DNA from: a virus
Length of the DNA stretch: 45,576 nucleotides
Virus record (IMG/VR): IMGVR_UViG_3300020457_000020
Coordinates: 1 to 45,576 of that record
Reading direction: 5' to 3' (one strand)
The position numbers and the translations under genes were made by a program. Shown here one piece after another: positions 1-45,576 of the stretch. Below the pieces are notes generated by a model. The model saw nothing but the letters and a program-made list of their open reading frames with translations, was not told the origin of the DNA and ran no database searches. Position 1 is the first letter of the stretch; every line of letters starts with the position of its first letter.

Positions 1-51
1 TCGGTTTATATTATCTTATGAATGACACAAGTTTTTTAATATCATCAATCA

Positions 52-59
52 TATTTATA
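52..59 (-). promoter_or_regulatory. Late promoter TATAAATA, probably for gene 18 beyond the window
   Basis: A perfect T4-type late -10 box (TATAAATA) is seen on the minus strand just downstream of the terminase gene. In T4-like phages this box is recognised by the gp55 sigma factor. It reads out of the left edge, where the T4 order predicts the tail sheath gene 18. The start of that gene is outside the window. Confidence 0.6.
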
Positions 60-85
60 AATGGCAGATATTAGACTTTCATTTT

Positions 86-117
86 TGTATATACAGTTAA
101 ATTATATTGTATATACA
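86..117. repeat. Two copies of the palindrome TGTATATACA, 22 bp apart
   Basis: The perfect 10-base palindrome TGTATATACA occurs at 86-95 and 108-117, spaced 22 bp start to start, about two helical turns. It lies between the terminase stop codon and the outgoing late promoter. The symmetry and spacing suggest a protein-binding site, but no binding protein is identified and AT-rich sequence makes such palindromes easier to find by chance. Confidence 0.4.
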
Positions 118-1803
118 CTACTCTCTACGAGATCTAGGGGCTACTTGTCCTATCATATTCCTAAGTTTCTTTTGTAAGTTCTTAGGATTGTATGCATCGT
201 CGGTTAGCCATAAGTCTCCGTCTATAACTTCTGCCTCTTCTTCCTGTCCATCTACTCTTATATAAGGAGTTAGATTAGTTTCTATATCTCCCATTTGAGC
301 TTTGTATAATCCTTCTCTTGTATTGATATCTGTCATCTCTTTAAAGAACTGTTGGCTGGACAACCAACCAAATAATACTAGACACATAACTAAATCATCA
401 TGATAACCCTCATCTGCTTGATAAGTGGCACCTTTTTCTGTGAATGTAGATATTTCATGTATTATATGTTCGTCAAATATCAATAACTTCTGTTCTTCTA
501 GTAAAGACTTGAATGCAAAACACCCTTGTCTTTTAACTTGTTTAGATGTTGTAACTCCATGTTTTGTTTTCTTACCAAAGCCTGGACTAATATATTGTTT
601 TTGTTGTTCGTTTACTGTTGCTAATATGTTTTCGTATTCTATTTCTTGGTGTAATATCTCTACTACTTGTTGTCCTATATCATTTATTTCTACTAAAACA
701 AAAGCATCATTGAAGTCTTTGCCTACTTTTCCTATAACATCTGGATATAACATAGGCGCTATTGTGTTGTCTCTATACTTTGCCACTACTTTATATGGCA
801 TCTCGGTTATGTCTACTACTATAAAAGCAGAGTAATCTCCGCCTATACCTCTGGAAGTATCTACTGTTATAGCGTAGTAATGTCCTTCTTGTGGCTCTTC
901 ATATATGTCTAGTCCTGCTTTTTCATATACAGGTGTTTTAGTAGATAGTGCTGCTATGGTTTGTGCGTTTATAAGTGTATTGGTAGAACCTAGGAACTCA
1001 CACATAACCTCCTGGTTAAATTTTACATTTCCTAGTAATTGTTTTTGTTCTTCTAACCACTTTTCATCTCTTCCAGGTATCTCATAGTAAGGTATAAACA
1101 TATTTGTAAAGCCGTTTACTCCTTCTAATGACTCATTCCAAAACTTCCAAAAGTGATTATAACCTAAAGGCGTAGATGTAAGTAGAATTTTTGTTGTCTC
1201 ACCAGCAGAAATAGTAGGATAAACAGAAGTAAAGAACTCATCTGCCACATTGTTAGGTATAATAGCTGCCTCATCAATATACAACCAGTTTACAGATTTA
1301 CCCCTAATGGCTGCTGCTGTGGTTGCTGCTGTTAATACTTTACTATTGTTTTCTAGTTCTACGTCTCCCTTATTCCAAGTCTTAACACCTTGTTGCATCC
1401 ATATAGGTAAGTTTTCATACATGATTTGATATCTGTTTAGAACTTCTCTGGCTGCTGCTGACTTGTTAGCCATAATAGCTACTGTCTTATCTTCTTCAAA
1501 TATAGTGTAATGTAAGATACAAGCTGCTGATGTTACTGTTTTACCTTGTTGTCTGCCTTCCATTAACACCACACGTCTGTTATTCATTATACATTCTACT
1601 TTCTCTTTTTGGCAGTCGTATAACTTAAATGGTTGCAGACCTTTATCCAATGTAATAATCTTTACATAGTTTTCTATAAAATATACAGGATCATCCTTAC
1701 ACTTTATATACTCTTTTATCTCTTCTTCTGAGAAATCATGTTGATATGCTAACGGTTTAAGGTTAGGATTACCATGATAACTATTTCCTTCAGCTTGGGT
1801 CAT
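118..1803 (-). CDS. gp17: Terminase large subunit (ATPase/nuclease, T4 gp17)
   Basis: This is the packaging motor that cuts concatemeric DNA and pumps it into the prohead, docked on the portal. At 561 residues it is close to T4 gp17 (610). The N-terminal ATPase shows Walker A GRQQGKT (about residues 83-89), Walker B LYIDE (about 174-178) and the coupling motif TSTP (about 209-212). The C-terminal RNase-H-like nuclease shows the acidic triad: D315 in the VDTSRG segment, E372 and the HDD near 468-470. The ATG overlaps the end of gp16 by 14 bases, so the two subunits are translationally linked. It is the last gene of the 13-14-15-16-17 series, as in T4. Confidence 0.97.
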   Translation of the reverse strand: MTQAEGNSYHGNPNLKPLAYQHDFSEEEIKEYIKCKDDPVYFIENYVKIITLDKGLQPFKLYDCQKEKVECIMNNRRVVLMEGRQQGKTVTSAACILHYTIFEEDKTVAIMANKSAAAREVLNRYQIMYENLPIWMQQGVKTWNKGDVELENNSKVLTAATTAAAIRGKSVNWLYIDEAAIIPNNVADEFFTSVYPTISAGETTKILLTSTPLGYNHFWKFWNESLEGVNGFTNMFIPYYEIPGRDEKWLEEQKQLLGNVKFNQEVMCEFLGSTNTLINAQTIAALSTKTPVYEKAGLDIYEEPQEGHYYAITVDTSRGIGGDYSAFIVVDITEMPYKVVAKYRDNTIAPMLYPDVIGKVGKDFNDAFVLVEINDIGQQVVEILHQEIEYENILATVNEQQKQYISPGFGKKTKHGVTTSKQVKRQGCFAFKSLLEEQKLLIFDEHIIHEISTFTEKGATYQADEGYHDDLVMCLVLFGWLSSQQFFKEMTDINTREGLYKAQMGDIETNLTPYIRVDGQEEEAEVIDGDLWLTDDAYNPKNLQKKLRNMIGQVAPRSRRE

Positions 1804-2290
1804 CTGGTGTTACGTCTATTGTTCTTTGTTCTTCGTCCTTTACTGCTTTCAGTAAATCTTTTGTGCTACCTACAAATAAATTGTTCTGTGTTTTTATTGT
1901 GCCTTTAGTTGTTTTGTCTTGTGTAACTCTTTTATGTCTTTCATGAACGTCTATCATGTCTTTTGCTGTGTCTTGTAAGTTCTTTATAAGTGCTCCTGCA
2001 ACTTCATAAGCACGAGGTTGATCTGAATTACGAGCTATGTGCATTATACCTTGTATAGCCTCATCGTTATATGCTTCTGCCTGTTTAAGAATAGATCTAG
2101 CATATTGTAAATCCTCTTCTTGTTGTTTTCTTAATAAAGCGTCTTTATCTTCTTCTGACATATCTACGGCAGGTAATTGTCTTTCTTCTTGTGTCTTTTT
2201 TAAGTTTTCTTCTAATGCTTTTGTGACTTCTTTTGTATTGAACTTCTTATCTAAGTCTTCAAAAGGATTTTTATTGTTCGAACGTTTCAT
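1790..2290 (-). CDS. gp16: Terminase small subunit (T4 gp16)
   Basis: The small terminase subunit regulates the gp17 ATPase and recognises DNA for packaging. The protein has 166 residues, against 164 in T4. The diagnostic central segment contains RAYEVAGALIKNLQD, closely matching the T4 gp16 oligomerisation core (RAFEVAGQLIKNL). The N-terminus is charged and helical. The start overlaps the end of gp15 by 20 bases and the end overlaps gp17 by 14 bases, so it sits in a tightly coupled minus-strand operon. Identity rests on the core motif, the length and its position directly before gp17. Confidence 0.93.
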   Translation of the reverse strand: MKRSNNKNPFEDLDKKFNTKEVTKALEENLKKTQEERQLPAVDMSEEDKDALLRKQQEEDLQYARSILKQAEAYNDEAIQGIMHIARNSDQPRAYEVAGALIKNLQDTAKDMIDVHERHKRVTQDKTTKGTIKTQNNLFVGSTKDLLKAVKDEEQRTIDVTPDDPS

Positions 2291-3056
2291 CGAAATCCTC
2301 CAAGAACGTAAATGTATCTAGCGGTGTTGCCGAAGATGGATTGACACTAGCTGTTAATCTAGCTCTGTCATTTAACGTGCTTAAGGACAATGTAGGATCA
2401 TTATATATGTCTGCAATTGCTTTCTTAATAACACCTTGATTTGCCACGTTACTGTAAAAATTAAGCCTCATAGTAAAATTCAATGTCCATACTATACTTA
2501 ATCTATTGGCAAACTCACCTTCATATTCATCTTCATACGTTACGTTATCTAATGTTATTTTTATATCTCTTTTCAAACCAAGTTCTGGCAGATCATTAAT
2601 TGTTACATTAAAGTCTGGATTGAAGTATGGAATAATTTGTTCCACACATTGTAGGCCATCGTCTTGGTTTTTGGCAAAACAATACAGAGCTAAGTTCATG
2701 TTGTAAGGTGTAGAATTAAATGCTACTCTTACTGTATCTGCGTCGTCGCCTGTTCCAATGGCTTTATTCTTATTTATTATAGTTGTCTTTCTACTAGGAT
2801 CATACTGTATGCCTTGTATTTCAAAACCCATTCTAGGTAATGTAAGAGCTACTTCTCCCCTTGTTGTAGAGTCTGGCACCCTGGCAATTCTTGTTAAGAA
2901 CTTTTGTTTAGTAGAATATGCTAAAGGGACTCTTAAAGTCTGTGCTACAGCACCAGTGCTATCTTTACGTTCAATATTTATGTTATTAAATATAGTTCCA
3001 AAGGCTATAACTGCCTTCCTTATATGTGAGTGGTAAAATGACTTATCCTTAAACAT
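2271..3056 (-). CDS. gp15: Tail sheath terminator / proximal tail completion (T4 gp15)
   Basis: T4 gp15 caps the completed tail tube and sheath and joins the tail to the head. This 261-residue protein (T4 272) keeps the family's features: an N-terminal MF..FYHSHIRKA segment, an early RVPLAYSTKQKFL (T4 RVPITYASKEHF), the LPRMGFEI strand (T4 LPRINLHL) and the mid-protein EQIIPYFNPDFN (T4 EQILPYFQPHFN) followed by KRDIKITL. It follows gp14 with a one-base gap and overlaps gp16. The family assignment is secure from these colinear motifs. Confidence 0.95.
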   Translation of the reverse strand: MFKDKSFYHSHIRKAVIAFGTIFNNINIERKDSTGAVAQTLRVPLAYSTKQKFLTRIARVPDSTTRGEVALTLPRMGFEIQGIQYDPSRKTTIINKNKAIGTGDDADTVRVAFNSTPYNMNLALYCFAKNQDDGLQCVEQIIPYFNPDFNVTINDLPELGLKRDIKITLDNVTYEDEYEGEFANRLSIVWTLNFTMRLNFYSNVANQGVIKKAIADIYNDPTLSLSTLNDRARLTASVNPSSATPLDTFTFLEDFDETFEQ

Positions 3057-3057
3057 T

Positions 3058-3804
3058 CTATGCCCCTATCTCTCCAAATGGATTTTTCTCACTAAAGTCT
3101 AATATGCCTTCTAATGTAACTAAACTATCAAAGTCTGCATTGTCTATAGGTTCTGATTTACCTACTGAATAATCTTCTGTAATTATAGAGCCGTTTCTTT
3201 CGTTTAGTAATAGAGAACCATTTTCTAATTTTACTTGGAACTCTAACATGTCTTGAGAGTATGCTGTTTCTATGGCATCTATAGTTGAAATACCTGTATC
3301 CAAATCCTCTGAACTGTATTCGAATAGTTCACAAACCAATCTATAAACATATATTTGGTTAAGTTGATAGAAAGGATTTTGAAAGTCTACATACTTAATC
3401 TCGAATAGAGATTTTGTTTTTTCTAAGTATATAAGATCGCCTTCTGAAGGTCTTAGTTGTTGTGTAAATGTTCCGCCGCTGGTTTGAACCATGTCCTCCC
3501 AACGTCTTTTTGCTAATACAAAAGTTGCTTGGTCTCTAACTTCTAAACCAAAACGTGTAAATATATCTCCCTGTCCTTCGTAACCATTAACATTATCAAG
3601 ATACATTTCAATAGGATATGCTTGTGTGAACTTAGATAGTTCATCCTCGTCAAATATTGTGTCTTTGTTTACTAAGGTTCTAGGCAAGTAATAGGTATCG
3701 TGTCCATATATTTTAAGACTTTCTATTACAAGATCTTCTACTAATCGTTGTTCGTTAGTTGTGCCTTGTCCGTTGCCTGATTGGAAATAAAAATTTGTTG
3801 GCAT
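3058..3804 (-). CDS. gp14: Neck protein (T4 gp14)
   Basis: With gp13, T4 gp14 forms the head-completion or neck ring that gates the portal after packaging. This 248-residue protein (T4 256) has the typical N-terminal NFYFQSGN...EQRLVEDLVIESLKIYG and the YYLPRTLVNKDTIFDED segment, in which a conserved arginine-threonine leads into the acidic DEDEL stretch. The end (NPFGEIGA) is the short ordered tail usual in this family. It lies between gp13 and gp15 with gaps of 4 and 1 bases. Confidence 0.95.
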   Translation of the reverse strand: MPTNFYFQSGNGQGTTNEQRLVEDLVIESLKIYGHDTYYLPRTLVNKDTIFDEDELSKFTQAYPIEMYLDNVNGYEGQGDIFTRFGLEVRDQATFVLAKRRWEDMVQTSGGTFTQQLRPSEGDLIYLEKTKSLFEIKYVDFQNPFYQLNQIYVYRLVCELFEYSSEDLDTGISTIDAIETAYSQDMLEFQVKLENGSLLLNERNGSIITEDYSVGKSEPIDNADFDSLVTLEGILDFSEKNPFGEIGA

Positions 3805-3808
3805 TCCA

Positions 3809-4780
3809 CTACCCTATCATAAATGTAGGAGGAAGTTCATAACGTTTCTGCATGTCTTCTTCTATTTGATTTATCTCCTGGACTGCCTCTCCATAGATTT
3901 GATCTCCGTTTAAAATAACACCGCCTGGCATTTGTATTCCTTGAAACTTCTTCAAGTTTTCTCCCCATTGCCTTTTTATAAGAGCTGTTCCATATCTTTT
4001 TAAGAACATATCATCATAAACTTCTGTGTATGTTTCAGGATCTAATATAGCAAAAGCCTCTGCTACAATAAAATCTCCTACATCAAATGTAGCATCCCAG
4101 TCTGTATCTATATACAATCTATCTGTTTTTCTATTCCAACGTATCTGTCTTTCTCCTGCCAGAAGTTTTTCTAATGTTGTTAAGTGAGATTGGACGACAG
4201 TATAATATACCATGTCTGCTCCCATTAAGTTGTAAAGATCGTTCATTCTAAACTGATACATAAGATCAAATAGTTGTCCGTCTCTATTGTTTTGTGTCGC
4301 TGCACCTCCAAAGTTAAATACTCTATTGATACCTAGTATATTGTTACTAATAGGTATATAACCTTTTTCTATATCTCCTTCTACATAGAATCCTGTAGGT
4401 GTAAGTGTTCCTGTTGTGCCTGATTCTGAACCTGTTAATTGTTCAGATGCTACAAAGGTTCCTGATTTTACTTGTTCTATAATAATGAACTGTCCTTCTG
4501 TCTTTGCTACTCTGGCTGTTGCACCAGATGTTCCGCCTGTAACAAGTTCATTCTTCTGAAAGTTTTCTGCTATGTTAGTGGTTAGTTTTAACTTAGAGCC
4601 TTCTACTTGGTGTTTAACATAAGTTCTTTCTACACCATCAAAGTGATATTCTTGGTAATACTGCAGGGCATCATCAATACGATCAGAGACTTGTTGTTCG
4701 TCAACATTTATTTCTATGACAGGAGCACCTAGTCTCCTTAAACAATATTCCTGTAGACCTACTCTAGTTGATAAAGCCAT
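3809..4780 (-). CDS. gp13: Neck protein (T4 gp13) with an internal repeat insert
   Basis: This is the portal-proximal neck protein. The N-terminus is diagnostic: EYCLRRLGAPVIEINV, then DRIDDALQYYQEYHFDG. The core resumes at about residue 140 with IPISNNILGINRVF and the YQFRMNDLYNL region. Between them, about residues 68-138 form an insert with two related units (TGGTSGATARV and TGSESGTTGTL). As I recall the family, marine relatives run almost directly from the first block to the second, so the insert looks acquired, perhaps a surface decoration. Length is 323 residues against 309 in T4. It starts eight bases after the fibre gene upstream and leads the neck/terminase operon. Confidence 0.93.
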   Translation of the reverse strand: MALSTRVGLQEYCLRRLGAPVIEINVDEQQVSDRIDDALQYYQEYHFDGVERTYVKHQVEGSKLKLTTNIAENFQKNELVTGGTSGATARVAKTEGQFIIIEQVKSGTFVASEQLTGSESGTTGTLTPTGFYVEGDIEKGYIPISNNILGINRVFNFGGAATQNNRDGQLFDLMYQFRMNDLYNLMGADMVYYTVVQSHLTTLEKLLAGERQIRWNRKTDRLYIDTDWDATFDVGDFIVAEAFAILDPETYTEVYDDMFLKRYGTALIKRQWGENLKKFQGIQMPGGVILNGDQIYGEAVQEINQIEEDMQKRYELPPTFMIG

Positions 4781-4788
4781 TATTACTC

Positions 4789-6285
4789 CTAGTTAAGTTT
4801 TGTTCCTGCTGCGTTGTATATAGCTGTTCCTGTAATTGTTGGTGTTGCTCCTTCTCCAGAGTTGTTAGCTAATGTTATACCATCGCCTGCTACTAAAGAA
4901 CCGACATAATTACCTGTTGTTTGTGTGCTTAATGCAACTGCATTGTTAGCAATTTGATCTGAACCTACAGCATCATCTGCTATCATTGATTGTTCTACTG
5001 CGTCCGATGCAATAGTAAGAGCTATTGCTACGTTTGCACTTCCGTCTACAGAACCTGAGCCTGTAGCATCTCCTGTAAAGGATAGTGTTCTAGCATTTGT
5101 CCACTTAGCTGCTGAACCTGTTGTGTTTTGGTTAAGTGTTCCTATTACTAGATCTATTGTTCCGTCTGCGTCTTGATAAGTAGCTGTAATACCTGTTTCA
5201 GTATTACTAGAGAACATAGCACCTACTATGTCTTGTATTTCCTCATCTGTTTGATCTGCTGTAGCATTTGCCTCTATACCATCTAGTTTACTACCATCTG
5301 TTGCTACATCTCTACCATCTACAGTTCCTGTTACAGATATATTACCTCCAACTCCCATGTTGCCACTGAAGTCTCCATTTGTTCCTGTAATTTCTGCTGC
5401 TACTAAATCTGCTGCTGTAATTGTAAGATCGCCTGTGCTTGCTCCTGTAAATGAACCTGTTCCTAATATGAAACTATCTGCACTTTCGTCCCAACCCATA
5501 AATGCGTTGTCTGAACTTCCTCTTTCAAGAACAATACCCATATCATTTGCTGGTGTTCCTGTTGTTCCGTTTCCTAACTCAATCAATCTGTCTGTTATTG
5601 TAGAGTTGGTTGAGTCTAATGTTGTGGTTGTTCCGTTTACATCTAGATTACCTGTAATAGTTACATTACCTGTTGCTGCTACATTAGCAAATGTAACGTT
5701 ACTAGATGTTGCTACTGCTTGTCCAATACTAATTTCGCCTGAACTGATACCTACTCCTGTTCCTGCTGATATATGTGCTCTTACTTCTGAAGCACTTGGA
5801 CCTGTGTATGTAATAACTCCTGTAGAACTATTGTAAGCAAGAGAACCATCTCCGCCTGAATCTGTTACACTAATAGAGCCTCTTGCATCAGAGTCTGCGT
5901 ATTGTGTTATTGAACTTGATAATGTTGTTCCTGATATAGCAAGTCCTGAACCTATATCTAAAAATGCTGTTGCTCCAGCACTATCGTCCCAGAATACTAT
6001 CTGGTCATCATTTGGATCTGATAAACTTTCTAATCCTAAATGACTGAGTGCGAGTGTTGCGCTACCACTTGTTGCACCACCTGATAATCCTGTTCCTGCT
6101 ACGACTGCCGTAATGTCTCCAGATGTTATTTCTGAAAACTTGGCAATTCTAATACCTCCAGCAGTGGAGCCATCATGAACTCTTAATGTATCTAAAGTAG
6201 TATCAACGGTAACCTCGCCAGCTGCTCCCGTAAAGGAGTTATGCTGTGTTGTTGTTCCCCTTCTCCATTGAACCTGTGTTGGCAT
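4789..6285 (-). CDS. Fibre or decoration protein with an Mtd-like N-terminal module
   Basis: This is a 498-residue virion protein. The first 50 residues (QWRRGTTTQHNSFTGAAGEV, then DTLRVHDGSTAGG) match the N-terminal module of phage tropism determinants and many marine fibre proteins. The rest is a low-complexity beta-rich series (Gly, Thr, Ser, Asn, Ala), including a NVTITGNLDVNGTTTT unit also found in the 6840-8267 product. It ends AIYNAAGTKLN, close to the ending of the 19218-19718 product (IIFNSSGTRVN). A good AGGAGAAAATAATG start is visible. Probably a trimeric fibre or head/neck appendage; the attachment site is not determinable. Confidence 0.75.
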   Translation of the reverse strand: MPTQVQWRRGTTTQHNSFTGAAGEVTVDTTLDTLRVHDGSTAGGIRIAKFSEITSGDITAVVAGTGLSGGATSGSATLALSHLGLESLSDPNDDQIVFWDDSAGATAFLDIGSGLAISGTTLSSSITQYADSDARGSISVTDSGGDGSLAYNSSTGVITYTGPSASEVRAHISAGTGVGISSGEISIGQAVATSSNVTFANVAATGNVTITGNLDVNGTTTTLDSTNSTITDRLIELGNGTTGTPANDMGIVLERGSSDNAFMGWDESADSFILGTGSFTGASTGDLTITAADLVAAEITGTNGDFSGNMGVGGNISVTGTVDGRDVATDGSKLDGIEANATADQTDEEIQDIVGAMFSSNTETGITATYQDADGTIDLVIGTLNQNTTGSAAKWTNARTLSFTGDATGSGSVDGSANVAIALTIASDAVEQSMIADDAVGSDQIANNAVALSTQTTGNYVGSLVAGDGITLANNSGEGATPTITGTAIYNAAGTKLN

Positions 6286-6310
6286 TATTTTCTCCTAATT
6301 AAATTTATCA

Positions 6311-6652
6311 TCAACTTAAAGCACCGTGGTCTTCTGTTGCTAATCTAAACTTAATAGATGGCGTAGTAGCAGTATGATCGCCTAAACAATCATAATTTAC
6401 AAATAACTGAATGCCAAAAGCATCTTGAGTGTTATCTGCAACAGAGCCAAAGTCAGCATTGGAGGAGCCAGGGTATATCAAACTCTGATCAAACTCTCCA
6501 AACTGTGCAAGTGTTATGATTTGACTACTAGAATTTCTTATATAAATCTTTTTGTCTGCAGTATTTACTGCTATCTCACCTGCTACTAGATCTGAGGTAG
6601 TAGGAGCGCTCCCACTTGTCTCGGATCTTTTTGGCTTAATTACTGTTGCCAT
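6311..6652 (-). CDS. Small fibre-like virion protein
   Basis: This 113-residue protein begins MATVIKPKRSETSGSAPTTS followed by DLVAGEIAVNTADKKIYI, the short N-terminal motif (positively charged start, then SDLVxGExA) shared with the 475-residue protein encoded at 6840-8267. The remainder is predicted beta-rich without repeats. It lies 25 bases upstream of the 498-residue fibre gene in the same operon. It may be a short decoration protein or a truncated fibre that kept only the attachment module. Confidence 0.7.
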   Translation of the reverse strand: MATVIKPKRSETSGSAPTTSDLVAGEIAVNTADKKIYIRNSSSQIITLAQFGEFDQSLIYPGSSNADFGSVADNTQDAFGIQLFVNYDCLGDHTATTPSIKFRLATEDHGALS

Positions 6653-6655
6653 CTA

Positions 6656-6817
6656 TTATCCTTCTTTCTTCTTAGAATCTTGTTTAGGTTGTTCTTCAAC
6701 CTTTACTTCTTGTTCCAAGATTCCTATTCTTGTTTTCAACAAAATGTTCTCCATTTGTAATTCTTGAACCTTCGTTGCCAAGTTGTTTATGTAACCATTA
6801 ATTAATTTATCATCCAT
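6656..6817 (-). CDS. 53-residue coiled-coil protein between fibre genes
   Basis: An ATG at 6817 preceded by AAAAGGAAATTGA opens a 53-codon frame. Residues about 5-40 (LINGYINNLATKVQELQ, then ENILLKTRIGILEQEV) form a clear heptad pattern of Leu/Ile. The tail is charged and lysine-rich, ending QDSKKKEG. It fills the gap between two fibre genes and ends three bases before the 113-residue gene. Size, coiled coil and location recall the T4 fibre chaperone gp57A, but no sequence identity is claimed. It could also be a small trimerisation partner. Confidence 0.7.
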   Translation of the reverse strand: MDDKLINGYINNLATKVQELQMENILLKTRIGILEQEVKVEEQPKQDSKKKEG

Positions 6818-6839
6818 TTCAATTTCCTTTTAAATAATA

Positions 6840-8267
6840 TTAGTATGTTCCTCCGTCGATGGAACCAAATTCAGGAGTTCCGCCTGAGCCTGCTTGTAGG
6901 ATTTGTCCTTCTGTGCCTGCTGCTGTAACTTGTAAAGCTCCTGTGCCGTTACCATAGATAATACCTTTACTTGTAAATGTGCCTGCGCCTGTTCCACCGT
7001 CTGCAACTACTAGATCTGTAATGCCTGTAATTGTTCCGCCTGTAATAGTAGCACTAGATGATTCTATATTTGCTACCAATGTGCCAACAGTATAACCTGT
7101 GCCACCTGTGTTTACAGTTGTTGTTGGTTCAGCTTGTAAGTCTTTAAATAACTTCCATTTACCTGAGTCTGAGGCATCTCTAAAGAAACCTGAATATAAG
7201 TCTGTAGAACCTGAAGTATCATATAAACCATATAAACCAATATCCACAGCGTCTGCTGAGTCATTGCCGTTTGCTAATATGATAAGTGGGTCTGCAACAC
7301 TTAAAGTTGTTGAGTTTACAGTAGTGGTTGTTCCACTTACTGTTAGGTTACCTGCAATAGTTACATTGTTAGGTAATCCTATGTTAATTTTATTGTCTGA
7401 AACAGTTGTTTCAATTTCGTTGGCTGTTCCTTCGAAAGTTAAAGTGTCTGTTCCGATTGTAACAGTATCATTAGAACCACTATCTGCTGCAATGGTTAAT
7501 GCTGAACTGATACTTGCTGTTGAAGCTGCTGTAATACGTCCTGTTGCGTCTACTGTTAATACAGGAATAGCTGTTGATCCACCATATGATCCTGCTGTAA
7601 CTGCTGTATTATCTAGATCAATGGATAATCCATTGCCAGAAGCAGTAGTTGTGATACCTGTATCACCTGTAATTGCAAAAGTTTCTGCTTGTTCAATAAC
7701 TCCTGAGCCTGAATCACCACTAAAGTCTAAGTCAAACGAAGCTGCTGCTGTAGCATCTACATAGGCTTTGACTGATTGTTGTGAAGGGACTTTAGTAGCA
7801 CTATTACTTGCCATATTATCTTCATCTACAAATACACCTGAAGATGAGAATGTAGACTCGTCTAATAATTTGTGCCAAGCGTTGGCATGTGAACCATAAA
7901 ATCTACCTGTTCCGTGAACGTGTGCAAACATACCGTGGTATGTAGAAGCACTAGGTAAGTCTCCTTCGGCAGAATACATATTGCCGAACAGAATTTTATT
8001 TACAATTATGTCCCCGTTAGAATCTCTCTTTACGAGTTTTGACGCAGTGTTTGCGTTGGTTGCTCCATCAATAATGTCTGTATAGAACTTACCACCTATC
8101 TTTTGTATGACTTCACTAGAACCAGAGTCTATTGAAGAAATATAAAGTATGGCGGAAGCTCCGTCACCGGATCTATCCTCAGCATACGCTAATTCGCCTT
8201 CAACCAAATCAGAAGCTGCTGGGGCTGCTGACCCTGTGCTTCTTTTAATCTGAATAGTTGTTGACAT
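6840..8267 (-). CDS. Tail-fibre-like virion protein
   Basis: This 475-residue structural protein has an N-terminal attachment module (TIQIKRSTGSAAPAASDLVE, then GELAYAED). It includes the fibre motif SNSATKVPSQQSVKAYVDAT (about residues 152-171), widespread in phage fibres. A NLTVSGTTTTVNSTTLSVAD unit parallels one in the 498-residue neighbour. The C-terminus is Gly/Thr-rich and ends SIDGGTY, like the AIDGGTF of the 76-residue product next to it. The start has an AGGAGAAAATAATG ribosome site. Probably a host-contacting or attachment fibre. Confidence 0.78.
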   Translation of the reverse strand: MSTTIQIKRSTGSAAPAASDLVEGELAYAEDRSGDGASAILYISSIDSGSSEVIQKIGGKFYTDIIDGATNANTASKLVKRDSNGDIIVNKILFGNMYSAEGDLPSASTYHGMFAHVHGTGRFYGSHANAWHKLLDESTFSSSGVFVDEDNMASNSATKVPSQQSVKAYVDATAAASFDLDFSGDSGSGVIEQAETFAITGDTGITTTASGNGLSIDLDNTAVTAGSYGGSTAIPVLTVDATGRITAASTASISSALTIAADSGSNDTVTIGTDTLTFEGTANEIETTVSDNKINIGLPNNVTIAGNLTVSGTTTTVNSTTLSVADPLIILANGNDSADAVDIGLYGLYDTSGSTDLYSGFFRDASDSGKWKLFKDLQAEPTTTVNTGGTGYTVGTLVANIESSSATITGGTITGITDLVVADGGTGAGTFTSKGIIYGNGTGALQVTAAGTEGQILQAGSGGTPEFGSIDGGTY

Positions 8268-8288
8268 TATTTTCTCCTATTAATGTTT

Positions 8289-8519
8289 TTAAAATGTTCC
8301 GCCATCTATGGCAGTCACGTTTGCTGCTACATCACTTGCAGGTTTAGCCTGAAAGTTTCCTGATGTGGCATCATAAACTAATGTAAAGCCGTTTTGAACT
8401 CCAGTGGTATCAACTCCGCTTAGACCTTCTAAGCTTGTTGCAGTAGTAATTTGCGACTGAGTTGCAGCGCTTGTTACTACCCTCGAGCTCCCTAGTTTTA
8501 CTGTTACCTTTGTAGCCAA
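8289..8519 (-). CDS. Small virion-like protein starting with TTG
   Basis: A 76-residue product, beginning (M)ATKVTVKLGSSRVVTSAATQ. No ATG is available at the natural start: the frame opens with TTG at 8519, placed after a strong AAGGAG ribosome site, and a late -10 box lies just upstream at 8532-8539. The ending AIDGGTF mirrors the C-terminus of the adjacent 475-residue fibre protein (SIDGGTY), so the two may share a fold or an interface. Function unknown; structural role inferred from the operon. Confidence 0.7.
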   Translation of the reverse strand: MATKVTVKLGSSRVVTSAATQSQITTATSLEGLSGVDTTGVQNGFTLVYDATSGNFQAKPASDVAANVTAIDGGTF

Positions 8520-8531
8520 AATTTCTCCTTA

Positions 8532-8539
8532 TATTTATA
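8532..8539 (-). promoter_or_regulatory. Late promoter TATAAATA before the 76-residue gene
   Basis: A perfect TATAAATA on the minus strand lies in the 20-base gap between the genes at 8540 and 8519. With T4 spacing the transcript would begin near 8526, leaving a very short leader that holds the AAGGAG or only part of it. Confidence 0.6.
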
Positions 8540-8872
8540 TTACTTTGTAACTTCTGGTGTTATCGTTACGATACCCTCTATCACACGGATAGTTTCTGCA
8601 GGGGAAGTTGCTGTTATCTCACAATCATATACATATCTACCTGATTTTACTGCTGATGTCTCTGCTGCAGTAAGTGATAAAGTAATAACTCCTGTGGCGT
8701 CTACCTTAGATGTAGTAAAATCTGTTTTTGTAGTAGCATCATATGACTTTCTCATCTGAGCGGCTACACTATAATTAGCAAGATTCTTAGCGGTTCCATC
8801 ATCATTAGTTACTGTAAGCTCTAATGAAAACGTGGTTCCTTGATCTATTACTATATTATGAATAGTTGCCAT
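8540..8872 (-). CDS. Small beta-sandwich virion-like protein
   Basis: A 110-residue protein, MATIHNIVIDQGTTFSLELT followed by NDDGTAKNLANYSVAAQMRK and later VKSGRYVYDCEIT. This resembles the short immunoglobulin-like or BppU-N-like modules common in phage structural operons, in which a DQGTTF strand is followed by an L..Y...AQ.R strand and a G.Y.YD strand. It is the first gene of the minus fibre operon, 35 bases after a late promoter. Precise role unknown; probably a virion or baseplate accessory. Confidence 0.7.
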   Translation of the reverse strand: MATIHNIVIDQGTTFSLELTVTNDDGTAKNLANYSVAAQMRKSYDATTKTDFTTSKVDATGVITLSLTAAETSAVKSGRYVYDCEITATSPAETIRVIEGIVTITPEVTK

Positions 8873-8906
8873 ATGGTGTTTATCTCTTAATTATTGTATA
8901 TAGTCT

Positions 8907-8914
8907 TATTTATA
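8907..8914 (-). promoter_or_regulatory. Late promoter for the fibre/neck operon
   Basis: TATAAATA on the minus strand, inside the 14-base perfect palindrome TTATTTATAAATAA (8906-8919). The predicted start is about 8901, giving a leader of roughly 29 bases to the ATG at 8872. It can drive the minus genes from 8872 to 118. The box shares four bases with the plus-strand box at 8911-8918. Confidence 0.65.
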
Positions 8915-8918
8915 AATA
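8911..8918 (+). promoter_or_regulatory. Late promoter for the glycosyltransferase island
   Basis: TATAAATA on the plus strand, 13 bases before the ATG at 8932, followed by AAAGGAGTTTAAA. With T4 spacing the transcript would start near 8924, inside the ribosome site, so a start a few bases earlier or a leader of about 8 bases is expected. It overlaps the opposite-facing box at 8907-8914. Confidence 0.5.
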
Positions 8919-8931
8919 AAAGGAGTTTAAA

Positions 8932-9597
8932 ATGAAAACTATCTTGACTTTAAAATATGGCGATAAATATGACGCCAATGACGTGAATTCCATATACGAA
9001 CATACGGAAGGCAAATACAATTACGTTTGCGTTACGGATGATCCTAAAGATTTACACCCAGATATAGGCATTCTTTATTTAGAACACGAGCCTGCTGACA
9101 ATATGGAGAAGTTAAAGTTGTTTCAATTAAACGATTTAGGCACTATATTATACCTAGATTTAGATGTAAGAATACAAAAACCTATAGATCATTTGTTTGA
9201 TTACTACCAAGGTAAACCTATTATATGTTTTACTTGGTGGAAAGATAGGGGAGAAAAAGTAGGAATACCTTTACATGACTTCCCTTACCATGATAAATAT
9301 CCTTTATCTAATTATAATTCTAGTGTAATGATGTGGGAAGATATGTCAGAAGTATGGCGTAGATATAATACTAACCAAGAATTTTATAATGTTAAGTATC
9401 CTTTTGGAGACGATACATTCTTATGGCATGAAGGATTTACATTTCAACACTTTCCAGACAATGAGATATATTCTTATATGTTTGCAGGAAGAGAGTATAG
9501 GCCTGAATATACAATAGCACTTTTAAATGGACAGGACAGACACCCGGAGATAGCAAAAGAATATGATGAACTTTGTATGCATCAAGTGGGGCACTAA
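8932..9597 (+). CDS. Glycosyltransferase-like protein, paralogue 1 of the island
   Basis: A 221-residue soluble protein with a GT-A-type layout. The N-terminal strand TILTLKYGDKYDANDVNSIY is the family hallmark here (K-x-G-x-K/R-Y...VN.LY). YVCVTDDPKDL follows, then the metal/sugar-nucleotide DxD in YLDLDVRIQ (D76, D78) and NSSVMMW. Its C-terminal part differs most from the other three copies. It opens the plus-strand island after a strong AAGGAG site, and its last 35 bases overlap the start of paralogue 2 in another frame. Donor and acceptor sugars are unknown. The family resembles small phage and bacterial nucleotide-sugar transferases. Confidence 0.8.
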   Translation: MKTILTLKYGDKYDANDVNSIYEHTEGKYNYVCVTDDPKDLHPDIGILYLEHEPADNMEKLKLFQLNDLGTILYLDLDVRIQKPIDHLFDYYQGKPIICFTWWKDRGEKVGIPLHDFPYHDKYPLSNYNSSVMMWEDMSEVWRRYNTNQEFYNVKYPFGDDTFLWHEGFTFQHFPDNEIYSYMFAGREYRPEYTIALLNGQDRHPEIAKEYDELCMHQVGH

Positions 9598-10339
9598 ATA
9601 CCAGCCACACTATGTAAATAATCTATATAGTATGATTCAAAAGAATTATACACGAGATTTTACGTTTACATGTTTTACTGACGACCCTAAAGGTTTGAAG
9701 TGTGATACAAAACCTATTCCAGATATAGAACCTTTACATCCTAAATTTTGGTTTGGTAAAGAAAAGTATTGTTGGGATAGAGCTAAATTTTTAGTATTCA
9801 ATTCACACAATTGGTTAGGCTATGATGACAAGTGGTGTTATTTAGACTTAGATGTAATTATACAAAACAATATAGATGACTTATATGAACTTGCATTGAA
9901 ACCTAGAATGATATATACAAAGTGGGATAATCCAGATAACATACATCATAGACTGTTTATTGATATAAGAGGAACACAATTTAATTCTAGTATGATGTGT
10001 TGGAATAGAGATCAATGTGAACATATATTCTGGGAAGCCTTACAAGAAGAACAACAAATATTTAGAACGTTCTTTAAAGGCACAGATAATTATCACTTCT
10101 GGAGGCAACGAGACTTCTGGACTAACATTCCATATGATTGGGTGTATAGTTATAACCGAGGCAAATCACATCCTGATGATTTGGAGACACATAAATATAG
10201 AAAAGAATGTAAAATTTGTTTGTTTAATGTAGACAATACACCAAACAACCAGGGACAAATTAAAATTGATGAATTACAAGATGAAGAACTTTTGAGAATA
10301 TGGCATGATAATCCTAGTAGCAAATCTGTTAGACAATAA
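9563..10339 (+). CDS. Glycosyltransferase-like protein, paralogue 2
   Basis: 258 residues, with two possible adjacent ATG starts (9563 and 9566). It begins NFVCIKWGTKYQPHYVNNLY, then TCFTDDPKGL, CWDRAKFLVFNSHNW and the DxD motif YLDLDVIIQNNI (D95, D97). Later come FNSSMMCWNRDQ, GTDNYHFW and YSYNRGKSHPDDLETHKYR. The C-terminal block is shared almost word for word with paralogue 3, so these two arose by duplication. The start lies 35 bases inside paralogue 1, and the 3' end overlaps the next gene by 35 bases. A cytoplasmic transferase is inferred; the substrate cannot be assigned. Confidence 0.82.
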   Translation: MMNFVCIKWGTKYQPHYVNNLYSMIQKNYTRDFTFTCFTDDPKGLKCDTKPIPDIEPLHPKFWFGKEKYCWDRAKFLVFNSHNWLGYDDKWCYLDLDVIIQNNIDDLYELALKPRMIYTKWDNPDNIHHRLFIDIRGTQFNSSMMCWNRDQCEHIFWEALQEEQQIFRTFFKGTDNYHFWRQRDFWTNIPYDWVYSYNRGKSHPDDLETHKYRKECKICLFNVDNTPNNQGQIKIDELQDEELLRIWHDNPSSKSVRQ

Positions 10340-11771
10340 TTATAGCCAAACACAAATCAATGCGTTATACACGCAGGCTAAGAATCAAATAGAAGACCCG
10401 TTCGAGTTCTGGGTATTTACGTCAGACGAAGAGTGTCGTAACGAACAAAAGAATAAAGGTTATTTAGATGAGATATTGTTTGATGTGCCTAAGTATGGAG
10501 AGGATTGGATTGAAATAGATCTAATGCAGAAAACAAAGAAGGGCGACTCTTTGTTATTTGTTACTCCAAACTGTATTCTAAATAACATAAGCGTCATAGA
10601 GACTTATAAGACCAACAGTAGGATTAGACTGTCAGACGGTAATCTTTGTTATAATATTTTCCATAATAATAAAGTAGAACAATTATTGAAAGAATGGGAA
10701 GAAAGAGAAGACGAATTATTGTATGAATATGATGCTTTCCATAATTGGAATATGTTATCAGATACTGCATTACCTTTCCTACAAGACTCTACATCTGAAT
10801 ATCCAGAAAAATTAGAGGGAGATGTTATCGCCTTACCACAATGGTATGATGATTTTACACAAGAAGAAATAGACTCTATGTATAATAAGGAAACAGATCT
10901 ATATCCTTACTTACCACAAAAAGTAGAAATGGAGTTGAATGAAACAGGCGTATTGTTTGATGATGTGAAAGAAGCCTTCAATCCAGATTTTCTACTAAAG
11001 GCGAAGCTAAGAAGAATTAAAATTGTAGGAGAAGAACCTACACTCAATCCTGATGTAATAGACATCATACATTACTTTATAAAAGAATGGGTAATTAGTG
11101 TGGACATAGAATCTAATGGAGATACACACGATAAGATATGGTGGACTAATATAGGAAACTTACTAAAAGAACTAGGTAATGTAACATTCAATATAAACAC
11201 AGGTAATCCAGACAAAAGAATATTAGAACATGCTAAGGCTCTCATAGATGTAGGTTGTAGAGTGTTTTGGAGTTATACACATACAAATCAACTAGACAAT
11301 GACATACAGAAAGCTAAAAGACTATGTAAACAACACAAATTCTCAGGTTTTGTTTACGATAATAAAGTTCCAGAAGAGAAACAACCTATAAACAAAAAGG
11401 TTAAAGTAGATCTTCCAGACTATAAACTAATCGAATTGGAGACTCTAGAAACAAGGATTCAAGACGACATATATAAAGAGAGAAAAATAAAATTTTATCC
11501 TCATATAAAATGCGAGGGTAAAGTAAACAATCAGTTTTATTTAAGTTCAGAAGGTAATGTTTTTCCATGTAAACATATTGCCTTAACTATTAGAACAGCT
11601 AATGATAGTCCTGAACATGTTACAAAAATTTTATATGACTGGGATAAAAACAATATAAATAATTTTTCCTTAGAAGATATTTTTGTAAACGACTTCTACA
11701 AAGGCTATTTTAATAACTTATTAAAACTGAACCCAGGAATAATACATGATGAACAAGGTGGAATATGTTAA
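10305..11771 (+). CDS. Fusion: degenerate glycosyltransferase domain plus radical-SAM-like domain without its Fe-S cysteines
   Basis: 488 residues. The N-terminal part (about 1-180) follows the island's transferase pattern: a first strand MIILVANLLDNNYSQ, INALYTQAK, FWVFTSDEE, then LLFVTPNCILNNI where the paralogues have YLDLDVIIQNNI. The DxD is therefore lost. From about 205 it changes to a radical-SAM layout: KVEMELNETGVLFDD, RRIKIVGEEPTLNPDVIDII (a GGEP-like SAM-binding turn), IESNG, and a C-terminal SPASM/twitch-like segment C403...YLSSEGNVFPC422. No CxxxCxxC cluster exists: there is no cysteine between 115 and 318. Start supported by alignment to the paralogues. Probably a non-catalytic or repurposed scaffold; the radical-SAM origin is inference. 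Confidence 0.7.
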   Translation: MIILVANLLDNNYSQTQINALYTQAKNQIEDPFEFWVFTSDEECRNEQKNKGYLDEILFDVPKYGEDWIEIDLMQKTKKGDSLLFVTPNCILNNISVIETYKTNSRIRLSDGNLCYNIFHNNKVEQLLKEWEEREDELLYEYDAFHNWNMLSDTALPFLQDSTSEYPEKLEGDVIALPQWYDDFTQEEIDSMYNKETDLYPYLPQKVEMELNETGVLFDDVKEAFNPDFLLKAKLRRIKIVGEEPTLNPDVIDIIHYFIKEWVISVDIESNGDTHDKIWWTNIGNLLKELGNVTFNINTGNPDKRILEHAKALIDVGCRVFWSYTHTNQLDNDIQKAKRLCKQHKFSGFVYDNKVPEEKQPINKKVKVDLPDYKLIELETLETRIQDDIYKERKIKFYPHIKCEGKVNNQFYLSSEGNVFPCKHIALTIRTANDSPEHVTKILYDWDKNNINNFSLEDIFVNDFYKGYFNNLLKLNPGIIHDEQGGIC

Positions 11772-11980
11772 AAATAAATACAGGTATCGTAATACAAGGC
11801 AAGTTTGATAAACATGATACTTACATACAACAAATAAAAGAATCCAGTTTCACTACACTAATCGTTGAAGCGCCTTTAGGCACTGAATACGATAACAAGT
11901 GTATGGAGTTGGTTTCAGAATTAGCCTCGCAAGGATTTGCATATGGCGAAAAATATGTTATTGCAAGGGGCAGGGAATGA
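11765..11980 (+). CDS. 71-residue unknown in the glycosyltransferase island
   Basis: The ATG at 11765 follows AAGGTGGA and overlaps the previous stop by seven bases. The end shares ATGA with paralogue 3, so it is part of the translation chain and likely real. It begins MLKINTGIVIQGKFDKHD; the GIVIQG strand followed by TLIVEAPLGTEYDNKC faintly recalls the first strands of WavE-like or other GT-A transferases, which would make it a remnant or a small partner. This is a weak resemblance. No membrane segment or catalytic motif is seen. Confidence 0.6.
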   Translation: MLKINTGIVIQGKFDKHDTYIQQIKESSFTTLIVEAPLGTEYDNKCMELVSELASQGFAYGEKYVIARGRE

Positions 11981-12789
11981 GAGTAAATATAGTCTGTAGC
12001 AAATGGGGAGATAGATATGGTCCACACTTTGTCAACCGTCTTAAGAATATGGCTAGAAGGCATACTGATCCTAAACATGACTTCCATTTTTATTGTTATA
12101 CAGATGATGCCGAAGGGCTGGATGAAGATGTTAATGTTATACCATTTCCAGACATCGATACCATCCATCCTAAATATTGGTTCAGGACTGATGACTTTAA
12201 GTATGGCATGGCTAGATGCTGGGATAGGCCTAAAACAATGGTCTTTAACACTCACAATTTTGCAGCAGATAAGCCGACGGGACGCTTCGTCTTCCTTGAT
12301 CTGGACGTAATTATACAGAACGACATAGAGCCTTTACTGACCTATAATATGGAAAGACCTACAAAATTAAAAAGTTGGTGGCAAGACCCGCGCCCGATGA
12401 AGAGTCGGAGATTTAAATTAGCACACGGAGCATATACTAATGGCAGTTGCCAAGTATGGTCCGACGATCAAGCAGAATGTATATGGCATGATGTCTTAAA
12501 ACATAAAGAAAAGATATGGTTTACATATACAGATGGAACAGATAATTATCATAGTTGGCGTTGGGGTGATTTCGGAAAGAAACTCTGGGATCATTTCCCT
12601 AGCGATTATGCCTACTCTTACAATAGAGGCAGAAGCTGGGACGACGATGATTTAGAAACAGAAATATACAGAGAAACACCAATACTCTGTGTTTTCAATA
12701 TAGACTTGTTACCGTTTGAAGACGCAACAAGAGGACAAGTTAAACAAGAACAATTAGTAGATCCGAGGTTATTAGCACATTGGCAATGA
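11977..12789 (+). CDS. Glycosyltransferase-like protein, paralogue 3
   Basis: 270 residues from the ATG at 11977, which overlaps the previous stop as ATGA; a longer frame upstream lacks the family start. It begins VNIVCSKWGDRYGPHFVNRL, then CYTDDAEGL, CWDRPKTMVFNTHNF, the DxD in FLDLDVIIQNDI (D108, D110), GTDNYHSWRWGDF and YSYNRGRSWDDDDLETEIYR. It is the closest relative of paralogue 2. It has somewhat more GC-rich codons than its neighbours in places (for example around 12265-12420), which could reflect a separate origin of this copy. Activity is inferred from fold and DxD only. Confidence 0.82.
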   Translation: MRVNIVCSKWGDRYGPHFVNRLKNMARRHTDPKHDFHFYCYTDDAEGLDEDVNVIPFPDIDTIHPKYWFRTDDFKYGMARCWDRPKTMVFNTHNFAADKPTGRFVFLDLDVIIQNDIEPLLTYNMERPTKLKSWWQDPRPMKSRRFKLAHGAYTNGSCQVWSDDQAECIWHDVLKHKEKIWFTYTDGTDNYHSWRWGDFGKKLWDHFPSDYAYSYNRGRSWDDDDLETEIYRETPILCVFNIDLLPFEDATRGQVKQEQLVDPRLLAHWQ

Positions 12790-13460
12790 ACATATATACA
12801 GTCAAGTGGGGCAGTAAGTATTCTGCCAAACATGTAAACAAGTTATATGAATCTTGTTGTGATTATACATCTACGGATTTTAAATTTTATTGTTTGACAG
12901 AAAATCCAAAAGGATTAGATGAGAATATAAATGTTATACCACTACCTAAAGAAAACAAATTAGAAAAGTGGTGGAACAAAATGTATCTATTTGATGATAA
13001 TATTGTAAGACAAAAAGGTGAGAATTTATTCTTTGACTTAGATATTATTATACAAAAGAATATAGATGACATTGTAAACTTTGATCCTGAGGACTGCTTA
13101 TGTTTTGGCCAAACACATTGGCACGATTTAGTAACACAGGCAAAAGAAACAGAACATGTTCCTCATAGATATACAGATTTAAATTCTAGTATATTAAGAT
13201 GGAACGATAACTTAGATAAAGAGAACATAACTCTTTATTTTAAAACACACAAAGAAAAGATTCTATGGTATTATAGAGGTATAGATAACTTCTTTATGCA
13301 CAAAGGTGTAGCAAGAATAAAGTATTTTCCTATAGGCTGGTTCTATAGTTACAACCACGGTTATATTTATCCTCACGATACTGAAAAACATGTTTTCAGA
13401 AAGATACCATACGTTTGTTTATTTGATTCAATGGGAAGAAAAGAAGATGTTAAATTTTAA
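12786..13460 (+). CDS. Glycosyltransferase-like protein, paralogue 4
   Basis: 224 residues from the ATG at 12786, chosen because it overlaps the paralogue 3 stop as ATGA; a TTG at 12780 is the alternative. It opens MNIYTVKWGSKYSAKHVNKL and continues YCLTENPKGLDENINVIPLP. The DxD is FFDLDIIIQKNI, and the later markers are LNSSILRWN, RGIDNFF and FYSYNHGYIYPHDTEKHVFR. It lacks the CWDR block of paralogues 2 and 3. The last 14 bases overlap the methyltransferase-like gene. Confidence 0.82.
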   Translation: MNIYTVKWGSKYSAKHVNKLYESCCDYTSTDFKFYCLTENPKGLDENINVIPLPKENKLEKWWNKMYLFDDNIVRQKGENLFFDLDIIIQKNIDDIVNFDPEDCLCFGQTHWHDLVTQAKETEHVPHRYTDLNSSILRWNDNLDKENITLYFKTHKEKILWYYRGIDNFFMHKGVARIKYFPIGWFYSYNHGYIYPHDTEKHVFRKIPYVCLFDSMGRKEDVKF

Positions 13461-14118
13461 TTTTTTAAATAATATGAGGCATTGGGGCGACGCACTTGCT
13501 AAAGTTGAACATGAAATGAAACACAAGCATGACGACTTTAGACAAGCACTGAATCCTAATACTATGGACGCAGCTATATGGCTTGTAGAAGAACTAAAGA
13601 AATCCTTAGAAGAAAACTATATGAAAGACGAGAAGTATAATATTCTTGTTCTTAATAGTTGGCTAGGTGTTCCACTTGTTCCTTTACTATGTGAAAATTT
13701 ATCTGTAGGAGAACTACACTTGGTAGATATAGATAACGAAGCCTTAGAACTATCTAAGGTGTTCAACAAACACTATATAGCAGAAGAATATATCAAAGTT
13801 AATCATTGGAATCTAGATATTCCATTTGCCTTTGATGAATTAAATCAACTAAAGGTTGATATAGTAATAACAATGGGTGCTGAACAGATGTATCCATTAA
13901 AAGAACTAAAGACAGCTAATAAACATGCTATATTTGCTGTTCAAAATTCTAATGTAATAGAAGAAATGTATGGAATAAATTGTGTAGATAGTGAGAAGGC
14001 ATTGATAGAAAATGCAGGACTAAAGAACACATTCTATACAGGCAAAGTAAAACAATTTTATTATGATTGGAATGGAAAAGTTTACTTTGATAGGTTTATG
14101 GCAATTGGCAACAAATAG
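13447..14118 (+). CDS. Class I methyltransferase-like protein
   Basis: 223 residues from the ATG at 13447, which follows GGGAAGAAAAG; an upstream in-frame ATG at 13390 lies deep inside the previous gene and is less likely. A Rossmann-type pattern is visible: LVLNSWLGVPLVPLLCENLS (motif I region, with G-x-x-x-x-x in place of the usual GxGxG), HLVDIDNEALELSK (acidic end of strand 2) and DIVITMGAEQMYPL. SAM-dependent transfer is therefore plausible but not certain. Sitting at the end of the transferase array, it could cap or modify the same glycan. The acceptor is unknown. Confidence 0.6.
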   Translation: MLNFNFLNNMRHWGDALAKVEHEMKHKHDDFRQALNPNTMDAAIWLVEELKKSLEENYMKDEKYNILVLNSWLGVPLVPLLCENLSVGELHLVDIDNEALELSKVFNKHYIAEEYIKVNHWNLDIPFAFDELNQLKVDIVITMGAEQMYPLKELKTANKHAIFAVQNSNVIEEMYGINCVDSEKALIENAGLKNTFYTGKVKQFYYDWNGKVYFDRFMAIGNK

Positions 14119-14338
14119 TAAATTAAAAAGAGCCTTACACGAAGCTACTGTAGACACCGCTATTGGTGCAATAATAATGTTCCCATTGAGTGTAGCAATA
14201 ATTAAGGCTTGCATTGACTACGCAGGCACCTCATCTGAGATGGCTGCGTTTGTTAATTTTATGGGACTTACAGGTATTGCTATTGTAAGAAAAGCACTTG
14301 TAAGATTAAGATTCGAAGATAAGTATTCTAAAAATTAA
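14072..14338 (+). CDS. Small membrane protein at the end of the island
   Basis: About 88 residues from the ATG at 14072; a later TTG start is possible because the ribosome site is weak. The core SKLKRALHEATVDTAIGAII leads into a hydrophobic segment (IGAIIMFPLSVAIIKACI), and a second, weaker one follows (AAFVNFMGLTGIAIVRKALV). It resembles small two-helix phage membrane proteins of the DUF7220 kind. It overlaps the methyltransferase gene by 47 bases and the opposite gene's stop by 11. Role unknown. Confidence 0.65.
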   Translation: MEKFTLIGLWQLATNSKLKRALHEATVDTAIGAIIMFPLSVAIIKACIDYAGTSSEMAAFVNFMGLTGIAIVRKALVRLRFEDKYSKN

Positions 14339-14486
14339 TATGCCACAATATAAATCCTGCAAATATATGAAGTGCAAGATATATAATTGTTAAAGCAATA
14401 ACTAATTTAAACATAAACATTAGAAAGTTAGGTAAAAATTTTATTGCCATATATAAGAGTGCTATTAGTCCTATTATTTCAAGCAT
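14328..14486 (-). CDS. 52-residue membrane protein
   Basis: The ATG at 14486 follows CTAGAGGAAATAGC, a good ribosome site, so this start is preferred over a longer frame that opens at 14522. The product is almost wholly hydrophobic: MLEIIGLIALLYMAIKFLPN is followed by a second span, VIALTIIYLALHIFAGFIL. Two transmembrane helices are expected. It is the last gene of a minus accessory operon, converging with the plus island. Function unknown; a holin-like role cannot be excluded but nothing specific supports it. Confidence 0.6.
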   Translation of the reverse strand: MLEIIGLIALLYMAIKFLPNFLMFMFKLVIALTIIYLALHIFAGFILWHINF

Positions 14487-14758
14487 GCTATTTCCTCTAG
14501 ATATTGTTCTACTTCTTCCCAAAGAAGATGCCCTTTAACATCATCATTCCAACCTAATTCAGATAGGCCAATGAAGTGTCTATATTGGTCCATAGGAGCA
14601 ATCTCCCATTTGTTTAGTTGATCACGTCCTTTGTATGGACCACCATAAGAACCGTCATGGCATATAACACTCATACGATAACCGTTCTCAAATTTATATA
14701 ACTTCTGAATACCATTATGAAATGGCTTCTGAGTCATTGTCATTTGTAATACTTTCAT
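14474..14758 (-). CDS. 94-residue hypothetical protein
   Basis: I do not recognise this protein. It is soluble, begins MKVLQMTMTQKPFHNGIQKL and includes a YRMSVICHDGSYGGPYKGRD stretch and an acidic C-terminus with EEVEQYLEEIA. Its start overlaps the phosphatase stop (TAATG) and its end overlaps the membrane-protein gene by 13 bases, so it belongs to the same translation chain. Such small globular proteins are common in the accessory operons of T4-like marine phages. Confidence 0.65.
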   Translation of the reverse strand: MKVLQMTMTQKPFHNGIQKLYKFENGYRMSVICHDGSYGGPYKGRDQLNKWEIAPMDQYRHFIGLSELGWNDDVKGHLLWEEVEQYLEEIACLK

Positions 14759-15204
14759 TAAAAGTTTCCTGGTTCTACCTGTAAAGTTTTAATTCCAATA
14801 CTTCTCCACATGTCAACGATTTGATTTCTATCGTCTAATGCAAAGTCAATATTGTATCCTAAGATTGAGATATTAGCATTGTAAATATCTTTCTTAACTT
14901 CAAAGTCTGGTCTGTAGTCATCACCTGCTCTCATAAAAATATGATCGTATGGCACGTCATGCTTATCTAACCATTCCCTAGTTAATTCATATACATCAAT
15001 ACCTTTTCTGTTATCAGGTCTACCTGATGTAATTAAAATTTTGTAACCAACAGTAGAGTATAACCTAACCATATTAATAATATGAAAGTCAGGTCTATCA
15101 TCACCTACTAAATGATATTCATGGTGTCCTCTAGTTTGGTTACCATCTGCATCATAGTGATGTGCTAATGTTCCGTCAATGTCTACAATTAATGCGTCGT
15201 TCAT
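14758..15204 (-). CDS. HAD-family 3'-phosphatase domain like the C-terminal half of T4 Pnkp
   Basis: 148 residues of HAD fold. Motif I is VDIDGTLAHH (nucleophile D8, acid D10), motif II ITSGRPD, and motif IV FALDDRNQIVDMWRSIGIK, ending TLQVEPGNF. The last two blocks closely match the end of T4 polynucleotide kinase/phosphatase (DDRTQVVEMW...WQVASGDF). T4 Pnkp removes 3'-phosphates during repair of cleaved tRNA. Here the kinase domain is absent, so only the phosphatase step is encoded at this locus. Translation is linked to the genes on both sides. Nucleotide or RNA end repair is likely, but the substrate is inference. Confidence 0.85.
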   Translation of the reverse strand: MNDALIVDIDGTLAHHYDADGNQTRGHHEYHLVGDDRPDFHIINMVRLYSTVGYKILITSGRPDNRKGIDVYELTREWLDKHDVPYDHIFMRAGDDYRPDFEVKKDIYNANISILGYNIDFALDDRNQIVDMWRSIGIKTLQVEPGNF

Positions 15205-15205
15205 T

Positions 15206-15679
15206 TTATAATCCTGCTAAACCTTCTTCTGCAAATTCTGAGAATATGCCATTTTGTTCTGCTATTTGTTCTAGCCTATCTTTTCTGTAGTCTAGGGCAC
15301 CTTCACCTAAGTAAATGTTGCCGTCTGTATGTCTGAATAAAGTGCTAAGACTTGCTTCGTCATCTTTAGCCTTTTGTTCTAGTGAAAACTCTGCTTGTTC
15401 TAAAGTTATAGCACCAATTTGAACAAAGTCTAATAACATGTCTGCGAATGGAACCTCACCGTTTGATCTCCATACTGTAAGACCATTTACTTGAGCTGTG
15501 TCTTCAAACTTCATTTCAATACTTTTGTCCCAAATGTTACCATTAGGGTCTGCTCTAAGTTGATCTGTAAATAGAACATCACCTGTAAAAGTTTTGTTCT
15601 CATCATGAACGCTGGCCATTCCGTATCTTTGTTTAGTTACTGTTTCGCCTGCTATGTTTACTTGGTTATCTAATATCAT
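15206..15679 (-). CDS. 157-residue hypothetical protein, first gene of an accessory operon
   Basis: I do not recognise the protein. It begins MILDNQVNIAGETVTKQRYG and has an acidic middle and a helical end (QAEFSLEQKAKDDEASLSTL). No membrane segment or nucleotide motif is visible. The ATG follows GTGAGGACTAG. A well-formed sigma70-type promoter lies 31 bases upstream, so this gene and the three after it can be made early by host polymerase. Confidence 0.65.
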   Translation of the reverse strand: MILDNQVNIAGETVTKQRYGMASVHDENKTFTGDVLFTDQLRADPNGNIWDKSIEMKFEDTAQVNGLTVWRSNGEVPFADMLLDFVQIGAITLEQAEFSLEQKAKDDEASLSTLFRHTDGNIYLGEGALDYRKDRLEQIAEQNGIFSEFAEEGLAGL

Positions 15680-15709
15680 CTAGTCCTCACTTTTTTATAT
15701 TATGTGTAT

Positions 15710-15738
15710 ATTATGCAGTCTGGCGAACCAAAAGTCAA
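15710..15738 (-). promoter_or_regulatory. Sigma70-type promoter TTGACT-17-CATAAT
   Basis: On the minus strand a -35 TTGACT (15738-15733) and a -10 CATAAT (15715-15710) are separated by exactly 17 bases. Expected start is near 15703, about 24 bases before the ATG at 15679. It differs from the TATAAATA late class seen elsewhere and would give early, host-RNA-polymerase expression of the 15679-14328 operon. Confidence 0.65.
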
Positions 15739-15776
15739 CCTTTTTTAGGGTTATTTTTGTATTATTTTTCAGTAAG

Positions 15777-16442
15777 TTAGGATAAATGTTCTGCATCTTC
15801 GCCTGAAATATCTTCAACCATGTTACGCCACATGTCCAAATGAGGTATAACAAAGCCAAAAGTAAGGCGAGGTTCGTATGTTCCTGCACAATGATAGTAA
15901 ACTTTCTCAGGTTCTCTGCCCCTGCCATAGTATCCTACTTTACAACACCAACCTCCTGGGTCTTGCATGTGGACTACATCATTAATAGTTCTATCTAAGT
16001 GAGGTTTTCTATACTTAAAAAACCCAGTGCCCTTTTCAGTATAAGAAAGTAAAATATTATAACCAGAAGCGTTCCAGTTATTATGCCAGCCCATAAAGCC
16101 ACCTTTAGGGTAATATACATGAACTGCCTGGTATGCTGCTCCTGTAAAAGAGATAACTTCTTCTGTGATTTCTTCATATTTGCTATTGAAGGCCTCTCCA
16201 TGTTTGCCCATGTTTAGATCGTAAGCATAGGAAACTTCTGGATATCCTTCATGTTCTCCGTCTTTATCCACAATCTCCTTTAGATAATTATCACTACAAT
16301 AATATTCTAAGTCATGTTCTTTAGGATAGTTTGGATGTTCTAGAGCTAGTTTATCTAATTCTGATAAGTCTTGTTTGAAAAACCAATCAGAGTAGGGCGT
16401 CAGTATGTCTAGTAATTCTTGAGATATTTCGGTTTTTATCAT
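15777..16442 (-). CDS. Iron/2-oxoglutarate oxygenase-like protein with an H-x-N site
   Basis: 221 residues. The double-stranded beta-helix core appears at GGFMGWHNNWNASGYNILLS, followed by GTGFFKYRKP, GGWCCKVGYYG, KVYYHCAG and RLTFGFVIP. The metal ligands expected in this fold are H120, the residue two on (N122 instead of Asp/Glu) and H184; R192 would bind 2-oxoglutarate. Marine phage relatives with a GWHTN motif are known to me as 2OG-Fe(II) oxygenases, so H-x-N is probably a family trait rather than a lesion. There is no clear ribosome site before the ATG. Substrate unknown. Confidence 0.7.
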   Translation of the reverse strand: MIKTEISQELLDILTPYSDWFFKQDLSELDKLALEHPNYPKEHDLEYYCSDNYLKEIVDKDGEHEGYPEVSYAYDLNMGKHGEAFNSKYEEITEEVISFTGAAYQAVHVYYPKGGFMGWHNNWNASGYNILLSYTEKGTGFFKYRKPHLDRTINDVVHMQDPGGWCCKVGYYGRGREPEKVYYHCAGTYEPRLTFGFVIPHLDMWRNMVEDISGEDAEHLS

Positions 16443-16450
16443 AGTATATT

Positions 16451-16472
16451 TTGTAACATGATTGTAACATTA
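16451..16472. promoter_or_regulatory. Tandem 11-base repeat, Pho-box-like layout
   Basis: TTGTAACATGA is followed at once by TTGTAACATTA, giving 7-base units TTGTAAC separated by four bases with an 11-base period. This is the architecture of a PhoB-binding Pho box (consensus unit CTGTCAT), with five of seven positions matching the CTGTCAC form. It lies in the divergent gap between the oxygenase gene and the 30-residue ORF. A TATATA -10-like box begins at 16486 on the plus strand. Operator function is plausible; PhoB is speculative. Confidence 0.35.
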
Positions 16473-16522
16473 GACACCATGCCCTTATATATAGTATATA
16501 TAAAATTTTTAAGGAGTTACAG

Positions 16523-16615
16523 ATGAAAAAGGTATGGAACGATTTTCATAGGATAATGAAATCTGGTAGACTCCACAAGGTGTGTAAAGCAGCTGGAGTA
16601 TCTAACAAAGATTAA
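16523..16615 (+). CDS. 30-residue basic small ORF
   Basis: The ATG at 16523 is preceded by AAGGAGTTACAG, a strong ribosome site, and by a dense promoter-like region. The product begins MKKVWNDFHRIMKSGRLHKV and ends with an AGVSNKD segment reminiscent of the recognition part of a helix-turn-helix. It is strongly basic. Its stop codon overlaps the stop of the opposite glycosyltransferase gene. It could be a tiny regulator or a remnant; the good ribosome site argues that it is translated. Confidence 0.5.
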   Translation: MKKVWNDFHRIMKSGRLHKVCKAAGVSNKD

Positions 16616-17376
16616 CTTTTCTTATGAATTACATGTTGAGGAATTGTGTAGTGATAAAAGACACGTTCCTCACCATCTAACTCTTCTTCTAAGTAACCAT
16701 TAACAAAGTTCCATCTACAATGCAAATCTTCTCCCCATTTTACTCCGTGTTTAGAGTAATTAAGTAATTTCCACATAGTAAAAGTATCCCACTTTCTTAC
16801 ATCCTCAGGATAGTTTCCTATATCATTTTTTTTATCTTGTTGATATACAAATTCACCATACCAACTATTCATTAATTTTAATGTTTTCTTATTGTTTCTA
16901 TATAGGAACATGCCACAATGTGCAGTCATTTCTTCTGTGTTTGTAAGTTTAGTTATCTTAGCATTGTAAGGTCTTATTTTTGTAAATAATAGATCTTTGT
17001 TTTTAGGAAGTTGTTTGAATATATCTTTTACGTCTTCATGTTCACAAACCATGTCAGCATCTAAATAACAAGTTATGCCTTTGTATGGTGTTTGTGCTAA
17101 TGCCCATAGTTTAGCTCTTATATGATTAGGCACTTCCCATGTTACAATCCAATCTGCATGGTTCCAATCTGTAGGTTTTACCCATTCTTCTTTAGAACAA
17201 TATACAGTTACATGAGCATCTGGATCAAATAGTTTTATAGACTCTGCACATTCAATTGCTTTTCTATAAAATATTTCGTGGACTGAACCTACTAATAAAA
17301 AGCCGTCTTTAGGAAATGTTATGTCTATGTCTGGATGACCTGCCCAATCAGGTCTACTGGATTTTTCCTTCGTCAC
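16612..17376 (-). CDS. Glycosyltransferase (nucleotide-sugar, GT-A fold)
   Basis: 254 residues from GTG at 17376, placed after GGAGAACTTGC. Unlike the 8932-13460 array, it resembles a GT8-like transferase: FLLVGSVHEIFYRKAIECAE opens the fold, CYLDADMVCEHEDVKDIF holds the DxD, and HCGMFLYRN and WGEDLHCRWN follow. The start overlaps the upstream gene by 23 bases. The location next to the Tyr-Gly repeat fibre makes fibre glycosylation an attractive but untested idea; host surface glycan or nucleobase modification are alternatives. Confidence 0.75.
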   Translation of the reverse strand: MTKEKSSRPDWAGHPDIDITFPKDGFLLVGSVHEIFYRKAIECAESIKLFDPDAHVTVYCSKEEWVKPTDWNHADWIVTWEVPNHIRAKLWALAQTPYKGITCYLDADMVCEHEDVKDIFKQLPKNKDLLFTKIRPYNAKITKLTNTEEMTAHCGMFLYRNNKKTLKLMNSWYGEFVYQQDKKNDIGNYPEDVRKWDTFTMWKLLNYSKHGVKWGEDLHCRWNFVNGYLEEELDGEERVFYHYTIPQHVIHKKS

Positions 17377-17848
17377 GCAAGTTCTCCATCAATAATATAG
17401 TTGTATAGGCTCCTACTTCCATAGGTGTTTTTGCTTTACGAATTAGTCTTTTTAATTCTGTGTTTTTAGATTCTTTAACTGCTGATATTTCAAACGATTC
17501 TAGTTTAGCATTGAATAACATTTCTTGTCTGGCTCTAGTTTTTTGGCTTTCAATTCTTTGATTACGTTTCTTAATATTTTCATCTCTTCGTTGAATGCCT
17601 TCTTGTGTATTAGCGTCTAGTTGTTCTTCACCAAACTCTTCTATTATTCTTTTATAGTCTGGATTCTGTCCATCGTTATCTTGTATAGAAGCTGTAGCTC
17701 TTGTGCCATTAGGATATTCAATAGTAGTCATAATATGTTTAGCATCCTTATTAGACCAATAAGGAAAAACAAATTTGTATTTAGGTTTTGTTTCTGGTTT
17801 TGCTTGTTCTACTTGTAGATCGAGATCAATCTTCTTTTTCTTTGCCAT
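17354..17848 (-). CDS. 164-residue charged hypothetical protein
   Basis: The N-terminus MAKKKKIDLDLQVEQ is lysine-rich; YKFVFPYWSNKDAKHIMTTI follows, and then a long charged, probably coiled-coil helix (NIKKRNQRIESQKTRARQEM). Similar small proteins sit near fibre genes in marine T4-like phages, but I cannot name a function. The ATG follows GGAGATATT and a late promoter lies just upstream, so it is a late gene and may be virion-associated or an assembly factor. Confidence 0.6.
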   Translation of the reverse strand: MAKKKKIDLDLQVEQAKPETKPKYKFVFPYWSNKDAKHIMTTIEYPNGTRATASIQDNDGQNPDYKRIIEEFGEEQLDANTQEGIQRRDENIKKRNQRIESQKTRARQEMLFNAKLESFEISAVKESKNTELKRLIRKAKTPMEVGAYTTILLMENLRDEGKIQ

Positions 17849-17869
17849 AATATCTCCATGATGTAAAGT

Positions 17870-17877
17870 TATTTATA
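17870..17877 (-). promoter_or_regulatory. Late promoter TATAAATA
   Basis: A perfect box on the minus strand in the 36-base gap after the repeat-fibre gene. The predicted start near 17864 leaves a leader of about 16 bases with a GGAG ribosome site before the ATG at 17848. It would drive the 164-residue gene and the glycosyltransferase after it. Confidence 0.65.
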
Positions 17878-17884
17878 CTATTTG

Positions 17885-19216
17885 TTAAGCAGTTCTTAAC
17901 CACAGTTTAACCGAAGCTACATCTTCTTCTGAGGACAATACAGTATCACCTGAATATGTTCCTGTGTAGTCTCCTGAGTATGTGCCTGTATAGTAACCTG
18001 TGTATGTTCCAGAATATGTGCCTGCGTATGCTGAGGTTCCTGTGTAGTAACCTGTATAAGCTCCTGTGTATGTGCCTGCATATGTTCCTGAATAGTTTTT
18101 AGCACCTGTATAATATCCTGTGTAGAAACCTGTATATGTTCCTGAATAACTGCCTGAGAAGAAACCACCTGAGAAACCTGAGAAGAATCTTTGATACCCG
18201 CCTGTATATGTTCCTGTATATCCGCCTGAATATGTTCCTGCGTATGCTGAGGTTCCTGTATAAGTTCCAGTATAGTTTCCTGTATAATCTCCTGAGTATG
18301 TGCCTGCATAGTTTTTGGCACCTGTATAAGCTCCTGTGTAAGAGCCTGTGTAGTTACCAGCATATGCTCCTGCGTAACCACCTGTGTAGGTTCCTGTATA
18401 GTTTTGTGCGCCTACTTGTTGTCTTGTATCTGTAAAAGCATCTCCCATCTGTGTCCAGGTTCCTGTCTCAGAAGGAGCTCCACTTTGTAATTTGTATGTT
18501 CCAACACCTTGTGTTGTAGCAAAGTTTTCTACGATTCTATTTCTAAAGTTAGGAACTACTTGTTCCATTTCAGCTACTGACATTTCTTGTATGCCGTTAG
18601 TTCCTTCTACTCTGCAGGGTTTGAAGTTAGAATTAGCGCTAGTTGTAGCTGCTGTTTTTTGCCAAATATATTTTGTTACTGAATCGCCGTCGACTTGTGT
18701 ATCGACTAATGTATATCTTTGTGTCCATGTGCCACCACTTGGTGCACTTGCTGATAAATGATATTGTCCAACAGTATAGTCTCCTAATGCTACCATATCT
18801 GCTATGACTTTATCTATAATATCTGTGTCTAGTTCGGTGTCTGTAAATTCGTTTATACCAACATTACCTGAGGTTTCGTAACCTACCATTCTGTTAGTAA
18901 TACTTTCTGACGCTGCTCCTGTTACCTGTTTAGCTGTGTAAACATTTACATTAGAAGTTGCACCGTCTGTTGGGTGACTTCCTACTGCGTCGTCTCTTTT
19001 TGTGTCTGTGATACTTCCAATTGTAGTCCCAGCTCCAGAACCATCTGTTGTTATATTTAGTTCTGCTGTTCCTGAACCATTAGTATTATCTGCAAAGTCT
19101 TTAGTGATTATTGCTGATAAATATTGTTCGATTTCAGTATCCGTCATTTCTTGCAAACCTTGGAAGTTTGCTGAGCTAACTGGATATGCCGATGCCTTAA
19201 TTCGAAGTGGTCTCAT
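17885..19216 (-). CDS. Fibre protein with a long Tyr-x-Gly-Thr repeat C-terminus
   Basis: 443 residues. The first 270 are a fibre-like region with repeated motifs QGLQEMTDTEIEQYL and NGIQEMSVAEMEQVV. From about residue 270 to 428 the chain is built of four-residue units of the form YTGx, YSGx or YAGx, more than thirty in total, with aromatic breaks such as YQRFFSGFSGGFFSG. A short charged end (SSEEDVASVKLWLRTA) follows. Such a repeat could form a beta-structured adhesive stalk. It lies next to a glycosyltransferase gene, and its many Tyr and Thr hydroxyls are possible attachment points. Host-contact role inferred. Confidence 0.72.
   Translation of the reverse strand: MRPLRIKASAYPVSSANFQGLQEMTDTEIEQYLSAIITKDFADNTNGSGTAELNITTDGSGAGTTIGSITDTKRDDAVGSHPTDGATSNVNVYTAKQVTGAASESITNRMVGYETSGNVGINEFTDTELDTDIIDKVIADMVALGDYTVGQYHLSASAPSGGTWTQRYTLVDTQVDGDSVTKYIWQKTAATTSANSNFKPCRVEGTNGIQEMSVAEMEQVVPNFRNRIVENFATTQGVGTYKLQSGAPSETGTWTQMGDAFTDTRQQVGAQNYTGTYTGGYAGAYAGNYTGSYTGAYTGAKNYAGTYSGDYTGNYTGTYTGTSAYAGTYSGGYTGTYTGGYQRFFSGFSGGFFSGSYSGTYTGFYTGYYTGAKNYSGTYAGTYTGAYTGYYTGTSAYAGTYSGTYTGYYTGTYSGDYTGTYSGDTVLSSEEDVASVKLWLRTA
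17932..18410 (-). repeat. 12-base coding repeats of the YTG fibre
   Basis: About 480 bases made of imperfect 12-base units (on the plus strand roughly CCTGTATATGTT), each coding one Tyr-x-Gly-x tetrapeptide. Larger duplicated blocks are visible, for instance two copies of a segment that includes TSAYAGTYSG. Such arrays can expand or shrink by slippage or recombination without breaking the frame. Confidence 0.8.
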
Positions 19217-19217
19217 G

Positions 19218-19718
19218 TTAATTTACTCTTGTTCCGCTACTGTTAAAAATGATAACAGGACTCATCCTGTTCCATTTTGTTGCACTTACGCCTACCAGTC
19301 TCAAACTATGTCCTGGTCCAAGGTCTACAGCTGCGTTTGCTGAGCCTGAATCAATACTTTCGCCCGATGCTGGGTAAACCTTAATATTTGCCGATGTGTC
19401 ATTTAAAAGAAAAGCTTCCAATCCTGCTGAGGTATCTGGAAGTTTTACGCCTTGGTTAGCAGAAGCAGTAGTTATAATGTTGTAAGATTTAGTAAGTGCT
19501 GTAGCACCTGACTGATCTGAACCTGCTGCTGAAACTGCTGCACTTGTAGACAGTATAGAACCTCCACCAACTGTTAATGTAGATGTGGTTGTAACTGTTG
19601 CAAATGAAGGACTATCTCCTGACTCATATTTGGCTGTATTAAGAGACGTAAAGTTGCCGTCCACCTCATTGTTAGTGAGGGGGCTACCTTTCGATGATCT
19701 TAAAGTTAGTGATGCCAT
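19218..19718 (-). CDS. Fibre-like virion protein
   Basis: 166 residues. The N-terminus SLTLRSSKGSPLTNNEVDGN followed by FTSLNTAKY is the attachment motif found at the start of many phage fibre proteins of this group. The middle is Ser/Thr/Ala-rich and beta-like. The ending IIFNSSGTRVN resembles that of the 498-residue fibre protein. It ends one base before the repeat-fibre gene and may form part of the same appendage, for example an adaptor to the baseplate. Confidence 0.72.
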   Translation of the reverse strand: MASLTLRSSKGSPLTNNEVDGNFTSLNTAKYESGDSPSFATVTTTSTLTVGGGSILSTSAAVSAAGSDQSGATALTKSYNIITTASANQGVKLPDTSAGLEAFLLNDTSANIKVYPASGESIDSGSANAAVDLGPGHSLRLVGVSATKWNRMSPVIIFNSSGTRVN

Positions 19719-19731
19719 TTATTTTCCCTGC

Positions 19732-19968
19732 TTAGTTATTTAATTTATTTACAATTACATCCAAAACGGTTCTTATTTCAGAAATCTCGGATTTTAAAGT
19801 ATTTATATCATTTTCATACTCTAGGACTCGTTGCATTTGAATTCTTTTGATTTTATATGCTCTAAGTCCTTCCCGATTATTTGAAAGAATCGCTTTAGAA
19901 TTTTTATCTCTCACATAGTCTCTTTCGCCTTCGATTTGTATTATATCTTTGTCGTTAGAAACTGCCAT
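19732..19968 (-). CDS. 78-residue coiled-coil protein
   Basis: The protein starts MAVSNDKDIIQIEGERDYVR and becomes a helical heptad region (YENDINTLKSEISEIRTVLD) near the end. Length and the coiled coil recall T4 gp57A (79 residues), a fibre-trimerisation chaperone, but the sequence itself does not prove this. It is wedged between the DUF4815 giant gene and a fibre gene, two and 13 bases from its neighbours. A small trimer scaffold or chaperone is the best guess. Confidence 0.65.
   Translation of the reverse strand: MAVSNDKDIIQIEGERDYVRDKNSKAILSNNREGLRAYKIKRIQMQRVLEYENDINTLKSEISEIRTVLDVIVNKLNN
19800..19807 (-). promoter_or_regulatory. Possible internal late promoter
   Basis: TATAAATA on the minus strand inside the 78-residue gene. 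A start near 19794 would give a 76-base leader to the fibre gene at 19718. Because it lies in coding sequence it may be a chance match. Confidence 0.35.
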
Positions 19969-19970
19969 AA

Positions 19971-22900
19971 TTATACCTGTAATGCTATTGCCCTTACGTC
20001 TTTAAACTTAGGACAATCTACCGTTGTTGAACTTAACGGCACAATCTTAATAGCATACACCTTGAAACCTCTAAAGGTTGTCGTTGTAGGTGATGCTGCA
20101 TTTGCCGTTGCCGAACTACCGTCACCTGTTATGGCGACAGTAGGTTGAGAGGTATAACCTCTACCTGGGTCAGTTACTTCTATTGCTGAGACAGCGCCAG
20201 ATGTTATAGTGGCTTTTGCCTTAGCTCCGTAACCGCCTCCTCCAGTAATATTTACTATTGCTGAAGTATATCCTGAACCTCCTGCTGTAACTGATATACT
20301 AGGTATTCCAGATACATCATATTCAAATACATCATTATTAGATGCTTGTGTTCCCCAGCCTCCTGATTTAGGTCCTATTTTGAAACTATATTCTGCAAAT
20401 GTTTCAGGACTATTTTCCTGAGGAGTTGTATTGGCAATCATTTCATGCCATTCTATATCTTCTTGGAAGTCTCCAGGATCTGCTGCGTTTAGTAATTTAG
20501 CGTAGACTTTTAAAGATGCATTTGTTGGTATTTGTGCATCTAAAAATACTTGTAAGTCTTCAGCATCTTGTCCTTCTTCTAATATAACACGTCTTGTTAT
20601 ATATTTGGACGATGCATTACCACCATTTCTACCATCTTCTCCTGTAGAATCGTTGTTTAAGTTGTTGAATATTGCTAACAAGTCTGCTTGTTCTACATCA
20701 ACATATGGTGATAAGTTGTCATTAAATGTTTCGAATGTTAGTTTTACTCTACCTGTAGATGTAGATGAGTAATTAGCCACTTCGTTGGCTCTACTAGAAA
20801 TAGTTTTTTCTACTGTCATTGGGTGTGTAGTTTCAAAATCTACTTCTTGGAAACTTGTTGTATTAGCTGTTCCTGCACCTGTTGTTGTAAGTGCTAGTTC
20901 TGCTTTTGCACTTGTTCCATTTCCAGGTTTTAGTAATCCTATGTTTACTGCCATTTCATCTACAATTTTATCTCTGAATGATGCTATTGTTCCAAATCCT
21001 TCGTCAGTTCCAATGATCATTCCAGAAGTAAATCCACCAGATAAAGTTACTACCGTTGCGTATTCGTGTAGTGAATTCCAAGTATCTACTCTCCCTCTAG
21101 TTAGTGCTACCGTTCCTGTTGCTTGTGTTCCAGAACCTGGGGCTCCTATTGTCATTGTAGGAGCTGTTTTATAACCTGATCCTGGATTTGTAATTGTTAT
21201 AGCTGTAACTGCTCCACCTGATATTGTAGTAGTAGCTGCTAAACCTGTTCCTGTATCTCCTGATGCATTTGTAAATGATACTGCTGGTGCCGAGGAGTAA
21301 CCTGAACCTGCTCCTGTAATGGCTGGTGTAAATCCATTTAATACTTTACCAGGACTAAATTTCTTAGCTGCCATAGACCATGAGGATTCAGTTATGTTTA
21401 TCCAGTCTGTTTTTTCATTTACCAATGTTCCTGAGAATGCTGTTCCTTTCTTAAATCTACATCTTCGTATATCAAACATTATATCTTGGTTCTGTTGTGG
21501 ACTCCAAGATCTATTGTTAGCAGATGTAAATAACATACCTGCTGCTGGTTGTTTTGTAATTCTTTCTGTTGTTCCTTGTTGGTTCTCACCTAATTCTGCT
21601 ATCCAAATATTGTAGCCGTCATCATCATTTTCTGGTTTAGGAACAAAACAATATTCTGTATTGTTTCTTAAATATACAGGGTTCCTAAATTTAAATGATG
21701 TAGGTGTAAATGTAGTTGTTCCACCACTTTCTGTTGATGTGTTAATCTCATTAGGTTGTAGATACTTACTACCGCCAGGAACAATTCTAGGACCTGGAAC
21801 ACCATTTACTACTTCTCTTATTTGTAAGTCTACACCATTTGTTCCTGTTGCTGGTTTTGTTTTAAAGTATAGTAATATATCACTTACATACATACCACCT
21901 TCCATACCTTGAACCATAAATGTTTGTGCTAATGGATCTCCTCCACCAAATATTCCACCAAAGTTTATCATTGAAAGATCAAATTCAAATTCGATAGGAA
22001 TAAATGGAAAGTCTTGATCTGATAGTATAGGTTCTACAGCAGCTGGAGCTGGTTCTGAAGGAGTAGAAGGACTAGCAGGTGTTGTTTCATCTATATCTTC
22101 TTGGACTGGTTCTTCTACAGCCGGTTCTGAAGGTTCTGCTGGTGGTCCTGCTGGTCCTGTGTTTCCTACTGGCCCTGTTGGTCCTGTTTGTCCTACAGGA
22201 CCTGGACTACCTACTGGTCCTGGAGGTCCTACTATTTCTATAACTTCCTGTATAACTACAGGTGCTGGTGGAGGTGGCATAGGTGTTCCAAGACCTATTG
22301 ATATGTCTGTGGTTACATCTGTTTGGACCCTGCTACCTGTATGTTGTGTAGAATTAACTGATGCTGTTTTTAATGATATTATTGTGTCTTGTGTTTTTTG
22401 TCTTAGTCCTGAGGATTCGTAATTGGCTACTGTTGATGTTGTAGCTTGTTTATCATTGTTAGTTGTGCTGTCTGTTAATTTAAATACCTTAACACCTGTT
22501 CTAAATTGTCCTTCAGGTATTAGGAAACTTCCTGAAACCCTACCTGAGGCATCAGTTGTAATTGCTCCACCTAATGAACCTCCTTGAGGTGTAACATGTG
22601 CTGCTACATCTTCTCCATCAAAGAATGGATAAACTCTTGTATTAGGTTTTAATCTTATAGCGTTGAATACTATGTTTCTAGATCTCATAAACGGTGCAAA
22701 GGATACATCTACTACCTTTTCACCTAAGTTATGTTCTTCTCTATTAGCACTTATATCTAAGCTGGTTCCTTGTCGGGTTTGTGCCTGCTCTGTTGTAACT
22801 GTTGTAAATAATGAATTATTACTTGTGCCTGTGCCACCGCTTCCTCTACCAAATGTATTTAGTTCTTGTGTTACTGTTGAAACAACGTTTGCAACACCAC

Positions 22901-25900
22901 TATCTTCCCAGTCTCCCCATTGTGTTCCCCAAGCATTTGCCATATTCTCCCAAGCATCATAGTTACCGTCAAAGTTTTTAGTAACTGCTGGTTGAACATC
23001 TGTTGCCACAAAGTTATCTACATCTGGGAATAATGTTACATCTCCAAAGTAATGGAATGTTAATTCTTTAACTAGATTTTCTGTCTGTGAGGCTTTGCCT
23101 TGTGTAGCATAAGGAACTACTTCATAAGGTAGTGTTACTGCTGTTCCTGTTTTAACAAGTTTAGTTAGTTCTGAAGGGTTACCTATATCTGTAAATGTTT
23201 CTAATGATATATTTTCTAAGTCAAAGAAAGGTCTAGCATGTTTTTTCTTAGGATCAATTGATATTTTATAATCAGGATCTAATACTGCTCCTATATTATG
23301 ACCTGTCATTGGGTCTACTAATATACCATTCTTAAATCTATTAGCACCACTAGAATTTATTATTGTTTGTTCTTTTGCAAACGTTTCTAGTAAATTTAAA
23401 GATGCATAATATTCTAAGTTTTTAATTCTGTTTTCTAATGTTCCTATATCTCTCATTGTAAAACGTTTGAAAGATAATTGTTGAACTGATACTGCGTAAT
23501 CTGGCCTTCCTACTTCCTTAGCTCTATCTGCTGATAAACAAGGATAAGGAGGTAAATTAACTGTTGCAAGAGTCATACATTTTTCTGGCTCTACAGGTAA
23601 TATTGGGTTGTCTGCGTAAGGACCTTCTACTTGTCTAATATTACCATCAAAGTCCATTATAACTCTTAAACGTTTACCTTGATATCTTATATAATCAGTT
23701 GTAAATGTTTTTACAGGAACAGGGTTTGTAAGTCCGTTACCTGGCCTGTCTATAACTTCTAGTATGTCTGGATTGACTGTTGCTGCTCCCAATGTAGTAG
23801 CTGCAACTGCTGTGTCTAATATTCTTGGACGGAAGTCTACTGTATCTCTTAGATCAAAGTCTCCATGTATTTCTGATCTATATACTGGTATTTCTTCTGT
23901 TCTAATTGTGGCTGATGCTGGTGAAGCTGCGTCATCTACTGGATAACTATCTACAACCGAGAATGTAGCTTCTGTTATTGTTTGTGTAAAGTAAGAAACA
24001 GTTACTACAATATATTTGTTTGTAGCTAAGTCTAATGTAGAACTTGCTTTCTTAATAATTTTAGCATGTCCTACTGCATTGTCTCTTTGTCCGTTATCAA
24101 ATCTAAATTCGTTTGTATAGTTTACTTGACCTGTAGAATAATCTGAATTAGAACCTGCTGTAATAGATGTTATCTTGAAACCATCTGAAACACCTAGTGG
24201 ATATTCTCCAGTTGTTCCTGCAGGGTGTGTGGAAGTATCTATTTTTATAATTTTGTTTTCTTGTAATGCTTTTGCTATTGGTGTAGCATCTGTTTTAAGA
24301 ACATTAGCATATACTCTAACATCTGCACTACCACCACCTACTGTAATACCTCCACCAGCTAATGTTATTGTCATTGATTGTGAACCAGACAATGTAACTG
24401 ATGCTGCGTCTAAGTCTATTAGATCTCCTGCTGCTACTGTATTTGTTCCTCCATCTACAAAACCACCTTTAGATACCATAATAAGGTTTGCTAATTTAAT
24501 TGTATCTGTTAGTTGTGAACCTGAAGTATCATAAGGGAATGTTTCATCTCCTGATAGTGTAAGTGTTACAGCTCCTGTTCCTGCTGTAAGTGATACATCA
24601 AATTCTTTTGAATATTGGAAACTGTGATCGTATGTGCTACCTGTGTCTGCTTTTAGTGTTTTAATATTACTATGTGGTAAAGAGAATAACAGTTTATTAG
24701 CAGATGCTTCTTTTAATTCTGAGTTACCACCTACTAAAACAACATCTGCTGTTCCATCTATTACTCCATTTTCAAACCTTATACCTTTAATACTTTCTGA
24801 ATTGCCAGATGTAAGATTTATTTCATATAGATATAATCTGTAAACTGAGGAGGTGCCCATAATACCTGAGCCAGGAGTTCCACTTTGATATACTATGTGT
24901 CTTGCCTTTGCTGTTCCTAGTTTAGTTCCTTGTGCTACTGCATTGTTGTTTTGTGCAGTGTTGTATAAGTCTACTGTTCCGCCACCATCTATATCATACA
25001 ATCCTCTGACTTTTGTTATTTCTAAATAATTTCCAAAGGAAGTTGATACAGGAACACCTTCTAATGTTTCTGTTCCTTCTGGTTTTCTAATAATTGTATT
25101 ATGTGTGGTTAATAATTTTCTCTTGTAACCGCCTACATATGATAGTCCAGGAGATGTGCTTAATACTAAACCATCTCTGTTACCGCCTTGTGCAGCAGTA
25201 AATAAACCATTGTTTGTTCCGCTATTGAAATGTTCTCTTACGCCTACAGTCATACCTTGAACAGTATAGTTACCTGATTCGTCGTATGTTCTGTTTGCTA
25301 ATATGTCTCCTAATCCTGATAAAGGATTATCTTTTACTCTGTTTCTTACAATACCACCGTCTTTTATTTCATAGTATAAGTAAAAGTTTTCTGGAATAGG
25401 ATCTGAGATAGCTAATGATTGTAATGATACAGCAAATTTAAGTCTATCTGCTCCAGGAGCATTAAAGTTAAATGAACCCTGTGCAGGGTCAAGTAATGTA
25501 GAATCATTTGCTGAGGTTGCTGCTGTTTCTGATACTACAAATCCTATTTTCCTAGCATGTATTTTAGACCATCTATCTTGTAATACACTTATTTTATCTG
25601 TTCTAATAAATGCGCCTCTAGCAAATATCAAACCAGGATCTAATGTAAGTTCATTAGTCTTTCCATAGTGTCCATCTGCTGTGTTTGTTGTGTTGTTAGC
25701 TGCTACGACAAAGGTCTTACCATTTCTGCCTGCGTCTGTAGAGGAAACTGTTAATGTTTCTCCCCCTTGGAAGAAACTATATGTTGTTGATGAATTCTGA
25801 TAGTTTCCGTAAATTTGTTTTGTTGCAGGAGCTGCGCCTTCTGTTCCTGTTTGAACATTTGTAATTTTTAATGTCAAACCAGATACAGAACCTGTAATTG

Positions 25901-26198
25901 TATCTCCTACGAATGTTGATAATGTAGTATTGTCTACTGCTACTGCAGGACTAGAGGCATCTGTGTCTAAAACTTTTATCCAATCTCTTGTAACAAGTTG
26001 TTCTGCACATCCTGTTACTACTGCACCTTCTTGTAAAACAAATCCAAATCCTTTTTCTATTTGGTTTTGTAAAAGTGTCTGTAATTGTGTAAGTTCTCTG
26101 GCTTGAACTGCTACGCCAGGTTTAAATAAGACACGATGATAATCAGCATTAGCGCTGTAATCGTCGTAATATGGTGATGCGTTTAAATTTAATGCCAT
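19971..26198 (-). CDS. Giant DUF4815-type virion protein with collagen-like and GSGY repeat segments
   Basis: 2075 residues, the largest gene here. The N-terminus ([20 protein letters not shown], then [20 protein letters not shown]) is the signature of the DUF4815 family of marine T4-like phages. About residues 1320-1352 hold roughly ten Gly-X-Y triplets, a short collagen-like helix, followed by a Pro/Glu-rich linker. Glycine-rich GSGYxxAP cassettes occur near residues 1626-1700 and 1966-2035. The last segment ([20 protein letters not shown]) ends the protein with an ordered domain. It follows gp8, where T4 has genes 9-12, so it is probably the baseplate-peripheral, fibre-bearing component. 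Confidence 0.85.
22141..22236 (-). repeat. Collagen-like Gly-X-Y repeat in the giant protein
   Basis: About ten consecutive Gly-X-Y triplets (units such as [21 protein letters not shown]) are encoded here. Collagen-like segments in phage fibres form rigid trimeric helices, so this part of the protein is expected to be trimeric. Confidence 0.85.
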
Positions 26199-26201
26199 TT
26201 G

Positions 26202-27797
26202 TTAAAACCTAATCAATGCTTTTACCTGTTCTACTTGGTCTACCGATCTTGTAATAGGAGATCTATTATCTAAGTAAATTATTTCTCCTGTTGCATTATC
26301 GACTTCTGGACTCGTAACACTATTTATACTCAAACTGCTGATGTTTTGAGTAGTATTTGTTAAAGTAGACGAATTAGTTATCAACGGTATTTCCGCTGTA
26401 ACATATATGTTATTATTTGTTGAATCTATTTGTATAACTTGGAACTCTCCTCCGTCATTACTTTTTAATAAATCATCTGCTGCATAGTTTCCTAATTGTC
26501 CAGATGCTACATTTATTATATGACATGCTGTTCCTGTGTTAGATGTAAATACTGCAGGTGTTCCTGCTGTATCTAATATATTTTTTACTAGAGCAATTTG
26601 TCTAAAGTCGTTGTCTAGTATTAAATCTCTGTTAGAATTATCTGATAAGGATATTGTTAGTCCTAAATTGTGTGCAAATAATTCTCTTGTAGCATTAGAA
26701 CCATGTCCTCCTTGAGGACTTATTATAGCTCTTGCCACTGCGTTTGTTCCTGGTGCTGCTGTGTTTGTAATATTGACTTGTGCATAAGAGTATCCAGAAC
26801 CTGGATTTGTTACTCTAATGTTTGTAATAGCTCCTGTAGCACTATTTACGTTAGCACTTGCTTCTGCTCCTGTGCCATCTCCTACTATTTGGATAACTAC
26901 ATCTCCTTCAATATAATCTTGTCCGCCTGCTGTAAGAACTACTCTATCTAGTGTGCCACTTACAGACGCTCCTTCTACAGCACTTTGTAATGCTGGTAAA
27001 CTATCTGCGTCTCCTAAATTAACTTTACCTGTTGCTCCAGAGCCTCCTCCGCCAACAAAAGTTACAAAAGCAAAACTGTAACCAGAACCTGATGTGTTAA
27101 TTGTAACACCTGTTACAGCACCGCCTGATGTTGTTGCTGTTCCTGTAGCTCCTTTACCATCTCCTGCTATAACGACAGTAGGAACAGAGGTATAACCTGT
27201 TCCGCCTGCTGTAATTGATATGCTGTCAACTTCTCCTGTAACATCATGTATAGGATTACCTGTAAGTTTTCTTACAGGAATGAAGTCAGCATCTAAGAAT
27301 TTGTTTTGATCTGAGGCAGATACTTGGAACATAAATTTCCAATTATACCCATCTGCCAATTCAAAGACTGAAGTCCCTGTGCTAGTTGGTTTGTTTTGTG
27401 AAGTAGCATTTGAATTATTAGATATACATTTATATACTTTAAATTCATCTGTTAGAACATAAAAGTTTGAATCTGCTAATGTTGTAGCATCTGAGAAAGA
27501 TTTATTAGTTGAATTGATATCATTATCATATTCATCATATACGGTTCCTTGAACCCAATCTATTCTCCTTGCTAGTAAACATATATCTGCAGAGTCTATT
27601 CTTTGTGTAAACATCATGCTTCTTCTAAATCCTGATACATAAGAATCAGAGTCGATAGGAGTCTCGGGGGCAGTATCATCAGTCCATGATGTTGTTCTGC
27701 CTATAGCAAAATTAAAAAAGTCGTTTTCATTCCTAATGTCTCGTAAGAATGAACGAGCCAATTCTACTCTCCCAAGTCTCCTTAAAACTAGCGCCAT
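26202..27797 (-). CDS. gp8: Baseplate wedge protein (T4 gp8) enlarged by glycine-rich inserts
   Basis: 531 residues against 334 in T4. The start (RDIRNENDFFNFAIGRTTSW) and the FYVLTDEFKVYKCISNN and DGYNWKFMFQV segments follow the gp8 plan. The end, IIYLDNRSPITRSVDQVEQV, matches the T4 C-terminus (MIYMENRPPIIMAMDQTEEI). Between about residues 190 and 370 several GxGYTSVPTVVIAG-type units are inserted, the same cassette as in the neighbouring 961- and 2075-residue proteins. gp8 forms a dimer in each wedge. The length gain is thus explained by the inserts. Confidence 0.9.
   Translation of the reverse strand: MALVLRRLGRVELARSFLRDIRNENDFFNFAIGRTTSWTDDTAPETPIDSDSYVSGFRRSMMFTQRIDSADICLLARRIDWVQGTVYDEYDNDINSTNKSFSDATTLADSNFYVLTDEFKVYKCISNNSNATSQNKPTSTGTSVFELADGYNWKFMFQVSASDQNKFLDADFIPVRKLTGNPIHDVTGEVDSISITAGGTGYTSVPTVVIAGDGKGATGTATTSGGAVTGVTINTSGSGYSFAFVTFVGGGGSGATGKVNLGDADSLPALQSAVEGASVSGTLDRVVLTAGGQDYIEGDVVIQIVGDGTGAEASANVNSATGAITNIRVTNPGSGYSYAQVNITNTAAPGTNAVARAIISPQGGHGSNATRELFAHNLGLTISLSDNSNRDLILDNDFRQIALVKNILDTAGTPAVFTSNTGTACHIINVASGQLGNYAADDLLKSNDGGEFQVIQIDSTNNNIYVTAEIPLITNSSTLTNTTQNISSLSINSVTSPEVDNATGEIIYLDNRSPITRSVDQVEQVKALIRF
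26321..26328 (-). promoter_or_regulatory. Possible internal late promoter in gp8
   Basis: TATAAATA on the minus strand near the 3' end of gp8. It would start transcripts near 26315, about 117 bases before the giant gene at 26198. Plausible given the size of the downstream gene, but it lies in coding sequence. Confidence 0.35.
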
Positions 27798-27809
27798 TAA
27801 CTTGTCCTA

Positions 27810-28253
27810 TTAAGAAATAGTTACTGTCCAAGTAATTGTCATTGAATCACTTGCACCTTTGTTTACGACTGAAAAAACTGTTCTACAAAGTAGAGTTCCA
27901 CTTGACGCTGCATTTAAAATACCTGCCTCTGTGATAGCTCCTGTTCCTGTTCCTGCTGCAAATGATGCAACATAAGCAACAGCGTTACTTGTAACTGTTG
28001 TAGATGTTAATGCTTGTCTAGCTGCTTCACTACCTAGAGCAGTATTACCAGCAGCTGCTGCTGATGAACCTGTTCCAATAGCCATGTGGGACATAGCTGT
28101 AGCTGTAGCATCTTTCATTCTGGATGCAATATAAGCAAGTCCGGTATCAACAACCAAGTTTTTAACTTCTTCACGTTGTTTTAGTTTACCGTCCTTATCT
28201 TTGACTTCAATTGTGAGCTTACCTAATGCTCTTGTTTCATCGTTCTTAAACAT
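27810..28253 (-). CDS. Small tail or baseplate structural protein
   Basis: 147 residues. The plan is that of a common phage tail family: NLVVDTGLAYIASRM, then MAIGTGSSAAAAGNTALGSE, AARQALTS, an AxFAAGTGTGAITEAGILNA strand and a final SMTITWTVTIS. These proteins are usually short virion components near fibres or baseplates. The ATG follows TAGGAGACAAAA. It lies between the 961-residue protein and gp8. Exact placement in the particle is unknown. Confidence 0.75.
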   Translation of the reverse strand: MFKNDETRALGKLTIEVKDKDGKLKQREEVKNLVVDTGLAYIASRMKDATATAMSHMAIGTGSSAAAAGNTALGSEAARQALTSTTVTSNAVAYVASFAAGTGTGAITEAGILNAASSGTLLCRTVFSVVNKGASDSMTITWTVTIS

Positions 28254-28270
28254 TTTTGTCTCCTATATGT

Positions 28271-31156
28271 TTATGTAAATGTCCAACCTGTTCCTACATA
28301 GTCCTCCGCACAATATAGCGGGTCCCAGTAATCTTGCATTGAACCAACACCTGTGTCATCTGTTGAAGATGTATCACTAGCTGCTTTAGCCAATGATTTC
28401 ACTGCTGATTCTGTTGCAGTTTCGGTTTCTGTTATTCCTTTACTTGTATTTATACTGTCTACAGAATCCGTTGCTGATTTTGAGTTAGAAACTCCTAAAT
28501 TATTTGTTTTAGCTACGGTTTCTGAAACTGTTGCACTATCAGTTAGTGCTTTACTCAATGCTACTGCCGGACTATCTGAGTTGGAAGTAGCATCTGTTAG
28601 AGAAGGTTTAGTAATAGCTTTTGCTAAAGATTCAGTAGCACTAGCAGAGTCTGTAAATACTACTGACATTGTCAATACTGCTGTCTCTTGAGCTAAGAAA
28701 TTGTCTGTAAAACTTCTATTAAATGTTGCTGCCACATTGGCAACCTCAGTTACAGATACTGAGTCGTTTGGATCAATTATGCCTAGAATTTTCTCTACAT
28801 TAATAGAGTCTGAGACACTAACTGCTCCTAATCTTGTTCCTACATAATACAGGAAGTTACCTAAACCATCTGTATCGTTGGTATAAGCATTAACTCCTGC
28901 ATCTGGTGTCCAATATTGGTTTACAAAACCATCGTCAAATTGTTTGAAGAAGTGTTGTGTAAGTTGTTCTGTAGCATTTATTGTTTCTGTAGGCGTTCTA
29001 AAGAAGCTAATATCTATATCATCTTCCGTTATGGAATCTGTAGCTGTTAGTGCTTCTGTAAATGCTTTAGACACATCTTTGATGAATAATTCATCTCCAA
29101 TATTGTAGTTGTCGGCATCGTTGCCGTCTGTTGAATCATTCCAATAACCATCTACACAATAAGGAACATTACCTTGGTCTTGTCCTGAGACTGTTTCTAT
29201 ATGAGTCCCTTGATCAAATTGTATGGCATGTGCTTCTGTAGCGTTATGTGTATCTGTAAGTATTTTGAAGAAATCAATTTTAAATGTTTCTCCTGTTATA
29301 GCTTCATCATCGGAATCAAATACAAAGAATGAGTATCCTGTTGACTCTATATTAAAGGCAGGTCTAAAGTCTACTACACTTCTTATTAATAAGTCTCCAA
29401 ATACTTCCATACCAGCTGGGTGAACTGTATCTCGAATAGCTCTATCCCAGGTAGTTTGTTGTATTGAGGATTTGACAACATAAGAATAAGATTGGAATCT
29501 TCTGTTGTCTTGAATTACGTTTACGTCTGATAACTTACCTCTGTCATCTTTGAATTTGCCTTCGTATTCAAATAAGTAACCTGTGGTAATTGTAACTGTT
29601 ATTGTTTCTCCTGTAGGAGATAATAAAGTTATATCTGCTGAACCTTCTAAGAAAGTAGAGCCTGGGTTGATAACTGTAAAGCCGTCTGGCAAACCTGCTG
29701 ATGTAACAGATGTAACTCTTACATACGCATCGTTTGCTCCACCTTTAAATGTATAGTCATCAGCTTTGTTAGGGTGTTTAAAGAAGTAACCACCACCTGC
29801 ACCATTAGTGCCGTCTCCTGTTGTGGCATATCCTCTACCGTCGTCCCCTGTTTCGTTTATTAAATAAACTTGATTTACTTTAAATCCAGCATCTGATGCT
29901 GAACCTGAGTAAGATTTAAATGATACTCCTGTTAATACTCTAACAAGATAACCATAAATGTCTGAATCGTTATTGGCAGCGCCGTCATCTACTACATATG
30001 ATCTGACATCTTCAGTATCAAATTCTATAGATGCTCCTGTGTATCCTGAACCTACTTTGCCATCTTTAATATTGATAGCTGTAATTTTTCCGCCACTTAC
30101 TGTTGCTACTGCCTCGGCTCCTGTTCCATCTCCTAATACTAAAACTTTAGGAGCAGCATCATATCCTGATCCTGCATTAGATATTGTAAAGCCTGTAATT
30201 TCTCCACCACTTATTGTAGCTGTAGCCGTGGCTCCTGCACCAGGACCTTTTACTTCTGTTACTGTATCATCAAAATTTAGAACTAACTCAAAACGTTGTA
30301 AGGTCAATCCATTTGTTTGATATGAATTCTTTTCTACTCTTGCTACTGTGGCATTGTGCTGTTTTAAAACTGTTACTGAACCTGTTGTTTCAAAGAAACG
30401 TAAGTCTATTTTTCTACCTTCTAAATCTAAAGGTTCTTTAGCGCCACCATGTTCTGATTCTTGTAATTTAACAGCACGTTCTTGATTGTATATAGCGTCT
30501 GAAGGTCTGAGAACAAATTTACTAGGATATGTTATATCAACATTCTCACCAAACATAATTCTAAAGAATGCTTGTATAGACTCTCTACTACCTTTTGCCT
30601 CATAAAAGTCTTTAGCTCTTTTATAAAAGAATTTTTTGTCTAGTGATATACTCTTAGGAAAGTCTCCTACTAGAGCCCCTCTCCATTTGTCTAAGAAGTT
30701 ATCTGAGGCAGCATCTAAATCGTTTGTATAGTTTATTATTTCATCATTTTGTTTGGACTGTTGGTCCATGAATTCATAATATTTTTTAAGGAATGTAACG
30801 AATACAGGAAATTCATTTCTTATATATTCTGGAACTTGTTCTTCTACTAAGAATGATGAATTTCTTTTTTCGTATTGTATTTGTCCTTGTGCTGAATCTA
30901 ATACTGCTGTTCCTGCTGCTCCAGAACCATCGCCTCCAGATAGTGTAACTGTAGGTGCACTTGTATAACCAGAACCTATGTTTGTAACATTTATTGCTGT
31001 AACTATACCACCTGTAGATATTATTGCTTCTGCTGTTGCTCCAGTTCCGCCTCCACCAGATATAGTAACAGAAGGTGCAGTATTATATCCTGACCCTCCA
31101 GATGTTACTGTTATAGATGATACAAATCTATAAAATGATGGAATGTAATCCGACAC
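28271..31156 (-). CDS. Large baseplate-region virion protein at the gene 7 position
   Basis: 961 residues from GTG at 31156 after GGAGATCTA; the start shares one base with the gp6 stop. Residues about 15-90 and 300-370 contain [17 protein letters not shown]-type cassettes. Residues about 100-220 form a conserved domain seen in marine T4-like phages ([20 protein letters not shown], then [20 protein letters not shown]). The C-terminal third is a series of degenerate units around [12 protein letters not shown] and [12 protein letters not shown], ending YVGTGWTFT. It lies between gp6 and gp8 exactly where T4 has gp7 (1032 residues), so a wedge-organising role is inferred, not shown by homology. 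Confidence 0.78.
28447..28454 (-). promoter_or_regulatory. Possible internal late promoter
   Basis: TATAAATA on the minus strand within the repeat end of the 961-residue gene, about 190 bases before the ATG at 28253. Could boost the 147-residue gene and gp8; may be a chance match in an AT-rich frame. Confidence 0.35.
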
Positions 31157-33345
31157 TAGATCTCCTCTACTTCAGGTGTTGCACTAATAATAAGACCAGC
31201 ATTTGTGTTGATAGTAGAATTAACTACACTATCATCTAATGTTAAAACTGTATTTCTGGCAGGCTTAGCAACCACTGCTGCTGTGCTTACATCAGAAGTT
31301 CTAACCAATGCTTGTGTTGTAATGTCTTTATTATCGTTCTGTAGTCCAGCTCCTATCCTTAATTGTGTTTCTGTTCCTGCTAATGCGTTAATTGTAATTG
31401 AAGGCAATTCAATAGTTCCTGAATCGTAATCAATTGTTCCTACTTCTGCAATAATTGTTCCGTCTGCTTTAATGGCGTTCACAACACCTGTTCCACTATA
31501 CTTAGGTGCAATTACTGTTGCTCCTGGTTTGTCTCTTAGTTGAACTTGTTGTGTAACGTTAGAAGATGTTATATCAAAGAATGTAGATGTAACTTCTCCT
31601 GGTTGTAATCTTTGGTTAAATTTAACTGTATAATTTTTAGGTTTTGCCAAATCAGGTGTAATTCTTTTCTGTAGTTTGGCATTAATATTTACAGATATAA
31701 TGGAGTCTGAAGACTCTTTAATTAAATCATGTAATTTAGTATTGTAAAAACTTTTGTTAAGTTTATTTAGTTCTCTGCTAAAATATTCATTTACAGATAT
31801 TCTAGCTGCTTCTTCTATTTGTCCTTTGGCAAAGGTTGTTAATTTAGGATTATATACTACTCCTATATTCAATGTAATAAATGTAAACTCTGGGTCTACA
31901 AATTCAGGTGTTATAGCTACTGGTGTTTTAGGTTCTATAACCTGTGTTTTAATATTGTCTTTGTCTGCTTCTGTAATAATTGTTCCTAATACAGGATTCA
32001 ATGATATGAATACTTTACCATATATAGGTGGGTCGTTTTTCTCTCCTCCCCAAACTGAGGCAGATTGTATATTAGAATTACTTGCCAATATAAGTGTTTC
32101 GTAATCTGAAGATGTTACTGCTCTATCTCTTGTAGCATTGAACTTAGGTGCATTGTGTCTTATTTCATCTATGGACTCTTGTATGCTACCTGAAACAGAC
32201 TTTGTATGTGTTCCTACAGTTGTAATCTCTCCACTTGATGTTACTGTTCCGTTTAACGAAAATGATAGTGCATTATTTGCTCTTGTTCCTTTAGTTGCCA
32301 AATAATCTACTATAATTATATTTCCGTTTTCTAATTTGTTTCCTATTATACCGTCACCAAATCTTATTTGGAATAGTCCGTCAGCTCCTTCTTCTACGAA
32401 GTAAACTTTAGAATCTGCTTTTACTTTTAGGAAACTAGATTCTTTTGAATATGTTGTTTGTGTTAAATCTACAGAAGAGTTTTGAACTCTTACTCTTAAC
32501 GTTGTTGTATCTACTTGTTTATTAGGTATAACATAAGGACCTACTTCTGCTCCTGTGTTTACAACGAATTGATTTGCTACTCTTGTTCCTTCTTTTACTG
32601 TAAGTCCAGGTAAAACAAATTGTGTCTTATTAGATGATGTAGCAGATTGTCCTATATACATTCCAAAATTTAGTCCTGTGCTAATAACTGTAGCATCTCC
32701 TGACGTTGTAGTTGTTCCTAAATTTTCTTGTGCTTCTTTTTTACTACTATTAGGAGCAAAGAATGTTACTCCATTATGTTCTTTAAATGTATATGATGTT
32801 ATGCCTAGTCCGCCTGTTTCTGCTGCTGTAGCAGCTGCCTCTGTTAGATATACAGGGTAATAAAATCCTTTACCTAGTGTTGTATGAGTGCCATATAAAA
32901 AGTATGGACCTGCTCCGCCTGCTGTTGTAGCACTTGTTGTTACTGTTTCATTAGGAAAGAAATCATATGTTGTGCCATCTACTGTTGCAGAGAAAGATGT
33001 ATCTCTACTCAACTCCATTGTAGTAGATGTAAAACTTGCTGGAGGATTGACTACTATATTAACTTTACCTTGTGCTGCTCTCATAGATCGAGGAGTATAA
33101 CCTAGTGCTTTTGCTATAGATACTACAGACTCTCTTTTTATAGCTGTGTCTATAAAGTTTTCATTACCTAACATATGAGCCATCATACCGTTATAATGTG
33201 TATTATATGCTAGTAAGTCTATTAATACTGAAAGACCTGAACCTTCAAAGTCATAATCAGAGAATTCTGATTGTCCATTTAAGAAATCTTTTAGATTGGC
33301 TTTGATTTCGTCAAAGTCTAGTTCTGTTACGTTTAATTGTGCCAT
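31156..33345 (-). CDS. gp6: Baseplate wedge protein (T4 gp6)
   Basis: 729 residues (T4 660). The N-terminus is the most conserved part: [20 protein letters not shown], then [20 protein letters not shown] and [20 protein letters not shown], ending [12 protein letters not shown]. The C-terminal half contains the J-like core ([26 protein letters not shown]). gp6 forms the inner ring of the baseplate and, with gp25 upstream and the gp7-position protein downstream, makes the wedge core. It starts one base after gp25 ends. Confidence 0.95.
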
Positions 33346-33750
33346 TTACCTTAACCTCTTTAAAGCCACTGCTAGTTCTTGTGGCTCGTTTACTCCTACA
33401 ACATGAAAGAATATTTTTATCTCATATTGATCTAAATCAAAATTAGGTCTTACACTTACTTCTTCTAATAAACATCTAGGTTCAAATGTTCTTAAAACGT
33501 CTTCTATTATTGCCTTAAGAGACATTTCCTGTCCAGGTGTCATTGGTTCAAATAGTAAATGATATATAGAGCTTCCTATCTCAGGATGAAAAGGTCTTTC
33601 TCCTCTTTGTGTAAGCATTAAACTTTTCATGCTTTGTTTTACTGCATTTACATCTAGTTTAGAATTTAAATCTTTTGAAAAGGCATTGACGCCAAATGAT
33701 AAGTCAATGTCCTTATATATTCTACTTCTCTTGATGCTTTGTGTTGTCAT
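33346..33750 (-). CDS. gp25: Baseplate wedge protein (T4 gp25)
   Basis: 134 residues (T4 132). The fold shows YKDIDLSFGVN, a central MLTQRGERPFHPEIGSSIYH, LLFEPM and the essential EPR motif in TFEPRCLLEEV. gp25 nucleates sheath polymerisation on the baseplate. There is no ribosome site before the ATG: the late box TATAAATA ends five bases upstream, so with T4 spacing the mRNA would begin at the start codon itself. Confidence 0.96.
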   Translation of the reverse strand: MTTQSIKRSRIYKDIDLSFGVNAFSKDLNSKLDVNAVKQSMKSLMLTQRGERPFHPEIGSSIYHLLFEPMTPGQEMSLKAIIEDVLRTFEPRCLLEEVSVRPNFDLDQYEIKIFFHVVGVNEPQELAVALKRLR

Positions 33751-33755
33751 ATTAG

Positions 33756-33763
33756 TATTTATA
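33756..33763 (-). promoter_or_regulatory. Late promoter directly before gp25 (leaderless arrangement)
   Basis: Minus-strand TATAAATA followed by CTAAT and then the gp25 ATG. If the last A is -6 as in T4 late promoters, +1 coincides with the A of the start codon. No Shine-Dalgarno sequence is available on such a transcript. Confidence 0.7.
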
Positions 33764-34372
33764 CTAGAAGTCGAACTCTGGTAATTGTAAATTCAAGAAT
33801 TCTTCTGCCTGTTTCTTTGATCTTGTAGACGTTGCTACTGTTATCTTTCCTTTTCTAACATCAGGTAATTTTCCATACTTTACTAATGCCACAGGATCTA
33901 TATCAGGGAATGAAATAGGTGTTCCTTTTACAACAACATTCACTCCTTGTTTTTCTGTGTTAGGTAGAAGTTTACAAATTCTATCTAAATCTAATGCACC
34001 ACTTCTCAATGCTGAGGCAACATCATCTAAGTCCTTAAAATCTCCTAGATCTATTCCTCCCCATTTAGTTTGTAGTCTATCTAATTCTTGTTTGTATTGT
34101 GGTAAAGCAACAACACCTAATAGAACTAATTTTCCTAACTCACTGATATCCTCGTGTAAAGTTCTATCTGCTATATCTCCTATCTTTTGTAATGCCTCAG
34201 GTATAGCCTCATTTATTTTACCCATGATTCCATTTACAGCATCTCCTGCTTGACTTTTCAAATCATTTAATTTACCTAAAGGTGACTCTTCAATTAATGA
34301 ATCTATTTTATCATCAAAAGCAGATACCTGATCTGCTAGTGCTTTTAATTTTTCGCTTGGTCCGCAACTCAT
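33764..34372 (-). CDS. 202-residue virion-like protein between gp5 and gp25
   Basis: The protein begins MSCGPSEKLKALADQVSAFD and is helical for about 130 residues (DAVNGIMGKINEAIPEALQK, ELGKLVLLGVVALPQYKQEL), then carries a short beta region (GVNVVVKGTPISFPDIDP). No T4 counterpart is recognised. It is a recurrent gene after gp5 in marine T4-like phages as far as I recall. A hub-associated or assembly role is inferred from its position between the spike and gp25. Confidence 0.65.
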   Translation of the reverse strand: MSCGPSEKLKALADQVSAFDDKIDSLIEESPLGKLNDLKSQAGDAVNGIMGKINEAIPEALQKIGDIADRTLHEDISELGKLVLLGVVALPQYKQELDRLQTKWGGIDLGDFKDLDDVASALRSGALDLDRICKLLPNTEKQGVNVVVKGTPISFPDIDPVALVKYGKLPDVRKGKITVATSTRSKKQAEEFLNLQLPEFDF

Positions 34373-34381
34373 TTATCTCTC

Positions 34382-35992
34382 CTAGTTAGGTGGTGTGGTT
34401 ACTCCAGCACCTAGTCCTGCAGTGTCTGTATGTGTATGTCCTTTACCTGATATACCTGCCGATACATGATCTCCATCTGCTGTGCTTGTTCCTGTAATAT
34501 TAACATCTCCTGTAACATCTACTGTATTTTTGATATCAGTATTACTTGCTGTTATTGTTTGTTGTCCCTCTATTTCCATTGTTTGTGTAGCTTCTGTTTT
34601 AAACTTCTGATCTCCTGCTGAGCCAAATTCACTTTTGCCTCCTGCTCCAAACATTAAATCTCCACCTGTAACTTCTACAATATTACCTACAGACTGTCTA
34701 AATGTAGATTTGTCAACAGTTGTTGTATGTTTACCATATGACTCTGTAACTGAATCTACTACTGTTTCTATTTTCTTTTTAGCCACTTGTTCTGTTTGAT
34801 TTCCGACTATTGTTTGGTTATCATCTAATGCTACACGAACTGTTCTATTACCTTTTATAGAATCTCCAACATCTGTTACTACTGATCTAATATCATTACC
34901 TTGTATTTTAGTAATTCTATCTCCATGTATTGTAGTAAACAAGTCTCCTTCTATTTCTTCGTATTTGTCTCCTTGAACTAACATCTTACAATCTCCAACA
35001 ATAGTTACGTTACAATTACCTCTTATAAGAACGTTTTTATCTTTTGTAACTATCTCGTAATCATCACCTATAATTTTTTCTACTTTTGTTCCGTCGTGAT
35101 GTATTTCTTTATGTGTTCCAGAAGGATGATATTCATGATGTCTTTTGTTGCCTTCTGTATTGTCTGTTTCAAATATAAATCCTGCTCTTGTTTCTTTTAC
35201 AGTATTGAAAGGATATAATGAAGTGTAGTCTTCCATGCTACCTTTTTTACTAGGGTCTCCATCTCCACCATCTATTATATCTTGTCTAGGATTAAAATAT
35301 TTTGCCTCGTCTTTAGATTTACCTCTAGGGTGTGGCTCGTCCCATTCTACAGGTTCATATGCCTTACCACCTTTATCATCTAATAAACCGTCTGCTTCAA
35401 CTGAAGGTGCTGTAGCTGTTCTTATTTTTTCTTCTCTTATTTCCCTTCTGTTTATTAATGAATAATGTTCTTCTGCATGTTCGTTTCTAGCCAATCTAGA
35501 TACATCAGGTTCTCCTACACCTGCAAAACCTTCTTCGTGTCCTTCTCCTTCTGTAGTGTTAGGTAGTTTACCATCTGAGGCTCTAGGAAATTTTCCTGTA
35601 GGATCTGTAAAGCCTTTGTTCCTAGCTAGTTCTCCTACTTCTCCTGTAGGGTTGCCTTCTTCATCAACACCTGACATAGGATTACCAGCTATTGTTCCTA
35701 TAATCATAGGTATTTGTCCTTCTTCGCCGTCTGCAAAGAAACCTAAAACTGTAGAACCTTGAACTAACTGATGATTTTCCATTATGCCATTCATTGCTGC
35801 GTTTGCCACAGAATTAACTGGTATGGCGTAAGGCAAATGTTTTATGGGTAGTGCTTCTCTATTTCCTGTATGATAACCTATAATTCTAACCTTGACTCTA
35901 CCAGCCATTGCTATATCGTTATTATCTTCTACAACACCTAACCACCATATAAAGTCTGGTATGTTTAGTTTTCCGTAATTTTTATCTCCCAT
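34382..35992 (-). CDS. gp5: Baseplate central spike (T4 gp5) without the lysozyme domain
   Basis: 536 residues (T4 575). Residues about 12-105 form the OB-fold (WWLGVVEDNNDIAMAGRVKV, VLGFFADGEEGQIPMIIGTI). A charged linker of about 170 residues follows in which no lysozyme-type E-D-T signature is found. From roughly 300 on come triple beta-helix repeats (YEIVTKDKNVLIRGNCNVTI; GDRITKIQGNDI). The tip ends GKGHTHTDTAGLGAG, with an H-x-H that in P2 gpV-type spikes binds an iron ion. The T4 lysozyme activity must therefore come from elsewhere or not be used at entry. Confidence 0.9.
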   Translation of the reverse strand: MGDKNYGKLNIPDFIWWLGVVEDNNDIAMAGRVKVRIIGYHTGNREALPIKHLPYAIPVNSVANAAMNGIMENHQLVQGSTVLGFFADGEEGQIPMIIGTIAGNPMSGVDEEGNPTGEVGELARNKGFTDPTGKFPRASDGKLPNTTEGEGHEEGFAGVGEPDVSRLARNEHAEEHYSLINRREIREEKIRTATAPSVEADGLLDDKGGKAYEPVEWDEPHPRGKSKDEAKYFNPRQDIIDGGDGDPSKKGSMEDYTSLYPFNTVKETRAGFIFETDNTEGNKRHHEYHPSGTHKEIHHDGTKVEKIIGDDYEIVTKDKNVLIRGNCNVTIVGDCKMLVQGDKYEEIEGDLFTTIHGDRITKIQGNDIRSVVTDVGDSIKGNRTVRVALDDNQTIVGNQTEQVAKKKIETVVDSVTESYGKHTTTVDKSTFRQSVGNIVEVTGGDLMFGAGGKSEFGSAGDQKFKTEATQTMEIEGQQTITASNTDIKNTVDVTGDVNITGTSTADGDHVSAGISGKGHTHTDTAGLGAGVTTPPN

Positions 35993-37419
35993 TATGTTCC
36001 CTTCCCTAATACAGGAACAACATCATCTTCAGGTCCTGTTCCTTGTGCTAATCCATTCTTACATACTTCTAATATCATTTTATAATCTGTTTGATTTACT
36101 GTATGTCTTATTGCTGTTATTAAAAAGTTTCCTGATATTACAGGGTCTACTATTTCATCGTATGTTAAGTCTGGCGCTTTATCTCCTGTTGTAGGATATG
36201 CTATTTTAATCATTCTACCTACTTCTATATCTGTTCTTCCTGGAACAATTAATTCAAATCTATTATCTGTAAATGAATTAAAATAATTTTGTCTTAATAA
36301 TGGTGCTTCAGCCATATTAACATTAGCTGCTGCACCCTTAGAACCTTCTGAAAGTCCCCCTTGCATACCTGGAGATGTTAGCATATTTAAATATTTAACA
36401 TTCAAGTATGAATAAGGATTTCTTTGTATGCCCATAGGTATAGTTGTTCCTTCTTCTGTATGAACAAAGTCTGCAAAATTGTTTCTACCATCTATAAAAT
36501 ATTCTGCAGATTCTTTAGTAAACATATCGTAAGCAGTAAGAGCAGAAGCATAATAACCACTATCTTGTCCTGCTAATATATCTACAGTTCTTGGTATAGT
36601 CATTTCTTCTATTTTAGAAAATGCTTTAGGTAAACCAGCACCTACAAAATCATCTCCTGTATCTCTATGTTTTAAATCTTGTCCTGATTGTTCATAAACA
36701 TAATGTTCAAACAAACCATTATCTTTTTGTGTTTGTATTATGTTTTGTATAGATGTAAAATAAAAGTTTTTATTAGATTCAAAGAAAACAAAATCTGCTC
36801 CCTTGTGTTTATTACCTGAACTCTTTTTAGTTAAGTATTGTAATATTTGAAATGGTGTCCAATAGTTAGAAGTAAATTGTATTCTTGAACTATGAGGTGT
36901 ATCTCCTATTACAAGATTAGATAAATCTTTCTTTTCATCTATTCTTCTGAATTCTTGACAATGATCTTCCCATATCTTTAGAGCTATCAAATCTGTTGTA
37001 GTAGAGTCATCATGTCCGTATGCTTGAGATATACTTTTTGCTTGATCACTTATTCCTTCTATTGAAGTAAATTTTAAAGTGTAAAATGACTCTCTATCAT
37101 TATTAAGTATTCTATTTTCTACTGCATATATTTGAAAGGATTTGTTTATAACGTTGTTAGGAGTATCATCTAATGTTTTTGTTCTTAGTTTTATATTAAG
37201 TATTTCGCCACCTCTGATAGGTGCTCTATTGATTATATTGGCAGCGTCTGTAACTGTAACTTCGCCAAACATTGTAGGCGACCACATATCCTCACGCAAT
37301 ACAATATCTAGAAAAAATGGTTTGAAATCAAAAACTTCTCCGTCGCCAGACATCAATAATAATTCGTCTAAGGCAACATCACCTGCTTTTGTTATACTTT
37401 CTTGTTCTACTCCCGACAT
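35992..37419 (-). CDS. gp27: Baseplate hub protein (T4 gp27-like)
   Basis: 475 residues. Typical of marine gp27 homologues is the N-terminal FKPFFLDIVLREDMWSPTMF followed by GEVTVTDAANIINRAPIRGG, a hub tube domain, and the end ISGNFLITAIRHTVN. gp27 forms the trimeric ring that holds the gp5 spike, and the two genes share TAATG, so their products are made in step. T4 gp27 is shorter (391). Divergence from T4 is strong; the call rests on the start motif and adjacency to gp5. Confidence 0.82.
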   Translation of the reverse strand: MSGVEQESITKAGDVALDELLLMSGDGEVFDFKPFFLDIVLREDMWSPTMFGEVTVTDAANIINRAPIRGGEILNIKLRTKTLDDTPNNVINKSFQIYAVENRILNNDRESFYTLKFTSIEGISDQAKSISQAYGHDDSTTTDLIALKIWEDHCQEFRRIDEKKDLSNLVIGDTPHSSRIQFTSNYWTPFQILQYLTKKSSGNKHKGADFVFFESNKNFYFTSIQNIIQTQKDNGLFEHYVYEQSGQDLKHRDTGDDFVGAGLPKAFSKIEEMTIPRTVDILAGQDSGYYASALTAYDMFTKESAEYFIDGRNNFADFVHTEEGTTIPMGIQRNPYSYLNVKYLNMLTSPGMQGGLSEGSKGAAANVNMAEAPLLRQNYFNSFTDNRFELIVPGRTDIEVGRMIKIAYPTTGDKAPDLTYDEIVDPVISGNFLITAIRHTVNQTDYKMILEVCKNGLAQGTGPEDDVVPVLGKGT

Positions 37420-37432
37420 GGACGTTTACTCA

Positions 37433-37951
37433 TTATTTAATCAACTTTTTGTATTGTTGTATTAGATCTGTTACATTTTCAGGACGTAAAATAAATATTT
37501 GTCTTTTCTTATCATTCAAATCTTCTTCATATTGTAAGTTAGTAATTTCTACATAATCTCCACTAGCTACTTTAGCTGCGTCCCAATCTACAATTATATC
37601 TCTATCTGTTTTTAAAACATAATGATGGACATCTGATATATTGTTTTCACCATATTTATCTTTAGCATATCTAACAACATCTTCTGTTGATAAAGGCCAT
37701 TCTCTTTTTACATCTACAATATCATTAGCCAATAATACTATCCAATGATCTTTTGTAGAGCCATAAAAATCATGTGCTATGGACTCAGGTGTTTCTCCGT
37801 CATTTATAAAAACATCTATCATAGCGTTTCTATTTTTAAAAAACGGATCTAATTGAACTCTACGAAATATATCAGGAACAGTTGTAAAGATCTTTTGTTT
37901 ATTTTTATCCTTGTAAGGATACACCATTTTAGGCATTGCTTTAAAATACAT
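37433..37951 (-). CDS. gp53: Baseplate wedge protein (T4 gp53)
   Basis: 172 residues (T4 196). A LysM-like core is visible: ESIAHDFYGSTKDHWIVLLA, then WPLSTEDVVRYAKDKYG, matching the T4 YGNPQLYWVLL segment. gp53 clamps neighbouring wedges together around the hub. The start lies one base past the gp48 end with a weak ribosome site (CAGGGATTCTAAT). The C-terminus ends in a helix (NVTDLIQQYKKLIK). Confidence 0.9.
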   Translation of the reverse strand: MYFKAMPKMVYPYKDKNKQKIFTTVPDIFRRVQLDPFFKNRNAMIDVFINDGETPESIAHDFYGSTKDHWIVLLANDIVDVKREWPLSTEDVVRYAKDKYGENNISDVHHYVLKTDRDIIVDWDAAKVASGDYVEITNLQYEEDLNDKKRQIFILRPENVTDLIQQYKKLIK

Positions 37952-37952
37952 A

Positions 37953-39086
37953 TTAGAATCCCTGTTCTATTCGTTTGGCAGTTAGTGTTTCTAGTTCTGC
38001 AAAGTTTAGTTCCATTGTTATTTCTGTAGGTTTACCTCTACTATCTTGGAATGTTTGAAATAAACCATCAGGTCCATATACTACTTTCATACCTTCTAAT
38101 ACCACTGATGATATTTTAGGCATGTGTATATTTTCTTCAACCTGTTTTGTTTCGTGATTTAGATGTTCAAACTGTATTGTAAACTCTGAAGGATAAATTA
38201 AGAACTGATCTTTTTGTGAGGTAGTAGGGTGCATATGATATTTAAATAATTTTACAATCCTATCTACTTGAACAAACTCTTCTTCATTTCTAGGAGCAAA
38301 TGAATAACTAAAAGAAAACTTTCTGAAACCCATACTTTTAAATAATTGTTCTTTAAATGGGTTTGCAATCTTCTTACTTGTTGCTTCTATTGCTGCACCA
38401 AAGTCTGCATTGACACCTGCCGCTTTAGGTATATTGGCTACACTACCTGCCAATCCTCTTGCTATTTGTTCTGCACCTTCTCCTGAAAGGAAAGAACTTA
38501 CAGCGCCTCTACCTGTTGTAAGTAAACCTGCTAATCCTAATTCTGCTTGATCGTAGTTGGCTTGGTATTGTGTAATTATAGATTGAGGAACATACAAAGC
38601 AATCTGATCTGCTAGTCTTACAGTAGTTACTGTATCTGCTAATGCTTTACCTGTCGCTGCTCCTAATATAGCTCCGCCACCTGTTATCATTGTTTTACCA
38701 AAGTTTGAGGCATTCTTAAATGCTTTACCAGACTTAATGGCTGTTGCTGTTCCTATACCAGCTGCTAAGGCACTTGACCCTGCCAATACGTTATCGTATT
38801 GTTCTGCTTTGGCTCTATTTTCTTTTGTATATCTTTCTTGGTATTCACCTTGATCTGGAAGTGTTCCTGCTTCTTTAGCTGCTACAGCGGCAGCAGAATT
38901 ACTTCTGGCGTTTATTAAGAAACGTATTCCGTTAGGTTGGCTTTCCGAATATAACTCTTGCGGAAACTGAGATAACATACCTTGTATGCCTTTGAAACTT
39001 CCTGCCTCATCAAAACTTTTCCTAGACTCTCGTTGTCTACTAACAGCGTCATTAAAGCCTTCAGGATTTCTTTCGAATAATGCCAT
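37953..39086 (-). CDS. gp48: Baseplate tail-tube cap (T4 gp48)
   Basis: 377 residues (T4 364). The N-terminal half is Ala/Gly-rich with hydrophobic stretches (GGGAILGAATGKALAD), and the C-terminal half carries a tube-like domain (FSFSYSFAPRNEEEFVQVDR, SEFTIQF). The end PTEITMELNFAELETLTAKR matches T4 gp48 (FTLEITMREIITLNRASLYAGTF). gp48 with gp54 forms the platform on which the tail tube polymerises. The ATG follows AGAGGTATTTAT. The gene is driven by the late box at 39114-39121. Confidence 0.9.
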   Translation of the reverse strand: MALFERNPEGFNDAVSRQRESRKSFDEAGSFKGIQGMLSQFPQELYSESQPNGIRFLINARSNSAAAVAAKEAGTLPDQGEYQERYTKENRAKAEQYDNVLAGSSALAAGIGTATAIKSGKAFKNASNFGKTMITGGGAILGAATGKALADTVTTVRLADQIALYVPQSIITQYQANYDQAELGLAGLLTTGRGAVSSFLSGEGAEQIARGLAGSVANIPKAAGVNADFGAAIEATSKKIANPFKEQLFKSMGFRKFSFSYSFAPRNEEEFVQVDRIVKLFKYHMHPTTSQKDQFLIYPSEFTIQFEHLNHETKQVEENIHMPKISSVVLEGMKVVYGPDGLFQTFQDSRGKPTEITMELNFAELETLTAKRIEQGF

Positions 39087-39093
39087 ATAAATA
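39086..39093 (+). promoter_or_regulatory. Late promoter for gp4, facing the gp48 promoter
   Basis: TATAAATA on the plus strand abutting the gp48 start codon (39084-39086). Expected start near 39099 gives a 22-base leader to gp4 at 39121, which lacks a ribosome site. It faces the minus box at 39114-39121. Confidence 0.6.
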
Positions 39094-39113
39094 CCTCTAG
39101 TTAATCTTTTTAT

Positions 39114-39121
39114 TATTTATA
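39114..39121 (-). promoter_or_regulatory. Late promoter for the gp48-gp53-gp27-gp5 operon
   Basis: TATAAATA on the minus strand overlapping the first base of gp4. The transcript should start near 39108 and has a 22-base leader with AGAGG before gp48. It is interleaved with the plus promoter at 39086-39093. Confidence 0.7.
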
Positions 39122-39558
39122 TGGTTTACGCTAAAGAAATATACAAAGGAAGGTTTATTCCTAAAAAACCTTTGAAATACTTGGGTGACATAACAAAAAT
39201 CACCTATCGTTCTAGTTATGAACTAAAGTTTATGAATTGGTGTGATCTTAATGACTCTATAACAGGCTGGGTATCAGAAGAAATAAAGATACCTTATCGT
39301 AATCCATTAGATAATAAAGTTCACAGATATATGGTAGATTTCTATATAGAAGTTGATAACAAGAAACGTTATCTTGTAGAAGTAAAACCAGAACGTTTTA
39401 CAAAACCTCCAGCAACACAAAAACGTAAAACAAAAAGATATCTACAAGAGGTTGCACAATACGGAGTAAACGAAGCCAAATGGAAGTCTGCAAAAGACTT
39501 TTGTAAAAAACAAAATATGGAATTTATGATTATAACCGAGAAGGAGTTGGGCATTTAG
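39121..39558 (+). CDS. gp4: Head completion protein / nuclease-like (T4 gp4)
   Basis: 145 residues (T4 150). The N-terminus YKGRFIPKKPLKYLGDITKI, then YRSSYELKFMNWCDLND and SEEIKIPYRNP, is the hallmark of this family. The HRYMVDFYIE...YLVEVKP segment carries the D...E-x-K nuclease-like signature. T4 gp4 is needed to finish heads before tail joining. No ribosome site precedes the ATG; the 22-base leader begins at the late box 39086-39093. Confidence 0.93.
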   Translation: MVYAKEIYKGRFIPKKPLKYLGDITKITYRSSYELKFMNWCDLNDSITGWVSEEIKIPYRNPLDNKVHRYMVDFYIEVDNKKRYLVEVKPERFTKPPATQKRKTKRYLQEVAQYGVNEAKWKSAKDFCKKQNMEFMIITEKELGI

Positions 39559-39559
39559 T

Positions 39560-39567
39560 TATAAATA
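39560..39567 (+). promoter_or_regulatory. Late promoter directly before the 200-residue gene (leaderless arrangement)
   Basis: TATAAATA followed by CTTAC and then the ATG at 39573. With T4 spacing the transcript begins at the A of ATG. The nearest AAGGAG is 32 bases before the ATG, upstream of the box, and would not be in the mRNA from this promoter. Same geometry as at gp25. Confidence 0.7.
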
Positions 39568-39572
39568 CTTAC

Positions 39573-40175
39573 ATGGCGGATAAGACACCATTTACAGAAA
39601 TAAGATTGAGAGCAGGAGATGTTGACAAATCTGCGAACTGGTATCAGCAACAAGTTCGTAGTTATGCCAGACACCTTACAAATCCTAACGAATTGTATCA
39701 ATCAGACTTAGGTAAATTTGCTACACAATTAGAAGTGGGTAAAATGTATTTGTTTGAATACGACCCTAAAACAAAAGCAGACTTACCTTATTATGATAAC
39801 TTTCCTTTAATTATAATGGTAGATCAACTACCTAAAGGATTCAGTGGTATTAACTTACATTACTTACCACCTCTAATAAGAGCTAAACTATTAGATAAAC
39901 TAATGCCAGCTACAGAGATGGAGTCAGATACAACGTTAAGATCTTCTTGGCCACAAATAAGAAACTTTAGTAGGTTTCCAGAATTGAGAGGTGCTGTAAA
40001 GAAATATTTAAGTCAACAGGCAGGTAAGATGTATGAGATAAATCCTTTTAATTGGAAGTCAGCTATATTTTTACCTGTTCAACAATTTAAAGGTGGTGTT
40101 GGTCCACAAGAAATTTATAGAAATACTATGGAAAGACCAGAGAGAAAACGTAGAAACACAATAGGAGGCTTTTAA
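39573..40175 (+). CDS. 200-residue unknown between gp4 and gp54
   Basis: I do not recognise a T4 counterpart. The protein begins MADKTPFTEIRLRAGDVDKS and includes a distinctive YYDNFPLIIMVDQLPKGFSG block followed by INLHYLPPLIRAKLLDKLM. The end is very basic (PERKRRNTIGGF). It shares TAATG with gp54, so it is produced in step with the tube initiator and is probably a tail- or head-completion factor. The ATG has no ribosome site; the adjacent late box predicts a leaderless message. Confidence 0.7.
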   Translation: MADKTPFTEIRLRAGDVDKSANWYQQQVRSYARHLTNPNELYQSDLGKFATQLEVGKMYLFEYDPKTKADLPYYDNFPLIIMVDQLPKGFSGINLHYLPPLIRAKLLDKLMPATEMESDTTLRSSWPQIRNFSRFPELRGAVKKYLSQQAGKMYEINPFNWKSAIFLPVQQFKGGVGPQEIYRNTMERPERKRRNTIGGF

Positions 40176-40840
40176 TGGCAATTGATAGTAATTATCAAAA
40201 CGGAGATGCAGCCATGACAATGCTTCAACCTAAGAGATTAGGTAGTGGAGAGTTTGGATCTAGTAGCCAATTAGGCTTTATCAATAAAGTCAGAACTATG
40301 CCAATGGCATTTACAGAAAGATTTGAAGCACATGTGAAGTTTCCACAGGCTTTAGATCTAGAGATGCCTGGACAGTCTACTACTGACATAGGTTTAGCTA
40401 GTAACGAATGTGCTTTACTATGTGAAGAAGTTCAAATACCTGGTATGGTATTATCTAACAAAGAACAACAATACGGAAACTGGGTTTTCTACAGAAATAC
40501 AAACATGGGATTTTTAGGTAATGAAATAAACATTACTTTTTATTCTGATGTAGACTGGAACCTTAGATATGTATTTGAAAGATGGATGTCGCATTGTGTT
40601 AATGCAACATCTAAACAAGTAAGATTTCCCGACGATCAGTTTGGAGAAATACTTATTAACCAATTAGATAAAGAAGGCAATATACGAGGACAATGGCAGT
40701 TGATGGAAGCTACGCCTAAAGTTCTTAACTTGGTTCCTTTGTCTATGGGAGCAGTAAGTATAGCAAGGACAACATTAATTGTTTCCAGCGCTTACTGGAA
40801 ATCTAGAGCTATAGACGTAGATCTAAATAAAACTATATAA
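40175..40840 (+). CDS. gp54: Baseplate tail-tube initiator (T4 gp54)
   Basis: 221 residues (T4 320). Tube-like fold: FTERFEAHVKFPQALDLEMP, LLCEEVQIPGMVLSNKEQQY, NEINITFYSDVDWNLRYVFE followed by RWMSHCVN, ending with a strand series (IARTTLIVSSAYWKS). This corresponds to the gp54 layout (an N-terminal strand, VYSVQMPENRLG, PLVISFRMD, AMQDWVNAV). gp54 sits on gp48 and starts the tube. It is short compared with T4, lacking most of the N-terminal extension. Confidence 0.8.
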   Translation: MAIDSNYQNGDAAMTMLQPKRLGSGEFGSSSQLGFINKVRTMPMAFTERFEAHVKFPQALDLEMPGQSTTDIGLASNECALLCEEVQIPGMVLSNKEQQYGNWVFYRNTNMGFLGNEINITFYSDVDWNLRYVFERWMSHCVNATSKQVRFPDDQFGEILINQLDKEGNIRGQWQLMEATPKVLNLVPLSMGAVSIARTTLIVSSAYWKSRAIDVDLNKTI

Positions 40841-40852
40841 TAGGAGAAAATT

Positions 40853-41554
40853 ATGGCACTACCAAAATTAGATACGCCAATAATAAGAGGACAGGTAGCT
40901 TCTGACGGAAGGGAAGTAAAGTTTACACCCTTTAAAGTTAAAGAAGAAAAAATCCTTATGTTGGCAAGTGAAGGTGGCGAGTTTGGGGAGATGGTTGATG
41001 CATGTGCCCAAGTCGTTAATAATTGTGTGCAAGACGAAGGCTTTGATGCCTACGATTTGCCAATGTTTGATTTACAAGATTTGTTTTTACAAATAAGAAA
41101 TCAATCACAAGGAGCTGAAACAGAATTCAGATTAATTTGTGGCAATCCAGAGTGTAAGAAATCTATAAACTACACTATGGATTTAAAAGACTTTAAAATT
41201 ACAGGACTAGAAGATAGGCCAGATAATTTTGTAAAGATATCAGAAACAATGGGTGTATCTTTAAGATACCCTACAGCAAGATTAGGTAAGTTAGTAGAAA
41301 CTCTTAATGATGCTGAACTTGTTGCTAAGTGTATAGATTATGTTGTGGATGGGGAAGAACAATATAGCATCAAGGACGAAACTGAGGAAGAAGTAACCAG
41401 TTTCGTAAACGATCTTCCAATAGATACATTTAATGAAATTAGAGATTTCTTTGATAGAATGCCAGTGCTTGAGCATGAAATAGAATATACATGCGCGCAT
41501 TGTGAAAGGGATAACCGTATAAAAATTAATGGTTACGAACATTTTTTCGGCTAA
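40853..41554 (+). CDS. gp26: Baseplate hub / tail assembly chaperone (T4 gp26-like)
   Basis: 233 residues. The family core is present: LPKLDTPIIRGQVASDGREV, then FTPFKVKEEKILMLASEGGE, VVNNCV, YDLPMFDLQDLFLQIRNQSQ. Two cysteine pairs, CGNPEC and CAHC, look like a zinc ribbon. The reading frame ends EHFFG-stop, and the bases coding HFF are a T TTT TTC slippery site, so a fraction of ribosomes is expected to continue into the 63-codon -1 frame. It lies directly before the tape-measure gene, the position of G/GT-type chaperones in long-tailed phages. Start after AGGAGAAAATT. Confidence 0.85.
   Translation: MALPKLDTPIIRGQVASDGREVKFTPFKVKEEKILMLASEGGEFGEMVDACAQVVNNCVQDEGFDAYDLPMFDLQDLFLQIRNQSQGAETEFRLICGNPECKKSINYTMDLKDFKITGLEDRPDNFVKISETMGVSLRYPTARLGKLVETLNDAELVAKCIDYVVDGEEQYSIKDETEEEVTSFVNDLPIDTFNEIRDFFDRMPVLEHEIEYTCAHCERDNRIKINGYEHFFG
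41542..41548 (+). promoter_or_regulatory. -1 ribosomal frameshift site T TTT TTC
   Basis: In the gp26 frame the codons are CAT TTT TTC GGC TAA, so the heptamer T TTT TTC has the exact X XXY YYZ form. Both tRNA-Phe molecules can re-pair one base back. The stop codon follows one codon later. The -1 frame is then open from 41548 to a TAG at 41737-41739. Confidence 0.85.
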
Positions 41555-41739
41555 TCCTTTCTCAGGAAAGTCTTGAAAACTATTACAAGACTAATTTCCT
41601 GTTAATGCAAGAACATCAATATTCTTTATCGGAACTAGAGAATATGATGCCGTGGGAAAGGAGTATATATGTTTCAATGTTGATTGAACATCTGGATAAG
41701 AAGGCAAAGAAAGAAAAACAACAAAGAGAAAGTTGGTAG
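41548..41739 (+). CDS. -1 frame extension of gp26 (GT-type chaperone tail)
   Basis: 63 codons reached only by a -1 shift at 41542-41548, giving a fusion of about 295 residues (232 from gp26 plus 63). The extension starts RLILSQESLENYYKTNFLLM and continues with ELENMMPWERSIYVSMLIEH and a lysine-rich end. The region upstream of its first ATG (41605) is conserved-looking and helical, no ribosome site precedes that ATG, and the frame is open across the gp26 stop. It corresponds to the T domain that contacts the tape measure in G/GT systems. It may have been annotated as a gp51-like small gene in relatives. Confidence 0.8.
   Translation, partial: RLILSQESLENYYKTNFLLMQEHQYSLSELENMMPWERSIYVSMLIEHLDKKAKKEKQQRESW
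41563..41601 (+). other. Stem-loop after the frameshift site
   Basis: CAGGAAA (41563-41569) pairs with TTTCCTG (41595-41601) and GTCTTG (41570-41575) with CAAGAC (41586-41591), giving 13 pairs with a three-base bulge and a ten-base loop. A competing small hairpin, CTTTC-TCAG-GAAAG (41557-41570), starts after an eight-base spacer from the slippery site, the usual distance for a -1 stimulator. Confidence 0.65.
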
Positions 41740-41750
41740 AGGAAAATTAA

Positions 41751-44700
41751 ATGCCCAAATTTGGCGAAAAAGATCTAGATAAACTATTAGACAAAATGTC
41801 TAAGATGGACCCTGATCCTGATAAAGGAGCAATAGGAGACTCTAAAGAATATACTGCTTTAGAGCAAGCCATACAAGATTTAGAAAGTGAAGCAAAAGGA
41901 GAAAGAAAAGAGCTTGCTGATATGGCAAAGCAAAACAACGTTGCCAACAATTTACAGATCGCCAAAGAAGTTGTAACCTTTAAGAGAGAAAGGGACGCAG
42001 CTAAGAAGATAGATAAAAATCTAGATATTCTAAGAATCAATACACAAGGTCAAAAGAAACATAACAAAAGAGCTGCACAATCTAGACACTTCATAGAAAA
42101 ACAAAATACAGGTATATTAAAGATACTTAAATCTATGAATCAAAGAGGAGGAGGTGCAGGTCCTGGAGGCGGTGGTCCTGGCCCAGGTCCAGGTCCAGGC
42201 GGTGGCGGAGGCCCAGGTCCTGGAGGCGGTGGAGGAGGTCCACAACCACAGAATTTTGATCAACCTATAGAAACAAAACAAACAGCATATCAAATGACTC
42301 CTGAACAGGCTGCTGCTAGAAAAAGAGCAGAAGGACAATTCAGAGATAAAGAAGATACAGATAAAGATCCTAAAGGAGAAATATCCACAGACGTTAAAAT
42401 GTCTCAGGCAGGTAAAGTTATAGAAGATACTGCTACAGGAGAAATGCGAGAGTCTACTGCAGGAACATTTGAAAAGGGAGCAGCTAAAGACTTTTTCTCA
42501 GACGAAGCAATGGTTACAAACCAAAAGAATATGCGTAAGCTTCGTGTAGGTGGTAAAGGACTTGTAAGAGCAGAAACAGATAGAACAGGAAATATTAAAT
42601 TTAGAGAAGAGTCAGACCCTTCTAAAGGATTAGGTAAAGGCGGAGGACAATACGCAGACGCCATAGCATTTGAAGACTCTGAAAATAGAATGGACCAGTT
42701 AGCTGGTAACATTAAAAAAGGTATGGGATATGCAGGTGCTACAAGAGATAGAGGCCAATCTGTAGCTTCTAAAGCTACTGCAACAATGGCTACAGCATTA
42801 AAAGATAATGCTGGAGAAATACAACAAATGATGGATAAGGCAGACGATCAAACTAAAGATGCCTACAGAGATTTCCAACAAGCATTACAAAAAAGAGCAG
42901 AAGCTAAAACTCCAGAAGACAAAGAAAAACTAGACCAACAAGTAAGAGAAAAAGGTGCAAGAGCACAAGTGGCTATGGGAGATGAGTTTGCCGAGAAAGC
43001 AGGTGTAACAGGTGCTGTAGACGACTTGTATAGTGAAGAGTCTAAATCCTTTATGGGTATTCCTCTTAATAAAACAGGTATGAAGGACTTCTTTGGTGTA
43101 GATTCAGATGCCTCATTTGGAGAAGGATTTAAACAAGCATTCACTAATGAAAGATTTTTTGGAGATCAATCTCTCTTAACTACAAAGACAGGTAAGAAAA
43201 GAAAAGCATTAGAAGAGGCAAGACAAGGACTTGATATAGAGTCACAAGAAGAAGGATTTAGAGCAGCAGTTGGAGAAGAAGGATTAGGAATATCTACACT
43301 TAAAAAAGAAGAAAAAGATGCTAAGAGAAAAAGAGAACTAGATGATGTAGAACAAACAGTATTAGAAGCTACAAAAGCACCTGTAATAGAAGAAACACAA
43401 GCAGCTGTAGATGAGGCAGTAGCAGAAACCACAGAAGAAGTAGCAGAGCCTGCCGTAGAAGCAATAAAAGAAGCTACAGGTGGAGAAGGTATAAGTGGTA
43501 TCAATACAGAAAATATAGACAGAGTTATTGAAAAAATAGATGAAGTTGTAAAAGCTGTAGAAGGATTAGGTAAAAAATTAGGAAGAGGTGGTAGTGGTCC
43601 TAAGAAAGAAAGATCTGGAATAGATACTGAAAACTTACAACAAGAACAATTAGAAGTCCTAGAAGAAATTAGAGATATATTATCTGAAGGCGCTGGTGGA
43701 GGCGGAGACGAAGGTGGCGGTGGTTCTGGTATAGGCGACTTTATAGGTCGTAAGATCAAGAACAAGGTAATGGGTAAGAAAGGCAAGAAGGGCAAGAAAG
43801 GAAGCCGAGGCGCTCGTAGAGGTGGTGGCAAGAAAGGCATGATGAAAGGCATAGGTAAAGGCCTGGCTAGAGGTGCTGGAGGATTGGCTAAAGGATTAGG
43901 TGCAGCAGCAAGAGCCATACCTGGTGTAGGGTTAGCTGTAGCAGCTGGGTCAGCACTATTTGGAGGATTCAAAGGAGCTCGTAATGCAGGAGAAGCTTTT
44001 GGATTAGAAGGAGATGAGAAAGCTACTGTAGGACAAAAGATTGCTGGTGGTGTAGGTGGTGCTATATCAGGACTTACATTTGGATTAGTAGATGCCAAAA
44101 AAGCTACACAATTCTTTGGTGGTAAAGATCACAGAGCAGAACTTAGAAAATTACAAGAAACAGATCCAGAAGCAGCAGCTAGAGTTCAAGCTTCTATAGA
44201 TGCAGGTGTTGATCCTGACAAAGCATTAAAGAATGAAGGTGTAGATACAAGTTCAGGACTAATGAAAGGTCTTAAGAGAGGACTAAAATATTCTCCTGTA
44301 GGACTATTAGGAATGGGTGCCAAGAAAATTGGCGGTAAAGTAATGGACATGTTCAAATCTGATGAAACAAAAGCCAGGGACAAAGCAAGAGATGAAGCCA
44401 AAGAATCAGGATTGTATGATAGAAATATAATAGGTAAATCTACAATAGACTCTAGTAAACTAGGCGAAGCTAGTATAGAACAATTAGAAGCAATATTACA
44501 TGACGATGATCTAAGTGAAGAGGATAGAAAGAAAGTAGAAGATGCTTTAGAACAGAAAAAAATAGAAAAAGATAAAGCACTAACAGATGCCGGTTTAGAA
44601 CCTACAGAAGGAACACAGGGAGATGCAGTAGCTGAAGCCTCTACTAATATGGACAGTATGGATGTAGATGCTGCTACAGCACAATTAGCAGATAGTTCTC

Positions 44701-44849
44701 AAGCACCTGCTCCTGTAAATGTAGTAAATCAAGGACAACAAGGACCTGCTTCTACAGGAGATGCTCCAGCAGTTGCAGTATTACCTGGTAGTTTAAGATC
44801 TGCAGATTCTACAATCCAAAGATATCAAGATAAAAGATTTGTAATTTAA
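41751..44849 (+). CDS. Tape-measure protein candidate (tail length determinator)
   Basis: 1032 residues following the chaperone frame by 11 bases. The N-terminal 130 residues are charged helix (YTALEQAIQDLESEAKGERK). About 130-166 is a glycine-proline linker encoded by GGN/CCN repeats. The long middle is helical with Glu/Lys. About residues 685-800 are basic and then hydrophobic (GKGLARGAGGLAKGLGAAAR, IPGVGLAVAAGSALFGGFKG), suiting a membrane-interacting tape segment, and the end is IQRYQDKRFVI. T4's tape measure gp29 has 590 residues. The assignment comes from position, length and composition, not from alignment. The stop codon overlaps that of the lysozyme gene. Confidence 0.72.
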   Translation: MPKFGEKDLDKLLDKMSKMDPDPDKGAIGDSKEYTALEQAIQDLESEAKGERKELADMAKQNNVANNLQIAKEVVTFKRERDAAKKIDKNLDILRINTQGQKKHNKRAAQSRHFIEKQNTGILKILKSMNQRGGGAGPGGGGPGPGPGPGGGGGPGPGGGGGGPQPQNFDQPIETKQTAYQMTPEQAAARKRAEGQFRDKEDTDKDPKGEISTDVKMSQAGKVIEDTATGEMRESTAGTFEKGAAKDFFSDEAMVTNQKNMRKLRVGGKGLVRAETDRTGNIKFREESDPSKGLGKGGGQYADAIAFEDSENRMDQLAGNIKKGMGYAGATRDRGQSVASKATATMATALKDNAGEIQQMMDKADDQTKDAYRDFQQALQKRAEAKTPEDKEKLDQQVREKGARAQVAMGDEFAEKAGVTGAVDDLYSEESKSFMGIPLNKTGMKDFFGVDSDASFGEGFKQAFTNERFFGDQSLLTTKTGKKRKALEEARQGLDIESQEEGFRAAVGEEGLGISTLKKEEKDAKRKRELDDVEQTVLEATKAPVIEETQAAVDEAVAETTEEVAEPAVEAIKEATGGEGISGINTENIDRVIEKIDEVVKAVEGLGKKLGRGGSGPKKERSGIDTENLQQEQLEVLEEIRDILSEGAGGGGDEGGGGSGIGDFIGRKIKNKVMGKKGKKGKKGSRGARRGGGKKGMMKGIGKGLARGAGGLAKGLGAAARAIPGVGLAVAAGSALFGGFKGARNAGEAFGLEGDEKATVGQKIAGGVGGAISGLTFGLVDAKKATQFFGGKDHRAELRKLQETDPEAAARVQASIDAGVDPDKALKNEGVDTSSGLMKGLKRGLKYSPVGLLGMGAKKIGGKVMDMFKSDETKARDKARDEAKESGLYDRNIIGKSTIDSSKLGEASIEQLEAILHDDDLSEEDRKKVEDALEQKKIEKDKALTDAGLEPTEGTQGDAVAEASTNMDSMDVDAATAQLADSSQAPAPVNVVNQGQQGPASTGDAPAVAVLPGSLRSADSTIQRYQDKRFVI

Positions 44850-45325
44850 GCGTTTTTGCCTGGTATTTTTACTCTGAAGTCTGGCAATACCCTAACCCTA
44901 TCTCTTAACCTAGTAGCTCTAGGTCCTACTTGTGTAGCCCAACGACTGTCCATCATTTCAATAGCAGCCTCAGACCAATTAGCTTCATTTATAGCTTTTA
45001 TAAATTTTTTAAATTTACCTAATCTTGGTCTACCTAAATTAAACATCATGTTCACAAGAACTTCTTGTAAGTCAGGAGGATAACCTTCCCAAAACTCTTT
45101 AAATAATGCCTTACATTCATCGATTGCTATATCTAAATCCTTTTCAAAACATTCCTTAACACGTTCTTCTGAGACAGGAGTGCCATTCTCTGCCCGAAAT
45201 TCTGCGTCTCCTTCAAGGATAAGATGGCCAACCCCGAATGTAGGATAACCAAGGTGGTCAGTATATACCTCATATATGACTCCTTCATCAATTTTTAATT
45301 GCTCGTATATTCTATTTCTGTTCAT
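44846..45325 (-). CDS. T4-type lysozyme (endolysin, GH24)
   Basis: 159 residues from the ATG at 45325, chosen after GAGAGGTTT; an upstream frame to 45415 is not needed. The catalytic pattern of T4 lysozyme is intact: YEQLKIDEGVIYEVYTDHLG, then YPTFGVGHLIL, with Glu, Asp and Thr spaced as E11, D20 and T26 in T4. VNMMFNLGRPRLGKFKKFIK and the C-terminal RWATQVGPRATRLRDRV complete the fold. It degrades peptidoglycan at lysis, or at entry if packaged, since the gp5 homologue lacks this domain. The stop overlaps that of the tape measure. Confidence 0.93.
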   Translation of the reverse strand: MNRNRIYEQLKIDEGVIYEVYTDHLGYPTFGVGHLILEGDAEFRAENGTPVSEERVKECFEKDLDIAIDECKALFKEFWEGYPPDLQEVLVNMMFNLGRPRLGKFKKFIKAINEANWSEAAIEMMDSRWATQVGPRATRLRDRVRVLPDFRVKIPGKNA

Positions 45326-45576
45326 TAAACCTCTCTCTTCTGATCTACTTCTTTTATGTTTACACCTTGTCCTGTAAGTTTGTAACCAAACTGTAAAGCA
45401 GGATCTATAAAACATAAAACGATAGTAACTCTTAAGCGTTCGTATTTATCATTTGGGTTATGTATATAACCTCCCTGAGCTTCTCCTTTCCTATATATTA
45501 ATGTATCTGTTCCAGGAACCTCATGTTCTATCCAACCAGGCCACAACAATAAGTCTCCTGTCTTTCCGTTTAAAAC
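45325..45576 (-). CDS. Oxygenase-like protein, C-terminal part only (cut by window edge)
   Basis: The frame is open to the right edge, so only the last 83 residues are visible. They begin with GKTGDLLLWPGWIEHEVPGT and contain YERLRVTIVLCFIDP. The P-G-W..H.V pattern followed by an R is typical of 2-oxoglutarate/Fe(II) oxygenases, where the His is the second metal ligand and the Arg binds 2-oxoglutarate. The stop and the lysozyme ATG share a base (TAATG). Identity of the full gene cannot be judged from this part. Confidence 0.6.
   Translation of the reverse strand, partial: VLNGKTGDLLLWPGWIEHEVPGTDTLIYRKGEAQGGYIHNPNDKYERLRVTIVLCFIDPALQFGYKLTGQGVNIKEVDQKREV

Follow-up and report, generated by a model that had tools for sequence, protein, structure and literature searches.

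A self-complementary tyrosine-glycine array in an unnamed family of marine phage proteins that may build very long hairpin fibres

The stretch of DNA analyzed here (the window) is the whole 45.6-kb virus record IMGVR_UViG_3300020457_000020 (45,576 nucleotides), whose terminase finds its matches among T4-like phages, with cyanophages ranking first. The gene on which this work centers, P0001, lies two small genes away from P0005, which has a 29% match to the VrlC protein of Pelagibacter phage HTVC008M, and the same neighbours are found in related loci (Table 1). The tail fibres of most pelagimyophages are the genes downstream of VrlC (PMC7029224), and the position of P0001 fits such a tail-fibre region after the baseplate genes. 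Elsewhere on the minus strand, the frame at 4789-6285 contains the major tropism determinant N-terminal domain (Mtd_N, E 9e-14) and probably encodes another fibre or receptor-binding protein, the frame at 6840-8267 shares a stretch of 45 residues, 64% identical, with CDS197 of phage C48C1, annotated as a tail fiber protein, and P0005 itself has a weak collagen match at residues 1324-1353, under the cut-off.

Table 1. Features of the P0001 locus, in window coordinates (res, residues of P0001)
Feature	Positions	Strand	Basis or remark
P0005, VrlC-like baseplate protein, 2,075 aa, upstream of P0001	19971..26198	-	marks the tail-fibre position
P0001, putative hairpin fibre protein gene, 443 aa	17885..19216	-	homologues in 64 viral loci
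N-terminal module 1, res 1-108	18893..19216	-	AlphaFold2 pLDDT about 87-97; profile match to module 3, E 8e-6
N-terminal module 2, res 109-200	18617..18892	-	AlphaFold2 model; profile match to array-excised module 3
Module 3, first part, ending in the outgoing base strand, res 201-272	18401..18616	-	AlphaFold2, profile match
Predicted hairpin arm 1, res 273-347	18176..18400	-	mirror pairing
K-knob AKN, arm 1, res 300-302	18311..18319	-	47 residues from centre
S-knob TSA, arm 1, res 322-324	18245..18253	-	25 residues from centre
Tip, YQRFFSGFSGGFF, res 341-353	18158..18196	-	mirror centre at res 348; aligned tip Gly in 38/39 rows
Predicted hairpin arm 2, res 348-423	17948..18175	-	mirror pairing
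K-knob AKN, arm 2, res 372-374	18095..18103	-	mirrors arm 1 S-knob at 25
S-knob TSA, arm 2, res 394-396	18029..18037	-	mirrors arm 1 K-knob at 47
C-terminal return strand completing module 3, DTVLSSEEDVASVKLWLRTA, res 424-443	17888..17947	-	pLDDT 86-96
P0003, small conserved cassette gene	17354..17848	-	downstream in first-family loci reaching far enough; C48C1 CDS202, E 2e-14
P0004, putative GT-A-like glycosyltransferase, cassette gene	16612..17376	-	DxD, weak Pfam GT2/GT8, linkage
P0006, conserved unnamed cassette gene	15777..16442	-	without family match; linkage

The Tyr-Gly array of P0001 occupies residues 272-423 (17948-18403) and is composed of 26% Gly, 24% Tyr and 22% Thr. It holds 35 units of the type [YF][TSAV]G, where 10,000 residue shuffles yield 4.3 on average and 12 at most, a result that confirms the regular repeat described in an earlier note on this DNA. 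The interval assigned to the repeat in that note, 17885-18410, covers the array and also takes in the C-terminal strand and the stop. Its YxGx units were likewise correctly recognized, whereas the FFSGF element that it read as a break is the middle of the array, and a second type of unit, six residues long (YTGAKN, YTGTSA), went unmentioned. The distance from one aromatic residue to the next is four in 25 of 42 segments, and the autocorrelation reaches 0.51 at lag 4 and 0.45 at lag 22 but is only 0.05 at lag 3, unlike collagen, as had been stated. Codons for Tyr, Gly and Ala differ among the units, so the array is not a fresh DNA tandem; these differences, together with the excess of synonymous over non-synonymous changes in array codons in all eight pairs compared, rule out a recent tandem origin, and the mirrored layout described below rules out a shaft or a simple directional tandem repeat. 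An alternative-frame ORF of 154 aa with a GTG start lies inside the array (17917-18381, minus strand) and is most likely a by-product of the repeated codons. Membership in Gly-zipper_YMGG (PF13441) was rejected, as the P0001 score of 27.2 bits falls under the curated cut-off of 28.9 and was taken to reflect composition. Searches of Pfam, PHROGs and NCBIfam returned no name for the array family, comparison with solved structures gave none for the array either, and queries on its features, host group and names found no description of the array among open-licence PubMed Central papers.

Scanning with the P0001 protein yielded the 64 loci of Table 1, a scan with the alignment gave 200 confirmed stretches, 80 of which were kept, and a DNA pattern for four consecutive units found at least 119 stretches; in bacterial genome contigs 101 stretches matched a pattern and none was confirmed as a relative. 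We collected 155 distinct array-bearing open frames of up to 3,708 residues. The N-terminal 262 residues of P0001 are matched by 133 of them, and several of the other 22 are 5′-incomplete. Complete genes among the first 64 relatives have from 3 to 78 units, so the repeat number, the constancy of which would have spoken against the earlier reading, does vary, and it changes equally in both halves of the array.

Folded back on itself at the FFSGFSGGFF tip, the P0001 array forms 37 aromatic-Gly pairs with no clashes and one bulge. The first set of relatives provided 43 distinct complete arrays, of which 37 entered a count of mirrored positions (L003, L006, L032, L033, L035 and L059 were dropped): among 2,485 positions, 1,103 are aromatic-Gly, nine aromatic-aromatic and none Gly-Gly. 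A broader analysis of 112 arrays, which left out proteins longer than 900 aa and identical arrays, found L003, L006, L032, L033 and L035 symmetric as well, and counted at most two ungapped clashes in 107 of the 112; more were found in L211 (668 aa, 13 clashes), L221 (683 aa, 6), L208 (561 aa, 5), L158 (847 aa, 4) and L227 (873 aa, 3). Two further arrays, L223 and L145, fail the ungapped mirror test and pair once one and two bulge residues, respectively, are admitted (22 pairs with no clashes, and 28 pairs with one clash). Pairing without gaps leaves 190 residues of L208 and 100 of L221 unpaired between the arms, so some hairpins may carry a domain at the tip.

Where an array keeps strictly to period 4 and has no knobs, an aromatic-Gly register arises in part trivially, and short arrays score little above shuffles. 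Period-4 stretches fit many registers, and the informative part is therefore whatever breaks the period. The six-residue units (YxG plus three residues, the knob) shift the phase by two, and in the 112 arrays 272 of 319 such units have a six-residue partner at the exact mirrored distance, against 41 expected; many of the remaining 47 have none because the search pattern bars Gly in the knob (TSG, TGT). Two main kinds of knob triplet occur, xK[NT] (Lys) and TS[AT] (Ser), and all 119 pairs made of these kinds in the 112 arrays are heterotypic, with 74 Lys-Ser and 45 Ser-Lys pairs and not a single Lys-Lys or Ser-Ser pair. Since the arrays are related, we also counted distinct knob patterns. In eight of them (KS/KS, SK/SK, KSKS/KSKS, KKSS/KKSS, KKS/KSS, KKKS/KSSS, S/K and KKSSKKK/SSSKKSS) all 27 pairs are mixed, a result reached by 19 of 200,000 type shuffles; two of the ten patterns were left out, as other triplets replace a knob in them and the arm counts are then unequal. 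Other lineages have other knobs, for example PAN opposite TAT. A β-solenoid or a stacked roll whose coil measures about 22 residues, in which the mirror pattern would be incidental, might explain the 22-residue super-period that is visible in many arrays and gives the lag-22 peak in P0001. Yet knobs are spaced by 10 residues in KKSS and KSKS arrays and by 22 in others, so that the coil length is not constant, and a solenoid predicts neither the mirrored placement nor the Lys-Ser complementarity nor the equal arms; we regard it as extremely unlikely.

The lengths of the two arms are tightly matched. Arm 1 spans 38-199 residues and arm 2 28-197 in 38 relatives, with r = 0.998, a slope of 1.02 and a difference of -2.5 ± 1.5 residues (n = 38 of 39; L056 was dropped because of a gap at the tip column). 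These lengths were taken from the alignment anchors W254, tip G347 and L438 alone and are independent of the mirror score. Particularly, L043 and L047, which are 96% identical over residues 1-250, differ by one 22-residue block per arm, the extra block in L043 being of the K type in arm 1 and of the S type in arm 2. As the arms are separate DNA stretches, we infer that such a paired gain would need at least two matched events.

The same rule extends to much larger proteins. In L226 (3,138 residues), residues 258-1585 and 1783-3110 form an ungapped pairing in which each arm has about 1,300 residues; its whole array gives 278 pairs and five clashes, and shifting the register by multiples of 4 worsens the count, although this is a metagenome contig with ambiguous residues and its length is provisional. 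Near residue 1684 of this ORF, at the hairpin tip, two cysteines about 18 residues apart could form a disulfide at the turn. The array of L158 has 117 pairs to four clashes and that of L045 (641 residues) 81 to none, while with single-residue bulges L217 reaches 283 to four and L256 92 to none; in L217, L221 and L208 a shift by multiples of 4 barely lowers the score, and the exact register is poorly determined. Eight further proteins from transferase loci, with YxRx units, gave mirror scores of 43-124 against shuffle maxima of 22-51 when Arg and Lys were allowed as partners. In the L264-L323 lineage YxRx and TRxRxST units replace many of the YxGx units, and the C-terminus reads TLYVRVA or similar. 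Two array genes stand side by side in L151, L158, L179, L184, L208, L211, L217, L221, L227, L249, L250 and L256, which suggests paired fibre subunits.

The remainder of P0001 indicates how the array is held. Module 2 and module 3 with the array cut out match each other in a profile comparison (E 1.7e-9), and the C-terminal KLWLRTA of P0001 aligns with the last strand of module 2; these alignments place the array, as an insertion, inside the terminal β-hairpin of module 3, which obliges the chain to return to its point of exit. AlphaFold2 gave high confidence to residues 1-277 and to the C-terminal strand (about 421-443), with model strands symmetric about residue 347 (E254-277 with E417-441, E315-335 with E357-377), those inside the array at low confidence. 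The ordered structure that the earlier note looked for was not obtained for the array itself, as the monomer pLDDT is below 50 in both models run, across 282-340 and 346-414 of P0001 and across 265-303 of the short-array relative L056, the modules of which are ordered. Foldseek returned no match at E ≤ 0.001 for either model, N-terminal modules included, and the best VIA-align likenesses of these modules, perforin-2 (Z 3.5) and T4 gp11 (Z 2.2 over 44 residues), were set aside.

The low array pLDDT and the high Gly and Tyr content would suit a disordered or low-complexity adhesive segment, comparable to a phase-separating linker without a fixed fold. However, the register is exact to the residue over hundreds of residues (278:5 in L226, 117:4 in L158), and this register and the paired block gains together require a fixed partner for each residue; the prevalence of synonymous changes in the array also speaks against disorder, which we consider very unlikely. 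The aromatic-ladder β structure put forward in the earlier note pointed in the right direction, except that the ladder would not run along a shaft: the outgoing Tyr faces the returning Gly.

P0001 is followed downstream by the other genes of its cassette, P0003, P0004 and P0006. Both Asp of the DxD of P0004 are invariant in 17 divergent members, and DxD is the metal/nucleotide-sugar motif of GT-A glycosyltransferases. The Pfam GT2 match of P0004 (E 0.008, 16.6 bits) falls under the cut-off of 23.3; among 24 members of its family the best GT2 match has E 0.0015 and the best GT8 match E 0.012, none over the curated cut-off, and a PDB sequence search with P0004 gave no match. The motifs of P0006 suggested a 2-oxoglutarate oxygenase, an assignment that we rejected because sequence searches against Pfam, NCBIfam, PHROGs and PDB did not back it. 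Of the 102 loci picked by array DNA alone, 30 have less than 2.5 kb of sequence downstream; the 72 with that length or more all contain the transferase and a P0006 relative within 5 kb downstream of the array on the same strand. The same two genes are downstream in 51 of 51 first-family loci (13 of the 64 not counted), a set that shares some contigs with the former. Conversely, an array gene is found upstream in 58 of the 59 transferase loci with at least 2 kb of upstream sequence (71 loci in all). The sole miss, L266, is explained by its short upstream sequence of 2.4 kb, since 2.3 kb separate the end of the array from the transferase in its relative L267. Among 50,697 GenBank phages, P0001, P0003, P0004 and P0006 match one record each, always phage C48C1, in which the homologues, CDS201-204, keep the order of the window. 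Of the earlier proposal that the tyrosine and threonine hydroxyls of the repeat are sugar acceptors, the part that named the transferase at 16612-17376 gains strong linkage support from these sequences, whereas for the separate plus-strand island, also proposed as a source, no link to P0001 emerged. That island (8932-13460) encodes several transferase-like proteins, one with a weak GT8 match under the cut-off, and a weak Radical_SAM match, again under the cut-off, lies inside it at 10305-11771.

In our reading P0001 is probably glycosylated, with P0004 as the putative transferase, and the protein is a likely target for a so far unexplained phage transferase. Transferases of pelagimyophage host-recognition islands are usually read as LPS modifiers (PMC7029224), and P0001 could by extension be a host-directed or secreted factor outside the virion, with the transferase acting on host surface sugars. 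We find this unlikely, considering that the gene is placed after VrlC and other baseplate genes, that the order of the cassette is kept from C48C1 to the window, and that the transferase follows the array in every one of the 72 array-selected loci with room for it.

Taken together, register, complementarity, matched knobs, equal arms, insertion point and gene linkage are properties of the sequences themselves. We judge it likely on these grounds that P0001 serves a T4-like marine myovirus as a subunit of its distal tail fibre or baseplate adhesin, folded as an out-and-back antiparallel β-ribbon. The three-module N-terminal domain would be the base, attached to the fibre or baseplate. The chain would leave the last hairpin of module 3 as one very long β-strand, turn at the aromatic tip, return in strict antiparallel register and finish module 3. 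The register would correspond to β-pairing, in which the aromatic residue of one arm covers the Gly of the other along the whole length (a tyrosine-glycine lock) and six-residue knobs, each pair made of one Lys and one Ser type, keep the arms in register. The fibre is probably trimeric, three chains packing their Tyr-Gly faces together, and this face would be buried by trimerisation by analogy with other phage fibres. The conserved aromatic tip may touch the host, and P0004 may add sugar to the outward Thr/Ser-rich face or to the tyrosines. Joint lengthening of both arms in evolution would make the reach of the fibre adjustable. A β-strand rises 0.33 nm per residue, and arms of about 1,300 residues would, if this is true, measure approximately 0.4 micrometre.

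Arm 1 might instead pair with arm 2 of a neighbouring chain in a trimer or ring. This reading overlaps with the one just given, since the sequence register is identical either way, and known phage fibre needles are trimers with interwoven chains; we give it an appreciable chance, distinctly under one half. A wider proposal is an entirely new kind of fibrous architecture in which a self-complementary β-ribbon follows pairing rules (aromatic with Gly, Lys knob with Ser knob) like those of a nucleic-acid hairpin, grows by matched blocks and receives a sugar coat from a linked transferase, and to this we tentatively assign slightly less than an even chance.

P0001 and its relatives make up an unnamed putative fibre family with a self-complementary sequence rule, and the sequences strongly support the architecture proposed for it. 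A self-complementary pattern in two halves is unusual for a protein and could give rise to virus fibres of great length. Prediction of long fibrous folds is usually hampered by not knowing which residues are partners; in this family the partner of nearly every residue can be read from the sequence itself, over tens to more than 1,000 residues, so the structure is directly testable. The family, widespread among marine phages and without a name in Pfam, PHROGs or NCBIfam, could supply design rules for β-ribbon fibres of chosen length, and it raises the evolutionary question of how matching blocks are gained in two distant segments of DNA.

Finally, we compared P0001 with known systems. The C48C1 homologue of P0001 (gene 201 of OQ984149, Kyanoviridae; 3,347 aa), deposited merely as a hypothetical protein, shares N-terminal homology of 29-31%, YxGx units, the four-gene cassette and mirrored arms of about 730 residues, with 121 pairs and four clashes when single-residue bulges are admitted; it differs in having YxRx and TRxRxST units and non-repeat inserts. 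Collagen-like phage fibres are similar in having a Gly-rich repeat within a structural protein, but the P0001 array has no Gly-x-y triplet and its periods are 4 and 6, not 3. In outer-membrane β-barrels, an aromatic ring lies over a Gly of the neighbouring β-strand and aids folding (PMC5542473). The likeness of this Tyr-Gly mortise-tenon to an aromatic opposite a Gly of the other strand involves no claim of homology, and a barrel has one or a few conserved pairs, whereas in P0001 (37 pairs) and its relatives (up to 278 in L226) such pairing would be the main design rule. Closest in topology is the T4 gp37 needle, which we take as an analogue rather than a relative; gp37 is absent among the sequence and fold matches of P0001, whose array is of low confidence in the models. 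In the needle, domain D10 comprises residues 811-881 plus 1010-1026, the chain exits the base and returns from the tip, and seven iron sites are bound by trimers of His (PMC6957217). By comparison with this D10/D11 region, the P0001 chain would also run out and back, with its C-terminus completing the base domain, and likely takes the same place in the virion. A metal-bound needle was discarded for P0001, as array residues 272-423 are without any His. What sets the P0001 family apart from gp37, besides the missing His, is arms of up to about 1,300 residues governed by a Tyr-Gly and Lys-Ser pairing rule.

Follow-up and report, generated by a model that had tools for sequence, protein, structure and literature searches.

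A conserved slippery site and a covarying long-range RNA stem at the probable gp26-gp51 frameshift of a marine T4-like phage

Introduction

Does the tail gene gp26 of an uncultured marine T4-like phage simply end at its stop codon, or do some ribosomes slip back by one base shortly before it and continue into the adjoining frame, which resembles gp51? The question is raised by a heptanucleotide, T TTT TTC, at the end of gp26 in a 45,576-nucleotide stretch of viral DNA (the whole stretch analysed, termed the window in the following; IMG/VR record IMGVR_UViG_3300020457_000020).

Phage lambda produces the proteins G and GT by -1 frameshifting, and these products bind the tape measure protein (reviewed in PMC5009743). 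As in the arrangement considered here, the two-product gene of lambda lies 5' of the tape measure gene, and the -1 shift takes place shortly before the first frame ends (PMC5009743). Poly-T slippery sequences have been described in TAC-N genes of T4-like phages (PMC12846349), and according to the PRFect paper (PMC10885494) some T4-like phages possess one short and one fused gene instead of frameshifting; both texts cite Vladimirov et al. 2022, a study known to us through such citing texts. As far as these relate it, the T4-like poly-T chaperone genes share with the window locus a short form, a -1 frameshifted long form and a poly-T run near the end of the short gene, but the citing passages contain no long-range stem, and the window represents an uncultured marine phage. 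An earlier note on this DNA, made from the sequence alone, had considered frameshifting to be undescribed for the T4 group, a view that has to be corrected, as it was already reported according to the passages in PMC10885494 and PMC12846349.

The locus and its two reading frames

The order of genes in the window is tail tube, gp26, gp51 and a long downstream gene, with the following features around the junction:

40175..40840, plus strand: tail tube gene, upstream context (phrog_45 tail tube, E=1.8e-18)
40853..41554, plus strand: gp26, short form of the proposed tail assembly chaperone, 233 aa (PF12322, phrog_150, AlphaFold)
41542..41548, plus strand: slippery heptamer T TTT TTC (sequence; conservation in relatives)
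41549..41554, plus strand: spacer GGCTAA, 6 nt, containing the zero-frame stop (stop at +10 in 137/144 non-redundant loci)
41548..41739, plus strand: -1 frame tail, the gp51 domain, 63 codons and TAG, C-terminal part of the proposed long form (phrog_634; no start before 41605)
41751..44849, plus strand: downstream gene, presumed tape measure, 1032 aa (position only)

The junction reads CAT TTT TTC GGC TAA (41540-41554), with an exact T TTT TTC one codon 5' of the gp26 stop. From 41542 the -1 frame meets no stop until TAG at 41737-41739; the peptide after the slip is RLILSQESLENYYKTNFLLMQEHQYSLSELENMMPWERSIYVSMLIEHLDKKAKKEKQQRESW, and the predicted fusion would comprise 232 gp26 residues and 63 new ones (codons 41548-41736). 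On the other side, the -1 frame is closed 12 nt 5' of the heptamer. Its first ATG, GTG or TTG is the ATG at 41605 (+63), which is located within the conserved domain, and the full gp51 is thus left without a usual independent start codon. The sequence agrees here with the earlier note, which had described the heptamer one codon before the gp26 stop, a -1 frame open to 41739 that encodes 63 residues and would give a fusion of 232+63, and the lack of an ATG near the beginning of that frame.

Both parts of the locus match family models of the T4-like gp26/gp51 chaperones. gp26 is recognized by the profiles PF12322 T4_baseplate (E=1.1e-54) and phrog_150 (E=3.7e-56), and the -1 frame by phrog_634, “baseplate hub assembly catalyst” or gp51 (E=8.8e-26), as well as by the C-terminal end of phrog_150. 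The AlphaFold model of gp26 is confident (pLDDT 92) and resembles viral gp26-type models. A fold search with gp26 against the PDB gave no match below E=0.7, lambda-type chaperones included, and a sequence search against the PDB gave none. No homology to lambda G/GT by sequence or fold was visible in these searches, and the slip sequence of lambda also differs from T TTT TTC. In common with lambda, the locus has a slip site close to the end of its first frame, which a second frame overlaps, and the presumed tape measure gene follows directly.

The latter gene is presumed to encode the tape measure by its position only. A profile search with the 1032-aa protein returned phrog_26249, of unknown function, as the sole match; the gene at the corresponding place in phage HTVC008M matches tape-measure families, and BLASTP of the 1032-aa protein against part of the HTVC008M tape measure found nothing. 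Near its start the protein contains a Gly/Pro-rich repeat stretch (GPGPGPGGGGG..., 42150-42245). An ORF that appears lysozyme-like by eye from its translation (44846-45415, minus strand) is convergent with this gene and overlaps its end by 4 bases.

Conservation of the slip site

IMG/VR was searched with the downstream 50 residues alone, a query without the heptamer, which recovered 67 distinct related junctions; as the query consisted of the downstream peptide only, these were not selected for the heptamer. TTTTTTC with a zero-frame stop at +10 is present in 65 of the 67, and TTTTTTT with a stop at +7 in the remaining 2. Six T occupy the junction in 434 of all 443 loci collected. Conservation of T TTT TTC and the -1 frame among relatives, which had been put forward as a check of the frameshift, is borne out by these counts. 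A set of 144 non-redundant loci comprises 132 with TTTTTTC, 11 with TTTTTTT and a single one with TTTTTTA, and in 137 of them the zero-frame stop is at +10. None of the six T columns varies among 62 representatives, in which pairwise identity over the 60 bases upstream averages 54%. The same arrangement is found in cultured phages of Prochlorococcus, Synechococcus, Pelagibacter, Vibrio, Aeromonas, Ochrobactrum, Caulobacter and Pseudomonas.

The word itself is unremarkable in the window (TTTTTTC is observed 13 times and expected 16.6 times), as would be the case if the open -1 frame and the heptamer had met by chance. This explanation is refuted by the conservation of the heptamer at the junction over hundreds of phages and by the gp51 homology of the -1 frame. 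When 71 ATG-started ORFs of at least 60 aa on both strands of the window were scanned, only gp26 and one 68-aa minus-strand ORF combined a slippery heptamer within the final 30 nt with a subsequent -1 extension of at least 20 aa. The latter ends in the overlapping heptamers GGGTTTT and TTTTTTA (16016-16025, minus strand), has a -1 extension of 71 codons and is probably a chance ORF.

Of the nine loci without the six T, eight are T4-type gp51 genes and one is that of Vibrio phage SRILMA, and in all of them both parts form one continuous frame. In T4 the minus strand carries gene 26 and the plus strand gene 51, and both proteins match PF12322. T4 gp26 matches phrog_150 over the gp26 part only; T4 gp51 matches positions 13 to 280 of 282, and phrog_634 in addition, and its two parts join at the position expected for the heptamer. 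This coverage indicates that T4 possesses one gene for the short form and another for the fused long form (26 and 51, respectively), and T4 itself is not expressed by frameshifting. Among 11 T4-type fused genes, several of them near-identical, the six T and the stem described below are absent, and no Shine-Dalgarno (SD)-like run is visible upstream. The T4 pair thus corresponds to the same two proteins as the window locus, but these derive from separate genes on opposite strands, without heptamer and without stem. The abstract of Vladimirov, Gautam and Davidson (2022, Virology 566:9-15) reportedly names T4 genes 26 and 51 and frameshifting conserved in several T4-like groups. In Vibrio phage VB_VaC_SRILMA a single uninterrupted gene (667-1356), which lacks the six T, covers the gp26-like and the gp51-like part, a fusion outside the T4 group proper.

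A long-range RNA stem downstream of the slip site

RNAalifold, applied to 59 non-redundant junctions of the clade to which the window belongs (the window clade), identified a 10-bp stem that pairs +13..+22 with +111..+120, begins 6 nt past the heptamer and encloses 88 nt; it was rechecked on a separate MAFFT alignment. In the window its arms are:

41555..41564, plus strand: stem 5' arm TCCTTTCTCA (covariation, pairing; pairing probability 0.85-1.0)
41653..41662, plus strand: stem 3' arm TGGGAAAGGA, within the PWER codons (covariation, pairing; pairing probability 0.85-1.0)

In the MAFFT alignment of the 59 relatives, 97.6% of the stem cells are paired, compared with 41-67% when the partner is slid, and cells with a double change number 32, as against 9.5 in shuffles. 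Ranked by corrected mutual information, the top two of 7,626 column pairs belong to the stem: +14/+119 (UA 36, CG 21) and +17/+116 (UA 49, CG 8), both at third codon positions. Independent paired changes mapped on the protein tree are in step in 6 of 6 cases at +14/+119 and in 3 of 3 at +17/+116. A permutation that preserves the protein, performed on a 12-pair version of the stem, reached at most 652 paired cells in 2,000 runs, compared with 672 of 708 observed. The stem region of the window folds at z=-5.2 (other segments of the region: mean -0.8, sd 1.3), and the distal stem is present in 41 of 43 window-clade loci. A short hairpin at 41557-41570 (CTTTC-TCAG-GAAAG) was also considered, but all five of its pairs occur in only 10 of the 59 relatives, and the long-range stem was preferred. 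Positions 41400-41800 gave no match in Rfam 15 up to E=1. In the literature searched, which includes Vladimirov et al. 2022 through citing texts, no report of a conserved long-range stem and clade-specific stimulators was found, and the long-range stem just 3' of the slip site is apparently new.

The stem also bears on the step at which the frame would be changed. Runs of T can cause transcriptional slippage in bacteria, and in some relatives the site extends to seven or eight T, so that RNA polymerase might add or skip a base and the fusion be translated from edited mRNA. This is very improbable, since the commonest site, six T and a C, is short for that mechanism, and the strict codon phase together with a covarying stem at ribosomal spacing fits slipping by the ribosome better.

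Is gp51 started independently?

Public records point to a gp51 gene of its own: in HTVC008M, S-RIM2, S-CAM3 and others, the annotated gp51 begins at internal starts that lie 45-60 nt or more past the slip site, and three further records have no gp51 annotation at all. gp51 might then be translated separately, by re-initiation or internal initiation after the gp26 stop, with the heptamer being incidental. In line with this possibility, about half of the 144 non-redundant loci have a -1-frame ATG no further than +27, and in KVP40-type Vibrio phages the heptamer is followed by TAATG at the junction. Yet a start with a ribosome-site motif upstream exists in 1 of the 144 loci only. An own gp51 start with a ribosome site in relatives had been named in the earlier note as the observation that would speak against a frameshift, and it is confined to this single locus. 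The window itself lacks the start codon and ribosome-binding site of an independent gp51 gene, with no start before +63, and 35 of the 43 window-clade loci have no -1-frame start up to +27. Moreover, a separate gp51 leaves the invariant six T, the stem and the fused T4 gene unexplained, and it is accordingly a highly unlikely account. Re-initiation may add product in the few relatives with TAATG or ATGA; it cannot explain the window locus.

A gp51 annotated from an internal start is probably a mis-annotated frameshift product, and wherever gp51 is annotated in this way or missed, conserved residues are lost. Sullivan et al. 2010 (PMC3037559) noted that some 200 residues are missing from the beginning of cyanophage gp51; the absence follows if gp51 is the frameshifted tail.

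Frameshift signals in other clades

The E. coli dnaX frameshift signal combines an upstream SD element, a heptamer and a downstream hairpin. P-SSM2-type cyanophage loci contain all three elements at similar distances, whereas the window lacks an SD-like element about 10 nt 5' of the heptamer (-2.2 kcal/mol), and instead of a tight hairpin it has a long-range stem. In P-SSM2- and S-RIM2-type cyanophages an SD-like GGAGGG or TGAGGG ends about 9-10 nt 5' of the heptamer, and an SD-like energy of -6 kcal/mol or lower is reached in 7 of 12 cultured relatives, compared with 8% in the background; the window clade, at about -2 to -4 kcal/mol, is mostly devoid of such an element. In the P-SSM2 clade, 32 of 37 loci have a local 10-bp hairpin (+12..+21 with +33..+42). 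Its pair +20/+34 (UA, AU, GC) is the top covarying pair among 46 sequences of a subgroup, with few independent changes behind it. RNAalifold found no common stem in the S-RIM2 and P-SSM2 sets, and the P-SSM2 hairpin surfaced only when one subgroup was taken by itself. In the S-RIM2 clade the heptamer is retained and little structure follows it, and hence the stem is not universal. A distal complementarity also exists in KVP40-type Vibrio phages (TGCTCGGTAGA and TCTATTCGAGCG); its sequence bears no relation to that of the window stem, and the sequences are too few and too similar for covariation.

A strict rule of “SD or stem, never both” was rejected. A 2x2 table looked exclusive, but the energy cut-off alone is unspecific (a control segment passes it in 64 of 144 loci) and tree-aware pairs were not significant, and for these reasons the split is retained only as a description of clades.

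Considering the S-RIM2 clade, in which the heptamer comes with little structure, the frameshift might be real and the stem serve another RNA function, e.g., transcript stability or control of the next gene. This is rather unlikely: the stem begins 6 nt past the heptamer, a classic distance for a stimulator, the P-SSM2 clade has a different local stem from +12, and the 11 fused T4-type genes, which need no frameshift, are devoid of the stem. On balance, we favour the reading that the frameshift signals of T4-like chaperone genes are interchangeable designs, where the stimulator was re-engineered between clades within one gene family and the T4 group dispensed with it by separate short and fused genes. 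The cyanophages would then employ an SD-like element upstream, in some cases together with a local hairpin, and the window clade a stem enclosing 88 nt; a common 5' arm region with differing partners seems a reasonably good description of these designs.

One chaperone gene with two probable products

Support for a -1 frameshift comes from a slip site that does not vary, a stop at a fixed position, the lack of an independent start, the gp51 homology and the in-frame T4-type gp51 fusion. Judged from sequence comparison, gp26 and the -1 frame very probably constitute one tail assembly chaperone gene, which yields two products through a -1 slip that is probably stimulated by the stem. The earlier proposal of a programmed -1 frameshift joining gp26 to a 63-codon frame, which slip-site and stop conservation, gp51 homology and the T4 fusion favour, thus appears sound. 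Most ribosomes would end at the gp26 TAA and produce a short form similar to lambda G. A minority would slip from T TTT TTC to TTT TTT, bypass the TAA and add the 63-residue gp51 domain, giving a long form similar to lambda GT. In the window phage and its uncultured relatives, the 10-bp stem inside the gp51 coding sequence probably raises the rate of this slip. Both products may act as chaperones of the tape measure; gene order and the T4-like chaperones published according to PMC10885494 and PMC12846349, as far as these relate them, also lend support to the suggestion that gp26 is a G/GT equivalent.

In many marine phage genomes gp51 is listed as a short gene of its own, with an internal start, or missed altogether; almost certainly it forms the second half of a frameshift product. 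With the covarying stem in the window clade and an SD-like element or a local hairpin in its place in sister clades, these loci represent a natural series for how frameshift rates are set, and the fused, frameshift-free version of T4 provides the control for that series.
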